Source of the DNA: Nitrospira sp.
Lineage (GTDB): Bacteria; Nitrospirota; Nitrospiria; Nitrospirales; Nitrospiraceae
DNA: 64,000 nt
Reading direction: 5' to 3'
Assembly (NCBI GenBank): GCA_030123565.1
Contig: CP126122.1
Span: forward strand, 3,920,800 to 3,984,799
The notes under the pieces are model-generated. The model made no database searches. It saw nothing but the letters and a program-made list of their open reading frames with translations, and was not told the DNA's origin. Below, piece by piece: positions 1 through 64,000 of this stretch (its first letter is position 1; each line of letters opens with the position of its first letter). Both the position numbers and the translations under genes were made by a program.

Positions 1-291
1 TCCCCGAAGAAGGGGTGGAACCCTGACAGCAACAGAGTGGAAACCGTTCCCAAGCATCATGCGGACCTCTATGTTTTTGCCCTGCTGACCCACACCGACA
101 AAGCCACAGTTGATCCGTATGATTTGCGCCAATGGAAATTCTATGTGCTTCCTACGCAAAAGCTATGTGAAAGGACGCGGAGTCCACAGTCGGTCACTCT
201 CCGGTCATTGGAAACTCTTGCAGGGCCGCCCACTGATTTCTGGCACTTGTCAGATTCAGTAAAAGAAGCGCGTGGTCTGGTATCGCCTTGA
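1..291 (+). CDS. C-terminal part of a conserved hypothetical protein
   Basis: The reading frame is open from the first base and stops at 289-291, so the gene begins outside the window. The visible part is about 96 residues. It has a compact, protein-like composition (HADLYVFALLTHTDK, then QWKFYVLPT, then TRSPQSVTLRSLE), with alternating hydrophobic stretches that suggest a beta-rich fold. From memory it resembles the tail of uncharacterised proteins sometimes found near restriction systems, but I cannot name a family. An internal ATG at 37 is not needed, because coding-like sequence continues upstream of it. Confidence 0.6.
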   Translation, partial: SPKKGWNPDSNRVETVPKHHADLYVFALLTHTDKATVDPYDLRQWKFYVLPTQKLCERTRSPQSVTLRSLETLAGPPTDFWHLSDSVKEARGLVSP

Positions 292-420
292 CCCGTGCTG
301 TATGATGAATATCTAGAAGATACGTCGCTCGTGAAGGGTGAAACGTATCTCGCAGGGCATCAATAGGGTGGTCCGGCGCTTCACGAACGACGCTTCACCA
401 ATCACGTTCATCAAGAAATG

Positions 421-771
421 GGGGGCGACCGGTTTCGACGGGGATACTGATGCCATCGTCGCATGTCGAGCTCTCGGGGTCTCGTAAATCCTCCGGGAAA
501 CAGCAACTGCCAATCAAGAACTGGCACTCGCAGCTTAATTTAAGCTGAGACGTCGTTCCATCTGAGGCCCGCGGGGGTGGAACGGCGCGATGCAGCGGGC
601 TGGTCCCAGGCTGGTGTTCAGCGGCGGGGGACGAGACAATACTGGACTAGCGGCGATTCTAAGCCTGCCGATAGGCGTGGGTCGTTGCGAACCTCAAAGA
701 ATCGGCTACACATGTAGACGCGATGTGCCGACGATCTTCGGACAGGGGTTCAACTCCCCTCGCCTCCACCA
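421..771 (+). ncRNA. ssrA: tmRNA (transfer-messenger RNA)
   Basis: tmRNA rescues stalled ribosomes and tags the incomplete protein for degradation. The 5' end GGGGGCG (421-427) pairs with CGCCTCC just before an encoded ACCA 3' end at 768-771, forming the alanine-type acceptor stem. The TTCAACTC T-loop lies just upstream of that arm. The tag reading frame GCC AAT CAA GAA CTG GCA CTC GCA GCT TAA at 509-538 gives ANQELALAA, a typical LAA-ending degradation tag; the resume codon could instead be the GCA at 503. Length is about 351 nt, normal for one-piece tmRNA. Short open frames on either strand across it are spurious. Confidence 0.96.
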
Positions 772-779
772 AACCGCTC

Positions 780-1163
780 TTCGTGCGTTCCGGCGGCTCA
801 TCAGGCGAAGCCTTCTTCCTTGATGCCGCCGGATAAACCCCTTCAGTGTTCGCCTCTTACTCCTAAAACCTCGCTTGCGCGTACCGCCCGCTCTTTATCG
901 CCTTATCGTGATAAACGCGGGCGGATAAACGCATCCAGTGGCTTGTTCCCTCCTAGAGAATTACCGCACTTCGTGCGACCGGCGGGCTCTTCATCGTCTT
1001 ATCGTGAACGACGCCCGCCGATAAACCCCTTTAGTGCCAGCATTCTTTCCTCGCTCGACCCGGAGCCACTGATGGTGGTTCCGGGCGACGGGATAAACCC
1101 CTTCAGTGTTTCCTTTTCATTCGTGTACTACCTTGCTTGCGCGTACCGCCGTCCTCTTTATCG
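780..1163 (+). repeat. Array of four to five GC-rich hairpin repeats after ssrA
   Basis: Four copies of a unit lie 72-96 bp apart. Each has a GC-rich 8-bp stem followed by a conserved tail resembling GATAAACCCCTTCAGTG. Stem arms are 790-797/825-832, 884-891/917-924, 980-987/1013-1020 and 1060-1067/1077-1084 (the last with G-U pairs). The arm sequences differ between units but stay self-complementary, which points to selection on structure. A 5' box like CTTGCGCGTACCGCC recurs at 871-888 and 1134-1150; the latter begins a degenerate fifth unit with no tail. No convincing gene lies between 772 and 1300. A diverged copy lies downstream of tRNA-Leu near 29.5 kb. Confidence 0.75.
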
Positions 1164-1321
1164 TAGTTTCAGCTTCTCCCCGTTTCTTTCCTCTACGCCC
1201 CTCCCCTTCCCTTGACGGTCGAGTTTGAATGTGTCGTCCGGCTCTGCTACAAGGGCACCGGTCGACGCTGGGCATGCGACGGCTCGTATGACATTCGGAT
1301 AACCAGGAGGAAAGAAAGCAC

Positions 1322-1885
1322 ATGAGCGACGAACTTCTCGACCACCTCGGTCCCTTGGCTGCGCTCGCCGGTGTGTGGGAGGGCGACAAGGGGGACGATG
1401 TGGCTCCGTCGGACGACAGGGGAACCGAACGCAACGCCTATCGCGAACGGTTGACGTTCGAGCCGTTCGGTCCTGTGAACAACCATGAACAGCAACTGTA
1501 TGGCCTCAGGTATTCGACCGTGGCCTGGCGGTTGGGCGAAGAGACCCCGTTTCACGAGGAAACCGGCTATTGGCTCTGGGATGCGGCGGCGAAGCAGGTG
1601 CTCCGCTGTTTCATCGTCCCGCGGGGCGTCACGGTGCTGGCGGGAGGAACCGTGGAGCCCGATGCCACGTCGTTTACGATCTCAGCAGAGGCCGGATCGG
1701 ACACCTACGGCATCTGTTCGAACCGATTTCTGGATCGGGAGTTCAAGACCGTCCGGTATGACCTCACGATCACCCTGCACGGCCGCGACGGCTTGAGTTA
1801 CAAAGAGGATACGCAGTTGAAGATGAAGGGCCGGAACGACCTGTTTCACCACACCGACGCCAATCGAGTGAGTCGAGTCAAATAA
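1322..1885 (+). CDS. FABP-like heme-binding beta-barrel protein (nitrobindin family)
   Basis: 187 residues. The N-terminal GVWEGDKG at about residues 17-24 matches the GxWxGxG signature of the nitrobindin/THAP4-like lipocalin-fold family (DUF1794), followed by alternating beta-strand segments. Known members bind ferric haem and can isomerise peroxynitrite to nitrate, so a role in nitrogen-oxide stress would fit a nitrite oxidiser; that role is inferred. The protein has no signal peptide and is probably cytoplasmic. AGGAGG about 10 bases upstream supports the ATG. It appears to be a single-gene unit. Confidence 0.8.
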   Translation: MSDELLDHLGPLAALAGVWEGDKGDDVAPSDDRGTERNAYRERLTFEPFGPVNNHEQQLYGLRYSTVAWRLGEETPFHEETGYWLWDAAAKQVLRCFIVPRGVTVLAGGTVEPDATSFTISAEAGSDTYGICSNRFLDREFKTVRYDLTITLHGRDGLSYKEDTQLKMKGRNDLFHHTDANRVSRVK

Positions 1886-1925
1886 GAACCGATTGGGTCC
1901 CACGAGAAAATACTGAGTCACGGCA

Positions 1926-1956
1926 TTGACAGTGCGTTTGTCGGGGCTGGTATAGT
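1926..1956 (+). promoter_or_regulatory. Candidate sigma70 promoter for the downstream lipoprotein
   Basis: TTGACA at 1926-1931 and TATAGT at 1951-1956 are separated by 19 bp, slightly longer than optimal. They lie about 100 bp before the lipoprotein gene. Confidence 0.45.
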
Positions 1957-2057
1957 GAATCGAGCCGGCTCGAAGGTGTGGGGGCGGATGCCGCGCCCCG
2001 TGCGTCTGATCAGATCCTGAGAGCCATACCAGAGTATATTTCACAGGGAGGATGTGC

Positions 2058-2468
2058 ATGCGAGGAACATTATTTGCGCTAACAGGATTACTTATGGTGA
2101 CGGGCTGCTCGGGATTGCCGGACATGACTCGAACAGCGGTCATTCATGAGGTCAAACTCGCTGAGCACATGGAGCCCGCTGACCTGACGGTGGCGGCTGG
2201 TGACGAAGTACGCTGGGTGAATCAACGCATGCTTTCAGCGCGGGTCGAGATCCCCGGCTTGACGAAAGAAATGTTGTCCTGTGACCGTGGATTCACGAAT
2301 GTGTTCGGAAGCGTTCGGGAAGTGGTCGAGTTGGATTCGCATGAGACCGCCAGCCTGTGCTTCGCCAAGGGCATGGTCATCAGTTACAACGCGCGCATGA
2401 AATCGGCCGGACCGGGCGGTATGGTGATTGAGCCGGGAACGATCCGCGTCACCGGTCCCACTCAGTAA
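2058..2468 (+). CDS. Lipoprotein with cupredoxin-like sequence
   Basis: 136 residues. A short signal peptide ends in the lipobox VTGC, so the mature protein is predicted to be lipidated at that Cys. The mature part includes ADLTVAAGDEVRWVNQ, like the first strands of cupredoxin-type domains. The usual copper set His-Cys-His-Met is not clear, so metal binding is doubtful. GGAGG at 2047-2051 is well placed for the ATG at 2058 and would overlap the alternative ATG at 2052. Confidence 0.7.
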   Translation: MRGTLFALTGLLMVTGCSGLPDMTRTAVIHEVKLAEHMEPADLTVAAGDEVRWVNQRMLSARVEIPGLTKEMLSCDRGFTNVFGSVREVVELDSHETASLCFAKGMVISYNARMKSAGPGGMVIEPGTIRVTGPTQ

Positions 2469-2720
2469 CGTTGAGGGGTCCGACCGCCTCTTGTGGGCGT
2501 ATCGGCATCTCCTCCCCTATCCTGCTCGCCCCGGAGTCGACCCCCTGACTCCGGGGGACGAGGTCACGACCTCCGCGCAAGCAAACCCTTCCTCAGATCA
2601 GTAGGATTGTCCCAGCCCCGATCACTGCGAAGCCAGCCAGAGAGGATTTCGCCGGAGGTGACGAGGCGCGCCGGTAGTGACGCGTCGGCCCACAGCTCAG
2701 CTTTTTGAAGGTGCCGGCGG
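2469..2720. other. Intergenic stretch with an inverted repeat
   Basis: CCCCGGAGTC (2529-2538) pairs with GACTCCGGGG (2547-2556). This could end the lipoprotein transcript, although no T-run follows. On the minus strand, directly after the GH15 stop, an open frame without a clear start runs to a TGA at 2564-2566 and contains SGEILSGWLRSDRGW, which looks protein-like. It may be a gene remnant, but I do not call it. Confidence 0.35.
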
Positions 2721-4505
2721 TTACAGCACCGTCGTCCAAGGCGGGCTGACGGCGAAGGCGGCGTTGATGAGACCGACGTGGGAGTAGGCCTGGGGAAAGT
2801 TTCCGAGTTGGGTGTGGGTTTCCGGCACGAAATGTTCTGAGAAGAGCCCGAGATGGTTCGCCCCGGTCAGGACCTGGGCCATGATCTGTTGGGCTTCGGC
2901 CATCCGTCCGAGCCGCGCTAGGGCCTGGACGACCCAGAAGGAACAGATGACGAAACTGGATTGCGGCCGACCGAAATCGTCGGTCCGCAGATAGCGGAAA
3001 TAAAACCCCGTATCTTTCCCGCCGGCTTGCACGGACAGTTCTTGCGCGATGTGTTTCATCGTCGCTTCGCAGACTTCCCGGTTCGGAAAGCCGAGGATCG
3101 GCGCCTGGGCCATCGAGGCGTCATAGGTGTCGTCCTTAGGACCGTTACGGAGGGCCCCGTCTTTCGTGGCGTTCAGGAGCGCCTGCGCCGCCCTGGCGCG
3201 GGCCGTGCCGATATCGAACGTCAAGGAGGGCAGGAATCCAGCCTGCTGCATGCGGTGCGCCCGGTCGAGCCCGGCCCAACACATCAAATTGGAGAATGAA
3301 TGTTCCCGCCAGCCGTTGCGAATCTCCCACAGTCCTGCGTCCGGCTGAGCGATGGTCCGTTCACAGAGCCGGGCCAGGTTCGCGACGAGCTGCTCCTGGT
3401 CCTTGGTACGCAGGTCGTAGAAGCGGTTGTCGAAAAAGATCGGGGCCAATGCGAGGACTAGCTCGCCGTAGACGTCGTTCTGGATATGTTCCGCCGCTTG
3501 ATTGTTGCTGCGCGCCGGCACGCTGCCCTGGAAGCCGGCCCAATTTCGATGCTCGGTTTCCGGCAGCGGAAGATCCTGGCTCAACGTGTAGACCGGGGCC
3601 AGCCGTTCCCGGGAGTGTTCGTGGGTATAGGCGATGTTGAGCAGGAATTTGAGAAATCCCTCCATTTCCTCGAAGTGCCCGAGGTTCTGGAAGGCCGTGA
3701 GGGAAAAGTAGGCGTCGCGCAGCCAGCAGTAGCGGTAGTCCCAATTGCGTGGGCCGCCCGGCTCCTCCGGGAGGCTGGTGGTCAAGGCGGCCAGGATGGC
3801 CCCCGTGTCTTCGTAACAATGGAGTTTGAGCGCCAGCGCCGAACGGATGACCTCTTCCTGATGCAGGACCGGGATCGAGCAATGTTTCACCCACATGCGC
3901 CAGTAGCGGGCCGTCTGGTCGAGAAATTCCTGACTGACTTTCGCCAGATCGTCTTCGATGCCCAAGCCCCAGGTCAGGGCGAAGTAGGTCTTCTCGGTGA
4001 GGGCGAAGGGCCGTTCCTCGTACAGATAGGTCAACGGCATGTTGGTCAGCAGCCGGAGGTACTCCCCGCGGATGTCGTAACGGACGTGGCTGTTGCCCCG
4101 CATTCCCCGGGCATAGTCCTTTTCCCATCCCGTGACGGGACGGCAACTCACGCGGATCGACGGGGTGCCGGCCAGCGGTTCGACGATGCGGAAGAGGGCG
4201 GCGGGCCGATAGAGGCGACCATATTGTTCGAAGCGCGGGCAAAAGTCCGTGATCTTGAAGGTGTCTCCCTTGGACGTAGACACCTGCGTCGCCAGAATAT
4301 TTGTATTGGGGAGATAGCGTTGCGTCGTCTTGACTTGAGTCGAGTCGGTAGGGCTTGATATGGAAAAATGCCCCCCGTCCGGATCCAGGATCCGGCCGAA
4401 GACGGGATCACTGTCCGGTCTGGGCAGGCAGAGCCAATCGACCGAGCCGCTTTCGTGGATATGGGCGGAGACGTGGCAATTGCCGATCAGGCCGTAGGGG
4501 TACAT
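2721..4505 (-). CDS. Glycoside hydrolase family 15 protein (glucoamylase/trehalase-like)
   Basis: 594 residues. The start MYPYGLIGNCHVSAHI is the typical beginning of the N-terminal 'trehalase-like' domain found on bacterial GH15 enzymes. The (alpha/alpha)6 catalytic domain follows, with NWDYRYCWLRDA around residue 255, a hallmark of the family. No signal peptide is seen, so it should be cytoplasmic. GH15 members of this architecture hydrolyse alpha-glucans or trehalose. The divergent otsA-otsB pair suggests it takes part in turnover of trehalose or glycogen, but substrate cannot be read from sequence. Starts of this gene and otsA are about 50 bp apart, so they may share a control region. Confidence 0.88.
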   Translation of the reverse strand: MYPYGLIGNCHVSAHIHESGSVDWLCLPRPDSDPVFGRILDPDGGHFSISSPTDSTQVKTTQRYLPNTNILATQVSTSKGDTFKITDFCPRFEQYGRLYRPAALFRIVEPLAGTPSIRVSCRPVTGWEKDYARGMRGNSHVRYDIRGEYLRLLTNMPLTYLYEERPFALTEKTYFALTWGLGIEDDLAKVSQEFLDQTARYWRMWVKHCSIPVLHQEEVIRSALALKLHCYEDTGAILAALTTSLPEEPGGPRNWDYRYCWLRDAYFSLTAFQNLGHFEEMEGFLKFLLNIAYTHEHSRERLAPVYTLSQDLPLPETEHRNWAGFQGSVPARSNNQAAEHIQNDVYGELVLALAPIFFDNRFYDLRTKDQEQLVANLARLCERTIAQPDAGLWEIRNGWREHSFSNLMCWAGLDRAHRMQQAGFLPSLTFDIGTARARAAQALLNATKDGALRNGPKDDTYDASMAQAPILGFPNREVCEATMKHIAQELSVQAGGKDTGFYFRYLRTDDFGRPQSSFVICSFWVVQALARLGRMAEAQQIMAQVLTGANHLGLFSEHFVPETHTQLGNFPQAYSHVGLINAAFAVSPPWTTVL

Positions 4506-4554
4506 GCCCTGACCATAAGAGATTTTTGCTGCAAAGTAAACTGCGGGAGAACAT

Positions 4555-6786
4555 ATGCGTCTGTCCCTCCGGTTTATCCTTCCTCTTTTGCTGGTGTTGG
4601 GAGTCGTGGCCTACAGCGTGGTGCCTCTGGTTGATTCGCTCACGTTGAAGTGGTTCACGCGCGATCTTGAAAGCCGGTCCAAATTGCTGGCGAGCACGAT
4701 GGAGGTACCGCTGTCGGAATTGGTCGCTTCCCGCTCGCGCACGAAGATCTTCGCCTATTTTCACAAGGTCATTCAGGATGAACGGTTGTATGCGCTGGGC
4801 TTCTGCGATACGCAGCAACACCTGCTCTACCAGACCCTGACCTACCCGGATCAACTGTCCTGTGAGAGTTTGGCGCACCTGGCGCCGGGCTCCTCGGAAG
4901 TGGTGAATTTTGCGCAAGGGCCGCTGCACGTCGTGGTGGCGACTATTCAATCGGGGGGCAAGGTTCACGGCCGGCTCATGCTGGTCCACGACATGAGTTT
5001 CGTGCACCAGCGCAGCACCGATACGAAGTGGTACGTGTTTTATCTCTTCGTCGGCCTGGCCGCGGTGATTTCCGGGGTGACGGTGCTCGTCGCACACCTC
5101 AGTTGGCGAGGATGGGTGGCGGGCGTGCGGGCGATGTTGACCAATATGGGGCTGCCGCCGGAGCCAGGCCGCACCCATTCGCCCGAGCTGCACCCGGTCG
5201 CGCAGGATCTCCATGCGTTGGTGCGGGAATTGGAAGCCGATCGCCGGATGCGCGATGAAAGCCAGATCACCTGGAGCCCGAACAGCCTCAAGACGATTTT
5301 GCACGAGCACCTCTCCGGCGATGAAATTTTGATCGTCTCCAATCGGCAGCCATACATCCACAATCGGCGGGGACAGAAGATCGAGGTGCAGCTGCCGGCC
5401 AGCGGGCTCGTATCCGCGCTGGAACCGGTGATGCGCGCCTGTTCGGGAGTGTGGATCGCCCACGGCAACGGTTCGGCCGACCGCGAGGTGGTGGATGGCC
5501 GCGACCATGTGCGGGTGCCGCCGGATCATCCGTCGTACGATATCCGCCGCATCTGGATGTCTCCCGATGAGGAATCCGGGTTCTACTATGGGTTTTCCAA
5601 CGAGGGACTCTGGCCGCTCTGTCACAACGCCCATGTCCGCCCAACGTTCCGGACCTCCGACTGGGAACAGTATGTGGCCATCAACGAGCGGTTCGCCAAG
5701 GCCGTGGTTGAAGAAGCCAAGACGGACGATCCGGTGGTGCTCGTCCAGGACTACCACTTCGCGCTGTTGCCCAAGATGGTGCGGGAGAAACTGCCGAACG
5801 CCACCATCATCATGTTCTGGCATATCCCCTGGCCGAACGCGGAGAGCTACGGCATCTGCCCCTGGCGGCAGGAAATTCTGGAGGGGTTGCTCGGCAGCAG
5901 TATCGTCGGGTTCCATACGCGCGAACACGGCAACCATTTTCTGTACTGCATTGATCGCATCCTGGAGGCGCGCATCGACCGCGACGCCTCCACGGTGTCG
6001 TACGGCGGCCGGCTCACGGCGGTGAATCCTTACCCGATTTCCATCGAATGGCCATCGCGTTGGTTGGAGAACCAGCGGCCAGTGCCGGACTGCCGGGTGC
6101 ATATCCGTGAACGCCATGCCATGGGCCCGGATCGGCTGGTGGGGATCGGGGTGGATCGGCTCGACTACACCAAGGGCATCATCGAGCGGTTCCTCGCGGT
6201 CGAACGACTGTTCGAACTGCAGCCTGAATGGGTTGGAACCTTCTCCTTTATTCAGATCGCGGCGCCGAGCCGGACGATCATCGATCAATACCAGCATTTT
6301 CACGATCAGGTCTATGCGCTGGCCGAACGCATCAACAAACGGTTCGGCCGCGAAGGGTACGAACCGATCGTCTTGAAGGTCAAGCATCACGAACCGCCGG
6401 ACGTGTACGAGTATTACCGGGCGGCCGATCTCTGTTTCGTGACGAGCCTCCACGACGGCATGAATCTGGTGGCCAAGGAGTTCATCGCGGCGCGCGACGA
6501 CGATCAAGGCGTCTTGATCCTCAGCCAGTTTACCGGTGCGGCGCAGGAATTGCCCGAGGCCCTGGTGGTCAATCCCTACGATATCGATCAGTGCGCGGCG
6601 GCGTTGCACATGGCGCTGTCGATGACGCCGAAGGAGCAACGCGCCCGCATGCGGAGCATGCGGGGGTTGATCCAGGAGTTCAACGTGTACCGTTGGGCGG
6701 GACGCATGCTCATGGACGCGGCACGGATGCGCCGCCGCATTCGCGTGATGAAGCAGGTGGTGCAGGCTTCGGGACGGGGTCGGTAA
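4555..6786 (+). CDS. otsA: Trehalose-6-phosphate synthase with N-terminal membrane sensor-like region
   Basis: 743 residues. The C-terminal two thirds (about 255-735) form a GT20 retaining glycosyltransferase that joins UDP/ADP-glucose and glucose-6-phosphate. Visible motifs are VGIGVDRLDYTKGI and LHDGMNLVAKEFIA. The first about 190 residues are unusual: a transmembrane helix at 5-28, an extracytoplasmic segment of about 130 residues, and a second helix at about 161-185 (VFYLFVGLAAVISGV), the layout of a bacterial sensory input module. The enzyme is therefore probably anchored to the inner membrane and may respond to an envelope or osmotic signal (inference). otsB follows 8 bp downstream. Confidence 0.92.
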   Translation: MRLSLRFILPLLLVLGVVAYSVVPLVDSLTLKWFTRDLESRSKLLASTMEVPLSELVASRSRTKIFAYFHKVIQDERLYALGFCDTQQHLLYQTLTYPDQLSCESLAHLAPGSSEVVNFAQGPLHVVVATIQSGGKVHGRLMLVHDMSFVHQRSTDTKWYVFYLFVGLAAVISGVTVLVAHLSWRGWVAGVRAMLTNMGLPPEPGRTHSPELHPVAQDLHALVRELEADRRMRDESQITWSPNSLKTILHEHLSGDEILIVSNRQPYIHNRRGQKIEVQLPASGLVSALEPVMRACSGVWIAHGNGSADREVVDGRDHVRVPPDHPSYDIRRIWMSPDEESGFYYGFSNEGLWPLCHNAHVRPTFRTSDWEQYVAINERFAKAVVEEAKTDDPVVLVQDYHFALLPKMVREKLPNATIIMFWHIPWPNAESYGICPWRQEILEGLLGSSIVGFHTREHGNHFLYCIDRILEARIDRDASTVSYGGRLTAVNPYPISIEWPSRWLENQRPVPDCRVHIRERHAMGPDRLVGIGVDRLDYTKGIIERFLAVERLFELQPEWVGTFSFIQIAAPSRTIIDQYQHFHDQVYALAERINKRFGREGYEPIVLKVKHHEPPDVYEYYRAADLCFVTSLHDGMNLVAKEFIAARDDDQGVLILSQFTGAAQELPEALVVNPYDIDQCAAALHMALSMTPKEQRARMRSMRGLIQEFNVYRWAGRMLMDAARMRRRIRVMKQVVQASGRGR

Positions 6787-6794
6787 CCTCACCC

Positions 6795-7568
6795 ATGCAG
6801 TACGCGCTCAGAGCGCCAGGGAAGCGCGTCCTCGATCGAGTGGCTGGCCGGGAGGCGGCGCTCTTTGCATTCGATTTCGACGGCACGCTGGCGCGAATCG
6901 TTCAGGACCGGCATGCGGCAACCCTGGCGCAACCGGTTCGCGATGCGCTCCATGCCCTGGCCATGCAGGCCCCGACCGCCATCATTTCCGGTCGCTCCCT
7001 CGCGGACCTCCGGCCGCGCGTGGACGGTATTCCCACGCATCTGGTCGGGAATCACGGACTCGAAGGGTTGCATGCGTCGGAGCGGGTCATGCACCAGGCG
7101 CGGGACTGTTGCCGCACCTGGCTCAAGACGGTGCTGAAGGATGAATCGAGCCTGACCAAGACCGGCGTGGTGGTGGAAGACAAGACCTATTCGCTGACGT
7201 TCCACTATCGGCAGGCCTGCTCGCCGCCCGAGGCGCGCGAAGCGATCTTTCATTCGGTCGCGACGTTGTCTCCGGCACCGCGCCTCGTGTTGGGGAAGTC
7301 CGTGGTGAATGCCATTCCGCCCGGCAATCTGCACAAGGGAACGGCCATCTTGGAATTGATGCACCAGCTCAACAGTTCCGCCGCGCTGTACGTCGGCGAC
7401 GACGATACCGACGAAGATGTCTTTTCGTTGCCGGATGAGCGCATTGTCACGGTGCGTGTCGGGAAAAAGGCGACCTCCGCCGCACAATTGTATCTGGAAC
7501 GGCAGTCGCAGATCGGCCTGTTGCTGGAGTATCTCGCCCAGGCGCGCAGCCGAACGACGTTGACCTAA
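6795..7568 (+). CDS. otsB: Trehalose-6-phosphate phosphatase
   Basis: 257 residues from the ATG at 6795, 8 bp after the otsA stop. HAD-superfamily motifs are present: DFDGTLA (motif I with nucleophile Asp), a Ser/Thr motif at IISGRS, and GDDDTDEDVF (metal-binding motif IV). It removes phosphate from the OtsA product to give trehalose. The frame stays open upstream inside otsA, but that part is a shadow. The 3' end overlaps the convergent macrodomain gene by 4 bp. Confidence 0.93.
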   Translation: MQYALRAPGKRVLDRVAGREAALFAFDFDGTLARIVQDRHAATLAQPVRDALHALAMQAPTAIISGRSLADLRPRVDGIPTHLVGNHGLEGLHASERVMHQARDCCRTWLKTVLKDESSLTKTGVVVEDKTYSLTFHYRQACSPPEAREAIFHSVATLSPAPRLVLGKSVVNAIPPGNLHKGTAILELMHQLNSSAALYVGDDDTDEDVFSLPDERIVTVRVGKKATSAAQLYLERQSQIGLLLEYLAQARSRTTLT

Positions 7569-8050
7569 CCTTCCTGCGCGGCCACGCCTTTTTTGTACAG
7601 ACTGTAGACGTATACGGGGATGGTCAGTTCTTTGAGCGCCTGCTGGAGCAAGGGGTACACCTTTTCCCATTCCAGCCCGCCGACTCCGGTCGCCAATCGC
7701 GGAAGGGCCACGCTTTTCACCCCATGTTCCTGCAACTCCTTTTTCAAGGCCTGAAGTGCATGATTCACGTTGGGTAGCGAGGCCTTGCCGGGACGATCCT
7801 GGTCACTGGCCGGCGGCTCTTGCGTGAAGAGGTTGATGATGACGGGAGAATTCGGTCCTTTCCACGACCAGGCGCTGCCTGGCTTGGGATTGTAGGTCTG
7901 GCAATAGTGGCGAAAATCCTTGTACATGCCGGGCCACTGCTCCCGGAGCGCCAATGCCAGTCCCTGTTTGAAGTTATCGTTCGGAGCCACGCCATGGGCG
8001 ATGGCGGCGGCTGTTGACAACAGAATATCTCCGGTCACTTCCTTGAGCAT
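7565..8050 (-). CDS. Macrodomain protein
   Basis: 161 residues forming a single macrodomain. The start MLKEVTGDILLS, then AIAHGVAPND and LPRLATGVGGLEW, correspond to the ADP-ribose binding loops of this fold. Such proteins bind or hydrolyse ADP-ribose derivatives such as protein-ADP-ribose or O-acetyl-ADP-ribose. GGGGAGG upstream decides the ATG at 8050 over the longer frame beginning at 8113. No ADP-ribosylating toxin gene lies next to it, so I do not call it an antitoxin. Confidence 0.85.
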   Translation of the reverse strand: MLKEVTGDILLSTAAAIAHGVAPNDNFKQGLALALREQWPGMYKDFRHYCQTYNPKPGSAWSWKGPNSPVIINLFTQEPPASDQDRPGKASLPNVNHALQALKKELQEHGVKSVALPRLATGVGGLEWEKVYPLLQQALKELTIPVYVYSLYKKGVAAQEG

Positions 8051-8127
8051 GACGGACGCCTCCCCGATTTGTAATGAGGTGATTGTTATCATATAAGGCC
8101 TTCTGCCGTTCAATCAATGTGTAGAGA

Positions 8128-8143
8128 GGAAGAACATTCTTCC
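8128..8143. promoter_or_regulatory. Perfect palindrome between macrodomain gene and ppk2
   Basis: GGAAGAA-CA-TTCTTCC lies in the divergent intergenic region (8051-8371). Its size and symmetry fit a dimeric repressor site. Nothing else is recognised in this intergenic stretch except the ribosome-binding site AGAGGAGGGAG before ppk2. Confidence 0.4.
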
Positions 8144-8371
8144 ACGGCAAGAGCAGCGTCGTTTTGCCTGCGATGAGGCCGACTGCCGAGGAGGCTGCGA
8201 GGACTGCGACGCGGCTTGTCATGCGACCGGGTGGGCAGCTGTTCTATTTGGGCCATTTGACGTATCTTCTGCAGTCGCCGGTGGCAAGGCAAGATTGTTT
8301 AGGATGGGGGAATCTGCCGTCTCACCTCTCCTGCGTCATTCCAGGTCTTATCCTTAGAGGAGGGAGCAGAG

Positions 8372-9190
8372 ATGAAAGACTATGGCATCAAGCCCGGTCG
8401 TCGATTCACGTTGAAAGAGTTCGATCCCGACGACACGGGCGCGTACAAGAAAAACGAGGAGGGTAAGGCCAAGGCGAAAGCCGACGCGGCAGACCTCATC
8501 GCGAGGCTCGATCAACTGCAGGAACGGCTCTATGCGAATGGGAGCCGGGCGCTGCTGCTCATCCTCCAGGGCATGGACACCAGCGGCAAGGACGGCACGA
8601 TCAAACATGTGATGTCCGGCGTCAACCCACAGGGCTGTCGGGTGGCCTCCTTCAAAGCGCCGAGCGAGAAAGAACTCGAGCATGATTTTCTCTGGCGCGT
8701 CCACCAGGAAGTGCCGCCGAAGGGCTACATCGGGATCTTCAACCGGTCGCATTACGAAGACGTGCTGATTACGCGCGTGCACGGCTGGGTCTCGGAGAAG
8801 GTCGTGACGCAGCGATTCAACCAGATCAACGAGTTTGAAGAATTGTTGGCCGAGAGCGGGACGGCGATTCTCAAAGTGTTTCTGCACATTTCCAAGGACG
8901 AACAGAAGGAGCGGCTCATCGAACGGATCCGCGATCCGGAAAAGCGTTGGAAGTTCAATGAAGGCGATCTTGAGGAACGCAAGCTGTGGGACGACTACAT
9001 GAAGGCGTTCGAACGGATGCTGTCCGCCACCAGCACGGCCCATGCGCCCTGGTATGTGGTTCCCGCGAATCGAAAATGGTATCGCAACCTCGTCGTGGCC
9101 GAGCTGGTGGTGCAGGCGCTCTCCTCGATGAATCTCTCCACCCCTCCAGCGCCCAAGGGGGTGGACTTCGACAAGCTGAAGATCATGTAG
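8372..9190 (+). CDS. ppk2: Polyphosphate kinase 2 family protein
   Basis: 272 residues. PPK2 enzymes transfer phosphate between polyphosphate and nucleotides. Visible are the Walker A sequence GMDTSGKDGTIKHV (about 66-79), the FNRSHYEDVL Walker B region (about 125) and a lid segment rich in Arg/Lys. Length matches single-domain PPK2. Whether it phosphorylates NDP or NMP cannot be decided by eye. A strong ribosome-binding site (AGAGGAGGGAG) precedes the ATG. Confidence 0.92.
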   Translation: MKDYGIKPGRRFTLKEFDPDDTGAYKKNEEGKAKAKADAADLIARLDQLQERLYANGSRALLLILQGMDTSGKDGTIKHVMSGVNPQGCRVASFKAPSEKELEHDFLWRVHQEVPPKGYIGIFNRSHYEDVLITRVHGWVSEKVVTQRFNQINEFEELLAESGTAILKVFLHISKDEQKERLIERIRDPEKRWKFNEGDLEERKLWDDYMKAFERMLSATSTAHAPWYVVPANRKWYRNLVVAELVVQALSSMNLSTPPAPKGVDFDKLKIM

Positions 9191-9203
9191 CAGGACGTGG
9201 AAA

Positions 9204-9250
9204 AAGGCCGCCGCCGGTTGCGGACTCCCGCTGGTGTCGGTGACGGCCTT
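9204..9250. terminator. Hairpin after ppk2
   Basis: AAGGCCG (9204-9210) pairs with CGGCCTT (9244-9250). There is a GC-rich interior but no T-run, so termination is only possible. Confidence 0.35.
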
Positions 9251-9306
9251 CGGCTACACTGACCGCTGTTCGTCACGGGCTTCTACTTTAACCAGGAGCG
9301 TATACC

Positions 9307-10179
9307 ATGCAGAAACGCTGGCCGGTCGTCGTCGGTTGCCTCGTACTGAGCCTCTGCCCCCTCTCGGTTCGGGCCGGAGAGTTTGAAGGTATCCTCCACA
9401 TGACCACCAAACACGCGGGAACCGGCACTCAGAGTACGATGGACTGGTATCTCAAGGGCGACAAGGCGCGGGTGGAGTCCTCCCGCACCGACGGACAAAC
9501 GCACGTGATGATCTTCGATGCCCAGACCAGGACGATGCAGATGGCGATGCCGGGGCAGAAGAGCTATATGGAAATCAACATGGGCGGTGAACGGAGCGAA
9601 CAGCTCAAGGAGGCCTTCGAAAAGCAGACGGTCGAGCGCACGGGAAAGACCGACAAGATCGCCGGCTATTCCTGTGAAATCTGGCGGATCACGGACAAGG
9701 AGGAAAATCGACTGAAGAACGACATTTGCGTGGCGAAGGGGTTCGGAAAGGCGGCCACGTTCTGGATCGATCCGAAGGAGATGCGCCGATCTTCACAACC
9801 GAGTTGGGTGAAACGGCTCGTGGAGGAGGGAGGATTCGGACTCCGGAGCATTCACTATGATGAAGAGGGCAAAGAATCCTCGCGCATGGAAGTGACGAGC
9901 ATCGACAAGAAGAGTCTGGACAATGCCCTCTTCACCTTTCCCGCCGATTGGGCGAAGCAGGATATGTCGGCCATGCAGGAACGGATGAAGGCGATGCGGG
10001 AGCGGAAGGGGCAGGCAGGCGAAGACTTCTCGAAGATGGCGGAGGAGATGAAGAAGCGGAAGGCGGACCAGGGTAATGTTACGGAGCCTTCCGGCCAAGA
10101 CGGGCAGCAGCCGGATATGAAAGAGATGATGAAACAGTTCGGCGAAATGATGAAGAAGAAACAGCAGGGCGGCCAATAG
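9307..10179 (+). CDS. Exported DUF4412-type protein
   Basis: 290 residues with an N-terminal signal peptide (cleavage likely after SVRA). The mature part matches the DUF4412 pattern: a beta-rich fold with YLKGDKARVE, then MIFDAQTRTMQMAMPGQKSYMEI, a single Cys pair (GYSCEIW and NDICVA), and a strand-like end at TFPADWAK. The C-terminal about 70 residues are charged and Met/Lys/Gln-rich, probably flexible. It should be periplasmic; function unknown. An AGGAG-like site precedes the ATG. Confidence 0.75.
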   Translation: MQKRWPVVVGCLVLSLCPLSVRAGEFEGILHMTTKHAGTGTQSTMDWYLKGDKARVESSRTDGQTHVMIFDAQTRTMQMAMPGQKSYMEINMGGERSEQLKEAFEKQTVERTGKTDKIAGYSCEIWRITDKEENRLKNDICVAKGFGKAATFWIDPKEMRRSSQPSWVKRLVEEGGFGLRSIHYDEEGKESSRMEVTSIDKKSLDNALFTFPADWAKQDMSAMQERMKAMRERKGQAGEDFSKMAEEMKKRKADQGNVTEPSGQDGQQPDMKEMMKQFGEMMKKKQQGGQ

Positions 10180-10230
10180 GGGCGCCCTCCCGACTCACCC
10201 GGTGATCGTGACGTCCGTTGCGCGACCCCG

Positions 10231-11783
10231 ATGCGTGAACGTCGATCGCTGACCCTGTCGATCGGGCTCTGCCTGTGCCTCCTGATTTTCGCCAGGACTA
10301 CGGCATCGGCCAGTGACGTCCAGGAGGCGCGGCCTGCGCAGGACCCCTCGCCCACTCCGATTGCGAAAGTCGAACCCCTTCAGGACCGGGAGGGGCGGCC
10401 GCCCGCTCAGCGTTCTCAGCACATCATCTTTTCCGACGATTTCGGACAGCGGGTTCCGCAATCACGGTTCCATTTGGACCGAGCGCTGAATGTGCCGGAC
10501 TGGCTCCATCTCGGTCTCCAGTCTGGCGTTATGAGTCCTATGGCCAGCCCCTCAGAAAAAACGAGACTACCGGTGGAGCGCAATTTTCGGAACAGACGCT
10601 GGCTCAACTCGGCATACGGTACAAACCGTTCCTGTTGTTTGCCGAGTTTCTCGACGCCCGCCCGCTCTATAACTTCGGTCTCACGGTCAACAGTAAGATG
10701 GAAGACCGTAACGATGTGTTGCAACTCTATCTCGGCATCGGGACGGACCGTTTCCTCGGGTCCAACATCACGTCCGAGCTGCGGGTGGGAAAATTCACTC
10801 TGGATCTTGGGAGCCGCCGCCTGATCTCTCGGGTCAACTTCACCAACGTTCCCAGTTCCTTCCTGGGCGCTCACTGGATACTGGGAGCCACCGACGAGTG
10901 GAAGATCCGGACGTTCGTGATGCGTCCGGTCCGGAGTCAGCAGACGGCGCCGGATCAAGTCGATGCCAACACCCTCTTGGCCGGCATCTTCTACCAGGAG
11001 CGGCGCCTCCCATGGGTGTATACAGAGCTGTACCTGTATTACACCTCACAGAACGATCGCGCTCCGGGCAGCGGCAGTATTCAAGACGAAGAGTCCACTC
11101 ACGGTGAACGGCAGAACCTCTATTCCGCGGGGTTTCGTCTCTTTAGACCGGCGCACAGGGGCGCTTACGACTATGAAGTGGAGTCGATTTATCAGTTCGG
11201 GAAATCGGCGTTGGAGGCCGGCGGAACCTTGGTCGGCGGTACACCGCTCCCAGTCTTCGCTTTCATTCAACATGCGGAAATCGGCTATACCTTCGACGTG
11301 CCCTGGAGCCCCGTCGTCCGTGTGCTCTACGACTACGCCAGCGGCGACAAGGACCCGAACGACCGCCGGAACGGCCGGTTCGATTCGCTCTATGGCGCAC
11401 GTAATTTTGATTTTACCCACACCGGCATCTGGTCGCTCTTCAACCGGTCGAATCTGAGTTCTCCGGGGGTTTTCCTCGCCCTGCACCCGTCCGATACCGT
11501 GCGGGTCGCCCTGAAGCAGCGGTTCTATTGGCTGGCGCAGTCGAAGGACGAGTTTATCGGGGCCGGATTGCAAGATAGGAGCGGACGCAGCGGCAATTAC
11601 CTCGGATCGGAGTTTGACCTGCGTGTGGCCTGGACCGCGAGCCTGAACCTGCTCCTGGAAGCAGGATGGCTGTACCTCATCAAGGGGAGTTACTACCGCA
11701 ACCTCTTGCGAGAAGGCATTGCCGGTTCCCCGAACGACAAGAACACGGATTACGTGTTCGTGAGCATGCGGTTGTTCTTCTGA
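10231..11783 (+). pseudogene. Alginate-export-family outer-membrane protein, broken by a frameshift
   Basis: The N-terminus (signal peptide, then HLDRALNVPDWLHLGL) is in one frame. The rest (WRYESYGQPLRKNETTGG, QLGIRYKPFLLFAEFLDARP and long beta-barrel strands ending in VFVSMRLFF) is in the next frame. The switch lies at about 10521-10528; one missing base there would restore a protein of about 517 residues, the usual size of AlgE-like porins (PF13372). Either the gene is recently inactivated or the assembly lost a base. The terminal Phe after alternating hydrophobics is typical of an outer-membrane barrel. The cytochrome peroxidase gene follows. Confidence 0.8.
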
Positions 11784-11903
11784 CCCTGTTGCGGTGCCAC
11801 CAAGCTTGCTGGATTCCCCCTTCGCGGTGAGTTATACTCCCGCCCGTTTTCTACGCGGAAGACTGGCGGAAGAAAAGGATCATCGTCTTTCCGGGAGGTC
11901 GGG

Positions 11904-12989
11904 ATGTCGAGGGGTCGTTTGTCCTGGAAGAGGGGCTGGTTCGCCGGATCGCTCGCGATCCTGTGTCTGTCGGTCAACGCAGGAGCTCTTGCAGAAGACC
12001 CGGCATCGAGTCGATCCTGCAAAGCCGTCGAGACCCCTCTCAAGCTCACCATTCCGTTCGGCCTCGAAGATGAGATCGGAGAGTACCTGCCGAAGGACAA
12101 TCCCTTGACGGTGGAGAAGGTAGAGCTTGGAAAACTGCTCTTCTTCGATCCGCGCCTGTCCCGCGACAACACGATTTCCTGTGCCAGCTGTCATAAGCCG
12201 GAACTGGCTTGGACGGATGGGACCAAGCTGTCGATCGGCATCAACAATCAGTTGTCGTCCCGCAACAGTATGACGGTGGTGAATCGATTGTACGGCCGTG
12301 CTCAATTGTGGCACGGCAAGATGGCGACGTTGGAAGCGCAGGCGCAGAATCCCCTCACCAAAGCCGTGCGGATGGGCATGCCTTCGACGGATGCCGAGGT
12401 CGCCAAACTCAATGCGATCAAGGGATACCGGGAGCGGTTTCAACAGGTCTTTTGTACCGACGTCTCCATCGACGGGATCGCCAAGGCGATCGCCGCGTTC
12501 GAGCGGACCATCCTGTCCGGCAACAGTCCGGCCGATCGGTACGACATGGGCGGTGAGGAGCCGGCGGCGTCGGAGTCGGCCAAGCGGGGTCTCAAGATCT
12601 TCCAAAACAAGGGTCGCTGCACGCGCTGCCATTCGGGGTTCAATTTCAGCGACGAAGAATTTCATAACCTCGGCATCGATTGGGACAAGTCCGCAGCCGA
12701 TCTCGGGCGGTACTCGGTCGAGAAACATCCCGGTACGGTCGGCGGATTCAAGACCCCGACCTTGCGCGAGATCGCGCGAACGGCGCCCTACATGCACGAT
12801 GGCCGCTTTGCGACGCTTGAAGAGGTCGTCGACTTCTACGACCAAGGGGGCATTCAGAACCCCCATCTCTCCAATGTGATCATTCCGCTGGGGCTGACCC
12901 AGCAGGAAAAACAGGACCTCGTTGAATACATGCGAGCCCTCAACGGAGAGGGCTGGCAGGTCACGGCCCCGACCGAATTTCCACGATAG
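11904..12989 (+). CDS. Di-haem cytochrome c peroxidase (CcpA/MauG family)
   Basis: 361 residues with a signal peptide. Two CXXCH haem motifs are present: CASCH (about residue 94) and CTRCH (about 239). MHDGRFATLEEVVDFYDQGG near the end is a family hallmark and includes the methionine region of the electron-donating haem. The protein reduces periplasmic H2O2 using electrons from cytochrome c; MauG-like oxidative chemistry is a less likely alternative. GGGAGG precedes the ATG. It has its own upstream space after the broken porin gene. Confidence 0.92.
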   Translation: MSRGRLSWKRGWFAGSLAILCLSVNAGALAEDPASSRSCKAVETPLKLTIPFGLEDEIGEYLPKDNPLTVEKVELGKLLFFDPRLSRDNTISCASCHKPELAWTDGTKLSIGINNQLSSRNSMTVVNRLYGRAQLWHGKMATLEAQAQNPLTKAVRMGMPSTDAEVAKLNAIKGYRERFQQVFCTDVSIDGIAKAIAAFERTILSGNSPADRYDMGGEEPAASESAKRGLKIFQNKGRCTRCHSGFNFSDEEFHNLGIDWDKSAADLGRYSVEKHPGTVGGFKTPTLREIARTAPYMHDGRFATLEEVVDFYDQGGIQNPHLSNVIIPLGLTQQEKQDLVEYMRALNGEGWQVTAPTEFPR

Positions 12990-13015
12990 TCCTCTTCCCT
13001 TCGGCTTCTTCTCCA

Positions 13016-13035
13016 GGGACGGAAATTTCCGTCCC
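13016..13035. terminator. 20-bp perfect palindrome after the peroxidase gene
   Basis: GGGACGGAAA is followed directly by its complement TTTCCGTCCC, 26 bp after the peroxidase stop. It could form a hairpin ending that transcript, though the loop would have to open at AAATTT, or it could be an operator for the small unit starting at 13074. Confidence 0.4.
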
Positions 13036-13073
13036 ATGGCTTGGAGAGGGCGCCGGTCGCCGGTTTCCCCCTG

Positions 13074-13531
13074 TTGACAGGTTTTTCTAATGGGCGTAGA
13101 GAACAGGTGCGGCCCAATTTCATCCAAGGTGGTAGGTGGGGGATCGGACAGACCGCGCGGCTGCCGTCGAGATCTCTCACGGATTCCCACAGGAGAAAGG
13201 AGGGTGGATGATGGACGATTCGACTCCACCTGGCCCGTATGGCCCGCCGAAGTGAAGGCGAGCTTCTCGTCGTTCATGCCGGACGGTTCTCCATCGACTA
13301 TGCCACAAGGCATCGAAGACGCACCCTACTGGGCGTTGCGTTATGCTCATGATCGGAGAACCCTATTGCGGAGTAGAAGAAACGTCGTGTCACGAGAAAG
13401 AGCGGTTTCCCCCGACGGGAAGTCCTGTTGTCCTGATACATTCGACGGGTCTAACAGGAGCCGCAACATCCAACAACAGCCATCGGCGTCCTAAGCGCCA
13501 CGCACGGGCTCCCAGCAGAATGGGAGCCCGT
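13074..13531 (+). ncRNA. Small transcription unit A (structured RNA encoding a 14-residue peptide)
   Basis: The unit starts with a sigma70-like promoter: TTGACA at 13074-13079, 17 bp spacing, TAGAGA at 13097-13102. It contains the 14-residue ORF at 13211. A short hairpin ATGCC-ACAA-GGCAT (13300-13313) sits 45 nt after the stop. It ends with an 11-bp hairpin ACGGGCTCCCA/TGGGAGCCCGT (13504-13531). A second copy of the same layout and length lies at 13596-14050. A longer frame through this unit (to 13494) is absent from the second copy, so it is probably not a gene. Function unknown. Confidence 0.6.
13211..13255 (+). CDS. 14-residue peptide A of the duplicated unit
   Basis: ATG at 13211 preceded by AAAGGAGGG gives MDDSTPPGPYGPPK and stops with TGA; an ATG one codon earlier is also possible. 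The counterpart at 13728 encodes MEELTPPDQNGPQT. The two nucleotide sequences align without gaps, and differences in the N-terminal half are mostly conservative or synonymous (Asp/Glu at 2 and 3, synonymous Thr and Pro codons). That supports translation. It could be a leader peptide, a small regulatory peptide or the coding part of a dual-function RNA. Confidence 0.5.
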   Translation: MDDSTPPGPYGPPK

Positions 13532-13727
13532 ATCGTCTCGGCCGTCGCGAAAAATGTTTCGCTTCCTGCTCTGGCACCTAGGGCCTATTTTTCTGTTGAC
13601 AGGATTTTTTAAGGAGCGTAATAGGGATATTTATAGTCTGCAAAAGGCTGTGCTTACCGTGACGAGGCGGTGGACAGTGCGCGCCTGTTCGGGACACCTC
13701 GCCACTCATCAACCGGGGAGGTTCATA

Positions 13728-13772
13728 ATGGAAGAACTTACGCCACCGGACCAGAACGGCCCGCAGACCTGA
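13728..13772 (+). CDS. 14-residue peptide B of the duplicated unit
   Basis: ATG at 13728 lies 6 bp after GGGGAGG. The product MEELTPPDQNGPQT shares the pattern M-acid-acid-x-TPP-x-x-x-GP with peptide A, and is acidic and proline-rich. There is no signal peptide or hydrophobic segment. I do not recognise it. Confidence 0.5.
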   Translation: MEELTPPDQNGPQT

Positions 13773-14003
13773 GGGTGGGCTGCTCGTCGGTCGTGTTTGC
13801 CGGTTCTTCTTTGGCTGTGCCTCAAGGCACTGTTGATCAAACAGGATGACAGCCGCTGAATAATGGAAGAATCGAAGTGAGACACGAGGCACACCAGTAT
13901 CCTGGGGTAATGACATCCCCCGACGAATACCCTGATGCTTCTCAGGTTCGAACGGGTCTTCCACTGACCACAATCTAAGTGCTTTCGGCGTCCCAAGCGC
14001 CAA

Positions 14004-14050
14004 CCACGGGCGACCTCCCACCGTAGTGTAGGGTCGCCCGTGGCATTTTT
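14004..14050 (+). terminator. Rho-independent terminator of small unit B
   Basis: CCACGGGCGACC (14004-14015) pairs perfectly with GGTCGCCCGTGG (14032-14043), followed by CATTTTT. Confidence 0.85.
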
Positions 14051-14145
14051 GACTCCGGCATCTTCGGTTTCCTTCCTCCTTCACCGGTCTGTATAGTCGG
14101 AGCCATGGGTATCATTTCACCATTGGCCCTTGAAGGAGGTCTCCG

Positions 14146-14679
14146 ATGTCACTGTTCGACCAATTTGCCCGCGGCGATTTCGTCAACCCTGCCACATTGT
14201 TGGGGGCCGCCTTTTACGCCTTTCTCTTTATGACCATCGCCTGGTTTCTTTCCCGCATGGTTCGGCTCACCGTGCGTCGCTTCCAACATCTCTTGATCGA
14301 TCAAACCGTCTCGACCCTTCTGATCCGTCTCGCACAGGTGGTGATCTACGTGATGGCCGCGATTCTCTATGCGCACGCGATTCCACAATTGCGGTCTGTG
14401 GGAACCGCTCTGTTGACGAGTGCCGGGGTCGCATCCATTCTGTTCGGGTTGGCGGCGCAAAGCACCTTGAACAATCTGGTGTCTGGATTCGCCCTGTTGT
14501 TGTACCAGCCGTTCGAGATGGGCGACAAAGTGCAGGTGGCTGCGCCCAGTGGCCTCGAAACCGGTGTCGTCGCAGAGATGACCATGGGCTATATCATCAT
14601 CCGGACAGAGAACGGGCGGGAAATCGTGGTCCCTAATAGTGTGGCGGCGACGCAGGTGGTGGTCAGGCTGGCCGCCTGA
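14146..14679 (+). CDS. Small mechanosensitive channel (MscS family)
   Basis: 177 residues. Three hydrophobic segments are followed by GLAAQSTLNNLVSGF, matching the pore-lining helix of MscS, and PFEMGDKVQV, the start of the beta domain. The protein stops soon after the beta domain and lacks the usual C-terminal alpha/beta part, so it is a short form. It would release solutes on osmotic downshock. Start supported by GAAGGAGG. Confidence 0.85.
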   Translation: MSLFDQFARGDFVNPATLLGAAFYAFLFMTIAWFLSRMVRLTVRRFQHLLIDQTVSTLLIRLAQVVIYVMAAILYAHAIPQLRSVGTALLTSAGVASILFGLAAQSTLNNLVSGFALLLYQPFEMGDKVQVAAPSGLETGVVAEMTMGYIIIRTENGREIVVPNSVAATQVVVRLAA

Positions 14680-14690
14680 GGAAGTGAAGG

Positions 14691-15416
14691 CTAGATGCGG
14701 TCCGGGTAATCGGACACGATTCCGTCGATGCCGACGTCGCGCATGCGTTGAATGTCCTTCGGCTCGTTGACCGTGTAGGCGAAGACCCGCCGTTCGAGGT
14801 TGTGGTAGGTCTGGAGCAGCGCAGGGGTGACGGTGGAAAAGTGGAGGCCCACATGGGAGGCGTTCACCGCGATCACATCGGCAACAGGATCTCGCGGGAG
14901 GCGGCGATGGAGCAGGACCATGAGGTTCGCCCGTGGATCGGCTTGGCGGACGCGATGCAATTCCTCCGTCAGGAACGACGCATAGAGGAGGAGGCCTGAA
15001 AATCCGGTACGGTTCACGATGGCACAGGCTTCGTTTCCGATTCCCTCTGCTTTGAGTTCGAGGATCACTCCGATGGCGCCGGAGGTAACCTCAAGGGCTT
15101 CTTCCAAGGTGGGAATCCGCTGCCGGTTGCCTGCATCGAGCCGTTGTACCTGATCGAGTGACATCTCGGCCACATGGCCGGTCTTGTCGGTGGTGCGATC
15201 GACGGTCTCGTCGTGCAGCAGCACGAGATGGCCGTCGCCGGTCGCCCGCACGTCGACTTCAACGAGATCTGCGTGAAAGGCCCGGGCTTTCCAAATGGCG
15301 GCGAGGGTATTCTCGGGGGCGTGGCCGGCGGCTCCCCGATGACCGATGCGAAGGACGGAAGAGATGGCGGCCTCTTCTGAAAAGGTCCTGCTGGTCCCTT
15401 CCCCAACCTGCACCAT
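14691..15416 (-). CDS. Glycerophosphodiester phosphodiesterase
   Basis: 241 residues, TIM-barrel GDPD family. Visible are IGHRGAAGHAPENT (catalytic His and Arg), LVEVDVRATGDG (metal-binding acids) and HDETVDRTTDKTG. It hydrolyses glycerophosphodiesters to glycerol-3-phosphate and an alcohol. No signal peptide, so cytoplasmic. Ends close to, and convergent with, the MscS gene. Confidence 0.9.
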   Translation of the reverse strand: MVQVGEGTSRTFSEEAAISSVLRIGHRGAAGHAPENTLAAIWKARAFHADLVEVDVRATGDGHLVLLHDETVDRTTDKTGHVAEMSLDQVQRLDAGNRQRIPTLEEALEVTSGAIGVILELKAEGIGNEACAIVNRTGFSGLLLYASFLTEELHRVRQADPRANLMVLLHRRLPRDPVADVIAVNASHVGLHFSTVTPALLQTYHNLERRVFAYTVNEPKDIQRMRDVGIDGIVSDYPDRI

Positions 15417-15471
15417 CCTGCTGCGGGGAGGGCTTTCTTTTCCAGCCCCACTTCCCTAACATATTTCGCGT

Positions 15472-16464
15472 ATGTCTGCAAAGGACGCCAAGGGGAGCGG
15501 GACATCCGGTCGAGGACGGCGGCGAAAACCGACCGGGCAGTCCACCGGTCTGGCGGCGACCGAGCTGCAGTCGGCGACCCCGTCGGCCGAGGTCGCGGAG
15601 TTGCATCGGACGATCGAGCGCGATGCGGGCACGGTGCTGGCCCTGTACCGGGAGCCGTTCGGGGGACGGTGGCTTGCCTTCGCCGCGCTTCCGATCGACC
15701 TGGTCGAACCGACGCCGTACCAGCGCAACCTGTCCGAGACACATGTGCGTAAACTGGAGTCGGTCATCAGCAAGGTGGGCCGTTTTCTGGATCCCATTAT
15801 CGTGGTCCCAGCCCGGAACAGTCGAGGCGCCAAATATTGGACCCCGAACGGCCACCACCGGCTGTCGGCGATGCGGGCGCTCGGCGCGAAGAGCATCACG
15901 GCCATCGTGGTTCCCGAAGCGGCGGCGGCCTATCAGATCCTCGCCCTCAACACGGAGAAGGCCCATAACCTCCGCGAGAGGGCGCTGGAAGTCATTCGCA
16001 TGTATCGAGAGCTGGCCCAACTGGATGATGCGACCGAAGAGGCCTATGCGCTGGAATTCGAAGAGCCGGCGTTGATGACGCTGGGACTGTGTTACGAGGA
16101 GCGGCCCCGCTTCAGCGGCGGCGCGTACCATCCGGTGTTGAAGCGCGTGGATGCCTTTCTCGCGCAGCCGCTGCGGTCGGCTCTCCTGCTGCGGCAGGAG
16201 CGAGCCGGCAGGGTTTTGGCCCTCGATGACGCGATCGTGAAGCAGGTGGAGGCGTTGAAGGCCCAGGGGCTTACAAGCCCCTATCTCAAGAGTTTTGTCG
16301 TCGCGCGCGTGAATCCGATCCGCTTCCGTGCCAAAGACGCCCCTCCCCTGCCGTTCGACGAGGCGCTGGACCGGATGGCGAAGGCGACGGAAACATTCGA
16401 TCCGCGCAAGATCAAGCTCGATGACCTGGCCAGGTCGGGAGGTGTGCCGGATGAGAGCGAGTGA
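15472..16464 (+). CDS. ParB/sulfiredoxin-fold N-terminal domain protein
   Basis: 330 residues. After a basic, disordered N-terminus, the core (about 80-165) has PIDLVEPTPYQRNL, FLDPIIVV and PNGHHRLSAMRALGAKSI, the pattern of the ParB/Srx nucleotide-binding fold. The rest is helical and not assigned. No ParA partner is nearby, so this is more likely a stand-alone ParB-like regulator or nuclease than a partition protein. The CBS gene follows in the same direction after 67 bp. Confidence 0.75.
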   Translation: MSAKDAKGSGTSGRGRRRKPTGQSTGLAATELQSATPSAEVAELHRTIERDAGTVLALYREPFGGRWLAFAALPIDLVEPTPYQRNLSETHVRKLESVISKVGRFLDPIIVVPARNSRGAKYWTPNGHHRLSAMRALGAKSITAIVVPEAAAAYQILALNTEKAHNLRERALEVIRMYRELAQLDDATEEAYALEFEEPALMTLGLCYEERPRFSGGAYHPVLKRVDAFLAQPLRSALLLRQERAGRVLALDDAIVKQVEALKAQGLTSPYLKSFVVARVNPIRFRAKDAPPLPFDEALDRMAKATETFDPRKIKLDDLARSGGVPDESE

Positions 16465-16531
16465 AGTCAGCCGATCATGTTCCCCTACCGGCGACTCTTC
16501 GGAGGGTCGCTCTGTTTGAAAGGAGGGTACC

Positions 16532-17020
16532 ATGCTTGTCCGGGAAGTGATGTCTGCCGGTGTGGTGACGGCCCGAAGAACCGATTCGGTCCGTTCTGTC
16601 GTGGCTAAGATGCTCAGTCGTCATTGCGGCGCGATTCCGGTCGTGGAGGACGACGACCGGTTGATCGGCATGGTGACGTTGCGCGACGTATTAATCCCGC
16701 TCTATCCCAATTACGGCGAATACATTCATGACAACGTCCACAGCCGCGATTTTACCGAAATGGAGGAGGGCTATGCGGACGTGCTCAACCAGAAGGTCGA
16801 GGACGTCATGAGTTTGCACCCCCTGACCGTCTCATCGCAGACCCCGGTGCTGGAAGCAGCCTCCTACATGGGTTTGAAGAACTTCCGCCGTATTCCGGTG
16901 GTCGATAAGGGCAAGCTGGTGGGGATGGTGAGTGTCGGCGACATCAATCGCGGGCTGTTCTTCGAGAGAGGCCATCTCTCGCTCGAACGGAATCAGGTCG
17001 CGCAACCGTCACGACGGTAG
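16532..17020 (+). CDS. CBS-domain pair protein
   Basis: 162 residues consisting of two CBS motifs (about 7-60 and 90-145), each with the GxIPVVD/RIPVVDKGKLVGMVS-type strand pattern. Such free-standing pairs bind adenine nucleotides and act as small regulatory modules. AAGGAGGGTACC precedes the ATG. Confidence 0.85.
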   Translation: MLVREVMSAGVVTARRTDSVRSVVAKMLSRHCGAIPVVEDDDRLIGMVTLRDVLIPLYPNYGEYIHDNVHSRDFTEMEEGYADVLNQKVEDVMSLHPLTVSSQTPVLEAASYMGLKNFRRIPVVDKGKLVGMVSVGDINRGLFFERGHLSLERNQVAQPSRR

Positions 17021-17110
17021 ACCGGTTGCGGGACCGAATGGACCGCTCGTAAAATGGGGCCTTGGCGGGCTTAGCAGCCGGCGGCATTGTCCGTCTGCAA
17101 AGGAGGCATG

Positions 17111-17458
17111 ATGGGTCTGGCCGATAACAAATGTGTTCCCTGCCGCGGCGGGGTCCCTCCCCTGCCGCCGGATCGTACGCAAGCGTTGTTGAAGGAGTTG
17201 GGGCGTGGATGGGGGCTGAGCAAGGAGGGGCATCTTGAACGGCTTTACACGTTCAAGGATTTTGCGCAATCGCTGGCCTTCGCGAACAAGGTGGGTGCGG
17301 TGGCTGAGGCAGAAGGCCATCATCCGGATCTCTACGTGGCCTGGGGAAAGTGCAAGGTCGAGATCTGGACGCACAAAATCAATGGGCTCACCGAAAGCGA
17401 TTTTTATCTGGCCGCCAAGGCGGATCGCGAGTTCGAGCCGTTTCGGGCGGGGACCTAA
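17111..17458 (+). CDS. Pterin-4a-carbinolamine dehydratase (PCD/DCoH)
   Basis: 115 residues. EAEGHHPDLYVAWGKCKVEIWTH and GLTESDFYLA match the PCD family, including the His-His-Pro catalytic motif. The enzyme dehydrates 4a-hydroxy-tetrahydrobiopterin; bacterial members also serve in molybdopterin or regulatory roles. The Cys-x-x-Cys at the N-terminus (NKCVPC) is typical of this bacterial subgroup. AGGAGG at 17101 fits the ATG at 17111; the ATG at 17108 is too close. Confidence 0.88.
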   Translation: MGLADNKCVPCRGGVPPLPPDRTQALLKELGRGWGLSKEGHLERLYTFKDFAQSLAFANKVGAVAEAEGHHPDLYVAWGKCKVEIWTHKINGLTESDFYLAAKADREFEPFRAGT

Positions 17459-17518
17459 CGATGTCCATGACTTATCCGGGTTCGGCCCCCGCCTTGTGCC
17501 GACCGGACTGGGGATCTT

Positions 17519-19381
17519 ATGAGTAGCTCCCAGGCTCAGGTCGCGCTCGTCAACATGCCCTTCAGTTATTCGAAGTATCCCTCCATTCAATTGGGCACGC
17601 TCTCCGCGCTCTTGAAATCGAAGGGCATCGGGGTCGATTGCCACCACCTCAATGTGCGGTTCGCGCACAAGATCGGGATTCCCCTGTACGAATCGATCTG
17701 TGAGAAACGCGCGCTTTTCGGCGAGTGGTTGTTCTCCTACCTGCTTTTTCGGGACAATCCGAAGCGCGCCGAATACCCGCAGGTATTCAAGCCCGTGTTC
17801 GAGCAGCTGGCCCGCGAAAGCGGAAGGCCGGTTTCGTTTTTCGGGGAGATGGCCACGAAGACCGCGCCGCAGTTCTTGACCGGCGCGATGACGGCGATCG
17901 ATTGGGGTCGGTACAAGATCGTCGGGTTTACCTCGACCTTCGATCAGAACGTGGCCAGTCTCACCATGGCGAGGCTCATCAAGGATCTCTATCCCGACGT
18001 CAGGATCGTTTTCGGCGGCGCCAATTTCGACGGCGAGATGGGGCTGGAATATTTCCGGGCCTTCCCGTTCATCGACCATGTGGTCGTCGGCGAAGGTGAG
18101 GTGACGTTTCCCGCCTTGGTCAACCATATCCTGAACGGATCGACCGGGGCGTACCCGAAAGGTGTGACCTATCGACAGGGCGGTCACATCAAGTTCGAAC
18201 CGAACCCTGCCCTGTTCACGGAGTTTGCCCACACCGGGCCGCCCGACTATGACGACTATTACCATCTGTTGGCCGAGCTGGGTACCGAGGCGTCGCGTGG
18301 TCTGGATCGTATTCTCTTGTATGAAGGCTCACGCGGCTGCTGGTGGGGTGAGAAACATCACTGTACGTTTTGCGGCCTCAATGCGCAGAGCATGAAGTTC
18401 CGGGCGAAATCGTCCGAGCAGGTCGCCCGCGAGATGGCCTATCTGTCCAGCCGTTACGATACGACGCGGTTCCGCCTGGTCGATAACATCATCGACATGA
18501 AGTACGTCGAGAATCTCTTCGGCGCGTTTGCGCAGGACCGCCGCGATCTTGATGTCTTCATCGAAACCAAGAGCAATTTGCAGAAGCATCAGATTCGCCT
18601 GCTCGCCGCCGGCGGGGTGAAATGCATGCAACCGGGACTGGAGAGCCTGAGTCAGGCGCAGTTGCGCGCGATGGACAAGGGCGTGACCCCGATGCAGAAC
18701 CTGGTATGTCTGAAGTGGTGCTATTACTATCGCGTGGCGGTCTCGTGGAACATTCTTCTGGGGTTCCCGGGAGAGACGAACGACGACTACCGCCGCCAGA
18801 TCGACTTGATTCCCTCCCTCTTCCACCTGCAACCGCCGGAAGGGGCCGGGAAGTTCTGGTTGGAGCGGTTCAGTCCGTACTTCACGCGGCCGCATGAGTA
18901 TGGGGTCCATATCACCGGGCCTGGGTTGGCCTACGCTTACGTCTACGATTCGCGTCAGGTGGACCTGGCAAAAATAGCCTACGATTTTGAATATGAGCTG
19001 GAGCAGTGGCCGGTGGATCCCGATGTCTATCAGGAGTTGGTAGAGACCGTGCAGGAATGGCAGCGGCGCGCGGCCTCATCCGACAAACCGTTCCTGTATT
19101 ATTCCAAATCGTTCGACTATGTGACGGTGTATGACGGGCGGACGGCCGCTCCCACAAGGGAGCGGTTCGACTGGCCGGCTTCGTTTCTCATCGATGCCTG
19201 TAATGAAGCGCCCAAGTCATTGGAGCAATTGCGGGGCGGGTTGCGGGAACAGTCCGAAGCGGGCGATATGTCCGATGCCCTGCTGCAGGAGTCGCTGGCG
19301 AAACTGACGGCAAAACGAATTCTGTACGAAGAACGAGGAAAGTACTTCACCCTGGCCATTCCGGAACACCCCTACTATTGA
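17519..19381 (+). CDS. B12-binding radical SAM enzyme, RiPP maturation C-methyltransferase-like
   Basis: 620 residues. The N-terminal about 200 form a cobalamin-binding Rossmann domain (IQLGTLSALLKSKG, VFGGANFDG, VVVGEGEVTFPAL). The radical SAM core begins at EGSRGCWWGEKHHCTFCGLN, a modified cluster motif with three cysteines and the WWG signature of the family annotated as RiPP maturation radical SAM C-methyltransferase. The C-terminal about 150 residues resemble the helical tail of that family. Members modify ribosomal peptides. No obvious precursor gene, transporter or second modification enzyme flanks it, so the substrate is unknown. Confidence 0.82.
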   Translation: MSSSQAQVALVNMPFSYSKYPSIQLGTLSALLKSKGIGVDCHHLNVRFAHKIGIPLYESICEKRALFGEWLFSYLLFRDNPKRAEYPQVFKPVFEQLARESGRPVSFFGEMATKTAPQFLTGAMTAIDWGRYKIVGFTSTFDQNVASLTMARLIKDLYPDVRIVFGGANFDGEMGLEYFRAFPFIDHVVVGEGEVTFPALVNHILNGSTGAYPKGVTYRQGGHIKFEPNPALFTEFAHTGPPDYDDYYHLLAELGTEASRGLDRILLYEGSRGCWWGEKHHCTFCGLNAQSMKFRAKSSEQVAREMAYLSSRYDTTRFRLVDNIIDMKYVENLFGAFAQDRRDLDVFIETKSNLQKHQIRLLAAGGVKCMQPGLESLSQAQLRAMDKGVTPMQNLVCLKWCYYYRVAVSWNILLGFPGETNDDYRRQIDLIPSLFHLQPPEGAGKFWLERFSPYFTRPHEYGVHITGPGLAYAYVYDSRQVDLAKIAYDFEYELEQWPVDPDVYQELVETVQEWQRRAASSDKPFLYYSKSFDYVTVYDGRTAAPTRERFDWPASFLIDACNEAPKSLEQLRGGLREQSEAGDMSDALLQESLAKLTAKRILYEERGKYFTLAIPEHPYY

Positions 19382-19483
19382 GCCTGCCGGTCACTGGTCA
19401 TCGTCATCGGTCAAGGGGCTATAGGGCTCTTTCCTCTTCCCCATCACCGTGACAAGTGACCTGTGACGGTTGACCGTTTCCCA

Positions 19484-19816
19484 TCACATCGAGAGTTTCT
19501 CCGCCACGTTCCTCATCTGCACGCCGTGCACGAGTGACGCGCCGCCGCGGATGGCGCAGGCCACATGGACGGCTTCGGTCATTTCCTCCATATTCGATCC
19601 CTTTTCGAGGCAGGCTTGGGTGTAGGCATCGATACAATAGGGACATTGCACGGCATGCGCCACCCCGAGTGCGATCAGGGCCTTTTCCCGTTCCGTGAGC
19701 GCGCCTTCCGCAAAGACCGCGCTGTAGTAACTCATGAATTTTTCCCACAGGGCTGGATTGCCCTTTCCCATCTCTCCGAACTTGGCGAGATCCTTCGTAT
19801 GGTAGTAGTGGTCCAT
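19484..19816 (-). CDS. Carboxymuconolactone-decarboxylase-fold protein (AhpD-like)
   Basis: 110 residues. CPYCIDAYTQAC contains the CxxC redox pair of the AhpD-like family and is preceded by EGALTEREKALIALGVAHAVQ. The sequence closely recalls the 'arsenosugar biosynthesis-associated peroxidase-like' group, but no arsS-type gene is adjacent. A peroxidase or disulfide role is likely. GAGGAC precedes the ATG. Confidence 0.8.
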   Translation of the reverse strand: MDHYYHTKDLAKFGEMGKGNPALWEKFMSYYSAVFAEGALTEREKALIALGVAHAVQCPYCIDAYTQACLEKGSNMEEMTEAVHVACAIRGGASLVHGVQMRNVAEKLSM

Positions 19817-19871
19817 GTCATGTCCTCACGGGCTGAGAGTGAAGGTTGCGCGTTGAAGAAAGAAGCCGCGG

Positions 19872-20141
19872 CTAGGCGTTTCCAGGAGGGGCCGTGTCCA
19901 CCTCACCGAGGGCCTGGGAAAAGCGGTGTCCGACAATGGTGGTGACTTTGCTCATCAATTCTCCGAGTTCTTTCCATTCGTCCGCACTCAAGTCCGCCTT
20001 GATCTGGGGGTGAATGGCCCACTCGGCGTTCACGAGTTTTCCTTTACGTGACACATGAACGTGTAACAGTTCGACATCCCAGACATCCGGGGATTTGGCC
20101 GATGATGCGCCCGGTTTAGGCGGAGGGACTTGGCTTGCCAT
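19872..20141 (-). CDS. Small hypothetical protein
   Basis: 89 residues. The N-terminus is Pro/Ser-rich, followed by LLHVHVSRKGKLVNAEW and a helical, acidic C-terminus. AAGGAG lies 8 bp before the ATG, and base composition matches neighbouring genes. No family recognised. Confidence 0.6.
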   Translation of the reverse strand: MASQVPPPKPGASSAKSPDVWDVELLHVHVSRKGKLVNAEWAIHPQIKADLSADEWKELGELMSKVTTIVGHRFSQALGEVDTAPPGNA

Positions 20142-20275
20142 GGTACGTTCGCTCCTTCAGCAGCTAAGTGAGACCGGCATGATACCCCATCGGTTGCAGC
20201 GCTGTACATGGGAATGCCGGTGGGTGCGTCGATCGTGCCGGAGCGAAGACGAACCAGCAGCCGATATGGAACGGC

Positions 20276-21097
20276 TCAGGGGGTCTGGGAGCGTTGGTGT
20301 AAGGCGTCGAGTAAGTGATCGTGAATGTGGCCGTTGGTGGCGACGAGTTCCTGCCCGTACAACGAGAAGGTCCCTTTCGTAAATCCCGACACGACTCCGC
20401 CCGCTTCACGAAGAATGACGATTCCCGCAGCCATATCCCACGGACTGAGCGTGACCTCCCAGTATCCGTCGAACCGGCCGGCCGCGACGTAACAGAGGTC
20501 CAGCGCGGCGGAACCGGTGCGGCGCACGGCCTGCGCCAGCAGGGAGATGCGAGAAAAGTGGTCGAGATTGTTGTCGGACGTCTCGCGAATATTGTAGGCA
20601 AAGCCCGTGACCAGCAGGGACTTGTCGAGGGTCTCGACGGTCGAGACGTGGAGGCGCTTGCCGTTTACGTATGCACCCTGTCCTCTTTCAGCGGTGAATA
20701 ACTCTTGACGCACCGGGTCCAATACGACGCCCAAGATGCATTCACCGGCATACTCCAGACCGATTGAAACCGAGTAAAACGGGAATCCATGGGCGAAGTT
20801 GGTCGTGCCGTCGAGTGGATCGACGATCCATTGAAAGGGTGAATCCATGCCACCATCGCGACCTCGCTCTTCGGCCAGAATGCGGTGCGAAGGATAGGCT
20901 GCTTGGATGGTCTGGACGATACAATCTTCAGCCTGTCGATCCGCATCGGTGACGAGGTTGATGGCCGTCTTGTAGTCGACCTGGAAGCCGGACTTGGCAT
21001 GTTCGACGAGAATCGATCCTGCCGCTTTGGCCGCTTTGGTTGCAGTCGCGAGTAGCGCAGAACGTTCGGAAGGAGATGGACTATTCGTAATCCGCAT
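20276..21097 (-). CDS. Inositol monophosphatase family protein (SuhB-like)
   Basis: 273 residues. Metal and substrate motifs are intact: LAEERG, WIVDPLDGTTNFAHGFPF and LSPWDMAAGIVILREAGG. It hydrolyses inositol-1-phosphate or related sugar phosphates; SuhB-type members also bind RNA polymerase, which cannot be judged here. The ATG at 21097 with upstream AGGA is preferred to the TTG at 21103. Confidence 0.92.
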   Translation of the reverse strand: MRITNSPSPSERSALLATATKAAKAAGSILVEHAKSGFQVDYKTAINLVTDADRQAEDCIVQTIQAAYPSHRILAEERGRDGGMDSPFQWIVDPLDGTTNFAHGFPFYSVSIGLEYAGECILGVVLDPVRQELFTAERGQGAYVNGKRLHVSTVETLDKSLLVTGFAYNIRETSDNNLDHFSRISLLAQAVRRTGSAALDLCYVAAGRFDGYWEVTLSPWDMAAGIVILREAGGVVSGFTKGTFSLYGQELVATNGHIHDHLLDALHQRSQTP

Positions 21098-21346
21098 CAG
21101 CAATGCATCCTATCACGATCGGCGGTTCGTTGTTCAGAGGCTTCATGGCCACTGAAGGAGCGCAGTGCAATTTATTGATAAATAAGGATATTATAAATAC
21201 TCGTTCTTGTATGGCAAGGCTTGGACAGGCAGTGAGTGCATTCTACTTGTGTATGCATCGTATGCGATCAAATAATAATTGATAGTGACTTGACAGAAAA
21301 CAATAGATTTGCTAATAAGCAAGTATGCTTTATTGAGGTCTTGCTT

Positions 21347-21856
21347 GTGGAAGAGTTGACGGACATTCTGGTCGGACTTGAACAGCGGATCAGTGCCTAT
21401 CGTAACCGCTATCAAGAGCTTGAAAAAAAGCGACGCCGACTCGATGACGAAATCGCCACGATCAAGAAATATCTGGAACTGGCGGAAACGCTCTATCGAG
21501 TGGAGGCGGACAAGGCCAAGCTGGCGAGTCTCTCCAGCCAGATCATTACCGATGAGAAGGGGATCCGTCCGCTCCCTGTGACGGATGTCACCGATCAGTC
21601 GCGGGAGATCCTGCTTGGAAAGAGCAAGTATGTGGGGAAGAGTGTTCCGGAAGCCGCGTATCAGATCCTTCGAGAAGCCAGCCGGCCCATGCATGCGAAA
21701 GAACTGTTGCAGCGTCTCTTGGAGGGAGGCTTGCAGATCAAAGGGAAAACACCGTTGACGTCCGTGGCGACATCGTTGAAGCGGGATAAGCGATTCCAGA
21801 AGGTCGGGCCGAATACGTTCAACGTGATGACTCAGGAATTGACGACGGCAGTGTAA
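21347..21856 (+). CDS. Coiled-coil protein with C-terminal HARE-HTH-like domain
   Basis: 169 residues from a GTG start. Residues about 1-60 form a charged coiled coil (EQRISAYRNRYQELEKKRRRLDDEI). Residues about 105-160 (VPEAAYQILREASRPMHAKELLQRLLEGG, then LTSVATSLKRDKRF) resemble the HARE-HTH winged helix found in restriction and chromatin-related proteins. Probably DNA-binding. GAGG at 21335 is 8 bp from the GTG at 21347. A lysine-rich mini-gene follows within 55 bp and the terminator at 21985 may end both. Confidence 0.65.
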   Translation: MEELTDILVGLEQRISAYRNRYQELEKKRRRLDDEIATIKKYLELAETLYRVEADKAKLASLSSQIITDEKGIRPLPVTDVTDQSREILLGKSKYVGKSVPEAAYQILREASRPMHAKELLQRLLEGGLQIKGKTPLTSVATSLKRDKRFQKVGPNTFNVMTQELTTAV

Positions 21857-21909
21857 GGGGGGCTAAAGGGGTTCACGTTATCTTATTGTGTGAAGGGAGG
21901 TGAGGAGTC

Positions 21910-21966
21910 TTGGCAACGAAGAAGGCAGCGAAGAAGCCAGCGAAGAAGACCGCAAAGAAGAAGTAA
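21910..21966 (+). CDS. 18-residue Lys/Ala-rich histone-tail-like peptide
   Basis: TTG start preceded by the near-perfect ribosome-binding sequence AAGGGAGGTGAGGAG; the product MATKKAAKKPAKKTAKKK ends at TAA. The composition (10 Lys, 5 Ala of 18) matches the AAKK/PAKK repeats of histone H1-like bacterial tails. A strong terminator begins 18 bp later. The combination of strong ribosome-binding site, tidy repeat and terminator supports a real mini-gene. It probably binds nucleic acid (inference). Confidence 0.55.
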   Translation: MATKKAAKKPAKKTAKKK

Positions 21967-21984
21967 GTCCCACCAGGATTTACG

Positions 21985-22021
21985 CGCCGGGGGTAAGGCC
22001 ACTTACCCCCGGCGTTTTTTT
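21985..22021 (+). terminator. Strong Rho-independent terminator
   Basis: CGCCGGGGGTAAG pairs perfectly with CTTACCCCCGGCG around a GCCA loop, followed by seven T. Confidence 0.95.
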
Positions 22022-22101
22022 GAGCCATGACCAAAAATAATACATGGCTATGGATAGGATGGCCGTGCGTCGAGCGAAGCCGAGGGTGCGGAGAGAATTC
22101 G

Positions 22102-23028
22102 TTAGACGGCGAGGGATGGAGCCGGACGAAGCAATCCGATGGAGGGGCGCGATTCCGTGACGGCCGTTGAAGGATCCGACGTGATCAGCACCCATTTGTC
22201 GCGTTGAGCGAGGATTTGTTCGACGAGTCGAGTGTGCATGGCGTGACCGGAGCGCTCGGCCACGATATGGCCGATGAAGGGGAAACCGAGGAGGGCGATG
22301 TCTCCGATCAAGTCCAGCACCTTGTGCCGGACAAACTCATTGGGGAACCGCAAGCCGGTTTGATTGACGACACCCTCTTCCGACAGCACGACCGTATTAT
22401 CCAGCGTCCCGCCTTTCCCGAGACCTCGTGACCAGAGGGCCTGGACTTCGTGCAGAAAGCCGAACGTCCGAGCCGTTGCAATTTCCTGCTCGAACGCCGC
22501 TGCGGAACAGGTGTAGCTGTACGACTGGGTTTGAATCAGCGGATGGTCGTAGTGGATGGAGTAGGTAATCCGCGGCGTTGAAGAAGGTTCGATTCTGACG
22601 CGACGGGCTCCGTCCGTAACTTCAATGGGCTGCGTAATTTTCACATAGGACTGCCGACGGGCTTGGGGAATCACGCCGGCCGTGCGAATGAGGCGCACAA
22701 ACGGGCTGGCGCTTCCATCCAGAACCGGGATTTCTCCCGCGTCGACTTCTGCGTAGACATTGTCGATTTCCATCCCGACCAAGGCTGCCAGAAGGTGTTC
22801 GATGGTCTTGACCTGGTGACCATTGACACTGATGGCTGTGCAGAGTTCAGTCGGAACTTTGTTGGATACGGCGGCAGGAAGAAGCGTCTCTCCGGAGCCG
22901 TTTCGATACACGAAGACGATACCTGTATTAGGAGGAGCTGGACGAAGAGTCAGTGTGACCGGTTGGCCTGAATGGAGGCCGATGCCGGAGCAGGAAACTG
23001 GAGATCCGATCGTTTGCTGAAACCGCAC
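22102..23028 (-). CDS. lpxC: UDP-3-O-acyl-N-acetylglucosamine deacetylase
   Basis: 308 residues, normal length. It catalyses the committed step of lipid A synthesis in the cytoplasm. Zinc ligands appear in KTIEHLLAALVG and HKVLDLIGD (HxxxD), with the GIGLHSGQPVTL start typical of LpxC. The start is GTG, with GAGGGAGG just upstream. It shows that the organism makes lipid A. Confidence 0.96.
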   Translation of the reverse strand: MRFQQTIGSPVSCSGIGLHSGQPVTLTLRPAPPNTGIVFVYRNGSGETLLPAAVSNKVPTELCTAISVNGHQVKTIEHLLAALVGMEIDNVYAEVDAGEIPVLDGSASPFVRLIRTAGVIPQARRQSYVKITQPIEVTDGARRVRIEPSSTPRITYSIHYDHPLIQTQSYSYTCSAAAFEQEIATARTFGFLHEVQALWSRGLGKGGTLDNTVVLSEEGVVNQTGLRFPNEFVRHKVLDLIGDIALLGFPFIGHIVAERSGHAMHTRLVEQILAQRDKWVLITSDPSTAVTESRPSIGLLRPAPSLAV

Positions 23029-23325
23029 AACGCCTCCCTCTGTAATGTGATTTTTCAGTTAAGCAATGCTTATGCCAAGAGGTGGCAAGCTGTAATTAGT
23101 TGATAAATAAAACTATTAATGGGAAGTGCGAGAATGGGATATGTTGTGAAAATACCACAATTGTAGCTTTTGACGGGGAACTATGGTTGTAGAAATAATT
23201 GTATTTCAATGAGTTAGTGGGCTGTGTGCTTTTCAAAGCAAGGAGAGGGCCATCAATTCTGATCGACTATTTCATCGGCTTGGTACACGTTGCCAATGAC
23301 GAGTGGTGGGCGTTTTCTTTTTCCA
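23029..23325. other. AT-rich intergenic region
   Basis: About 297 bp between the lpxC start and the response-regulator stop, clearly richer in A+T than the flanking genes. It must hold the leftward lpxC promoter, but I cannot pick a convincing -35/-10 pair. No gene or clear repeat seen. Confidence 0.5.
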
Positions 23326-23997
23326 TTATGGTCTGGGCTCCAATTCGATGAGTCCCTTGCGAATCGCTAATATGGCGGCTTGCGTACGGTCATACACCTG
23401 AAGCTTGTGAAAGATATTGCGGACGTGGTTCTTCACGGTCTTTTCGCTCAGGTCCAAACTGTTGGCAATTTCTTTATTGGTCTTTCCGTCTGCGACGAGC
23501 CGCAAGACCGTAATCTCACGTTCTGTCAGGTCATGTTCGACCCAAGCCGGTTTTTTCCCTTTCTTTTGTGCCATGAGGGAAAACTCGGCGAGGATCTTGC
23601 TCGCCACCGACGGATGGATCAGGGACTCGCCCCGGTAAATCGCTCGAATGGCCGCCACGATTTGTGACGATTCCGAATCCTTGAGAAGATAGCCGGTGGC
23701 GCCGGCCCGTACGAGATCGAAGATGTACTGCTGCTCTTCATACATCGTCAGGGCCACGATGCCCATGTGGGGGAATTCTCGTTTGATCTGTCTGGTGGCC
23801 TCTACGCCGCCCATGCGCGGCATGCTGACATCCATCAGGATGACATCCGGCATGAGGGTCCTGGTTTTTTCCACGGCCTCCGCGCCGTCCTGCGCTTCCC
23901 CAACCACGTTGATGTCCTCTTTGGTCTTGAGGATGGCGGCAAGACCCTCGCGAACGACGCGGTGATCATCGGCAATCAGGACCTTAATTTTTTCCAT
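23326..23997 (-). CDS. NarL/FixJ-type response regulator
   Basis: 223 residues. Receiver domain: VLIADDHRVVREGL, phospho-acceptor Asp in DVILMDVSMP, Lys in YLLKDSE. C-terminal LuxR-type HTH: LTEREITVLRLVADGKTNKEIA, ending LQVYDRTQAAI. It overlaps the kinase gene upstream by 14 bp, so the two form a cognate pair. Confidence 0.93.
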   Translation of the reverse strand: MEKIKVLIADDHRVVREGLAAILKTKEDINVVGEAQDGAEAVEKTRTLMPDVILMDVSMPRMGGVEATRQIKREFPHMGIVALTMYEEQQYIFDLVRAGATGYLLKDSESSQIVAAIRAIYRGESLIHPSVASKILAEFSLMAQKKGKKPAWVEHDLTEREITVLRLVADGKTNKEIANSLDLSEKTVKNHVRNIFHKLQVYDRTQAAILAIRKGLIELEPRP

Positions 23998-25105
23998 TGC
24001 GAATCGTCTCCTTGTCGGCTAGCGGGACACGCAGCACGATTCGTGTGCCCTGTCCCTTCTTGGAATCGATCGTAGCTTCTCCGCCCACCAGTCTGGCCCG
24101 TTCCAGGATGCCTCGAATACCGAAGTGGTCCCATTTTTCGGGGTCGCGGAGGACCGTATCCATGTCGAACCCGATGCCGTTGTCGGTGATGGCCACCTCG
24201 AGCAGGTCCACACGGATGTCGAGCTGAACCGACACGCGATCGGCCTTGGCGTGCTTCTGCACGTTGCTCAACGCCTCTTGCACGATCCGAAACAGGAAAA
24301 TCTTGGTGCGAGGGAACAGGATCGTCTCGTCTCCGGTGACGGAGAATGCGGTCTTGATATGGTACTGCGTCTCGTAGGACTTGAGATAGTTGGTCAGTGC
24401 GGGGATCAACTCCATCTTGTCGTAGTGGAGCGGGCGCAGGTTGAAAATGACTTGCCTGGCTTCCTGGATCGCCAGTTTCAACTGCGCCTTGGATTCGCGA
24501 AGGGTCGCCAGGCTGGCCTTGGGATTTTTTCGGATCAGCTCTTGCGACAGTTCCAGTTTGAAGTTGACGCCGGCGAGGCTCTGGACCAGCCCGTCGTGGA
24601 TTTCACAGGCAATGCGGGTTCGCTCCTCCGTCACTGCCGCCCCGGTTTCCTTCACGTAGAGCCGATAGAGCGACTGGTACTTATTCAAGGTCTTTTCGAT
24701 TTCGGCGGTCGCGCGGATGCGGGCCTCGATCAATTGCCACATAAACTTGGCGCTGGCTCCGCCGATCACCGCGACACCCATGCGGCGGATGTCCTGCAGG
24801 TATTCGCCGACCTCGGGGTTGCCGGAGACGTCGATGACCAGATCGACCGGTTCCATTTTCAACAGTTGCCGATAATCACGCGTCACGCGGATCTTGAGCC
24901 GTCTGGCGAGTCCGATACCGGGGGCTTGGGGACTGGTGTCCGCCACGCCGACGATCCGGACCAACGGATCATTGGCGAAGATTTCCATCAAGGCCGTCCC
25001 GCCGCGACCGGCGCCGATGATGACGACATGCGTGGCCCCGGGCGATCGTCGCCTCTTGGGTCGCAAGGCTTTCCGTCGATCTCGTGGGAGTGTGGTTGTC
25101 GCCAT
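23984..25105 (-). CDS. NarX-type histidine kinase with Rossmann-like input domain
   Basis: 373 residues. Residues about 24-130 have VVIIGAGRGGTALMEIF and IDVSGNPEVGEYLQDI, the pattern of a dinucleotide-binding Rossmann fold in place of a periplasmic sensor. HisKA_3 follows (ERTRIACEIHDGLVQSLAG, His in the box) and a HATPase domain (DNGIGFDMD, HFGIRGILERARLVGG). No transmembrane segment. The kinase may therefore sense NAD(H) or another nucleotide, i.e. cell redox or energy state (inference). The ATG at 25105 is chosen because upstream sequence is not coding-like. Confidence 0.9.
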   Translation of the reverse strand: MATTTLPRDRRKALRPKRRRSPGATHVVIIGAGRGGTALMEIFANDPLVRIVGVADTSPQAPGIGLARRLKIRVTRDYRQLLKMEPVDLVIDVSGNPEVGEYLQDIRRMGVAVIGGASAKFMWQLIEARIRATAEIEKTLNKYQSLYRLYVKETGAAVTEERTRIACEIHDGLVQSLAGVNFKLELSQELIRKNPKASLATLRESKAQLKLAIQEARQVIFNLRPLHYDKMELIPALTNYLKSYETQYHIKTAFSVTGDETILFPRTKIFLFRIVQEALSNVQKHAKADRVSVQLDIRVDLLEVAITDNGIGFDMDTVLRDPEKWDHFGIRGILERARLVGGEATIDSKKGQGTRIVLRVPLADKETIRNGKN

Positions 25106-25202
25106 GGGTTCGATGATGCCGGGACGGCGGAGGCCGTTCCCATGTTGTTGCCCATCCTGCCTGAACCGGATCGATCCGAAACGGCGAGGGAGAGGGGAGG
25201 GC

Positions 25203-25667
25203 TTACCGTTCCCGGCGTTGCTGCGCCAGGGCTTTGATTTCGTCCATGAACTGGTCGATGTCTTTGAAGTCCCGATACACGGAGGCGAAGCGGACATAGG
25301 CGACCTGATCGAGCTGCGACAGTTCCTTCATGACTTCCTCGCCGATGGAGGTGCTCACGATTTCGGTCTCGCCCATCTCCTGAATTCGCTTCTCGATGCG
25401 ATCGGTCACCGCTTCGATGGTGGCGGTGCTGATCGGACGTTTTTCACAGGCCTTCTTGAGGCCCGAGACTATTTTTACCCGATCGAACGGCTCCCGGCGT
25501 CCGTCTTTCTTCACGACGACCGGCATGGTTTCTTCCACGCGTTCGTAGGTGGTATAGCGGCGCTTGCAGGACAAGCATTCGCGCCGCCGCCGGATGACCT
25601 CGCCTTCCTTGGCCATCCGGGAATCGACGACCTTGTCCTCGACATCGTCGCAGAAAGGACACTTCAC
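25203..25667 (-). CDS. nrdR: Transcriptional repressor NrdR
   Basis: 154 residues. The N-terminal zinc ribbon has CPFC and [12 protein letters not shown]; an ATP-cone follows ([15 protein letters not shown]). NrdR senses ATP/dATP and represses ribonucleotide reductase genes. It is 15 bp downstream of glyA on the same strand, a common pairing. Confidence 0.96.
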
Positions 25668-25682
25668 CGGCGAACGTCCTGC

Positions 25683-26960
<1,278 letters not shown>

Positions 26961-27015
26961 GGTTCCTCCGAGCGCGACCTGCGTCCTGGCCTGCCGCGCA
27001 TGATCGCACGACGGT

Positions 27016-27489
27016 CTAGGCCGTCGCGGCTGCTTCCGGCTCTTCTTGTTTTTTCACCACATGGACCGCAATGGTGGCGGTCACTTCGCGTGGCAGCTTG
27101 ATCGCGATGGCGAAGGTCCCGAGTTCCTTGATGGGCTGCGCCAGCTGGATCTTGCGGCGATCCACTGTGAACCCCTGCTCTGCCAGTCCTTCTGCGATAT
27201 CCTTGGCCGTCACGGATCCGAACATCTTGTCGTCTTTTCCGACCTGGGCGAAGATCGTCAGCGAGACCGCCGAGATCTTCTTGCCATGGGCCTCGATTTC
27301 CAATCGTTCCTTCTTCGCCTTCTCGGCTGCGGCCCGCTTGGCATGTTCGAACTCTTTGATGTTCCGGCTGTTGGCTTCAACAGCTTTCTTACGAGGCAAG
27401 AGATAGTTCCGGGCAAACCCGTTAGAGACATCCAAAAGGTCGCCGAGGTCTCCCACGCCTTCGAGGGTTTCTTGGAGAATCACCTTCAT
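27016..27489 (-). CDS. rplI: 50S ribosomal protein L9
   Basis: 157 residues. [21 protein letters not shown] and [13 protein letters not shown] are the L9 signature. The long connecting helix and C-terminal rRNA-binding domain follow; the C-terminus has a short Ala/Glu extension. AGAAGGAG precedes the ATG. No rpsF or rpsR is adjacent upstream in this window. Confidence 0.97.
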
Positions 27490-27736
27490 ACTGCAACTCC
27501 TTCTGTTGGAAAGGGAAAAAGCATACTGGCGGGCTGTGCAAAAGTCAATTGATCCGGCGTGGTCGGAAGGGTTTTCTTCGGTTGTCCCGCAGTAGTGTGG
27601 TGCATGCTGCTGGACAGGGTCTTTCTCAACTCATTAAGATACGCTCCCTATTTTTTATGTCGCCGGCTGGTTCAATGGGCCTGGCAGCGACGAGGCAGCG
27701 GCTGAGCGAGGACGGAACCTTGGAGAAGAACTTGTC

Positions 27737-29212
27737 ATGACCGCAATGCCTGGCACACTCCAGGACCTACTCGATCAGTTGGCCGCCAAGCTGGAACGTG
27801 AGGCCGCGCGAAGTAAGGAGCAGGGGCTCGATCAGCCGATTCCTCTGGTGCGCGGTCGGTTGCTCCAGACCGTGGGGACCCTGCACCTGTATGAATTTTT
27901 CCTTGCTCCCAACGTGAGGATCGGAACCGACCTCCCGGTGACCCTGCTGCTGGGTGAGGAGGCCGAACCGACGGAGGGTCTGGTCCTGTTTCGAGACGGG
28001 GAGCGCCTCATCATCCAGACCTTTGACGCCATCGGAGAGGTCGTGCCAAGCGCCACCCTGGTGCCGGATGCCGGCGGATTGGCCCTGACGGCCTGCCGTC
28101 GGTTGGTCGAGATGAGCAAGACTGGCGCGTCCTACACGTTGGGCCCGGCCGAACGGCTCCTGCCCGTCCTCGAAGCGGGACAATCGGGCAATCGCGCCGC
28201 ATTGGAAGCCATGACCGCGACCTCTGTCCTCACTCCCCTGTGGCAAGACGACCTGACTGCCCGTCGGCAGAAGCTGGCCACGTTGGTCATCGAGTTGATC
28301 CGGAGCAACAAACGCATTCTCCTAGTGACCCCTGACCATCAGAGCGCCGATGCGATCACCCTCCTCATCGCGCGGGCCATGAAGGCGGCGGGGCTCACCT
28401 TCAAAAGTTGGCTGAGTCGTTATGAGCTGGCGATCGGAAAAGAACAGGGCGGCATTCCTCTTCCGGACCTGGGCTTCGAATCGCAAATGCATCAGTTTTA
28501 CGCCAAAGCCCAGTCTGAGAAGGCGGTGCTCCGCAAGAAGTACGAACGGTTCCGTGAACTCACGCCGTTGCTGGCCTATAAGGCGCAAAAGCAGAAGGAT
28601 CTGGACGAAGTGCGGCTGCTGGAATGGCGGCTGATGACCCACTTGAGTGAATTCCAGGCCAAGATCAAGGAAATCGACCAGACCCTGGCCGAATATGAGC
28701 AGCTCCCCATATGGAAGCGCCTATCCATGCAGGCGGTCGGAAAGAACGTCGAGTCGCTGCGCGAATACAAGGTCATCTACGAACGGCAGAGCGCCGGGCT
28801 GCGCAAGGAGATCGATATCGCCAAGGAACGGATCGCCGAACTCGTTCCCGAGGCCAGGGTGCCGAAGGAACTCAAGCCGGAATTCGCCGAACTGAAAGAA
28901 GAAGTCATCAAGCTTGGGGGCACAAAGAAGATCCGAGAGCTGCTGGCGGCGCAGGAAGATACGAATCGGCAGGCCTTCGTCCAGAATCGACGCGTGATCG
29001 TCACGACCGCGGCACGGGTGGCGGCAGACTCCTTGTTTCGCCGGGTGCGGTTCGACGTGCTGATTACCGACGAAGCGCCGCGCATCCAGAGCCCCTTCTT
29101 GCTGGCGGCTGCAGGTCTCGTGCGTGAACGCATCGTGCTGAGTGGTGATCTGCGCGAGGTCCGGTCAGACGGTGCTTGGAATCTGAGCGGGGACATCCTC
29201 ACCGCCGGCTGA
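27737..29212 (+). CDS. Superfamily 1 helicase-like protein lacking the P-loop
   Basis: 491 residues. Three segments align by eye with DNA2/NAM7-type helicases. KLATLVIELIRSNKRILLVTPDHQSAD equals the helix after the P-loop plus motif Ia; FDVLITDEAPRIQSPFLL equals motif II (DEA); IVLSGDLREV equals motif III. Where Walker A should be (just before KLATLVIEL) the sequence is PLWQDDLTARRQ, with no GxGK(T/S). A coiled coil fills about 260-410. The protein ends right after motif III, so the second RecA domain is absent. ATP hydrolysis is unlikely; it may be a structural relative. Coding looks intact. Confidence 0.7.
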   Translation: MTAMPGTLQDLLDQLAAKLEREAARSKEQGLDQPIPLVRGRLLQTVGTLHLYEFFLAPNVRIGTDLPVTLLLGEEAEPTEGLVLFRDGERLIIQTFDAIGEVVPSATLVPDAGGLALTACRRLVEMSKTGASYTLGPAERLLPVLEAGQSGNRAALEAMTATSVLTPLWQDDLTARRQKLATLVIELIRSNKRILLVTPDHQSADAITLLIARAMKAAGLTFKSWLSRYELAIGKEQGGIPLPDLGFESQMHQFYAKAQSEKAVLRKKYERFRELTPLLAYKAQKQKDLDEVRLLEWRLMTHLSEFQAKIKEIDQTLAEYEQLPIWKRLSMQAVGKNVESLREYKVIYERQSAGLRKEIDIAKERIAELVPEARVPKELKPEFAELKEEVIKLGGTKKIRELLAAQEDTNRQAFVQNRRVIVTTAARVAADSLFRRVRFDVLITDEAPRIQSPFLLAAAGLVRERIVLSGDLREVRSDGAWNLSGDILTAG

Positions 29213-29250
29213 AATTGATCAGCGGGCGCAGATTTTTCCTCTTGTTCACC

Positions 29251-29279
29251 TTGACGGGTCAGACCCGATCAGCGATAAT
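29251..29279 (+). promoter_or_regulatory. Promoter of tRNA-Leu
   Basis: TTGACG (29251-29256), 17 bp, GATAAT (29274-29279), placed 18 bp before the mature tRNA. Confidence 0.7.
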
Positions 29280-29296
29280 TCCCCTCCATTCTTTGA

Positions 29297-29383
29297 GCCG
29301 AAGTGGCGGAACTGGCAGACGCACTGGTTTCAGGTACCAGCGCCCGTAAGGGTATCCGGGTTCAACTCCCGGCTTCGGCACCA
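29297..29383 (+). tRNA. tRNA-Leu (anticodon CAG)
   Basis: 87 nt. The acceptor stem GCCGAAG pairs with CTTCGGC, followed by A and encoded CCA. The anticodon loop TTCAGGT sits between CTGGT and ACCAG, giving CAG, which reads CUG. A long variable arm (GCGCCCGTAAGGGTA) and GGTTCAACTCC T-arm are as expected for a class II leucine tRNA. Confidence 0.96.
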
Positions 29384-29399
29384 CACAAAGCTCGCTCCA

Positions 29400-29448
29400 C
29401 CCCGCGCCTCAAATGTGCGCGGGGAGATTTCACTGCCTCTAGTGAAAT
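29400..29448. terminator. Two adjacent hairpins after tRNA-Leu
   Basis: CCCCGCGC (29400-29407) pairs with GCGCGGGG (29417-29424). ATTTCACT (29427-29434) pairs with AGTGAAAT (29441-29448). Together they may end the tRNA transcript or act as a processing site. Confidence 0.5.
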
Positions 29449-29451
29449 ATG

Positions 29452-29515
29452 ATCAGCTCGCTCGACCCGGAGCCTTTCTAGATCGTTCTTGGTGACGGGA
29501 TAAGCAGTCTCAGTG
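29452..29515 (+). repeat. Diverged copy of the ssrA-downstream hairpin repeat
   Basis: GCTCGACCCGGAGCC followed by GGTGACGGGATAAG and CTCAGTGG matches unit 4 of the array at 1052-1108. Here the stem is poorly preserved. The rest of 29516-29784 holds no gene that I can support. Confidence 0.6.
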
Positions 29516-29784
29516 GGCTTCCCGTGTTCTCCACTCCTTTCTCGACCGTTCGGATATTCTGCTCGACCTCAATTGCCACACCTCTTCGACAGGGCCTGTA
29601 AAGGGCCGAGGAGGTGGCAGCGGTAGCCGAATCTGCAGAGCCACTAAACGCTGGGCAGTCGAATGCCATATAGCCCTGGTGGTTCGGCACTACCACTCTT
29701 CACGCGAAGTTTGTACCATGCGGAAAAGCTCTGGTGAGATTCCATGTCAGGCGCGTCCAACAATCATTCTTCTCACCTCACTCA

Positions 29785-31167
29785 ATGCCTGTCGATGTGA
29801 AACCATCTCTCACGCTTGTCGATGTTCCCGGCGGCGAGCCCCTGCTGGGCCACCTGCGTGCGTTCAGGCGGCAACCGTTGGAAAGGATGTCGCAGTGGTG
29901 GCGCCGGCACGGCGACGCGCTGCGCTTTCGGCTCGGCCCCAAGACGCTCTACCTCCTCAGCCATCCCGATCTCGCGGAGGAGATTCTCGTCCAGCAAGCC
30001 GATCGTTTCGTGAAAGTGTACGAGCATCAACGTCCCACCGGCCTTGCGTTGGTTTTGGGTAACGGATTGGTGACCAGTTCGGGGGAAGTCTGGAAGCGGC
30101 ACCGGCGCATCATCCAGCCGGTCTTTCACCGCGCCCGCATGGCGGCGATGGCCGAACGAATGGTGCAGGTGGGAGAGCAGCGGCTCGCGGGCTGGACGGT
30201 CCACGCGGGACGGCCGGTCGACATCGCCGCCGAGATGATGCAATTGGCCCTGGAAGTGATCTCGCAAACGATGTTTCACACCAACGTCGCGGAACATATC
30301 GACCGGATCAGCCATGCGCTACGCGTGAGCCTGAAGTATGCATTCGACTCGTTCCACAATCCCTTGCGCCTGCCCAGGTGGGTGCCGACCCCGCGCAACC
30401 GCGAATTTCGTCTCGCCCTGCAGTTCATGGACAAGCTCATCTATGGATTGATCGCCGAGCGGCGCCGCAGCGGAACGCAGCATGACGATCTGCTCGATCT
30501 ACTCCTCCAGGCCCGCGATGAGGAGACGGGCGCCGGGCTGAGCGATCAGGAACTGCGGGACGAAGCGCTGACGATCTTCGCAGCCGGACACGAGACCACC
30601 GCCAATGCGCTGGCCTGGACCTGGTACCTGCTCGCCACCCATCCAGAGGCGAAGGCGCGCTTTCATGAGGAGGTGGATCGGGTTCTGCAGGGGCGAACGC
30701 CTCAGGCCGACGATCTTCAACAACTCCCGTACACCCGTGCGGTCTTCGATGAAGCGGTCCGTTTGTATCCCCCCGTACCGGCCGTCCAGCGAAAAGCTGC
30801 GACCCGCACGAGCATCGGCGGGCTGACCCTGCCGGCCGGGGCGGTCGTCCTCGTCGGCATCTACAACCTGCACCGACACCCGGCCTTCTGGCGCGATCCC
30901 GAGCGATTCATGCCGGAGCGATGGTTGGGTGGCGAACGGCCGCCTGCCCGTTGCGCCTATCTGCCGTTCGGCGCAGGGCCGCGAGCCTGCATGGGCACGC
31001 ACTTCGCGGCGGTGGAAGGGCCGCTGCTCCTGGCGCTGATCGGCCGCCGATATGATCCGCAGCTTGCGCAGGGGGATGTCGAGCCCGAAATCATGGTGAC
31101 CTTGCGCCCGAAACATGGCATCCGCATGACAGTCCAGCCACGACACCAACCGGTCGTCTCCGTCTAA
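29785..31167 (+). CDS. Cytochrome P450
   Basis: 460 residues. The I-helix oxygen-binding motif AGHETTA, the ExxR helix EAVRLYP and the haem-ligand loop FGAGPRACMG are all present, so it is a complete P450 monooxygenase. No membrane anchor, so soluble. No ferredoxin or reductase gene is adjacent. Substrate unknown; the overall pattern resembles fatty-acid-oxidising bacterial P450s. There is no clear ribosome-binding site for the ATG at 29785, and a GTG at 29734 is an alternative start. Confidence 0.93.
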   Translation: MPVDVKPSLTLVDVPGGEPLLGHLRAFRRQPLERMSQWWRRHGDALRFRLGPKTLYLLSHPDLAEEILVQQADRFVKVYEHQRPTGLALVLGNGLVTSSGEVWKRHRRIIQPVFHRARMAAMAERMVQVGEQRLAGWTVHAGRPVDIAAEMMQLALEVISQTMFHTNVAEHIDRISHALRVSLKYAFDSFHNPLRLPRWVPTPRNREFRLALQFMDKLIYGLIAERRRSGTQHDDLLDLLLQARDEETGAGLSDQELRDEALTIFAAGHETTANALAWTWYLLATHPEAKARFHEEVDRVLQGRTPQADDLQQLPYTRAVFDEAVRLYPPVPAVQRKAATRTSIGGLTLPAGAVVLVGIYNLHRHPAFWRDPERFMPERWLGGERPPARCAYLPFGAGPRACMGTHFAAVEGPLLLALIGRRYDPQLAQGDVEPEIMVTLRPKHGIRMTVQPRHQPVVSV

Positions 31168-31241
31168 AGGTTGTGAAGGAGAAGGAATGAAGAGATACAG
31201 AGAAACAACTGTTCACTGGTTCGGTCTTGCGGTTCATCGCC

Positions 31242-31277
31242 GGGATGGCTCACATCATCAATGACTTGGGCCATCCC
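31242..31277. terminator. Hairpin between P450 gene and rnhA
   Basis: GGGATGGC (31242-31249) pairs with GCCATCCC (31270-31277), without a T-run. A 25-codon frame at 31187 with GGAGAAGGA upstream also lies in this gap, but has nothing protein-like about it. Confidence 0.4.
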
Positions 31278-31407
31278 CTCTGATACAATCCCGGACACCA
31301 TAGACAACTCCTCCGACCCAAGCCCCTATCATAGTTTCCATGACTTTTTTTGAGCAGTCTTGGATCCGGTTTCTCTGAGCGGAACGGCAGAGGATGAAAG
31401 GACAGCC

Positions 31408-31878
31408 GTGAGTTCGTTACGCGCCATTCACATCTATACCGACGGGAGTTGCCTCGGGAATCCCGGTCCCGGAGGGTGGGCCTATATCATTCAGGATGGT
31501 GAGCGTCGGTTGGAGGGATCCGGCCACTGTGCCGAGACCACGAACAACCGCATGGAAATGACAGCCGCCATCGAAGCCTTGAAGCTCCTGCTTCCTTCCC
31601 AATCGATCATTCTCCATTCGGATTCGCAACTGCTGATCAAGACCATGACCTTGGGCTGGAAACGGAAGAAAAACCAAGACCTCTGGGCTGAATTGGATCA
31701 ACTCGCAGGCCGGCACCAGATCAGCTGGCAGTGGGTGCGCGGTCACAACGGCCATCCGGAAAACGAAGCGTGCGACAGCCTTGCGCAACGGGCCGCTTCC
31801 ATCGCCGCATCTTCGCGTGGAGAGCAGGCTCAGAAAGGACGGTATGCACCTCCTGAAGATCGGTCGTTTCCATATTAA
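31408..31878 (+). CDS. rnhA: Ribonuclease HI
   Basis: 156 residues from a GTG start. The catalytic acids appear in YTDGSCLGNPGPGGW (Asp), NNRMEMTAAIEAL (Glu), LHSDSQLL (Asp) and NEACDSLAQ (Asp). It removes RNA from RNA-DNA hybrids. The GTG at 31408 has AAAGGACAG upstream; the TTG at 31360 would add an unconserved tail. The end overlaps a small downstream ORF. Confidence 0.93.
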   Translation: MSSLRAIHIYTDGSCLGNPGPGGWAYIIQDGERRLEGSGHCAETTNNRMEMTAAIEALKLLLPSQSIILHSDSQLLIKTMTLGWKRKKNQDLWAELDQLAGRHQISWQWVRGHNGHPENEACDSLAQRAASIAASSRGEQAQKGRYAPPEDRSFPY

Positions 31879-32044
31879 CCTCGCCTACGTTCAGTTCGTC
31901 CACGAAGAACGCGAGGACTTCATCCTCCATTTCGGCGAAGGGACGAATATCCGTACCACCAGTGTGGCGCGGGATTCTCCCGACGGCGCGCTCCTGCAGC
32001 GGTTCCTGACCAGTCAGCTCTGGGCAGAGCCGGCTGCAAACTGA
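31844..32044 (+). CDS. Small hypothetical protein overlapping rnhA
   Basis: 66 residues: MHLLKIGRFHINLAYVQFVHEE and later LHFGEGTNIRTTSVARDSPDGALLQRFL. The ATG lies inside the last 35 bp of rnhA with AAAGGACGG upstream, implying translational coupling. Beta-rich and cytoplasmic; no family recognised. Confidence 0.6.
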   Translation: MHLLKIGRFHINLAYVQFVHEEREDFILHFGEGTNIRTTSVARDSPDGALLQRFLTSQLWAEPAAN

Positions 32045-32107
32045 ACCGCCTCTGCTCCGCTACCCTCGTGCGTATGATCCATGTCGATCCCTGCAAGACG
32101 GCGCACT

Positions 32108-33640
32108 TTATTGCCTTGTGTAGGTCAGCTTCAGATGAAAGCAGGATCCAAACTGTTGCAGCACGGTGAGGGTCAGGCTGGTTCCACCTTCGCTGAACGA
32201 CGCATTGTCATTCAGGCCGTAGGCCGCTTCGCACAGATTGCCATGGTCGGGGCTGTTGCCGGCGACCTTGGGATGCACCGCCAGCGGTGAGTGACCCGTT
32301 GGGATGGTCGAATCCACGCTGTAGACCAGCACCCCATCACGGCTCGGCCCGTTCGTCGTTCCTTCCATCGGTTGCGCCAATTCCACGACGAAGACCTTGC
32401 TCGGGCATCGAGGGTCGTCGATCGGCAATACGACCATCGACAGTCCATAACGGCTCGACAGGGGGCTCAGAATCAGATACCGCTCCTGAGGGCTCTCTCG
32501 GAGATAAGTCTTCCTCTCAGCAGGCAACCAGCCGTTCTTGTGCCGATGCCAGCCGAGGAACGTTGTGCAGTGAAAGATGTCGGACATGATGTCCCAGCAG
32601 CCTGCGCGCGAGGTATCGGCACCTCCTCCGTACGGATACAGGTCGGGCAAGCCCATCAAGTGACTCACTTCATGCACGAGGTTGATATAGCTGTTGCGGT
32701 AACTGTCCTGCCCGAAGGTCACGGCGAGCCGGATTTCACCGCCTGCTGCCGGTACCCCCTGGCCGGGCGGTGCGTTGAATGCCGGTGAATCGGGGAAGGC
32801 GGCGGTCGGCGGGGCGACGATCAGGACAAACTGGTAGTCGGAAAAATCGACCTCGCCGGCAAAGAGCGCTGTCGCCTCTGCAATGTATTGCCGATGCAAT
32901 GCGAAGTCATGACAGTGGTAATCGGTGGAAGGCTTCGCGAGCCGCCGCCAACCCAAACGGGCAGCGACGTCCACCGTCAGTTGGCAGGCTCCATAACTCT
33001 GCTCGAAAAACAGCTGTTGGGCCAGGCCGTTCCCCAGCAGGTGGTTAGCCGTGTCCGACGGGGAACATGTCCCGGCCGGCGCATCGGGGAAGTCCACGAA
33101 CATCATCACGGCCTTCAACGGTCCCACAGGCCGCGCATAGAAAGCGAAATCGGTGCAGCCCTCGGGGCAATAGACATCCGGCGCCTGCTTGAGATCGGGA
33201 ACGGCAGCCTGTTCTGGAACTGGCGTGAGTGCGGTGAAGGTCCACAGCGGATGTCGCGGGAGGGTGGCCTGCTGTGTCGTGACGATTCCCGGACCATTCA
33301 GGCAGAGATAGATCTGTGGCCCCGCCAGGCCATTGATGAGTGCGCCGGTTCCGCTTGCATCCAATTGCAGAATCCAGGACTGGCCGGCTGAGAGATCGGT
33401 CGGCTTCAAACAGACCATTCGATCGTCGTCCATCGCCAGGCTCAATCCGTCGCCCAGATAGGCGGTTCGGAGTGCGTACCGACTACCGGCGATCGGCACC
33501 AGGTTCCAATATTGCCCGCTCGAATCGGCCGGCGCTGCCAGCATCACGCGGCCCGAACCATCGGGGCAGACATCGAGGGCATAGTCTTTCCCCGAGGCCT
33601 TGGTCGTGAGCCGGTAATAGTTGGTGCTGTCGAACGTCAT
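32108..33640 (-). CDS. M6-like metalloprotease with N-terminal ricin-type lectin domain
   Basis: 510 residues. Residues about 5-145 show a beta-trefoil pattern (YWNLVPIAGSRYALR, QSWILQLDA, PLWTFTAL). The protease part has the zinc motif HEVSHLMGL plus the following Asp, and GCWDIMS, as in immune-inhibitor-A/M6 peptidases. No signal peptide is visible, so export would need another route, or the protein acts in the cytosol. Carbohydrate binding plus protease suggests action on glycoproteins or polymer-bound substrates (inference). It ends convergent with the rnhA pair. The 220 bp upstream (33641-33860) hold nothing I recognise. Confidence 0.8.
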   Translation of the reverse strand: MTFDSTNYYRLTTKASGKDYALDVCPDGSGRVMLAAPADSSGQYWNLVPIAGSRYALRTAYLGDGLSLAMDDDRMVCLKPTDLSAGQSWILQLDASGTGALINGLAGPQIYLCLNGPGIVTTQQATLPRHPLWTFTALTPVPEQAAVPDLKQAPDVYCPEGCTDFAFYARPVGPLKAVMMFVDFPDAPAGTCSPSDTANHLLGNGLAQQLFFEQSYGACQLTVDVAARLGWRRLAKPSTDYHCHDFALHRQYIAEATALFAGEVDFSDYQFVLIVAPPTAAFPDSPAFNAPPGQGVPAAGGEIRLAVTFGQDSYRNSYINLVHEVSHLMGLPDLYPYGGGADTSRAGCWDIMSDIFHCTTFLGWHRHKNGWLPAERKTYLRESPQERYLILSPLSSRYGLSMVVLPIDDPRCPSKVFVVELAQPMEGTTNGPSRDGVLVYSVDSTIPTGHSPLAVHPKVAGNSPDHGNLCEAAYGLNDNASFSEGGTSLTLTVLQQFGSCFHLKLTYTRQ

Positions 33641-33860
33641 GGTGGTGAGGTGTCTCGGTCAACGATCGATGCCCCCACCATACCTGAAAACCGGTCGTCC
33701 GGGAATGAGGGGCTGATCGGTGGCGTCGTTCCTGCCCCCATTATCTGTCACGACCACAGTGCAGGGGAGGAGAAGAGGCGAACTATTTTAAGGCTCGCGA
33801 AGGTTTGAAGAGGGCTGCAGCGCAGACGTCTCCGAAGCAGGCATTTCTACGGCCCGTCAG

Positions 33861-34204
33861 TCAGAGGCGATTCCTGGCAAACCAGGCATAGGCTTTCACC
33901 GAGAGGGGGTCAATCAAAGAAAGTCGGCTCAGCTTTGCCAAAAATCCCTAGCCGACGGTCGTCACATGACATGGCACGAAACACGTCGACCCCCGGTAAT
34001 CACACTCCCGTTCGCCCACTGGGCGTGAATGACGGCGCTGAGATCTGTGACAGGAAGCCCTGTGGTTGGGGCATCGTAGTCAGGTGAGGAGAAATCGCAC
34101 AGTGAGAGCCGACGGTGCCTATCGAGCCGCCTCACGAGGGCAATCTCACGGCCGCAGATCGGACAGGCTCCGTCATAGAATACGGTGAGCGGGTAGCGAT
34201 CCAT
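33861..34204 (-). pseudogene. Decayed DUF393 (DCC family) thiol oxidoreductase gene
   Basis: The start is normal: MDRYPLTVFYDGACPICGREIALVRRLD, with the DxxCPxC motif of the family. After ITGG the family sequence continues in other frames: VDVFRAMSC in a second, then TTVG, a TAG stop, and GFLAKLSRLSLIDPL ... AYAWFARNRL in a third. Two frameshifts and one stop (probably TGG to TAG) cannot be a single sequencing slip, so the gene looks truly decayed. It follows the MerR gene by 16 bp and was probably its operon partner. Confidence 0.85.
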
Positions 34205-34220
34205 CTGAGCGTGTCCCCAT

Positions 34221-35138
34221 TCATCCTGGAATGGTAAATCGCCTCGTGAGTTGATCCAACTTCTCATCCAATTCGCCGAAATCTTCCAGGACATGGATGC
34301 CAGATTTCGAAAACTGATCGTGCATTACGAGCGCTCCGTGGCCACCGACCATGACCGTGGAGACGGGCCTCAATTCCTCAGAGAGGGATTGAATCAACTC
34401 CGTCGCCGTGCCCTCGGGAAGAGAGCGCGGGAAAGAAAGGATGGTGATATCCGGCTTCACCTTGCGGCAGAGGTTCGTGAGGGCGGAAACGGGGACGTTG
34501 GCTCCCAGATAGTAGACACGACATCCGCGCACGCGGCATCGATAGGCGACGGCCAAGGCGGCGATGTCGTGTTCCTCGTCGGGTGGGCAGGCCACGACCA
34601 CTTTGGCGCCGAACTCGGCCACGGGCAGCTGATTCATGGCGGAGAAAATCTTCTGCTGGATTTGCTTCGTCACGTAATGCTCGATGGCAATGTTCACATG
34701 ACCATCGTGCCACAGCTGCCCAACCTGCTCCTGAAGAGGCAGTAAGATGCCATGGAGCGCTTCCTCAAATGGAACCACCGCGACGGCGCCGTTCAATCTT
34801 TTTTCGAACGTGATTCGGTCGAAGGGGTCCAGTGCCGACAGCAACTCCCGCAAAAGCCTGCTGAATGTATTGTCGACGATGGTGGCGCGCGGCGCGGCCG
34901 CTCGCATGCGGCCCAACAATTCCTCCCGCCCCACTCTGGCCAGGTCACCGATCGACGCGCCCGCATCCAACAGCTCTTTCAGGTAGCGCAGCAGCGCGAC
35001 GTCTTCATCGGAATAATTGCGATAGCGATTGGCCCCTCTCATTGGTTTGAGGAGCCCAAATCGGCGCTCCCAGACCCGGATCACATCACGACTCAGACCT
35101 GTAAGCTTCGCAACTCTATGAATTCTATGGATATTCAT
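34221..35138 (-). CDS. MerR-family regulator with B12-binding domain (CarH/LitR type photoreceptor)
   Basis: 305 residues. The MerR HTH is at about 4-70 (RVAKLTGLSRDVIRVWERRF). The cobalamin cap has LWHDGHVNIAIEH, fitting the W-x9-EH signature of light-sensing members. The Rossmann part has PPDEEHDIAALAVA, where the base-off His is kept although the usual Gly is Ala. Known relatives bind adenosylcobalamin, repress in the dark as tetramers, and release DNA when light breaks the Co-C bond. The ATG at 35138 gives an N-terminus matching the family; a TTG at 35150 is the alternative. It is divergent from the operon it likely controls. Confidence 0.88.
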   Translation of the reverse strand: MNIHRIHRVAKLTGLSRDVIRVWERRFGLLKPMRGANRYRNYSDEDVALLRYLKELLDAGASIGDLARVGREELLGRMRAAAPRATIVDNTFSRLLRELLSALDPFDRITFEKRLNGAVAVVPFEEALHGILLPLQEQVGQLWHDGHVNIAIEHYVTKQIQQKIFSAMNQLPVAEFGAKVVVACPPDEEHDIAALAVAYRCRVRGCRVYYLGANVPVSALTNLCRKVKPDITILSFPRSLPEGTATELIQSLSEELRPVSTVMVGGHGALVMHDQFSKSGIHVLEDFGELDEKLDQLTRRFTIPG

Positions 35139-35149
35139 TGTTAAGCCCA

Positions 35150-35257
35150 AGTATAGACTTAGAGTCCAATGTTTGTCAAATATTTTATTGACAAACTATT
35201 GACACATTGGACATTTAGGTTTATACATTAGACATACTCGTTACAAACATTGAACAT
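35150..35257. promoter_or_regulatory. Divergent control region with 11-bp phased operator repeats
   Basis: Rightward promoter: TTGACA (35199-35204), 17 bp, TATACA (35222-35227). Leftward promoter: TTGACA as the complement of 35174-35179, 18 bp, TATACT as the complement of 35150-35155, giving the MerR gene a leader of only a few bases. ACA trinucleotides recur at 11-bp steps: 35191/35202 (TATTGACAAAC, TATTGACACAT) and 35232/35243/35254. Three copies of CATTRRACAT start at 35205, 35226 and 35248, i.e. two helical turns apart. Inverted pairs TTTGTCAA/TTGACAAA and GTCCAATG/CATTGGAC are also present. Confidence 0.75.
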
Positions 35258-35275
35258 AAAACTGCGGAGGTGATC

Positions 35276-35572
35276 ATGGCAACAACGGGGGCAGTGAGAG
35301 AACAAATAAGGCTGAATGAGACGCAGAACGACATTCCGGCCTTGCTGCATGAGCCGATCTGCTCCCGATGCGGCGGGCTCATGGTCCATGAATTCTGCAC
35401 GGATCTGCTCAACGGCACCGGCGAACTGGATTGTTCTGTTGCTCGTTGCGTCCAGTGCGGCGATGTCGTCGATCCCGTCATTCGACGGAATCGTTACCTC
35501 CAGCAAGGCCTGGGGGCGGTTCGGGGGATGAGGGCGTCGAGTTCATCAATTCACAAACAGGTTTCTATTTAG
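35276..35572 (+). CDS. Small zinc-ribbon protein 1
   Basis: 98 residues. Two CxxC pairs, CSRCGG and CVQCGD, are separated by about 27 residues, with DLLNGTGELD between. It shares this layout with the protein at 39399 (CARCGG ... DLLDDTGQID ... CTICGE), so the two are paralogues at either side of the SUMF1 cluster. Probably zinc-binding; role unknown. First gene of the light-regulated run; GCGGAGGTGATC precedes the ATG. Confidence 0.7.
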   Translation: MATTGAVREQIRLNETQNDIPALLHEPICSRCGGLMVHEFCTDLLNGTGELDCSVARCVQCGDVVDPVIRRNRYLQQGLGAVRGMRASSSSIHKQVSI

Positions 35573-35627
35573 CAGCGGCCTTAGCCCACCAGGGTTGTTC
35601 TGGTGTTCTCAACCAAGGAGGTTTCTC

Positions 35628-36590
35628 ATGCGGAGTCAAACGGTTCTTCAGATCGGATTGGGAATCATACTGGCGGCAGGCGCAGTACCCATCGCAGGTG
35701 CGACGGACACGTCAGGCGATAATAAGGACATGGTGCTTATCCCGAAAGGTGAGTTCACCATGGGGAGCAACGAACATTCGGACGAGTTCAGGCACCAAGT
35801 GGTGCTTGATGCCTACCTGATCGACAAGTTCGAAACCTCGAATGCGCGCTACAAAGAGTTCATGAAGGCGACCAGCCACCCCGCGCCGGCCTACTGGGAT
35901 GATCCTCGGCTCAGCAAGCCTGAGCAGCCTGTGGTTGGTGTGAGTTGGACGGATGCGAACGCCTTCTGCAAGTGGGACGGCAAGCGGCTGCCCACCGAGG
36001 CGGAATGGGAAAAGGCAGCCAAAGGCCCTGAGGGCGACAACCATTATCCCTGGGGGCATCACCTCGATCCGAAGAAAGCCAACTACGGGCAGAATGTGGG
36101 CCATACCACGCCGGTGGATTCCTACCCTGAAGGCGTGAGCGGGTATGGGGTCTATAACATGGCCGGGAATGTCTTCGAATGGGTCGAGGACTGGTATGAC
36201 CCGAAGTCTTACAATACCAGCCACGCGTTGAATCCTCGCGGTGCCGAGAAGGGCTACAACTTTGCCAATCAAGGCCCGGTGCGAGTGTTGCGTGGCGGCT
36301 CCTGGTTGGCGCCTGAAACCTCATTACATACCAGCCACCGGTTCTGGAATCAGCCGGAAAACAACTCCTATGGCGTGGGACTGGGATTCCGTTGCGCGAA
36401 ATCAGCCCAGACCGTTTCAGACGAAGCCGTGCAGGCGGGACGCGATGCGTTCATCCAGGCGCTGGTGAGCATGGGGGCGGAAAAGAATGCCGATGCCATG
36501 GCTTCCATCGAGAAGGCGTTGGCCGCAGATCCCAATAATAAAGAGTATCAAGCTACCCGGAATCTCATCAAAAAGAGCATGAAGAAGTAA
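35628..36590 (+). CDS. Exported SUMF1-fold protein 1
   Basis: 320 residues: signal peptide (cleavage near AGA), SUMF1/FGE-sulfatase domain (MVLIPKGEFTMGSNE, RLPTEAEWEKAAKG, NMAGNVFEWVEDWY, VLRGGSW, GLGFRCAKS), then a short helical C-terminus like a single TPR. In true formylglycine-generating enzymes two cysteines follow the RGGSW motif; here that segment (LAPETSLHTSHRFW) has none, so sulfatase activation is unlikely. Probably a periplasmic scaffold or accessory protein. AAGGAGG supports the start at 35628. Confidence 0.85.
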   Translation: MRSQTVLQIGLGIILAAGAVPIAGATDTSGDNKDMVLIPKGEFTMGSNEHSDEFRHQVVLDAYLIDKFETSNARYKEFMKATSHPAPAYWDDPRLSKPEQPVVGVSWTDANAFCKWDGKRLPTEAEWEKAAKGPEGDNHYPWGHHLDPKKANYGQNVGHTTPVDSYPEGVSGYGVYNMAGNVFEWVEDWYDPKSYNTSHALNPRGAEKGYNFANQGPVRVLRGGSWLAPETSLHTSHRFWNQPENNSYGVGLGFRCAKSAQTVSDEAVQAGRDAFIQALVSMGAEKNADAMASIEKALAADPNNKEYQATRNLIKKSMKK

Positions 36591-36655
36591 CTCGCACAAC
36601 GGCAGGGGGTGGCCAAGCCGCCTCCCTGCCGGGCTCTGAGGGCAGGAGGTCTGTT

Positions 36656-37717
36656 ATGAATAGTAGGATGAAGAAGGTCTTCGGGGTGGGTCTGGTCGTG
36701 GGAGTCACCATACTGACTGCGCCAGCCCATGCTGAGGAATCTATGATCCCAAAGGACATGGTGTATGTGGGGCAGGGGCCCTCTGTGATGGGTATAGAGA
36801 AAGAGGAGCCGGCAACCTCGAGCCGTCGCCTCACGGCCTACAACAAGCGGATGAAGACAGCCTGGTCTGCGGAGGCGTTTCACGACGAAGGGCCGGCCCA
36901 CATGGTGTTTTTGGATTCGTTCCTCATCGATAAGTACGAAGTGTCGAATAAGGATTACGGCGAGTTCATCAAGACGACCGGCCATCCGGCTCCGGCCTAC
37001 TGGGACGACCCCCGGCTGAATAAGCCGCAGCAGCCCGTCGTAGGGGGCAACTGGAACGACGCGAAAGCCTACTGTGAGTTTCGCGGGAAGCGGTTGCCGA
37101 CCGAAGCGGAATGGGAAAAAGCGGCTCGTGGTCCGCACGGTAACCTCTATCCCTGGGGCAACGACTTCGATTCTGAAAAGGCAAATTACGACAGGCATCA
37201 TGACGCGACCTTGCCGGTGGACTCGCATCCGGAGGGAGTCAGTTACTACGGTGTCTTCAACATGGCGGGCAATGTCTTCGAGTGGGTCTCAGATTGGTAT
37301 GATCCACAGTATTACGGCAGGCTGCAGACCATGGTGAATCCAACCGGACCGGATCAAGCCGTGTGGCTAGGGGGCACAGGCACCTATGTCGACCGTTTGA
37401 CCGTGGGCGAGAAGCGGGTCATTCGTGGCGGCTCCTGGATCGCGCCTGAAGGCACCATCCGTTCCACCCACCGGTTCTGGAACCATCCGCTCAATAACAG
37501 CTATGGCGTCGGGCTCGGGTTCCGCTGTGCGAAGTCGGCGCCGGCCGACTGGGAGCAACGCATCAGGGACAACTACATCACGGCCCTGGTGGAAATGGGT
37601 CGTGAACGATTTGCCGACGCCCAACAGGCGGTCAACCGTGGGTTGGCACTGGATCCTAAGAACGTTGAATTGCTGGAATTGCAGCCTCTCATTGAACAGT
37701 CAATGAAGCGGCGGTGA
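36656..37717 (+). CDS. Exported SUMF1-fold protein 2
   Basis: 353 residues, close paralogue of the preceding gene (shared HPAPAYWDDPRL, RLPTEAEWEKAARG, NMAGNVFEWV, HRFWNHPLNNSYGVGLGFRCAKS). A signal peptide precedes an inserted Ser/Arg/Lys-rich stretch of about 30 residues after the first strand. Again no cysteines follow RGGSW. The C-terminus is a TPR-like helix pair (RFADAQQAVNRGLALDPKN). It likely arose by tandem duplication. GGCAGGAGG precedes the ATG. Confidence 0.85.
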   Translation: MNSRMKKVFGVGLVVGVTILTAPAHAEESMIPKDMVYVGQGPSVMGIEKEEPATSSRRLTAYNKRMKTAWSAEAFHDEGPAHMVFLDSFLIDKYEVSNKDYGEFIKTTGHPAPAYWDDPRLNKPQQPVVGGNWNDAKAYCEFRGKRLPTEAEWEKAARGPHGNLYPWGNDFDSEKANYDRHHDATLPVDSHPEGVSYYGVFNMAGNVFEWVSDWYDPQYYGRLQTMVNPTGPDQAVWLGGTGTYVDRLTVGEKRVIRGGSWIAPEGTIRSTHRFWNHPLNNSYGVGLGFRCAKSAPADWEQRIRDNYITALVEMGRERFADAQQAVNRGLALDPKNVELLELQPLIEQSMKRR

Positions 37718-37770
37718 GCACGCGGGGCGGCTGGTGCCGGCCCGATGTCCCATATGACGGAGGCAGAGGT

Positions 37771-38139
37771 ATGAAGTACATCACCATGATCACCATCGCG
37801 AATGGTTTCGCCATACTCTTGAATGCGGTGGATCTACAGGCCGGGCCTATAGATCCCAGTCTCCATCCTCATCCGGAGAAGCTTCAGATGGTACATGAGG
37901 CGGAACATAGCGTGGACCATGCCTGGGAGGTCTACCATCGCGCGGCGCTGGGAGGCACCGTGGCGTCGCCCGATCTTCAGGCACAGATCGAACAGCACTT
38001 GCATGATGCCAGAACCCTCGTGACCCAGGCGCAAGAGGCCGCTGATCGGGGAGAGAGTCGCAAGGTAGAGCGCCTCGTCGGTGAAATCAAGCATCATACG
38101 GCCCAGGCAATCGCGGGGAGCAAGGAGCAGAAGAAATGA
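37771..38139 (+). CDS. Small exported helical protein
   Basis: 122 residues with a hydrophobic N-terminus (probable signal peptide ending near LQA), then a His- and Glu-rich helical body (HPHPEKLQMVHEAEHSVDHAW, HLHDARTLVTQAQEAADRGE). The clustered His could bind metal. The stop overlaps the next start (ATGA), so the genes are coupled. No known family; related in design to four-helix small-metal-binding proteins. Confidence 0.65.
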   Translation: MKYITMITIANGFAILLNAVDLQAGPIDPSLHPHPEKLQMVHEAEHSVDHAWEVYHRAALGGTVASPDLQAQIEQHLHDARTLVTQAQEAADRGESRKVERLVGEIKHHTAQAIAGSKEQKK

Positions 38140-38987
38140 CACAAGGTCTGAGGAGGAGAAGAGCCAGGTGGAGACGTATCGGTCTGTTCGTCACGGCAGT
38201 TTGCGCGGTCTCACTGTCGTCGGTTCTCGCAGCACCGTCCCTCAAGGAACTTGATCCGGTGACTATGGTCACTATCCCGGCCGGACCGTTCTTGATGGGC
38301 AGTCAGAATCCGAAGGGGCGAGCCGATGAGTGGCCCCAGCGGACCGTCTATGTCGATACGTTTTCCATTGATCAAGTGGAAGTGACCAATGAACGCTACA
38401 TGATGTTTGTCGCCAAGACAGGCCATCGCAGCCCCCCAAACCCCTATGGCACCGGCGTCCTGGTGTCGGCTAAGGGAATCGAACTGCTGCCTGTCGTGCA
38501 GGTCTCATGGTACGACGCCAAGGCCTATTGCAGCTGGGCCAAGAAGCGACTGCCGACGGAAGCCGAGTGGGAAAAGGCCGCCCGTGGGACCGATGGGCGT
38601 ACATTCCCATGGGGAAACGATCAGCCGACCACGACGCGGGCGAATTTTGACCGGGAGTGGGTCGAGGATAAGACGTTGCAGGCGGTCGGGTCGCTAGCCG
38701 GAGGCGACTCGCCATACGGGATCAAGGACATGTCCGGCAACGCTCGAGAGTGGGTGCAGGATTGGTACGATCCCGACTATTACGCGAATGCACCCGAGAA
38801 AAATCCGCAGGGACCTGAGAAGGGAATTGTCCGGGTGATTCGTGGAGGGTCCTGGCACAGCCCCCTCTCGGATATTACGGCAACCGCACGAGGACGAGGC
38901 GGGTTCGCATTGCAGACACATGGGACCGGCTTCCGATGTGTGCGCGGTGGTGAGGGTCTGTCGGGCTCAGACTCAGCGGCCAAGTGA
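38136..38987 (+). CDS. Exported SUMF1-fold protein 3
   Basis: 283 residues. After a basic region and signal peptide (ends near VLA), the SUMF1 domain is complete: MVTIPAGPFLMGSQN, RLPTEAEWEKAARG, DMSGNAREWVQDWYDPDYY, VIRGGSWHS, GFRCVRGG. It is more divergent than copies 1 and 2 and has no TPR tail. The two FGE catalytic cysteines are missing here too. Confidence 0.85.
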   Translation: MTQGLRRRRARWRRIGLFVTAVCAVSLSSVLAAPSLKELDPVTMVTIPAGPFLMGSQNPKGRADEWPQRTVYVDTFSIDQVEVTNERYMMFVAKTGHRSPPNPYGTGVLVSAKGIELLPVVQVSWYDAKAYCSWAKKRLPTEAEWEKAARGTDGRTFPWGNDQPTTTRANFDREWVEDKTLQAVGSLAGGDSPYGIKDMSGNAREWVQDWYDPDYYANAPEKNPQGPEKGIVRVIRGGSWHSPLSDITATARGRGGFALQTHGTGFRCVRGGEGLSGSDSAAK

Positions 38988-39175
38988 GGGGTATGTGCAC
39001 AAGCAATGGAACAACGAAGCAGGTGGGTGTTCCTTGGTGAGGTACCGCGCCTCCGCACGCGGCCTCCCGCTGAGAGGGATGGGTCCTTCCTTGGGAGGGA
39101 CCTGTCCCCTCGGTGAACCACCGGACGGTGTGGAGAGACATTGCGACTATCTGGCGCAGTGACGAGGAGGCTTCC

Positions 39176-39307
39176 ATGACCCACGTGATTCTCTATGGCA
39201 TCGCGATCATGAGTCTGAGCATTGGAGTGACGCTGGTAGCCCGGCAGCGGCAAGCAGCCCATGTCCTTGTACAGCAACCCGGATCGGGAAGGCTCCCTGT
39301 CCGATAA
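39176..39307 (+). CDS. Small single-span membrane protein
   Basis: 43 residues: MTHVILYGIAIMSLSIGVTLVA forms one transmembrane helix at the N-terminus, followed by a basic, cytosolic-looking tail. GAGGAGG lies 5 bp upstream. Position inside the operon supports expression. No family known. Confidence 0.55.
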   Translation: MTHVILYGIAIMSLSIGVTLVARQRQAAHVLVQQPGSGRLPVR

Positions 39308-39398
39308 CAGCCCTGTGCTTACCGGAACGTGCTGCAATCGAATTCAGGGGACCAGCATAGGTTCTTGGTCGTCCTTTTTCTCGCAGTCGGGGGTTCCA

Positions 39399-39632
39399 AT
39401 GGACACACATGGGACACCGGATACCTCTCCTTCCTCCGCTCCGCAGGCCGGCACCTGCGCCCGTTGCGGCGGGTTGCTGCTGACGCAGCACTATATGGAC
39501 TTACTTGATGATACCGGCCAGATCGATATCACGGCCTGGCATTGCACGATATGCGGTGAGGTCATCGATTCGGTGATTTTGAAAAACCGGCACAGCCCGT
39601 TGCCCAATTTGCTGTACGGCACGAAGGCGTGA
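39399..39632 (+). CDS. Small zinc-ribbon protein 2
   Basis: 77 residues; paralogue of the protein at 35276, with CARCGG, DLLDDTGQIDITAWHCTICGEVID and a short tail. The frame is open back to 39261, but the ATG at 39399 gives the same architecture as the paralogue. No strong ribosome-binding site. Confidence 0.65.
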   Translation: MDTHGTPDTSPSSAPQAGTCARCGGLLLTQHYMDLLDDTGQIDITAWHCTICGEVIDSVILKNRHSPLPNLLYGTKA

Positions 39633-39674
39633 AAGTTCAGTCAGCGAGTGACGGCCGCTTCTGACAAGAGAGAC

Positions 39675-39749
39675 ATGATCGATTCATCGGATGAGGCAAC
39701 AGTCGCTGAGGATCAAGAGAATCCGCCCGATGAATCGGGTGGTCAGTGA
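39675..39749 (+). CDS. Possible 24-residue acidic peptide
   Basis: ATG to TGA within the gap before the epimerase gene. The product begins MIDSSDEATVAEDQEN and is strongly acidic. The upstream sequence AAGAGAGAC is only a weak ribosome-binding site, so this is tentative. Confidence 0.25.
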   Translation: MIDSSDEATVAEDQENPPDESGGQ

Positions 39750-39788
39750 TTGCTAGCGCGGACCACTCCCGTGGCGGAGGAATGACAG

Positions 39789-40706
39789 ATGAAAATCATC
39801 GTGACCGGCGGAACAGGCTTCATCGGTCGTGCTTTGATCAATGAGTTGGCCGGACAGCGCCATGAGGTGGTCGTCTTGACCCGCAAGGCCGGTCGCCCCT
39901 CTCAGTCGTCGGTTCGTTTTGTGGAATGGGACGCGCGTTCTACGGGACCCTGGCAGGCCGAGCTGGCCTCGGCCCATGCAGTAGTCAACCTGGCCGGCGC
40001 GCCGATCGCCGAAGGACGATGGACGGAGTCCCGCAAGCAGCTTCTGCTTAACAGCCGAATTCTCGCCACCAGGCTTCTGGTGGACGCGGTAGCCCGCCGG
40101 TCCACAACCCTCCCCATGTTGGTCAGCGCCTCGGGCATTGGCTATTACGGAGCGAGCGACGATCGCCTGCTGGACGAGCGTTCCTCCCTCGGCGAGGGCT
40201 TTCTCGCCAATCTGTCTGCGGCCTGGGAAGCTGAAGCGCTGCGCGCCAGTCAGTTCGGGACGCGCGTCGTCCTGTTGAGAACCGGAATGGTCCTCGAACA
40301 GGATGGCGGCGCGCTACCGAAGATGCTCTTGCCGTTTCGCCTCTTTGCCGGAGGACCTATCCTGCCTGGGGCGCAGTGGGTGTCTTGGATCCATCGGCGC
40401 GATCTCATCGGCCTCATCCAATGGGCGATCGCGACGCCGACGGTTTCCGGTCCGGTGAATGCGGTGGCTCCCGGGGCGGTCACGATGACCACGTTCTGCT
40501 CGACTCTCGGGAAGGTTCTGCATCGCCCATCGTGGCTTCCTGTTCCTGGCCTGGCGCTACGTGTGGCGCTGGGGGAGCTGGGGACGTTGATGACGACCGG
40601 TCAACGAGTGCAGCCGGCGAAAGCGCTTGCCGGAGGATATGACTTTCGCTATCCGACGCTGGAACCGGCCTTGCGCGCCATCCTGGCTAAGGAAGACCGG
40701 CCATGA
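39789..40706 (+). CDS. TIGR01777-family NAD-dependent epimerase/dehydratase
   Basis: 305 residues. The extended-SDR start IIVTGGTGFIGRALINEL binds NAD(P). VSASGIGYYG and SWIHRRDLIGLI are typical of the TIGR01777 (YfcH-like) group. The true reaction is unknown in this family, but such genes recur in LitR/CarH light-response clusters with photolyase. It overlaps the next gene by 4 bp. Confidence 0.88.
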   Translation: MKIIVTGGTGFIGRALINELAGQRHEVVVLTRKAGRPSQSSVRFVEWDARSTGPWQAELASAHAVVNLAGAPIAEGRWTESRKQLLLNSRILATRLLVDAVARRSTTLPMLVSASGIGYYGASDDRLLDERSSLGEGFLANLSAAWEAEALRASQFGTRVVLLRTGMVLEQDGGALPKMLLPFRLFAGGPILPGAQWVSWIHRRDLIGLIQWAIATPTVSGPVNAVAPGAVTMTTFCSTLGKVLHRPSWLPVPGLALRVALGELGTLMTTGQRVQPAKALAGGYDFRYPTLEPALRAILAKEDRP

Positions 40707-41185
40707 GCGGCTTCATTGAATCCGTGATGCAGTATCTGCACGCCCTTGCTGCGGCTGTGCTCGTCGGCAAGGTGGTCCTGTTGTCTTTCGTCGTGGCCCC
40801 CATCCTGGCGAAGAATTTGGATCTGGAGTCGTTCGGCAGGGTCGTTCGCCGGCTATTTCCGGCCTACTATCTCTTGGGGATGGGAGCGGCTGCTGTAGGA
40901 CTGTTCTCTCTCACCGGTCTCGCGATCATAGGCGGGATCAGTCCGACGCTCCTGGTCGCGGGTGGACTCTGGCTCATGATCCTGGCGGCGGAGTCCTATT
41001 GCCGGTCGCCTCTGACCCCGCAGAGTAATGCGATGAGGGACCGACTGAAGGAGCAGGAGCAGCGGGGCGCCGTCGATGTCCAGTTGCAGGCGGCCTGGAA
41101 TCGACTGCATCAACGGTCGCTCTATCTGAATTCGTTTGTGCTGGTCGGGGGGCTTTGTCTGTTGGGATTTGGGGGGCGGTTCTAA
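40703..41185 (+). CDS. DUF4149-like membrane protein
   Basis: 160 residues with four hydrophobic segments (about 10-36, 52-75, 80-96, 137-155) and conserved-looking LHALAAAVLVGKVVLLSFVVAPIL at the start, as in DUF4149/TMEM205-type proteins. Inner membrane. Coupled to the epimerase gene by an ATGA overlap. Confidence 0.7.
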   Translation: MSGFIESVMQYLHALAAAVLVGKVVLLSFVVAPILAKNLDLESFGRVVRRLFPAYYLLGMGAAAVGLFSLTGLAIIGGISPTLLVAGGLWLMILAAESYCRSPLTPQSNAMRDRLKEQEQRGAVDVQLQAAWNRLHQRSLYLNSFVLVGGLCLLGFGGRF

Positions 41186-41205
41186 CTTCAGGAAGGAGAT
41201 CTCGT

Positions 41206-41688
41206 ATGTCAAGACATAGACACACAGCCACTTATTTGGTTCTTGGGTTGTTGACGGTTGTCCTGAGTCGATCGCCTGGAGAAAGTGGCCAGGTCTGGGC
41301 GGATGACGGGCAGAACAAGCCGGGATCGCAGGCGCCTTCATATGGCCTAGAGGTAACGATTCCGGATGGCGTCATCGGAGTGTCGCTGCATGTCGGAGCG
41401 GAGCGGGTCGGCGATACGGCCGTGCTCTACATCGCACATGTGTTGCCCGAAGGCCCGGCGCAGCAGGCGGGACTCAAGCAGGGTGATGAGCTCCTAACTG
41501 TGGATGGCGTCGCGGTGACCGGAAAGACCTATGAGCAAGTGGCTCTCATGGTGCGAGGCGAGCCCGGGTCGGTGGTGAAATTGGGGGTGAAGGGAGAGGG
41601 AGGTCTGCGCGAGATCTCCATCACGCGTGCCGCTAGTCAGACTCTGTACAAGGGACAGATGGGATCACATAGTGGCTCTGCTCGATAG
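41206..41688 (+). CDS. Exported PDZ-domain protein
   Basis: 160 residues with a signal peptide (ends near VWA). A single PDZ domain covers about 55-145: VLPEGPAQQAGLKQGDELLTVDGVAVTG and GEPGSVVKLGVKG. No protease domain. Probably a periplasmic adaptor. AAGGAGATCTC precedes the ATG at 41206; the longer frame from 41155 overlaps the previous gene and is not favoured. Confidence 0.8.
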   Translation: MSRHRHTATYLVLGLLTVVLSRSPGESGQVWADDGQNKPGSQAPSYGLEVTIPDGVIGVSLHVGAERVGDTAVLYIAHVLPEGPAQQAGLKQGDELLTVDGVAVTGKTYEQVALMVRGEPGSVVKLGVKGEGGLREISITRAASQTLYKGQMGSHSGSAR

Positions 41689-41696
41689 GTGGGTTA

Positions 41697-42218
41697 TGAA
41701 CAGGAGAACCATAGGCTAACCGTCATGCTCGCTCTAGCCGTCGCCCCGGTGTCGAGGCGCGAAATCCATCGTTCGGGGCGTCCACGGCGGCCAGCATCGA
41801 GAAGACGGGATTGTATCTGATGGCGGGCGATTATCGCCGGGCTCTGGAGGCCTGTGAGCGGGCGATTCAGGAGATGCCGTCTGCCGAAGCGTACCTCCAT
41901 CTCACCTATGTGTATCAGGCGATCGATGCCTATCTTGAACAGCTCTCCCAGGATGAGAGTTGGATGGCCGTGGAACAGTTGTATCTGAATCTGGCCTATC
42001 GGCATACGGAGGATCTCGTCGATCCTCCAGGCGGCCTGGCCCGCATGGCAAAAGAAATGATTCAAACCAGCGTTCGCCAACAGTCCGACCTCAGTGCCGC
42101 GATGGCGGTGCGGTTGAATAAAGCCGAGTCCGAGCGGCTCTGGCAGGAGCAGGCGCAGTGGCGGAAAGCGCATCCCACCACGTGGTGGCGGGCGTTGCCG
42201 GATTCCTGGGTCCGATGA
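41697..42218 (+). pseudogene. TPR-like exported protein with disrupted 5' end
   Basis: The main body (from 41811, 135 residues) has MAGDYRRALEACERAIQEMPSAEAYLHLTYVYQAI, a TPR-like helix pair. Protein-like sequence (AASIEKTGLYL) continues upstream in frame to 41715 but without any start codon. An ATG at 41697 with AGGTGGG upstream starts a signal-peptide-like stretch (MNRRTIG, then LTVMLALAVAP in the next frame) that would need one or two frame changes to join. Either the 5' end is broken or the real start is the TTG at 41811, leaving an unexported protein. Confidence 0.5.
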
Positions 42219-42275
42219 TGAACCCAAACGACGGGTGTCACGAACACGATGCCCGCAGGGAAGGAGATGGGGAAC

Positions 42276-42707
42276 ATGGCCAGGCACACAACTGAACGGG
42301 GTCTCGATATCAAACTGTTCGGGGCGCTCTTTGTGCTCGTGGGGCTGATCAATGTGCTCATTATCGAATTCTTCTCGGGCTATGCGCTGAAACTGTTCGG
42401 CGCCACGATCACCGGCCCGCTGGGGTATCTGGTCAAACTGCATTCGCCGGCCGTGCATTTCCTGATCGGCTACGGCTTTCTGTTCTTGCGGCCGTGGGCC
42501 TGGGGCCTGGCAATCGCGTACGGAGGCTTTGGCCTCATCAGCGAATTGATGAATCAGCTTTCGCTCGGCTTCCATCCATTACGAACGGGCTTCATGATCG
42601 CGATGGCGTTATTCCTATGGTACGTCGCCTGGAGACGGGCTCTGTTTGCCGACCCACTTCCTTCGACCCGTCGGATGGCCTCTTCTTCCCCGGGGGTTTC
42701 GTCATGA
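42276..42707 (+). CDS. Small inner-membrane protein
   Basis: 143 residues with four hydrophobic helices (KLFGALFVLVGLINVLII, FLIGYGFLFLRPWAWG and two more). AAGGAG lies 9 bp before the ATG at 42276. Its stop overlaps the photolyase start (ATGA), so the two are co-translated. Family not recognised; resembles DUF2127-like proteins. Confidence 0.65.
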   Translation: MARHTTERGLDIKLFGALFVLVGLINVLIIEFFSGYALKLFGATITGPLGYLVKLHSPAVHFLIGYGFLFLRPWAWGLAIAYGGFGLISELMNQLSLGFHPLRTGFMIAMALFLWYVAWRRALFADPLPSTRRMASSSPGVSS

Positions 42708-44149
42708 GAGGGTTGGTCTGGTTTCGTCGCGACCTCCGGCTCCGCGATAACCCCGCTCTATCGGCCGCGTGCAAGGAATGTCGCGAGATCGTACCGCTGT
42801 TTGTCTTTGACGAACCGTTGCTTCGCTCACATGTGTTCGGTTCCGCCTGCGTCGGCTTCATGCTGAATTGCCTGGAGGAGTTGCGCCGGTCGCTGGCGGG
42901 GCACGGCCTCACGCTCGCCTGGCGGATTGGCGAGCCGATCGACACCGTCATGCGGGTGGCCACAGATCTCGCAGTTGATGCGGTCTATTGGAATCGCGAT
43001 TACGAACCGGTGGCGCTGGAGCGGGATCGTACGATTCAGCAGCGTTTGGCACAACAGGGCCGAACGGTCAGAACGTTCAAGGACCATGTGGTGTTTGAGG
43101 CCGAAGAAGTGCGCGGACAGACCGGTGATCCGTTCCAACGGTACAGCGCCTACCGCGACCGCTGGTGGGTCAAATGGCGTGTGGCGGCTCCGTCGCTGCT
43201 CCCCGTTCCAGCGCTCTCGTCGGGGGGCAGGGTTCCTGCAGCGGACTCAGCGGCATGGCCTTCGGCGACGGCCCTTGGATACGAGTCCGTGCCCATATGG
43301 ATCGAACCGGGTGAGCAGGCCGCGCATGCCAGGTTGCAGTGGTTTTTGCGAGGGCCGGTCCATGAGTACGTCAGTGGCAGGAACCTTCCGGCGATCGACG
43401 GCACTTCAAAGCTCTCCCCCCATTTGCGTTTCGGGACGATCTCGGCGCGCACGCTGGTGCATGCGGCTCTGGACTCCCTATCAAAAGGCGGTCGCGTGTC
43501 CAGGGCCGATGTCTTGAGTTGGATCGATGAACTTGTCTGGCGCGAGTTTTTCCAGCAAGTCCTGGCGGCCTTTCCTCGCGTGGCCGAGGGACCGTTCAAG
43601 ACGAAGCCTGGGCTTCCCGCACCACGGCCTGCCGGGCCCGAGCGCGATCGATTGTTTGCCGCCTGGTGTCAGGGCCGGACCGGCTATCCGATCGTGGACG
43701 CCGGTATGCGGCAATTGAACCAGACCGGTTGGATGCACAATCGCGTGCGGATGGTCGTGGCCTCATTTTTGGTGAAGGACCTCCGGATCGATTGGCAGAG
43801 CGGAGAACGGTATTTCATGCAACAGCTCGTTGATGGAGACCTGGCTGCCAACAATGGGAATTGGCAATGGTGCGCGTCCACGGGCACAGATGCCATGCAG
43901 GGCTACAGGATTTTTAATCCCAGGATTCAAAGCGAAAAGTTCGATCCGGAGGGCGAGTACATTCGTCGCTACGTGCCGGAATTGGCTGGTTTGCCGACGA
44001 AATGGATTCATGAGCCCCAGCTCATGCCTCGGGAAGAACAGGATCGAGCAGGATGTCGCATCGGCTCGGAGTACCCAAGGCCCATCGTGGACCATCGGCA
44101 AGCCCGCCAGGAGTATTTGAATCTCGGCAATCAGCAGGTGGCCACATGA
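42704..44149 (+). CDS. phrB: Deoxyribodipyrimidine photolyase (class I)
   Basis: 481 residues. The N-terminal photolyase domain starts MRGLVWFRRDLRLRDNPAL. The FAD-binding domain has SKLSPHLRFGTIS, VWREFFQ, GRTGYPIVDAGMRQL, TGWMHNRVRMVVASFL and DLAANNGNWQWCASTGTDA, typical of CPD photolyases including the active-site Asn/Trp residues. It repairs UV-induced pyrimidine dimers using visible light. It overlaps the genes on both sides by 4 bp. Confidence 0.95.
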   Translation: MRGLVWFRRDLRLRDNPALSAACKECREIVPLFVFDEPLLRSHVFGSACVGFMLNCLEELRRSLAGHGLTLAWRIGEPIDTVMRVATDLAVDAVYWNRDYEPVALERDRTIQQRLAQQGRTVRTFKDHVVFEAEEVRGQTGDPFQRYSAYRDRWWVKWRVAAPSLLPVPALSSGGRVPAADSAAWPSATALGYESVPIWIEPGEQAAHARLQWFLRGPVHEYVSGRNLPAIDGTSKLSPHLRFGTISARTLVHAALDSLSKGGRVSRADVLSWIDELVWREFFQQVLAAFPRVAEGPFKTKPGLPAPRPAGPERDRLFAAWCQGRTGYPIVDAGMRQLNQTGWMHNRVRMVVASFLVKDLRIDWQSGERYFMQQLVDGDLAANNGNWQWCASTGTDAMQGYRIFNPRIQSEKFDPEGEYIRRYVPELAGLPTKWIHEPQLMPREEQDRAGCRIGSEYPRPIVDHRQARQEYLNLGNQQVAT

Positions 44150-45099
44150 CGACCAGACCACTTCGTCTCGGCATCAGCCGCTGCCTTCTCGGTGAAGCAG
44201 TTCGTTTCGACGGGGGGCACAAGAGGGATGACTTTCTGACGGATCTGCTGGGTCGATATGTCGAATGGGTGCCGGTCTGTCCGGAGGTTGAGGCAGGGCT
44301 CGGTACGCCGCGCGAAGCGATGCGGCTGGTCGGCGACCCGGAGCATCCTCGGTTGGTGACGATCAAAAGCGGAAAGGATCACACCCGGGCCTTGGAAGCG
44401 ATGAGTGCGAATCGGCTTCGTGAACTCGACGTGTTGGACCTGTCCGGTTTTGTCTTCAAGAAAGATTCGCCGAGCTGCGGGGTGGAGCGGGTGCGCACGT
44501 ACAACCAACATGGGATGCCGGGCAGGAAAGGGGTCGGATTGTTCGCGCGCGCCTACATCGAACGGTTTCCGCTGATTCCGGTCGAGGAGGAAGGGAGGCT
44601 CTGTGATGCCCTGTTGCGGGAAAATTTCATTGAGCGGGTGTTCTGCTACCGGCGTTGGCGGGACCTTGTTGAAGGCGGAGTCACCAGGCAGGCCGTGGTG
44701 CAGTTCCATACGATTCACAAGTATCTGCTGCTCGCCCATAGCGCCCCCCACTATCAACGGCTCGGGCATTTGGTGGCGCAGGCGAAAGAGTATCGCCCCA
44801 AAGACCTCGCACTTCGGTACGGCGAACTGTTCATGGGGGCGCTGGCCGTGAAGGCGACGGTTCGCAAGCATGTGAATGTGCTCCAGCACATCCTGGGGTA
44901 TTTCAAGGAGCGGCTGGATGCGCCGGAGAAAGCCGAGTTGGTGGAGGCGATCGCGGACTACCATCGGGGTCTCACCCCGCTGATCGTCCCCCTGACATTG
45001 ATCAAACACTACGTGCAGATCTTTGACGTCGCCTATATTCGCGACCAGGTGTATCTCAACCCTCATCCGAAGGAGCTCATGCTCCGGAATCACGTGTAG
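44146..45099 (+). CDS. DUF523/DUF1722 protein (YbgA-like)
   Basis: 317 residues. The N-terminal DUF523 has GISRCLLGEAVRFDGGHKRD and FVFKKDSPSCGV with conserved Cys. The C-terminal DUF1722 has HTIHKYLLLAHS and LGYFKERL. Such fusions commonly neighbour photolyase genes in light-response clusters; a 2-thiouracil desulfurase-like activity is known for some DUF523 relatives. It is coupled to the photolyase gene by ATGA. Confidence 0.9.
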   Translation: MTTRPLRLGISRCLLGEAVRFDGGHKRDDFLTDLLGRYVEWVPVCPEVEAGLGTPREAMRLVGDPEHPRLVTIKSGKDHTRALEAMSANRLRELDVLDLSGFVFKKDSPSCGVERVRTYNQHGMPGRKGVGLFARAYIERFPLIPVEEEGRLCDALLRENFIERVFCYRRWRDLVEGGVTRQAVVQFHTIHKYLLLAHSAPHYQRLGHLVAQAKEYRPKDLALRYGELFMGALAVKATVRKHVNVLQHILGYFKERLDAPEKAELVEAIADYHRGLTPLIVPLTLIKHYVQIFDVAYIRDQVYLNPHPKELMLRNHV

Positions 45100-45111
45100 A
45101 AAGGACCGACC

Positions 45112-45204
45112 ATGCCGCACGTTGTCAGCGAAGGGGCCGGTGACCTACAGGGGCTGTTTCATATCTGGATTCGAAGGGTTCGATGTGAAGATGTGAAGAT
45201 GTGA
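45112..45204 (+). CDS. Possible 30-residue ORF with short direct repeats
   Basis: ATG at 45112 with AAAGGACC upstream; it begins MPHVVSEGAGDLQGLFH and runs into a GATGTGAA repeat (about 45182-45204) before TGA. It could be the remnant of a longer gene truncated by the repeat. Low confidence. Confidence 0.25.
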   Translation: MPHVVSEGAGDLQGLFHIWIRRVRCEDVKM

Positions 45205-45243
45205 GCGGCGATTGACGCAAGTCTCAAAAGGAGGAGCAGAGAC

Positions 45244-45753
45244 ATGGCAGCTGTGCGACGAGGTGTCATTTTAGTGGGACACGGCGGCATTCCCAAGGGT
45301 TGCCCGCAGGAATTGGTGACGAAATTGAAACGACTGGAAGCTCAGCGGCGCGCGGCCAAGCAACCGGCGTCGGCTGAGGAGATGGAGCTGGATACCAAAA
45401 TTCGCCAGTGGCCGAGGACGCCGGAGACGGACCCCTACCAAGCGGGGCTTGAGGCAGTGGCGGCGCGGTTGCGAACCGACCTCGGGGACCTGTTGTTCGC
45501 CGTGGCGTACAACGAATTTTGCGCACCTGCCCTCGAAGAATCGGTGGAAGCCCTCATCAAGAAGGGGGCGACGCACATAACCGTGGCGACGACGATGTTC
45601 ACGCCGGGGGGATCGCATTCCGAAATCGAAATCCCCGAGATCCTCGAACAGCTTCGGAAGCAACACCCGACCGTTGTACTCTGTTATGCCTGGCCGTTCG
45701 ATCTGAACCTGATTGCGAACACCCTGGCGGAGCAAATCAAACGATTTTCGTGA
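45244..45753 (+). CDS. CbiX-like sirohydrochlorin chelatase family protein
   Basis: 169 residues. The catalytic VGHGG at the N-terminus, AVAYNEFCAPALEESVEALIKKGATHI and TPGGSHSEIEIPEIL match single-domain CbiX proteins, which insert Co or Fe into sirohydrochlorin. An insertion of about 40 residues after the first strand (EAQRRAAKQPASAEEMELD) is unusual. Following a B12-sensor-controlled cluster, a role in cobalamin supply is attractive but inferred. AAGGAGGAG precedes the ATG. Confidence 0.8.
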   Translation: MAAVRRGVILVGHGGIPKGCPQELVTKLKRLEAQRRAAKQPASAEEMELDTKIRQWPRTPETDPYQAGLEAVAARLRTDLGDLLFAVAYNEFCAPALEESVEALIKKGATHITVATTMFTPGGSHSEIEIPEILEQLRKQHPTVVLCYAWPFDLNLIANTLAEQIKRFS

Positions 45754-45897
45754 CCGCCTGGAAGTTCGAAGAAGGGCCCGCAACTCACCGATGTCATCTG
45801 CATCGCGACCAGTGTAGAATCTGCTTCCGCAATTGACGAAGGGCCCTCCGAGCCGCGGTGGCTTGACGGGCGTGGCTTCCAATGGAGCGCAAGAAGC

Positions 45898-46467
45898 ATG
45901 ATGCTGCAAGACGACCTTATCGCTGCCTTTCACAAGACCGAGGCCTTCAAGTGGGATCCTGAGGGCCGGTTCAAGCTGGCCTCGGGACTGCTGAGCCAGT
46001 TTTACGTCGATTGCCGGACGTTGATGGCGTTTCCGCATGCCCGCCACCTGGTCGCACGACTGGCCTATGAGGCGATCAAGGATCTGGACGTCGATTGTCT
46101 CGGAGGGTTGGAGATCGGGGCGATTTCGATTGCGACCAGCATCTCGGACTTTGCGTACTCCGCCGCGCCGCGCCGAGAGTGGCGCACGTTCTTCGTGCGG
46201 AAGCAGGCGAAGGATCACGGCCTGGGCCGGCTCGTCGAGGGAGTCGTCCAGGCCGGGGATCGCGCGCTGATCGTGGACGACGTCCTCACCAGCGGCGGCT
46301 CGGTGCTGAAGGCCGTCACAGCGGCCCGTGATGCCGGACTTCAAGTAAGGGAAGCGTTGGTGATCGTCGATCGCAAGGAGCAGGATGGTCGTGCGCGTAT
46401 TGAGCGGGAGCAGGTGCGGGTGCGGTGCCTCCTCACCATCGACGACCTCATGAAAGGCCGGCGCTGA
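45898..46467 (+). CDS. pyrE: Orotate phosphoribosyltransferase family protein
   Basis: 189 residues. The PRPP-binding motif ALIVDDVLTSGGS is intact, with SGLLSQFYVDCRTLM at the N-terminus and FFVRKQAKDHG (catalytic Lys region) as in OPRTases. It makes orotidine monophosphate in pyrimidine synthesis. Substrate specificity could differ, since no other pyr gene is adjacent. Confidence 0.85.
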   Translation: MMLQDDLIAAFHKTEAFKWDPEGRFKLASGLLSQFYVDCRTLMAFPHARHLVARLAYEAIKDLDVDCLGGLEIGAISIATSISDFAYSAAPRREWRTFFVRKQAKDHGLGRLVEGVVQAGDRALIVDDVLTSGGSVLKAVTAARDAGLQVREALVIVDRKEQDGRARIEREQVRVRCLLTIDDLMKGRR

Positions 46468-46483
46468 GGCCGGTCACCGGTAC

Positions 46484-46795
46484 TCACTTACACTGAAACT
46501 GAATGCCCCAGCGCCGCTCTTCCACCACGTCGCTCGATCCCGCGACGGGGCTCGCCTGACGCAACCGGCCCTTCGTCTCTCCTTCGCGGACGGTCGTGTA
46601 CCCGCCGGGGCACTTCTGTTCCATCAGACGAACCGCCTCTTTCCGAAACGATGAGAGCAGATTGCCCTGTTCGGCTCGATAGGGGTAGACGACCACCCCG
46701 CCGTTGTCGAGTTCCTTCACCATCATGGCGCCATCCCCGCAACCGAAGAGGGCCGTCGACAACAGGGCGAGACCAGCTCTTGACCAACTTTTCAT
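46484..46795 (-). CDS. Small lipoprotein
   Basis: 103 residues with signal peptide and lipobox LFGC. The mature part has KELDNGGVVVYPY and ends with an ERRWGIQFQC strand, plus two further Cys that may form a disulfide. ATAGGAGCCC lies before the ATG at 46795; frame upstream of it is not coding-like. Divergent from the rhodanese gene. Confidence 0.75.
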   Translation of the reverse strand: MKSWSRAGLALLSTALFGCGDGAMMVKELDNGGVVVYPYRAEQGNLLSSFRKEAVRLMEQKCPGGYTTVREGETKGRLRQASPVAGSSDVVEERRWGIQFQCK

Positions 46796-46858
46796 AGGGC
46801 TCCTATCATAGGGGGTTCGGTACAGAGCCTTCGCGATACGAGCAAAGGAGAAGGGACC

Positions 46859-47284
46859 ATGAGATATCTGACCCTGGTCGCATGCGGCGCAGTTCTGTGT
46901 GCCCTTGTCGTCGATGGACCTCAAGCGACCCTCGCCCATCACTCCTACGTGTTGAGCGTCCAGCAATTACGGGCCGGCCTGGTCAAGGCTCCCTCGACGG
47001 GGGCCAAGGGTTTTGTGCTGGTCGATGTGCGGTCGCCGGAGGAACATGCCTCCGGCATGATTCCAGGAACCGACCTGAACATCGATTTTCGCGAGATCAA
47101 GGCCCGGCATCGGGAACTCGGCGCGAAATTGGACGACCATATCGTGGTGTATTGCCAGTCCGGCCATCGCAGCAACATTGCCGCAGAGACGTTGGCCGAT
47201 CTGGGGTATACGCACGTGTACAATGTCGTGGGAAGCATGAACGCCTGGACCGAGGCCGGATATCCCATTGCGCCGGCTCGCTAG
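46859..47284 (+). CDS. Periplasmic rhodanese-domain protein
   Basis: 141 residues: signal peptide (ends near TLA), then a rhodanese domain with VLVDVRSPEEHASGMIPG and the active-site loop CQSGHRS. It likely handles sulfur transfer or redox chemistry in the periplasm. AAAGGAGAAGG precedes the ATG. Confidence 0.9.
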   Translation: MRYLTLVACGAVLCALVVDGPQATLAHHSYVLSVQQLRAGLVKAPSTGAKGFVLVDVRSPEEHASGMIPGTDLNIDFREIKARHRELGAKLDDHIVVYCQSGHRSNIAAETLADLGYTHVYNVVGSMNAWTEAGYPIAPAR

Positions 47285-47295
47285 GTCTTGAGCGG

Positions 47296-48219
47296 TCATC
47301 GTCCGTGCGATGCCGATACCGAGGCAGGAGACGGCAGGCTTCGTGGTCCTGACCGCGGACTGATGCCGATGACGGCGGGAAGGGCGATATGCACTCCCCT
47401 CGTCCCCTCCAGGAGTGCTCGCCATTCGGCCTGTCCAGGCGTTTTCTTGGCGGCGTGCAGCAGGTCGGGGCCGGCGATGACGTCGGATGAGGAACCGCCG
47501 TCCATCGCCATGGCCTGTTGAATCGAGGGCATCTGTCGGTGCAGGCAGTCGGCAAGGTGGTGGAGGGAGACGCTCTCGACCGTCTTGATCACGAGAATGG
47601 CGCCCTCGCGGTCTTCGGCCACGATCGTTTGATAGGCGCGCTTTCCACTATCCCGCACCCTGAGTTTGCCGGTCCGGTCGAGCAGCATCAACGATTGAGC
47701 GGCTTCCCGATAGAGGGGGGCTTCTTCGGCGAACCGGTCGAACGCCAGGTCCAGCACGCGGGCTTTTCGGAGGGTGCCGTCGGTCGGTTCCGCCGCGAAC
47801 AGCCCCTGCCAGGAATGGTGTTTCTTGCCGCCGAGTGAACGGCCCCCTTTCAATAGCAAACCCAGATACGAGTAGTCCTCACGAAACAGGCCTGCGTTGA
47901 ACAGCAGGTAGGAGCCGGTTCGCTGTTGCCACTCGTGAATCGAGAGCGGCGCGGAAAGTCCTTCATCGCGAAACTGGTAGATCGAAAACCGAAATCGTTC
48001 GGGATCGATATGCAGCATGAGCAGCGCCGGAACCTCTTGGCAGGCCTCGACAGGATTCCACAGGGTGACCTCGATACCGGGAATCAATCGTTCCCAGGAC
48101 AGGTCGTCTCCCGCCGCTTCAACGTGACGAACCTCCCCGATCCAGAGAGCGATCACACAGCTGCACAGCACATTCAGGAGTCGAGCGGATGGTGGTCGCT
48201 GCTGGCTGTCGCCGAACAT
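47296..48219 (-). CDS. Phosphodiester glycosidase (NAGPA/DUF2233) family protein
   Basis: 307 residues with a hydrophobic N-terminal segment (LLNVLCSCVIALWIG), probably a signal. The C-terminal half has LLFNAGLF, QTIVAEDREGAILVI and MAMDGGSSSDVI, the pattern of the NAGPA-like domain (family of the mammalian uncovering enzyme), including the Asp-Gly-Gly-Ser motif. Substrate likely a sugar phosphodiester of the envelope. The start at 48219 has GAGG 6 bp upstream; the longer frame from 48444 is not convincing. Confidence 0.8.
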   Translation of the reverse strand: MFGDSQQRPPSARLLNVLCSCVIALWIGEVRHVEAAGDDLSWERLIPGIEVTLWNPVEACQEVPALLMLHIDPERFRFSIYQFRDEGLSAPLSIHEWQQRTGSYLLFNAGLFREDYSYLGLLLKGGRSLGGKKHHSWQGLFAAEPTDGTLRKARVLDLAFDRFAEEAPLYREAAQSLMLLDRTGKLRVRDSGKRAYQTIVAEDREGAILVIKTVESVSLHHLADCLHRQMPSIQQAMAMDGGSSSDVIAGPDLLHAAKKTPGQAEWRALLEGTRGVHIALPAVIGISPRSGPRSLPSPASVSASHGR

Positions 48220-48328
48220 CCACACCCTCACCGTGGCACGGAACGCCGTGAAAGGCTTCAGTATAGAAAGGACGGACACGGGGGTCAATTCTGGAGCCTG
48301 AACCGCGCCGACTGAACCATGAACCGCG

Positions 48329-49969
48329 TCAGGAGGCCCGCGCGATTCGTGGGGCCGGGTCGGATGGGGACGACGGGTATTGAGAACCGTCCGTGCCGAG
48401 AGCGGAAGAGTCCAGCAACGCGCGCACCGTGCGTGCCAGCACATCAGGGGTGAAGGGTTTTTGCAGAAACGTGGTCCGATGCGGGTCCATGCCCCTATTG
48501 ACGCTGATGTCGTCCAGGTAGCCGGACATGAAGAGCACCCGCAGATTCGGTTTGATGACGGACAGGTGTTGCGCGAGCTCGCGGCCGTTCATTCCCGGCA
48601 TCACCACATCGGTGAGGAGGAGGTCCACGTGACAACTTTGCTGGGTAGCGGACAGGCAGGCTTCGACGCCATTTTTGGCTTCGACGACGTGATACCCGAT
48701 TCTGGCCAACTCGTTTCGAACCAGTTCGCGCACGCTGGATTCGTCTTCGACGAGCAGAATCGTCTCCGATCCTTGCCTGAGCCGGTCTTTGGATTCCGGG
48801 GTGTTCCCCGGCATCACCTGTCGGTCGATGAGCGGGAAATAGAGGTCGAAGGTCGTGCCATGGCCGACCTGACTCCAGACATCGATCCCGCCACCGTTGG
48901 TGGTCACGATGCCGAACACGGTCGAGAGACCAAGCCCGGTGCTGTGGCGTTCGTCCTTCGTGGTAAAAAACGGTTCAAACAGATGCGACAGGACTTCGGC
49001 ATCCATTCCACAGCCGGTGTCGGTCACGGTCAATTTGACGTAGCGCCCGAGCGGCAGCGGTTGCAGATGATGCATCGGCGTACGTGTGAGTTCCGTTTGC
49101 GACGTTTCGATCGCCAGCAGGCCTCCGTTGGGCATGGCATCCCGGGCATTGGCGACCAGATTCACGATGACCTGTTCGAGTTGGCCGGGGTCGGCCTTCA
49201 CATGACCGTTAAACGGATCTGGACGGATCACCAGTTGGATGTCGTCGCCGATGAGGCGCCGGAGCAGGGGTTCCGCATGACCGACCACACCGTTCAGCGA
49301 CAGGACAGTGGGCTCCACGGCTTGGTTCCGGCTGAAGGCCAAGAGTTGGCGGATCAGGCCCGCCGCCCGCTCTCCCGCGTTCTGCATTTCTTCGATCTTG
49401 GCGCGGATGGGATGGCCGGACGCGAGTACTCCCAGCAGCGCTCGGCTATGGCCCATGATGACCGTCAGTAGGTCGTTGAAATCCTGCGCGAGTCCTCCCG
49501 CGAGGCGGCCGACGACTTCCATCTTCTGAGCCTGACGGAGCTGTTTTTCACTCAGTCGCAGCGCTTCTTCCGCCCGCCTGCGTTCCAGCCTTTCGTCGAG
49601 GTCGCGCAGCGTGCGCTTGATGGACGGCACAAGGCGTCCCAGGCGTTGTTTGAAGATGTAGTCGGTCGCCCCGCGTTGCATCATGTCGATGACGAAGTCC
49701 TCGCTTTGCGAGCCGGAGACGAACAGGAACGGCACCTCCGGACGCACGGTGCGCGCGAGGGAGAGGGCGTCGGCCCCGTCGAATCCCGGCACCGAATCGT
49801 CGGCGAGGATGAGGCTGAATCCCTCCTGTCGCAGCGCGGCCAGAAATTCTTCGCGTGTCTGCACGCGCGTGGGCCGGCATGAAATACCGGCATCCCGCAA
49901 GGTGGAGGAGATCAGGTCCGTATCGGTTTGGTGACTCTCGAGGTGGAGGAATCGTAGAGGCTGAGGCAT
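48329..49969 (-). CDS. Hybrid sensor kinase with Gln in place of the phospho-acceptor His
   Basis: 546 residues: receiver-like domain (about 5-120, Asp in LILADDSVPG), HisKA (about 145-205), HATPase (DAMPNGGLLAIE, DTGCGMDAEVLSHLFEPFFTTK, GTGLGLSTVFGI-type motifs), C-terminal receiver (ILLVEDE, LLTDVVMPGMNG, LQKPF). The H-box reads GRLAGGLAQDFNDLLTVI; the residue normally His (GGIAHDFNNLL) is Gln, encoded CAG. Autophosphorylation at the usual site is therefore impossible; it may act as a phosphatase, a partner in heterodimers, or a scaffold. It follows a kinase-regulator pair. Confidence 0.9.
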   Translation of the reverse strand: MPQPLRFLHLESHQTDTDLISSTLRDAGISCRPTRVQTREEFLAALRQEGFSLILADDSVPGFDGADALSLARTVRPEVPFLFVSGSQSEDFVIDMMQRGATDYIFKQRLGRLVPSIKRTLRDLDERLERRRAEEALRLSEKQLRQAQKMEVVGRLAGGLAQDFNDLLTVIMGHSRALLGVLASGHPIRAKIEEMQNAGERAAGLIRQLLAFSRNQAVEPTVLSLNGVVGHAEPLLRRLIGDDIQLVIRPDPFNGHVKADPGQLEQVIVNLVANARDAMPNGGLLAIETSQTELTRTPMHHLQPLPLGRYVKLTVTDTGCGMDAEVLSHLFEPFFTTKDERHSTGLGLSTVFGIVTTNGGGIDVWSQVGHGTTFDLYFPLIDRQVMPGNTPESKDRLRQGSETILLVEDESSVRELVRNELARIGYHVVEAKNGVEACLSATQQSCHVDLLLTDVVMPGMNGRELAQHLSVIKPNLRVLFMSGYLDDISVNRGMDPHRTTFLQKPFTPDVLARTVRALLDSSALGTDGSQYPSSPSDPAPRIARAS

Positions 49970-50000
49970 CGTGTGCGTGGGACGGGGGAATGCTCGGCGG

Positions 50001-50468
50001 CTAGGTGGCTCGCCCGGCGGCGCGGCTTGCTCCTTCGGGAGGCGGTTCGTTGATCATCCCCCAGAACACGCCGAGTTCTTTGACGGCCTTGAGAAATTGG
50101 TGAAACTCCACCGGTTTTACCACATAGGCATTGGCGCCCAATGCATAACTCTCGACCAGATCCCGCTCTTCGCGCGAGGAGGTCAGCATGACGACCGGGA
50201 TGGGCTTCAAGGCCGGATCCCCCTTGATGGTGCGCAGGACTTCCAGCCCATCGACCTTCGGCATCTTCAGATCGAGGAACACGACGGCCGGATTTCCCTG
50301 CAGGCGCGTCTTGAAATGGCCGCGGCAATAGAGATAGTCCAGTACTTCGGCGCCGTCGTGGCAGAGAATGACTTTATCGGCGAGGTGATGCTCTTCCATC
50401 GCCGCGAGGGCCAACTCTGCGTCCCGCGGATTGTCTTCGGCCAGCAAGATAGGTTTGGAGACGGTCAT
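50001..50468 (-). CDS. Single-domain response regulator (Rcp1-like)
   Basis: 155 residues: LLAEDNPRDAELALAAM, VVFLDLKMPKVDGLEVL (phospho-Asp), VVMLTSS and YVVKPVEFHQF, the form typical of regulators paired with phytochrome-like kinases. It overlaps the upstream kinase gene by 4 bp, so it is that kinase's likely partner. No output domain. Confidence 0.93.
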   Translation of the reverse strand: MTVSKPILLAEDNPRDAELALAAMEEHHLADKVILCHDGAEVLDYLYCRGHFKTRLQGNPAVVFLDLKMPKVDGLEVLRTIKGDPALKPIPVVMLTSSREERDLVESYALGANAYVVKPVEFHQFLKAVKELGVFWGMINEPPPEGASRAAGRAT

Positions 50469-51964
50469 GCCGACGACCTCGCGAGCGGAAGGCTGACGTA
50501 GAACGTGGCGCCTTCACCGAGGACGCCTTCTGCCCAGGTTTTTCCGCCATGCCGGTGAATAATGCGTCGGACGTTGGCCAGTCCGATGCCGGTTCCCTCG
50601 AATTCATCGGCTCGATGGAGCCGCTGGAAGACACCGAAGAGTTTATTGGCATACCGCATATCGAATCCTACACCATTGTCGCGTACAAACAACACGGTTT
50701 CGTCCTCGCTGCTCGGCCGGCTGCCGATTTCGATGACGGCTTGCGGCCTCGTGCCGGTAAATTTGATCGCGTTGGCGACCAGATTCGTAAAGACCTGCCG
50801 TAACATGGCTGCGTCCCCCATGACCTCAGGGAGTTGAGCGATTGTCCACGAGATGGCGCGATCTTGCAAGTCATGTCGAAGATCGTGCAGCACGGACGCG
50901 ATCAATTGGTTCAGGTTGACCTTTCCGCGCAACATTTCCTGCCGGCCCATCCGGGAGAAGACCAGCAGATCGTCGATGAGCTGCCCCATTCTGGTGGCCG
51001 ATTCCGAAATCGTGTGCAGGTAGCGTTTGGCCTTGTCGTCCAGCGAGACGGCCGCGGCCTTCGCCAACAGCGAGGCGTACCCGTCGATGTGGCGCAGGGG
51101 CGCGCGTAAATCGTGCGACACGGAGTAGCTGAAGGCTTCCAGTTCCTTATTGGCCGCCTCAAGGAGTTCCCCGCGGCGTTGGAGTTCGTCCGCGACCCGC
51201 CGTCGTTCGGTAATGTCATGGCGAATCAGATAATACACGGCGGCCAGCAGCACGAACAGCAACAGGGCGCCGATGATCAACAGGATGATGCTGGAGCGGG
51301 TGGTCGCGGTGGATTCCACCACCCGCTGCGCGAGGGCCTTGGTTTCGTCCTGCTCCATCTGAGCCTGCAACTGCCGGGCGGAATCGAGCTCGGTCTTGGC
51401 GACTCCGGCCATGGCCATCGCCCGCACCGACTCGAACCCGGTGGCGTTACGAAGTTCGATGGCCGCACGCTCCGCCTGGAGTTGCTGCGTCATCAATTGC
51501 TCGAGCGCGTTCACGCGCGCCCGCTGAGGACTGTCTGGGTCGGACAGCTCCCGGAGATAGCCGATGTATTGCGGTGCGCGTTCGCGAAGGGTTTTGTAGG
51601 AGGTGAGGTAACTGTCGTCTCCGGTCACTAGGAAGCGGCGATGGCCGTTCTCGGCATCGTCCATTGCTTCGCCGGTTGCAGCCAGGAATTGAATGAACTC
51701 GTGGCTGCGTTGGTCCTGGTGGCCGTTGCGGATGAGGACGGTCATGTTGCGGTACGAAATGGCGGAAATGACCAGAATACCGGCAAACACGAGTCCAAAA
51801 CCGGCCAGCACGCGACGTTCGATCGACCATCTCTGAAACAGGTGAACCAATCGACCGTGAGAGGAGACTGTCGCCAGGACGCGCTCGACCCCTGGGGGTG
51901 CGGAAAGGAGGGGCTTGTCGTCGCCGGCAGCGACCGGTTGGCGGTTCGGTTCATCCATACCCAT
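50465..51964 (-). CDS. CHASE3-type membrane histidine kinase
   Basis: 499 residues: transmembrane helix at about 55-75 (VLAGFGLVFAGILVISAI), a CHASE3-like helical periplasmic domain to about 225, a second helix (SIILLIIGALLLFVLLAAVYYLI), then HisKA with an intact box (YSVSHDLRAPLRHIDGY) and HATPase (NLVANAIKFTG, DNGVGFDMRYANKLFGVFQRLH, GTGIGLANVRRI). ATGA overlap with the receiver gene. The start could also be the ATG at 51958; no strong ribosome-binding site is seen. Confidence 0.9.
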   Translation of the reverse strand: MGMDEPNRQPVAAGDDKPLLSAPPGVERVLATVSSHGRLVHLFQRWSIERRVLAGFGLVFAGILVISAISYRNMTVLIRNGHQDQRSHEFIQFLAATGEAMDDAENGHRRFLVTGDDSYLTSYKTLRERAPQYIGYLRELSDPDSPQRARVNALEQLMTQQLQAERAAIELRNATGFESVRAMAMAGVAKTELDSARQLQAQMEQDETKALAQRVVESTATTRSSIILLIIGALLLFVLLAAVYYLIRHDITERRRVADELQRRGELLEAANKELEAFSYSVSHDLRAPLRHIDGYASLLAKAAAVSLDDKAKRYLHTISESATRMGQLIDDLLVFSRMGRQEMLRGKVNLNQLIASVLHDLRHDLQDRAISWTIAQLPEVMGDAAMLRQVFTNLVANAIKFTGTRPQAVIEIGSRPSSEDETVLFVRDNGVGFDMRYANKLFGVFQRLHRADEFEGTGIGLANVRRIIHRHGGKTWAEGVLGEGATFYVSLPLARSSA

Positions 51965-52111
51965 ACAGCGTTCAGGACGGCGACGAAGGTGGAGTTCCCG
52001 CGCGCCGCCAACTGTAGCCGGACTCCCTGATGACTGCAAGACGTATTGTAACAGAAGATATTGATAAGCGAAGAGATTTGAGTCAGTCCTGCGGAGAAGC
52101 TGCGGTGAAAG

Positions 52112-53608
52112 CTATCCTCCGAACGGAGGAACGGTCGGGGGGATGGAGGCGGAGGGGCCGACCAGATTGGAGAACATGAGGGTTGCAGCCACGACCCAAT
52201 CGATGAAGGGTTGCGGATAGATGCCGATGACAAGGGTTCCGGCGAGGCCGACATAGACCACCGCTCGCAAAGGACCGGTGGTCTTGATGGGAGACGAATC
52301 AAGCGGTTCGCTGATGTACATCTTCTTCACGATGATCAGGTAGTAATACATCGAGATGACGACGTTGAGGAGCCCCACGGCAATGAGTGTGTAGAGACCT
52401 TCCTTGATCGCCGCGACGAAAATGTAGAGTTTTCCGATGAAGCCGGCCAGCGGAGGCACTCCGGCCAGCGACAGGAGAAAAATCAGCATGGCGAACGCCA
52501 GGAACGGTGAACGCCGATTCAGTCCGCTGTAGTCTTCGATCTCATCGCTCCCCAACGCATTGCTGATCGCCATAATGACCGCGAAGGCGCCGAGATTCGC
52601 AAAGAGGTAGGTGAGCAGGTAGAACAAAATGGAGTCGGTCCCCATTTTGGTCCCGGCCGCCAGGCCGATCAGTACGTTGCCGACTTGTGCGATGCCGGAG
52701 TAGGCCAGCAGGCGCTTGATGTTTCGCTGGGCGATCGCCACGATGTTGCCGTATGTCATGGACAGGATCGAGGCCGCGACGAGCAGCAGCACCCAGGCCG
52801 GCTTGAAGGTCGCCAACGTGACCAGGAACAACCGCAGCAGAATGGCGAAGGCCGCGACCTTCGGCGCGATCGACAGGAACGCGGTCACAGGAGTGGGTGC
52901 GCCATGGTACGTATCGGGAATCCATGAATGGAACGGGACGGTGCCGATCTTGAATCCCAAGGCGGCGAAAATGAGCAGAAAACCGATGACGAGTCCGGTG
53001 GTCGGAGCCGCGCCGCTCAGCTCCGAGAAGACCAGCTTGCCCGTTTCGCCGAAGACCAGGCTGATGCCGTAGGCCAACAGCCCCGCCGCGAAGACCCCCA
53101 GGATGAAAAATTTGAGGCCGGCTTCGTTGGAGGCCATATCGTCACGCAGGTAGGAGACCAGCACGTAAAAACCAAATGTCGAAAATTCGAGAGTGACGAA
53201 CAGCGACAGGAGATCGTTGGCCGAAGCCATGAACATCATGCCCAGGGCGGACGTGGCGACCAGGAAATAGTATTCGCCGCGGAAGAAGGAGAACCGGTGC
53301 ACATAATCGATCGAGAGGAGGATCACCAGGATCGTCGCCAACAGAATCATTATCTTGAAGAAGATGGCCATACGATCCAGCACGAACATCTTGCCGAACA
53401 GGGTGCCGGTGATGCCGGTGACGTCGAACCAGGCCAGAAAGGCCAGCGTGACGGCGAGCCCCAGAATGCTGAGGTAGGCCAGTTGCTCCTGCACGATCCG
53501 TTTGAACGAAAAATCGACGATCAGGACGATGCAGAGCCATGCGATGAGAAACAACTCCGGGAGGAGCAGCAGCAGATCACTGGCCGTAAGCGTGAGGGAA
53601 AACGTCAT
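52112..53608 (-). CDS. nuoN: Complex I subunit N
   Basis: 498 residues, about 14 membrane helices. The antiporter-like core is visible: GFKIGTVPFHSWIPDTYHGAPTP with the TM7 Lys, and SIAPKVAAFAILLRLF with the TM8 Lys. Proton-pumping membrane subunit of NADH:quinone oxidoreductase. Last gene of the operon; it overlaps the second nuoM by 4 bp. Confidence 0.95.
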   Translation of the reverse strand: MTFSLTLTASDLLLLLPELFLIAWLCIVLIVDFSFKRIVQEQLAYLSILGLAVTLAFLAWFDVTGITGTLFGKMFVLDRMAIFFKIMILLATILVILLSIDYVHRFSFFRGEYYFLVATSALGMMFMASANDLLSLFVTLEFSTFGFYVLVSYLRDDMASNEAGLKFFILGVFAAGLLAYGISLVFGETGKLVFSELSGAAPTTGLVIGFLLIFAALGFKIGTVPFHSWIPDTYHGAPTPVTAFLSIAPKVAAFAILLRLFLVTLATFKPAWVLLLVAASILSMTYGNIVAIAQRNIKRLLAYSGIAQVGNVLIGLAAGTKMGTDSILFYLLTYLFANLGAFAVIMAISNALGSDEIEDYSGLNRRSPFLAFAMLIFLLSLAGVPPLAGFIGKLYIFVAAIKEGLYTLIAVGLLNVVISMYYYLIIVKKMYISEPLDSSPIKTTGPLRAVVYVGLAGTLVIGIYPQPFIDWVVAATLMFSNLVGPSASIPPTVPPFGG

Positions 53609-55260
53609 CGCGAGGTCACCTTCGCTATCGCCTCACCGGATGCGGATGGGGGTGCGGATGATGAGGCGGCATGTGGGCTGGTCATCGGTTGTTCCGCGAC
53701 CGGGACGACCTTGGTGATACGGGCGATCAGCGGATCGACTCCTGAGCGGACCACCGAGTAGAGGTGGCCAGGGAAAATGCCGAAGCCGATGCTGACGGTG
53801 ATCATGATCAGGAGCGGCAGGCGATCGACGACCGCCACCGCGTCGTGCGAGTGGCTGTATTTCTCCGCCATCGATCCATAGAACAGGCCGCGCATCATCT
53901 TGAAGAGATAGGCCATGGTCAGCACGATACCCAACACCGCGATCACGACTTGGAAGGGGTATTTGTTCCAACTGCCGACGATGATCATGACTTCGGCGAT
54001 GAAGTTGACCGTGCCGGGCATGCCGATCGAGGCCATGCAGCCGACGACGAAGGCGGCCGAGATGAAGGGCATCCGGTTGGACAGTCCGCCCAGGGAGGGA
54101 ATGTCGCGAGTATGGGTTTGATCGTAGACCCAGCCGGCCATGGCGAACAGCATGCCGGTGGCCATCGCGTGCGCGAACATATAGATCACGGCACCGCTCA
54201 GGCTGATGTAGTCGAGCGCCGCCATGCCGAGGAACACGTAGCCCATGTGGCTGGAACTGGAATAGCCGATCACATACTTGGTGTCCTTCGCGTAGTAGGC
54301 GACCAGTCCTCCGTAAATGATGCTGAAGATGCAGAGGACGGCGGCGATCGGCATGAGTTCCCGGGTCGTCTCGGGCAGTATTTCGAAGGCGACGCGGATG
54401 ATCGAAAAATGCCCGAGTTTCATCAAGACGCCGGCGTGCAACATGCTGGTCGCGGCCGGCGCCGCCGCATGGCCGACGGGGGACCAGGAATGCAGCGGCC
54501 AGATCGGGGCGATCGACGCAAAGCCGAAGAAGATCAACAGCCAGATGAGCGTCGCCAGCGGGCCGGAGAAGTGGGCCTTCTCGCGCAGGACTAAAATATC
54601 GAAGGTGTTGAGTCCCGAAAACTTATAGATGAGCAGAATCCCCATCAAGGCCACGACGGCGAAGGCGGACAGAAACAGGACCAACTTCATGGCCGCGTAT
54701 TCTTTGCTGTTGGCGGCGAAATTGAAAATGAAGCCGACGGAATCCCGCTGCTTGAGGCCTTCGGGGTCGGTCATCTCCAGATACTTCTTCGTGTGGCTGC
54801 CCCACATGCCCAACAGGAGGTACATGGGGATCACGGACATTTCATAGAAGAAATAGAGGAAGAAGAGATCCAGCGACATGAAGACGCCGATGGTCGCGGC
54901 GGCGAGGATCAGGAGCCAGATGTAGAACTCTTTCGTCCGGTCCTTGATGTGCCAGGAAACGAAAATGCCGGCGAAGAGCAGGATCGCGGAGGCCAGCACC
55001 AGAGGGGTCCCGATGCCATCCACCCCGAGATGGAGCGAAATCCCCAATTGGCGGGACCATTCGATCCGTTGAATGAACTGGAAGCCGCCTTTGAGCGAAT
55101 CGTAGGCATAGAAGAGGTACAACGAGGCGATCAACGAGACGCCGGCGGCGCCTACGGCAATGCCTCGGACCAATGAGAGTTGCCGGTTGGAGACGAAGAT
55201 CAGGGCCAAGGCCCCGACAAACGGGGCGAAGAGGATGATGAGTAATGTGTATTCAGCCAT
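53605..55260 (-). CDS. nuoM: Complex I subunit M, second divergent copy
   Basis: 551 residues, a NuoM-type antiporter-like protein. Conserved charged residues in TM5 (FFYEMSVIPMYLLL), TM8 (LHAGVLMKLGHF) and TM12 (NFIAEVMII) are kept, but TM7 reads GFASIAPIWPLHSWSPVGHAAAP, with Ile where NuoM normally has Lys (compare FAFKAPVFPFHTW in the neighbouring copy). The C-terminus has an additional Ser/Ala-rich tail of about 40 residues. Two NuoM genes in one operon define the '2M' complex I, thought to have an extra pumping module. Four bp separate it from the other copy. Confidence 0.93.
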   Translation of the reverse strand: MAEYTLLIILFAPFVGALALIFVSNRQLSLVRGIAVGAAGVSLIASLYLFYAYDSLKGGFQFIQRIEWSRQLGISLHLGVDGIGTPLVLASAILLFAGIFVSWHIKDRTKEFYIWLLILAAATIGVFMSLDLFFLYFFYEMSVIPMYLLLGMWGSHTKKYLEMTDPEGLKQRDSVGFIFNFAANSKEYAAMKLVLFLSAFAVVALMGILLIYKFSGLNTFDILVLREKAHFSGPLATLIWLLIFFGFASIAPIWPLHSWSPVGHAAAPAATSMLHAGVLMKLGHFSIIRVAFEILPETTRELMPIAAVLCIFSIIYGGLVAYYAKDTKYVIGYSSSSHMGYVFLGMAALDYISLSGAVIYMFAHAMATGMLFAMAGWVYDQTHTRDIPSLGGLSNRMPFISAAFVVGCMASIGMPGTVNFIAEVMIIVGSWNKYPFQVVIAVLGIVLTMAYLFKMMRGLFYGSMAEKYSHSHDAVAVVDRLPLLIMITVSIGFGIFPGHLYSVVRSGVDPLIARITKVVPVAEQPMTSPHAASSSAPPSASGEAIAKVTSR

Positions 55261-55264
55261 GGTC

Positions 55265-56824
55265 TTACTCAGCCGGCGCGTGGATGACGGTCTCTACGGA
55301 GGCCACTTTGGCGCGATCCAGCCGGTCCACGAGGGCTTGAATCGATCCGTTCATCATTCTCAGGAAGGGCGACGGGTAGAGGCCGATCCACAAGATCATG
55401 ATCGACAACGACAGGGCTATGGCGACCTCCCGCATCTGTAAATCCTTGATCGCCGCCGAGACGTTCTTGGTCAGGGGCCCGAGCATCGCCCGTTCGTAAT
55501 ACCAGAGGAAATAGGCCGCCCCGAAGATGATGCCGAGGACGGCCACGGCTCCATACCACCACTTGGCCTTGAAGGCGCCGAGCAGAATCAGGAATTCGCC
55601 GACAAATCCATTGGTGCCCGGCAGTCCGATGGAGGCCATGCCGATCAGCAGGAGAAAGGTGGCGAGGAGTGGGACCTGTTTCGCGAAGCCTCCGAAGGCG
55701 GAGAGGTGGGAACTTTGTTGCCTGGTCGAGAGAAAGCCCGCCATGAAAAACAGGCCGGCGGTGCTGAACCCCAGGTTGATCATGGTCAACAGGCTGCCCT
55801 GCAGGCCTTGAAAGTTCAGGGCAAAGAGCCCCACCACGACAAAGCCGAGGTGGCTGATGCTGCTGAAGGCGAGGAGGCGTTTGAAGTCCGGTTGCACCAG
55901 CGCGATCACGGCCCCATAGAGAATGGCGGCGAGGCCCAGCACCATGACGACGGAGACCACCCCTTCGCTCTTCGAGGCATCCGGGAGCAGAGGGAAGGTG
56001 AAGCGCAGGAATCCATAGGTGCCCAATTTCATGCCTGCCAGCATGACCGCCATGCCGATCGGCCCTTCAACCAGCGCGTCGGGAAGCCAGGTATGGAAGG
56101 GGAACACCGGCGCCTTGAAGGCGAACCCCATGAACATGAGCCAGAAGATCAGAATTTGTTGGGAGAGGGGGATCGGGACCGACAGCAACTCCAGCAGGTC
56201 GAACGAATAGACATGTTCGAGGTGATGGGTCACGGCCCACTGGTGATAGTTGATGTCGAGCAACGCGATGCCCACCAGCATGAAGACACTGCCCAGCAAC
56301 GTGTAGAGCACGTACTTGAGCGCCGCATAATGCCGTTCCGCCCCCCCGCCCCACAACTTGATCAGGAAATAGCTGGGGATGAGCATGAGTTCCCAGAAGA
56401 CGAAGAACAGGATCAGGTCGATGGAAACGAAGATTCCGATCGTAGTGGTCTCCAGCGCCAACAGCGCCATGAAGTACAGGCGTACCTGGTTGCGCACCGT
56501 ATCCCAGGAATAGATGATGACCAGGACGGTGAGAAAGGCGGTGAGACCCACGAAGAGCACACTGATGCCGTCGACGGCCAGGTGGTACCCGATCCCGAGC
56601 GCCGGCAGCCAGCGCGCATGTTCGGCAAACTGCATCGCCGCCGAATCCGGCACGAAGCGCAGCAGAACGAGGATCGCCAGGGCCATTTCCAGCAGGGAAA
56701 TACCCAAGGCGGTCGTTTTGACCAGATCTTCGTTGTCGATCAGCCAGAGGACGGCGGCTCCCGCCAACGGAAGGAAGATCAGGTACGAGAGGATGGGGAA
56801 ACCAAAACTGAATTCTTCAAGCAT
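55265..56824 (-). CDS. nuoM: Complex I subunit M, canonical copy
   Basis: 519 residues with the full set of family features: VFWELMLIPSYFLI (TM5 Glu), GFAFKAPVFPFHTWLPDALVEGP (TM7 Lys), MLAGMKLGTYGFLRF (TM8 Lys), GLPGTNGFVGEFLIL (TM12 Glu). Proton-translocating subunit. 24 bp downstream of nuoL. Confidence 0.95.
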   Translation of the reverse strand: MLEEFSFGFPILSYLIFLPLAGAAVLWLIDNEDLVKTTALGISLLEMALAILVLLRFVPDSAAMQFAEHARWLPALGIGYHLAVDGISVLFVGLTAFLTVLVIIYSWDTVRNQVRLYFMALLALETTTIGIFVSIDLILFFVFWELMLIPSYFLIKLWGGGAERHYAALKYVLYTLLGSVFMLVGIALLDINYHQWAVTHHLEHVYSFDLLELLSVPIPLSQQILIFWLMFMGFAFKAPVFPFHTWLPDALVEGPIGMAVMLAGMKLGTYGFLRFTFPLLPDASKSEGVVSVVMVLGLAAILYGAVIALVQPDFKRLLAFSSISHLGFVVVGLFALNFQGLQGSLLTMINLGFSTAGLFFMAGFLSTRQQSSHLSAFGGFAKQVPLLATFLLLIGMASIGLPGTNGFVGEFLILLGAFKAKWWYGAVAVLGIIFGAAYFLWYYERAMLGPLTKNVSAAIKDLQMREVAIALSLSIMILWIGLYPSPFLRMMNGSIQALVDRLDRAKVASVETVIHAPAE

Positions 56825-56848
56825 CGTGTGTCCAGAAAATCAGCGTCG

Positions 56849-58852
56849 TCAGCGTGACGAATAGCCGGTTGAACCGGTCCCGGTCCAGATCAAGAGAATG
56901 ACGTGAACGAGAATAAACAGTCCGGCCACGATGATGGCCGCGTAATGGTGCACCATGCCGGTTTGGAGCCGCCGCCAGGAGCGGGCCAGCAGGTGGTTCG
57001 CATAGCCGATGATATTCAAGAACCCATAGATGACGTATTTTTCGGTCCAGGTGATGGCGGCAGAGCCGACGTCGGCTCCCCGGTCGACTGACCGGATCAG
57101 GCCGTCGATGATGGTCCGATCGAACCAGTCCAAGAGCCGGCCCAATCGCTTCGTGGGTTCCACGAACAGCTGGTCATAGAGTTCGTCCACATAATATTTG
57201 TTGAGCAGGGTCGTGTAGACGCCGGGCATGCGTGCGGCCAAAGCGTCGGCCGCCGTGGAATGTCCGCCGTAGAAATAATGGGCGAGGCCCCAGCCGAGCA
57301 GCGCAATGACGGTCGCCGTTCCCATCAAACCGATCACCAGAGCCGGGGCTGCGGCATGTTCTTCACCCGCCACACTTGCCACGGAATGGAGGAAGTGATG
57401 GAACCAGCCGTTTTCCGGCGGAACGCCCGGGAAACCGCCGATGACGGACAATGTCGCCAGCACGACCAGGGGGCCGATCATCACCATCGGGGATTCGTGC
57501 ACATGTTCGGCGGTATGGTGGTCCAGCCTCGAAGTTCCATAAAACGTCAGGTAAGTCAGCCGGAACATATAAAACGACGTCAGGAAGGCGCCGACCGCTG
57601 CCATGCCGTAGAGCAGATAGTGGTGGTGGACGAAGGCATGGCCCATGATCTCGTCCTTGCTCCAGAATCCCGCCAAGGGCGGAATGCCTGCGATCGCGAT
57701 CGTGCCGATCAGGAAGAGCGTGTGTGTCCAAGGAATTTTCGATTTCAGGGCGCCCATCTTGCGGATATCCTGCTCACCGGACAGCGCATGGATGACCGAG
57801 CCGGCGGACAGGAAGAGCAGGGCCTTGAAGAAGGCGTGGGTCATCAGGTGAAAGACCGCGGCGGTATAGGCACCGAGGCCGCACCCGAGGAACATGTATC
57901 CGAGCTGGCTCACGGTGGAATAGGCCAGGACCCGCTTGATGTCTGTTTGCACAAGCCCGATGGTGGCGGCAAAGAGCGCCGTGAGTCCGCCGATCCAAGC
58001 GACGGTCGTCATGGCGACCGGGGACATGTCGAATATCACGTGATTGCGGACGATCATGTAGACGCCGGCCGTGACCATCGTGGCGGCGTGGATGAGGGCG
58101 CTGACCGGGGTCGGGCCTTCCATCGCATCGGGCAACCAGGTATAGAGCGGAAGCTGTGCGGACTTTCCGACGGCGCCGATCAACAGGCAGAGTGCGATGG
58201 CGGTCGCCATTTCAGGCGAGAGTTGGGCGGCATTCTGCATGACCTGGGTGTAGTCGAGCGTGCGGAAATTCACGAACACCAGGAAGATCGCCAAGAGAAA
58301 TCCTGCATCGCCGATCCGATTGACCACGAAGGCCTTCGTGGCCGCTTTGGCGGCGGACACCTTGTCGTAGTAGTAGCCGATCAAGAGATAGGAGCAGAGC
58401 CCGACGCCTTCCCACCCGATGAACAGGACGACATAGTTGTTGCCCATCACCAGCAACAACATCGAGACCATAAAGAGGTTCATGTACACGAAGAACCGCG
58501 TGAAGCCGGACTCTCCGTGCATGTATCCCACGGAATAGACGTGAATCAGGAACCCCACCCCCGTGATGACCAGCAACATGATGCAGGTGAGGGGATCGAT
58601 CAGAAAGGCGAGGTTAATCGTGAGGTCGCCGCCGAAGATCCACTTGTAGGCGACCACCTCGCGGGCGGCTCCCGTTTTCAAGGTGTCGGTGAAGACCGCC
58701 AGCGTGCAGAGGAATGAGAGCAGGACGGAGCCCCAGGCGAAACGGTGCGCCAGGTCGTGGGAATACCGATGCCCGAAGAGGCCGTTCACCAGGACGGCCA
58801 TCAACGGAAACACGACAATCAGTTTGACGATCAGATCGATGGGGTCCGACAC
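56849..58852 (-). CDS. nuoL: Complex I subunit L
   Basis: 667 residues, about 50 more than the E. coli protein. Core motifs: GWEGVGLCSYLLIGYYY, GAVGKSAQLPLYTWLPDAMEGPTPVSALIHAATMV and MTHAFFKALLFLSAGSVIH. The C-terminal part (from about 545) should form the long lateral helix and final anchor; the extra length sits largely in this half, as expected if the helix must span an additional NuoM. One base separates it from nuoK. Confidence 0.95.
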   Translation of the reverse strand: MSDPIDLIVKLIVVFPLMAVLVNGLFGHRYSHDLAHRFAWGSVLLSFLCTLAVFTDTLKTGAAREVVAYKWIFGGDLTINLAFLIDPLTCIMLLVITGVGFLIHVYSVGYMHGESGFTRFFVYMNLFMVSMLLLVMGNNYVVLFIGWEGVGLCSYLLIGYYYDKVSAAKAATKAFVVNRIGDAGFLLAIFLVFVNFRTLDYTQVMQNAAQLSPEMATAIALCLLIGAVGKSAQLPLYTWLPDAMEGPTPVSALIHAATMVTAGVYMIVRNHVIFDMSPVAMTTVAWIGGLTALFAATIGLVQTDIKRVLAYSTVSQLGYMFLGCGLGAYTAAVFHLMTHAFFKALLFLSAGSVIHALSGEQDIRKMGALKSKIPWTHTLFLIGTIAIAGIPPLAGFWSKDEIMGHAFVHHHYLLYGMAAVGAFLTSFYMFRLTYLTFYGTSRLDHHTAEHVHESPMVMIGPLVVLATLSVIGGFPGVPPENGWFHHFLHSVASVAGEEHAAAPALVIGLMGTATVIALLGWGLAHYFYGGHSTAADALAARMPGVYTTLLNKYYVDELYDQLFVEPTKRLGRLLDWFDRTIIDGLIRSVDRGADVGSAAITWTEKYVIYGFLNIIGYANHLLARSWRRLQTGMVHHYAAIIVAGLFILVHVILLIWTGTGSTGYSSR

Positions 58853-58853
58853 G

Positions 58854-59156
58854 TTACCACTTCAACAGGTTCATTTCATCCACGTTGGTCGAGATCTTGC
58901 CGCGGAAGACGACGATGATGATGGCCAGCCCGATCGCCGCTTCGCCTGCCGCGATGGCGATGCTGAACAGGGCCACGATCTGACCCTGCATGGATTCGAG
59001 ATAATGGGAGAAGGCGACCAGGTTGATGTTGGCGGCGTTCAGCATGATCTCGACGGACATCAGCACGATGATGAAATTGCGTCGGATCAGCACCCCGAGC
59101 AACCCCGTCACAAATAGAATCACACTCACGGTGACATATGCAGAAAGAGGAATCAT
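58854..59156 (-). CDS. nuoK: Complex I subunit K
   Basis: 100 residues, three helices, with the conserved Glu residues in SVEIMLNAANINLVAF and AAGEAAIGLAIII. Quinone-proximal membrane subunit. It starts 7 bp after the end of the embedded SMR gene. Confidence 0.96.
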   Translation of the reverse strand: MIPLSAYVTVSVILFVTGLLGVLIRRNFIIVLMSVEIMLNAANINLVAFSHYLESMQGQIVALFSIAIAAGEAAIGLAIIIVVFRGKISTNVDEMNLLKW

Positions 59157-59163
59157 AGGTCCG

Positions 59164-59480
59164 TTACGAACTCGAAAGCTTCAGAGACACGATGCCTGTA
59201 ATGATCAGCACGATGCCGAAAATCCTCCATCCGTCCCGCGATTCTCCAAACAGGACCATACCTAAAATCGCGGTACCAGCGGCACCGATTCCAGTCCAAA
59301 TCGCATATCCGGTTCCCACAGGAATGGTTTTCAGTGCCACCGCCAGCAACCACACGCTTAACAGCATCGACACGGTGAACAGGGCGGTCGGCCACAGGCG
59401 CGAAAACCCTCCGTGTACTTCAAAGCAATGGCCCACCCGATTTCAAAAATGCTGGCCACCACTAAATAGACCCACGCCAT
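59164..59480 (-). pseudogene. SMR transporter gene (SugE/Gdx type), one-base frameshift
   Basis: From the ATG at 59480 the frame encodes MAWVYLVVASIFEIGWAIAL followed by KYTEGF, the classic SMR start with the essential Glu. The continuation SRLWPTALFTVSMLLSVWLL ... PVGTGYAIWTGIGAAGTAILG ... LFGES is in the next frame. The break is at a run of four T (complement of 59403-59406); a fifth T would restore 105 residues, the normal SMR length. The sequence is closest to the guanidinium-exporting Gdx/SugE branch rather than EmrE. Homopolymer position makes an assembly indel quite possible. It is embedded between nuoJ (9 bp) and nuoK (7 bp). Confidence 0.85.
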
Positions 59481-59489
59481 GGTCCGCTC

Positions 59490-60014
59490 CTAACGATCGG
59501 TGTTCCGTTTGGCTAGGGTTGGGGTTTTGGCCAGGACAATAGCGCCGACGATTGCCGCCGTCAGGAACATCCCTATGATCTCGAATTGCAGTAAGTACTC
59601 GCTGAACATCTTGAGTCCGACGGCGTGCGCGTCTCCATGCTGCAGGATCGCCGCCGCCGGCGCATCGCCCTTTGCGCCACCGAACGGCGATCGCGCCAGC
59701 AAAAAAATGAGATACAACAATCCTATAGCCGCGGGCGCGAGTAGATAGGGCGTTTTGGCGTGGAAATAGCGGTCGTCCGTCTTGAGGTTCAACAGCATGA
59801 GGACGAACAGATACAGGACCAAGATGGCTCCGGCGTAGACGATCACTTGGACCGCCCACAGGAACTCGGCGTTCAGCATGATGAACAGGCCCGAGACGTG
59901 GAGGAGCAGGGCCAGGAGCGCCAAGCCGCACTGCACCGGGTTCTTCAGCGCCACGGTCAAAATGCCGGCGACAATACTTACCACTGCGAAATACATGAAA
60001 AACACGAAGGCCAT
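59490..60014 (-). CDS. nuoJ: Complex I subunit J
   Basis: 174 residues with five hydrophobic helices; MFSEYLLQFEIIGMFLTAAIVGAIVL and QVIVYAGAILVLYLFVLMLL are the conserved NuoJ segments. Membrane subunit adjoining the quinone site. 11 bp after nuoI. Confidence 0.94.
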   Translation of the reverse strand: MAFVFFMYFAVVSIVAGILTVALKNPVQCGLALLALLLHVSGLFIMLNAEFLWAVQVIVYAGAILVLYLFVLMLLNLKTDDRYFHAKTPYLLAPAAIGLLYLIFLLARSPFGGAKGDAPAAAILQHGDAHAVGLKMFSEYLLQFEIIGMFLTAAIVGAIVLAKTPTLAKRNTDR

Positions 60015-60025
60015 AACGGTGCGGC

Positions 60026-60637
60026 TCAGCTCAAGTGTTTGGGTTGTGACTGTGTGGGTTTGAGAACCGACTGCGGAAAGTAATAACGGTACTCACGGCT
60101 CTCGTCCGAATTTTTTTCCTGGTTATGGGCATACAGATATTTTTTGGCGTCCGCGAGATGGCGTTCGCCGATCTCGTAGAGGCGTCTTTTGTCGAACAGG
60201 AGGGTGCGTTTGTCGTGGGTGGAGTATTCGTACATCTTGGTCATCGCCAGCGCGTTGACGGGGCAAGCTTCCACGCAGTAGCCGCAAAACACGCATTTGG
60301 TGATGTCGATATAAAACTCCGTGGCATAACGCTGCAGGGGGCGGTCGGCGTCTTCGTGGCTGATGACCTTGATGCATCGAGAGGGGCAGGCCGCCTCGCA
60401 AAGATCGCAACCCACGCAACGTTCCCGTCCGTCGTCGTAGCGGAGCAGGCCGAGCGCACCGCGATGACCGTCCGGAATGGTCCGCTGTTCGCGCGGATAT
60501 TGAAACGTGATGGGTTTGTGGAACATGTGCTTGAAGGTGACCTTCATGGCGTCCCAGATTTCATAGAACAACGCCGCTTGCAGAATTTTTTTGGTCAAAT
60601 CTCCGACACCCATTCCCATCACCTCTGGCGGCATCAA
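60026..60637 (-). CDS. nuoI: Complex I subunit I (two 4Fe-4S clusters)
   Basis: 203 residues. Two ferredoxin-type motifs, CVGCDLCEAACPSRC and CVFCGYCVEACPVNA, bind clusters N6a and N6b that pass electrons towards quinone. The start may be residue 1 or the Met at 7. nuoG ends 20 bp upstream; nuoH, normally placed here, is absent. Confidence 0.95.
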   Translation of the reverse strand: MMPPEVMGMGVGDLTKKILQAALFYEIWDAMKVTFKHMFHKPITFQYPREQRTIPDGHRGALGLLRYDDGRERCVGCDLCEAACPSRCIKVISHEDADRPLQRYATEFYIDITKCVFCGYCVEACPVNALAMTKMYEYSTHDKRTLLFDKRRLYEIGERHLADAKKYLYAHNQEKNSDESREYRYYFPQSVLKPTQSQPKHLS

Positions 60638-60657
60638 AAAGACGGACGAGCTTACTC

Positions 60658-63366
60658 TTACGCACCGACCTTTTCAATATTCACGCGCGTGGACTTGAAG
60701 TACGGCACTCCCGTCGTTGCATCTGCCTCCACGGCCATCAAATCTTTCACCGGCGGCTCGTTGAAATGTTCCGGGAAGAAACAAGACCCGGGCAGGACGT
60801 CGGGATCCGCCTTCACACCCAACTGCACGGAGCCCTGTTGGGACGTCAGGCGAACGGTGGATTGTTCGTTCAGCCCGAGCTGCTGCAGGTCGGCCGGGTT
60901 CATCCGCACACGCCCGCTGTTCGGTTCGATGTTGATCAGGCCCGAGGCCCGCGTAGACATTTTCCCGGAGTGATAAAGCACCTGTCCGGTCAGCAGGGTG
61001 AAGGGCCGCGCCTGATCGTTCGATAGACGAGCCGTCGCCTGGCCGCGATACCGATTCGCCACCTCAGCGGCATAGCTGTTGGACAGGTAGGCGTCCGCCG
61101 ACGGCGAGACGCGACGGGGCTGGCCGAGATTGTAATAGCCCGGGAGCAGTTTCATGATTTCGTTCTGGACGTCTTGCGCGGATTCATAGGGCCAGTCGTA
61201 TCCGAGGCCGTTGGCCAACGCGGTCATAATATGCCAATCCGGCAGGCTCTCACCGACCGGGTCGAGCGCCTGGCGCACACGCAGGACCTTGCCTTCAAGA
61301 TTGGTGAAGGTGCCGTCTTTCTCGGCGTAGGTCGCAGCGGGGAGGACGATGTGCGCCATCCGGCCTGTTTCGGTCAAGAAGGGATCTTGGACGATCAGGA
61401 GTTGTAATTTTTCAAGTGTGCCCTTCACGTCCATGGAGGCGGGCAAGGTCGCCAAGGGGTTTTCCCCGATCACGTAGAGGGCCTTGATTTGGCCGTTCCG
61501 TATACGTGCCAGAATCTCCAGGAGATTGGCCCCGCTGCCGGAGGCCGGCAGGGTCACGTCCCAGGCCTTGCCGAATCGTTCCCTTGCGCCCGGGTCGTCG
61601 AAACGCGCCTGGCCGGGAAGGAACTCCGGCGCCACACCCATGTCGACCGCGCCCTGTTCGTTGATTTCTTCGGTCACCGTCGTGACACCGCACCCCGGTC
61701 GGCCCAATTTGCCGGTCACCCACGCGAGGTCGATGAGCTTAAGGACATTCTGGTATCCGTTCAGCCGGCGGACGATGCCTTCCGCGCACAACGCCACCGC
61801 GCGCGGCGCCTCCGCGAAGATGGCCGCCGCTTCTCGAATCTGTTCGACCGAAATACCGGTCTGTGCGGAGACGCGGTCCAGCGACACCTGGTCCAGCGCC
61901 TGCTTCAGCGCGGCGAATGCTTGCGGATGCCTGGCCGTGCCGCTCTCATCGATCAAGTCCTGCTCGATCACCGATTTGACAAGCCCGTCGATCAGCAGCG
62001 CTTCGGTGCCCGGTTTCACCAACAACGGGTGCGAGGCAAGTTGCGCGATGTTGGTATTGGCCGAGTCCACGACGATGACCTGGGCGTTGTAAACCCGGAT
62101 CGCCTCCTTGATACGGACGGAGGTCAACGGATTGGTTTCCGTGATGTTGGAGCCGATCACGAGCACGGCTTTGGCTTTGGTCAGGTCTTCCCAATCATTG
62201 AGCGGCCGGCCGATGCCGACGGCATGGCGCACGGCATGGACGTAATTCAGATGGCCGTAGCGGGCACTGCTGTCGAGTTGATTTGTCCTGAACCCGGCGC
62301 GCATGAGCTTCTGGAACAGGTAGAGTTCCTCGTTGGTGCAACGGGCGGTGATGAGCCCGGCGATCGATTCCGGCCCGTGTTTGCGATGGATTTCTGACAG
62401 CCGATCGATCAGGGTCTGCATGCTGTCGAGCCAGGGCGTTTCCGTCAACGTCTCGCCCTTGCGGACAAGGGGCTGCCGAAGTCGTTGCTCACTGTCGATA
62501 TATTGAAACCCGAACCGCCCTCGAACACAGAGCCCACCATGCCCCTTGGCGGTTTCCGCCCGGTCGCCCCATTTATTCTTCCAGGACAGCGGCGAGGTGA
62601 CGCGAACCACTTCGGTGTCTTTGGTTTCGAGATGCATCTGGCAGCCGTCACCGCAATAATTGCAGGTGGTCGTGGTTTTCTTCATCTGCCACGGCTTGTA
62701 GAGGTATTTGGAATACTTGTTCGTGATGGCGCCGACGGGGCACACGGCCAGGCAATCGCCGCAGAATTCGCAAGAGAGCGGTTGATCGCCCTTGGCGACG
62801 ACCTGGTTGAAGCCGCCCTTCTTCATGAACTGCAAGGCGTCGATCATCAAGACGTCTTTGCAGACGTTGATGCACTCGGCGCAGGCGATGCAGCGATTCA
62901 TGTTGAAATCGAGCACCAGGCTCCGCGTGTCTTCGGGGATGAACTTTTGCTTGGCGTTGGCGAGGTTCGTCACGCCGTGCTGAAACGCCATATCCTGGAG
63001 TTCGCAATGGCCGTCGGCGTCGCAGACGGGGCAGTCCAATGGGTGGACGGACAGGTGCTTCTCGACCGCTTTTTTTCTGGCCGCAAATAGATCCTCGCCC
63101 TCCGTACGGATGACCATGCCGGCCGTGGCTTTGGCGGTGCAGGACCGGACCGGGGCCTTTTTCCCTTCCTGCATGACCAGGCACATGCCGCAGGAGCCGA
63201 AGGGATCGAAGGTATAGTGGTAGCACATGGCGGGAATGATCTTGCCCGTGCTGGCAATGACGTCATAGAGTGAAACACCGTCTTTGGCCGTTACCGTCCG
63301 TCCGTCGATGGACAGTTCGATCGTGGCGGCTTCGACGTCCGGATTGGTCGCTGGTTTCAAACCCAT
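60658..63366 (-). CDS. nuoG: Complex I subunit G (iron-sulfur, molybdopterin-oxidoreductase fold)
   Basis: 902 residues. N-terminal 2Fe-2S domain (FDPFGSCGMCLV and later Cys), the His-ligated 4Fe-4S motif HPLDCPVCDADGHCELQ, two ferredoxin-like motifs (CIACAECINVCK, CEFCGDCLAVCP), another 4Fe-4S segment (TTTCNYCGDGCQMHL), then the molybdopterin-type domains without obvious cofactor use. It collects electrons in the peripheral arm. Its usual partners nuoE and nuoF, which hold the NADH/FMN site, are not between it and nuoD. Confidence 0.95.
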   Translation of the reverse strand: MGLKPATNPDVEAATIELSIDGRTVTAKDGVSLYDVIASTGKIIPAMCYHYTFDPFGSCGMCLVMQEGKKAPVRSCTAKATAGMVIRTEGEDLFAARKKAVEKHLSVHPLDCPVCDADGHCELQDMAFQHGVTNLANAKQKFIPEDTRSLVLDFNMNRCIACAECINVCKDVLMIDALQFMKKGGFNQVVAKGDQPLSCEFCGDCLAVCPVGAITNKYSKYLYKPWQMKKTTTTCNYCGDGCQMHLETKDTEVVRVTSPLSWKNKWGDRAETAKGHGGLCVRGRFGFQYIDSEQRLRQPLVRKGETLTETPWLDSMQTLIDRLSEIHRKHGPESIAGLITARCTNEELYLFQKLMRAGFRTNQLDSSARYGHLNYVHAVRHAVGIGRPLNDWEDLTKAKAVLVIGSNITETNPLTSVRIKEAIRVYNAQVIVVDSANTNIAQLASHPLLVKPGTEALLIDGLVKSVIEQDLIDESGTARHPQAFAALKQALDQVSLDRVSAQTGISVEQIREAAAIFAEAPRAVALCAEGIVRRLNGYQNVLKLIDLAWVTGKLGRPGCGVTTVTEEINEQGAVDMGVAPEFLPGQARFDDPGARERFGKAWDVTLPASGSGANLLEILARIRNGQIKALYVIGENPLATLPASMDVKGTLEKLQLLIVQDPFLTETGRMAHIVLPAATYAEKDGTFTNLEGKVLRVRQALDPVGESLPDWHIMTALANGLGYDWPYESAQDVQNEIMKLLPGYYNLGQPRRVSPSADAYLSNSYAAEVANRYRGQATARLSNDQARPFTLLTGQVLYHSGKMSTRASGLINIEPNSGRVRMNPADLQQLGLNEQSTVRLTSQQGSVQLGVKADPDVLPGSCFFPEHFNEPPVKDLMAVEADATTGVPYFKSTRVNIEKVGA

Positions 63367-63454
63367 TGAGTTACCTCAGGTCAGAAGTAAAAGGGCAAAA
63401 GTAAAAAATCTGCGGCCTCACTTTTTCCTTCCTACTTCGCACTTTGTCCTTGGC

Positions 63455-64000
63455 TCACCGGTCGCATTCGCCCATGACGATGTCGTACGTGCCGAAGATC
63501 GTCACGGCGTCTGCGATCATGTAGCCTTTCGACATATGGTCGAAGGCGCCCATGTGGATAAACGAGGGGGCGCGGATTTTCAGCCGGTACGGTTTTCCTC
63601 CGCCCGTGCTGACGATGTAGAAACCCAACTCACCCTTGTGCGCTTCGGTCCCGCAATAGATTTCTCCCGGAGGGGCGTTGAAGCCCTGCGAGAACAATTT
63701 GAACTGTTGAATCATGGACTCCAGATTCGTGAACACCCGCTCTTTCGGTGGAAGGGTCACGCTGGGCACGTCCGCCATGATGGGCCCGTCCTGGATCTGT
63801 TCCAGACATTGGCGGATGATCTTGACGCTCTCATAGAGTTCCTGCACGCGAATCCAATATCGATCGTAGGTGTCGCCGTTCTTTCCGACCGGCACGCTGA
63901 ACTCGCATTTGGGATAGGCAGAATAGGGTTCGTATTTGCGGAGATCATAATCGACGCCGGATCCCCGCAGGGTCGGCCCGCTCAATCCGAAGCTCAACGC
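63455..64000 (-). CDS. nuoD: Complex I subunit D, C-terminal part
   Basis: Runs off the right edge; about 181 residues visible. LSFGLSGPTLRGSGVDYDLRK, KNGDTYDRYWIRVQEL, YCGTEAHKGELGFYIVSTGG and FDHMSKGYMIADAVTIFGTYDIVMGECDR at the end are the NuoD (49 kDa) signature, a quinone-site subunit related to hydrogenases. 88 bp separate its stop from nuoG. A fused nuoC cannot be excluded because the start is outside. Confidence 0.94.
   Translation of the reverse strand, partial: ALSFGLSGPTLRGSGVDYDLRKYEPYSAYPKCEFSVPVGKNGDTYDRYWIRVQELYESVKIIRQCLEQIQDGPIMADVPSVTLPPKERVFTNLESMIQQFKLFSQGFNAPPGEIYCGTEAHKGELGFYIVSTGGGKPYRLKIRAPSFIHMGAFDHMSKGYMIADAVTIFGTYDIVMGECDR

Follow-up and report, generated by a model that had tools for sequence, protein, structure and literature searches.

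Two tandem structured RNA genes with a short, partly conserved reading frame in Nitrospira

The contig that carries this locus is a 4.6-Mb closed Nitrospira genome, of which a 64-kb stretch (3,920,800-3,984,799), here called the window and numbered from its first letter, was analysed. Two paralogous genes for structured RNAs lie in tandem on its forward strand, each of ~420 nt and each with a mini-ORF inside. Gene order is shared across relatives: the RNA is preceded by PPK2 and often a DUF4412 or CCP/MauG gene, and followed by genes for a ParB-like protein, PCD and a radical SAM protein (neighbouring genes were named from Pfam). In part of the genus a short MscS-like protein of 177 aa, only the beta-domain of which is recognised, is encoded directly downstream of unit 2 (14146-14679, +), and in several relatives (L111, L112, L126 and others) a repeat, GCAGGCTGTTGAAAAAGTC... 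or similar, stands just after the RNA and resembles a dispersed repeat or REP element.

All features of the two units lie on the + strand. The promoter of unit 1 (TTGACA-N17-TAGAGA, 13074-13102) carries the element TAATGGGCGTA in its spacer, and the RNA itself spans 13108-13533, with approximate ends, the 5' end being placed from the promoter. From the 5' side, its fold comprises helix P1 (13108-13115, pairing with 13458-13465; 91% of cells paired, three pairs double-changed), which is lost in unit 2, and the P2 hairpin with apical CAGACCGCGCGGCUG (13136-13180; two helices, 12 pairs changed on both sides). A Shine-Dalgarno sequence, AGGAGG (13198-13203), retained in the members examined, precedes mini-ORF 1 (MDDSTPPGPYGPPK, 13211-13255 with its stop), the constrained part of which is codons 1-8 (13211-13234). 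The 5' strand of helix P4 (13241-13256) overlaps codons 11-15 and pairs with 13432-13451, the 3' strand as mapped on unit 1 in the covariation analysis; 10 of its 16 pairs have changed on both sides. The consensus fold places P5 at 13260-13273/13412-13425 and P6 at 13275-13292/13355-13378. There follow an AUGCC-ACAA-GGCAU hairpin (13300-13313; 98% of cells paired, three pairs changed on both sides), a GGCG-UCCUAAG-CGCC hairpin (13485-13499) whose 7-nt loop is nearly invariant and whose stem is paired in 100% of cells over 42 sequences, and a terminal hairpin (13502-13533; 9 of 16 pairs changed on both sides).

Unit 2 has its promoter, TTGACA-N17-TAATAG, at 13596-13624, preceded by a box CTAGGGCCTA at about 13578-13588, which reads CTAGGGCCGA in most of the genus; as CTAGGGCCGA-TTTT, this conserved box stands just 5' of the -35 of this unit in nearly all members and is possibly an UP element or an activator site. 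The RNA (13630-14048, ends approximate) contains a Shine-Dalgarno sequence, GGGGAGG (13715-13721), that is invariant in alignment A2, mini-ORF 2 (MEELTPPDQNGPQT, 13728-13772 with its stop; conserved part MEELTPPD, 13728-13751), the P4 5' strand GGCCCGCAGA (13758-13767) with its CGGGUC partner at 13953-13958, a GGCG-UCCCAAG-CGCC hairpin (13987-14001, from sequence and fold), and a terminal hairpin GGGCGACCUCCCACC...GGUCGCCC (14004-14043) that is 0.99-1.00 identical to the consensus of single-copy members. The sequence-only reading of this DNA had listed promoters, ribosome-binding sites, ATG ORFs, a GGCGTCC(T/C)AAGCGCC box and terminal hairpins in both units, and all are present in both. The hairpin that it placed after each stop is likewise there, ~44-45 nt on (AUGCC/GGCAU in unit 1, GUGCC/GGCAC in unit 2), and the compensatory A-T to G-C change between the two is genuine, being one of a family-wide set of compensations.

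TTGACA is present in every aligned member; outside the genus of the window the spacer usually reads CTAATGGGCGTA, forming a dyad with CCCATT at the -35. A search for TTGACA-N8-TAATGGGCGTA gave no more than one site in any genome; 33 of the 78 genomes have one (control, 0), and the sites that were checked against RNA coordinates lie at the RNA locus, so that it is a private element and defines no regulon.

The units are no chance arrangement: of 28 same-genus genomes searched, 26 contain a homologue of unit 2 that aligns at 76-94% identity along 352-470 nt, with unit 1 directly upstream in those same 26. The two genomes that have no RNA also lack the neighbouring ParB-like gene, so that the region has probably dropped out of their assemblies. 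A covariance model built on the 119-nt 5' domain (R1; home-built, with rough E-values) matched 141 of 236 genomes of the order, in 11 genera of a single family, that of Nitrospira, and a search across the class gave no match in other families, although the stricter filters used at this scale may miss weak matches. Named genomes with the sequence pattern of unit 1 are Nitrospira, including Candidatus Nitrospira defluvii; four pattern matches outside Nitrospira (L047, L064, L071, L076) reach no more than 14.6 bits under the model and were dismissed as chance, and no match to the unit-1 motif was found in viral contigs. Most genomes have one copy, and some have a diverged second copy at another locus. 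Six such copies in other genera (L129, L131, L133, L134, L136, L138) form a clade of their own (support 0.99), with SPPG, SPPD, NPPD or TPPD in their mini-ORFs. Six genomes from other, deep genera have the ParB-like gene, but no RNA was found within 1.5 kb of it.

At gathering thresholds Rfam reports only tmRNA and tRNA in the whole window; at E<=5 the two units give a single antisense chance match (16.4 bits against a cut-off of 55), and ten relatives match nothing in Rfam 15 at E<=1. This supports the initial impression that the units belong to no known family, and a search of the literature found no Nitrospira RNA of this kind. The refuting outcome set for that first reading, relatives devoid of peptide pattern and paired changes alike, was looked for and did not occur. 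That the units represent a new family of structured RNA genes is all but certain, and the family has been inherited vertically at a single locus. The missing 6S RNA was considered as an identity and rejected: a weak 6S match, under the Rfam cut-off, sits elsewhere in the genome (G000:C1:1387215-1387289), and the 6S RNA of Nitrospira seems to be divergent.

Alignment A5, of 42 family sequences, yields a consensus fold of 122 pairs, 74 of which carry two-sided changes, where shuffled controls give 46 (sd 3.7) and slid controls 42-52; double-change cells number 326, against 130 (sd 13) shuffled and 96-116 slid. The elaborate fold predicted from these sequences is supported by strong covariation. 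So strongly conserved a fold invites the explanation that the RNA is purely structural and non-coding, a scaffold or protein-binding RNA in which GGAGG and ATG belong to the fold or to a protein site and the ORF goes untranslated, which we consider unlikely though far from negligible. CsrA, which binds GGA motifs, is encoded in the window's genome, and the RNAs average 8.3 GGA motifs each; however, only about 1.6 per RNA are fully unpaired in the consensus fold, too few exposed sites for a CsrA sponge of the CsrB/RsmZ type, which was rejected. A hairpin that would bury the Shine-Dalgarno sequence and account for the conservation of CCACC (RNAalifold, helices 4-5) contains zero pairs changed on both sides, so RNA pairing provides no explanation for the conservation of the Pro-Pro codons.

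The conserved part of the mini-ORF reads M-x-[D/E]-x-[T/S/N]-P-P-[G/D], with the acidic residue and PP[GD] kept within the first eight codons. Among 51 distinct ORFs, codon 5 is T or S (I once), codon 8 is G or D (S once, I once), and P-P is constant; the PPS and PPI forms come from two closely related unit-1 copies. In a phase test that used a tree built from the remainder of the RNA, codons 2-8 changed 18:12:47 times at positions 1:2:3 (third position 47 of 77, permutation p=0.0065), whereas codons 9-14 lack a third-position bias (p=0.24). This confinement of the bias to codons 2-8 speaks against a purely structural RNA, as do the paralogues at other loci, which keep PP[GD] after AGT (Ser), AAT (Asn) or ACT (Thr), thus preserving T/S/N-P-P-G/D through different codons. 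In favour of it are the stop codon, which is not conserved, and the wobble positions of unit 2, which are almost frozen, the first 24 nt of that ORF varying at one CCA/CCG wobble only. Since parts of the mini-ORF, those of unit 2 most of all, are also constrained as RNA, CCA being nearly invariant, the evidence for coding is moderate. It supports coding selection on codons 1-8, and the mini-ORF is probably both translated and selected.

What follows codon 8 is much less regular. In 19 of 26 genomes unit 2 has TAG or TAA as its ninth codon, which gives MEELTPPD and then a stop, and the species of the window is one of the seven with a sense codon there; the 14-residue peptide first read from unit 2 is accordingly not a conserved product. 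That of unit 1 keeps its 14-codon length within the genus, but only eight of its codons are constrained, and the stop wanders in other genera, the mini-ORFs ranging from 8 to >19 residues. A duplicated dual-function RNA or peptide system had been proposed for the pair: the duplicated structured RNA with a short ORF stands, while a conserved complete peptide does not. The conserved Shine-Dalgarno sequence, start codon and N-terminal residues would suit a dual-function RNA that encodes a signalling peptide or a working small protein, yet the variable length and the want of coding constraint past codon 8 make that an improbable account.

From one relative to another, different genes come next downstream of the RNA, and many of them face the other way; the RNA is therefore not a leader that controls a gene of its own transcript. 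Together with covariation, its own promoter and the terminal hairpin, this variable downstream gene marks it as a free-standing structured RNA. The possible tie to the radical SAM gene ~3.5 kb away (17519-19381, +) fared poorly. That gene is a strong member of TIGR03975, 'RiPP maturation radical SAM C-methyltransferase' (599.7 bits), and the mini-ORFs might in principle encode its precursor peptides; but every one of the 22 genera sampled in the family has TIGR03975 matches, including many genera where the RNA was not found (the RNA is in 11 genera of the order), and on this distribution the precursor reading is rejected. It is rendered very improbable, too, by the absence of a conserved core region and by the RNA paralogues at other loci.

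Another genome, G069, also has two tandem copies. In the phylogeny its second copy forms a clade with unit 2 (support 1.00) and its first copy falls with unit 1 (support 0.99), so that the duplication is older than that split. Judged from the trees, the pair stems from a single old tandem duplication in the genus of the window. Retention, measured at positions conserved among single-copy members, divides between the copies: the 5' domain is kept at 0.97-0.98 in unit 1 versus 0.33-0.62 in unit 2, the GAGGAACACAAG core and terminal hairpin at 0.88-1.00 in unit 2 versus 0.35-0.86 in unit 1, while both copies retain the GGCGUCC hairpin, P4 and the start region (0.81-0.99). This is the pattern expected of complementary degeneration, the ancestral 5' domain having survived in unit 1 and the ancestral 3' core in unit 2; as a clear case of this process in RNA genes, with each copy retaining the half that the other lost, the tandem pair allows a direct test of which half does what.

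We propose, as a reading that we rate slightly under an even chance, that the RNA is a free-standing switch gated by the progress of a ribosome on its own mini-ORF. Ribosomes would load at the strong Shine-Dalgarno sequence and be slowed at, or lost from, the early acidic-Pro-Pro-Gly/Asp stretch. When the second Pro codon occupies the P site and Gly/Asp the A site, the mRNA would enter the ribosome ~12 nt past the first P-site nucleotide, a position that coincides with the base of P4 (ORF nt 31), the long-range helix whose 5' strand starts at codon 11; the spacing from PP to P4 is free of gaps throughout the 42-sequence alignment. If the ribosome paused or fell off at codon 7-8, P4 and with it the global fold would stay intact; if it read through, P4 would melt. 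Gating of the fold by such a pause is, by analogy, plausible at somewhat less than even chances. The known EF-P-dependent pauses include PPD and PPG (PMC4140641), EF-P is encoded in the window's genome, and the stop directly after PPD in most unit-2 copies counts in favour of this reading; the many PPX motifs at which pausing is not strong (PMC4140641) and the two unit-1 copies with PPS and PPI count against it. The mgtL leader offers a parallel: acidic residues and prolines near the start of its ORF make the ribosome stall or drop off, which switches an RNA structure (PMC11282234, PMC6460261). If ribosome progress gates the fold, the switch would respond to the status of EF-P, prolyl-tRNA, Mg2+ or ABC-F, and given the variable stop codon, it may depend on the species whether full translation melts the fold. 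The fuller proposal, a non-leader riboregulator whose fold is set by a ribosome on an eight-codon pause ORF and which duplication split into two complementary, possibly co-acting RNAs, is more tentative and on the doubtful side.

The proposed switch would act by way of its own folded RNA, for which the invariant UCCYAAG loop is a candidate contact. That loop is also a candidate seed for base-pairing with mRNAs, and it is nearly invariant on a hairpin that is paired in every sequence; C-rich UCC loops of staphylococcal RNAs commonly target GGA in ribosome-binding sites. The RNA could thus be a trans-acting sRNA that pairs with the Shine-Dalgarno regions of its targets, with the mini-ORF as an accessory, an idea compatible with the pause model. 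We find it rather unlikely: it leaves the coding signature and the large conserved core unexplained, and a profile search of the window's genome for Hfq (PF17209) gave no match, which speaks against an Hfq-dependent sRNA.

Known systems each share part of this arrangement. The mgtL and mgtP leaders (of mgtA and mgtCBR in E. coli and Salmonella) also place a short ORF that begins with acidic residues and prolines in a structured RNA, but they are 5' leaders that attenuate a downstream gene, whereas the Nitrospira RNA has its own terminal hairpin and a variable next gene; no sequence relation to them was found. RNAIII/hld and SgrS/SgrT are free-standing structured RNAs of 200-500 nt with an embedded short ORF that encodes a functional peptide of fixed length. 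The Nitrospira RNA shares with them the free-standing structured RNA and the short ORF, and differs in that only eight codons are constrained and the stop wanders. OLE, GOLLD, ROOL and HEARO exceed 400 nt and have many covarying helices, a narrow phylogenetic range and no known role; the Nitrospira RNA resembles them in length, helices and range, although its relatives match no Rfam model, and to our knowledge none of the four has a conserved mini-ORF that encodes a pause. The tmRNA, likewise structured with an internal short reading frame, is encoded separately in the window (421-771); the Nitrospira RNA was not detected as a tmRNA, and its ORF has its own Shine-Dalgarno sequence and ATG. Structured bacterial RNAs of >400 nt are few and mostly without a known role, and to these the Nitrospira RNA, absent from Rfam and retained across relatives of the nitrite-oxidising Nitrospira, adds one. 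It has the look of an RNA switch that stands on its own and is operated by the ribosome, a kind absent from existing catalogues, and if the pause-gated model is true, the dynamics of translation would here shape a free-standing RNA instead of attenuating a gene in cis.
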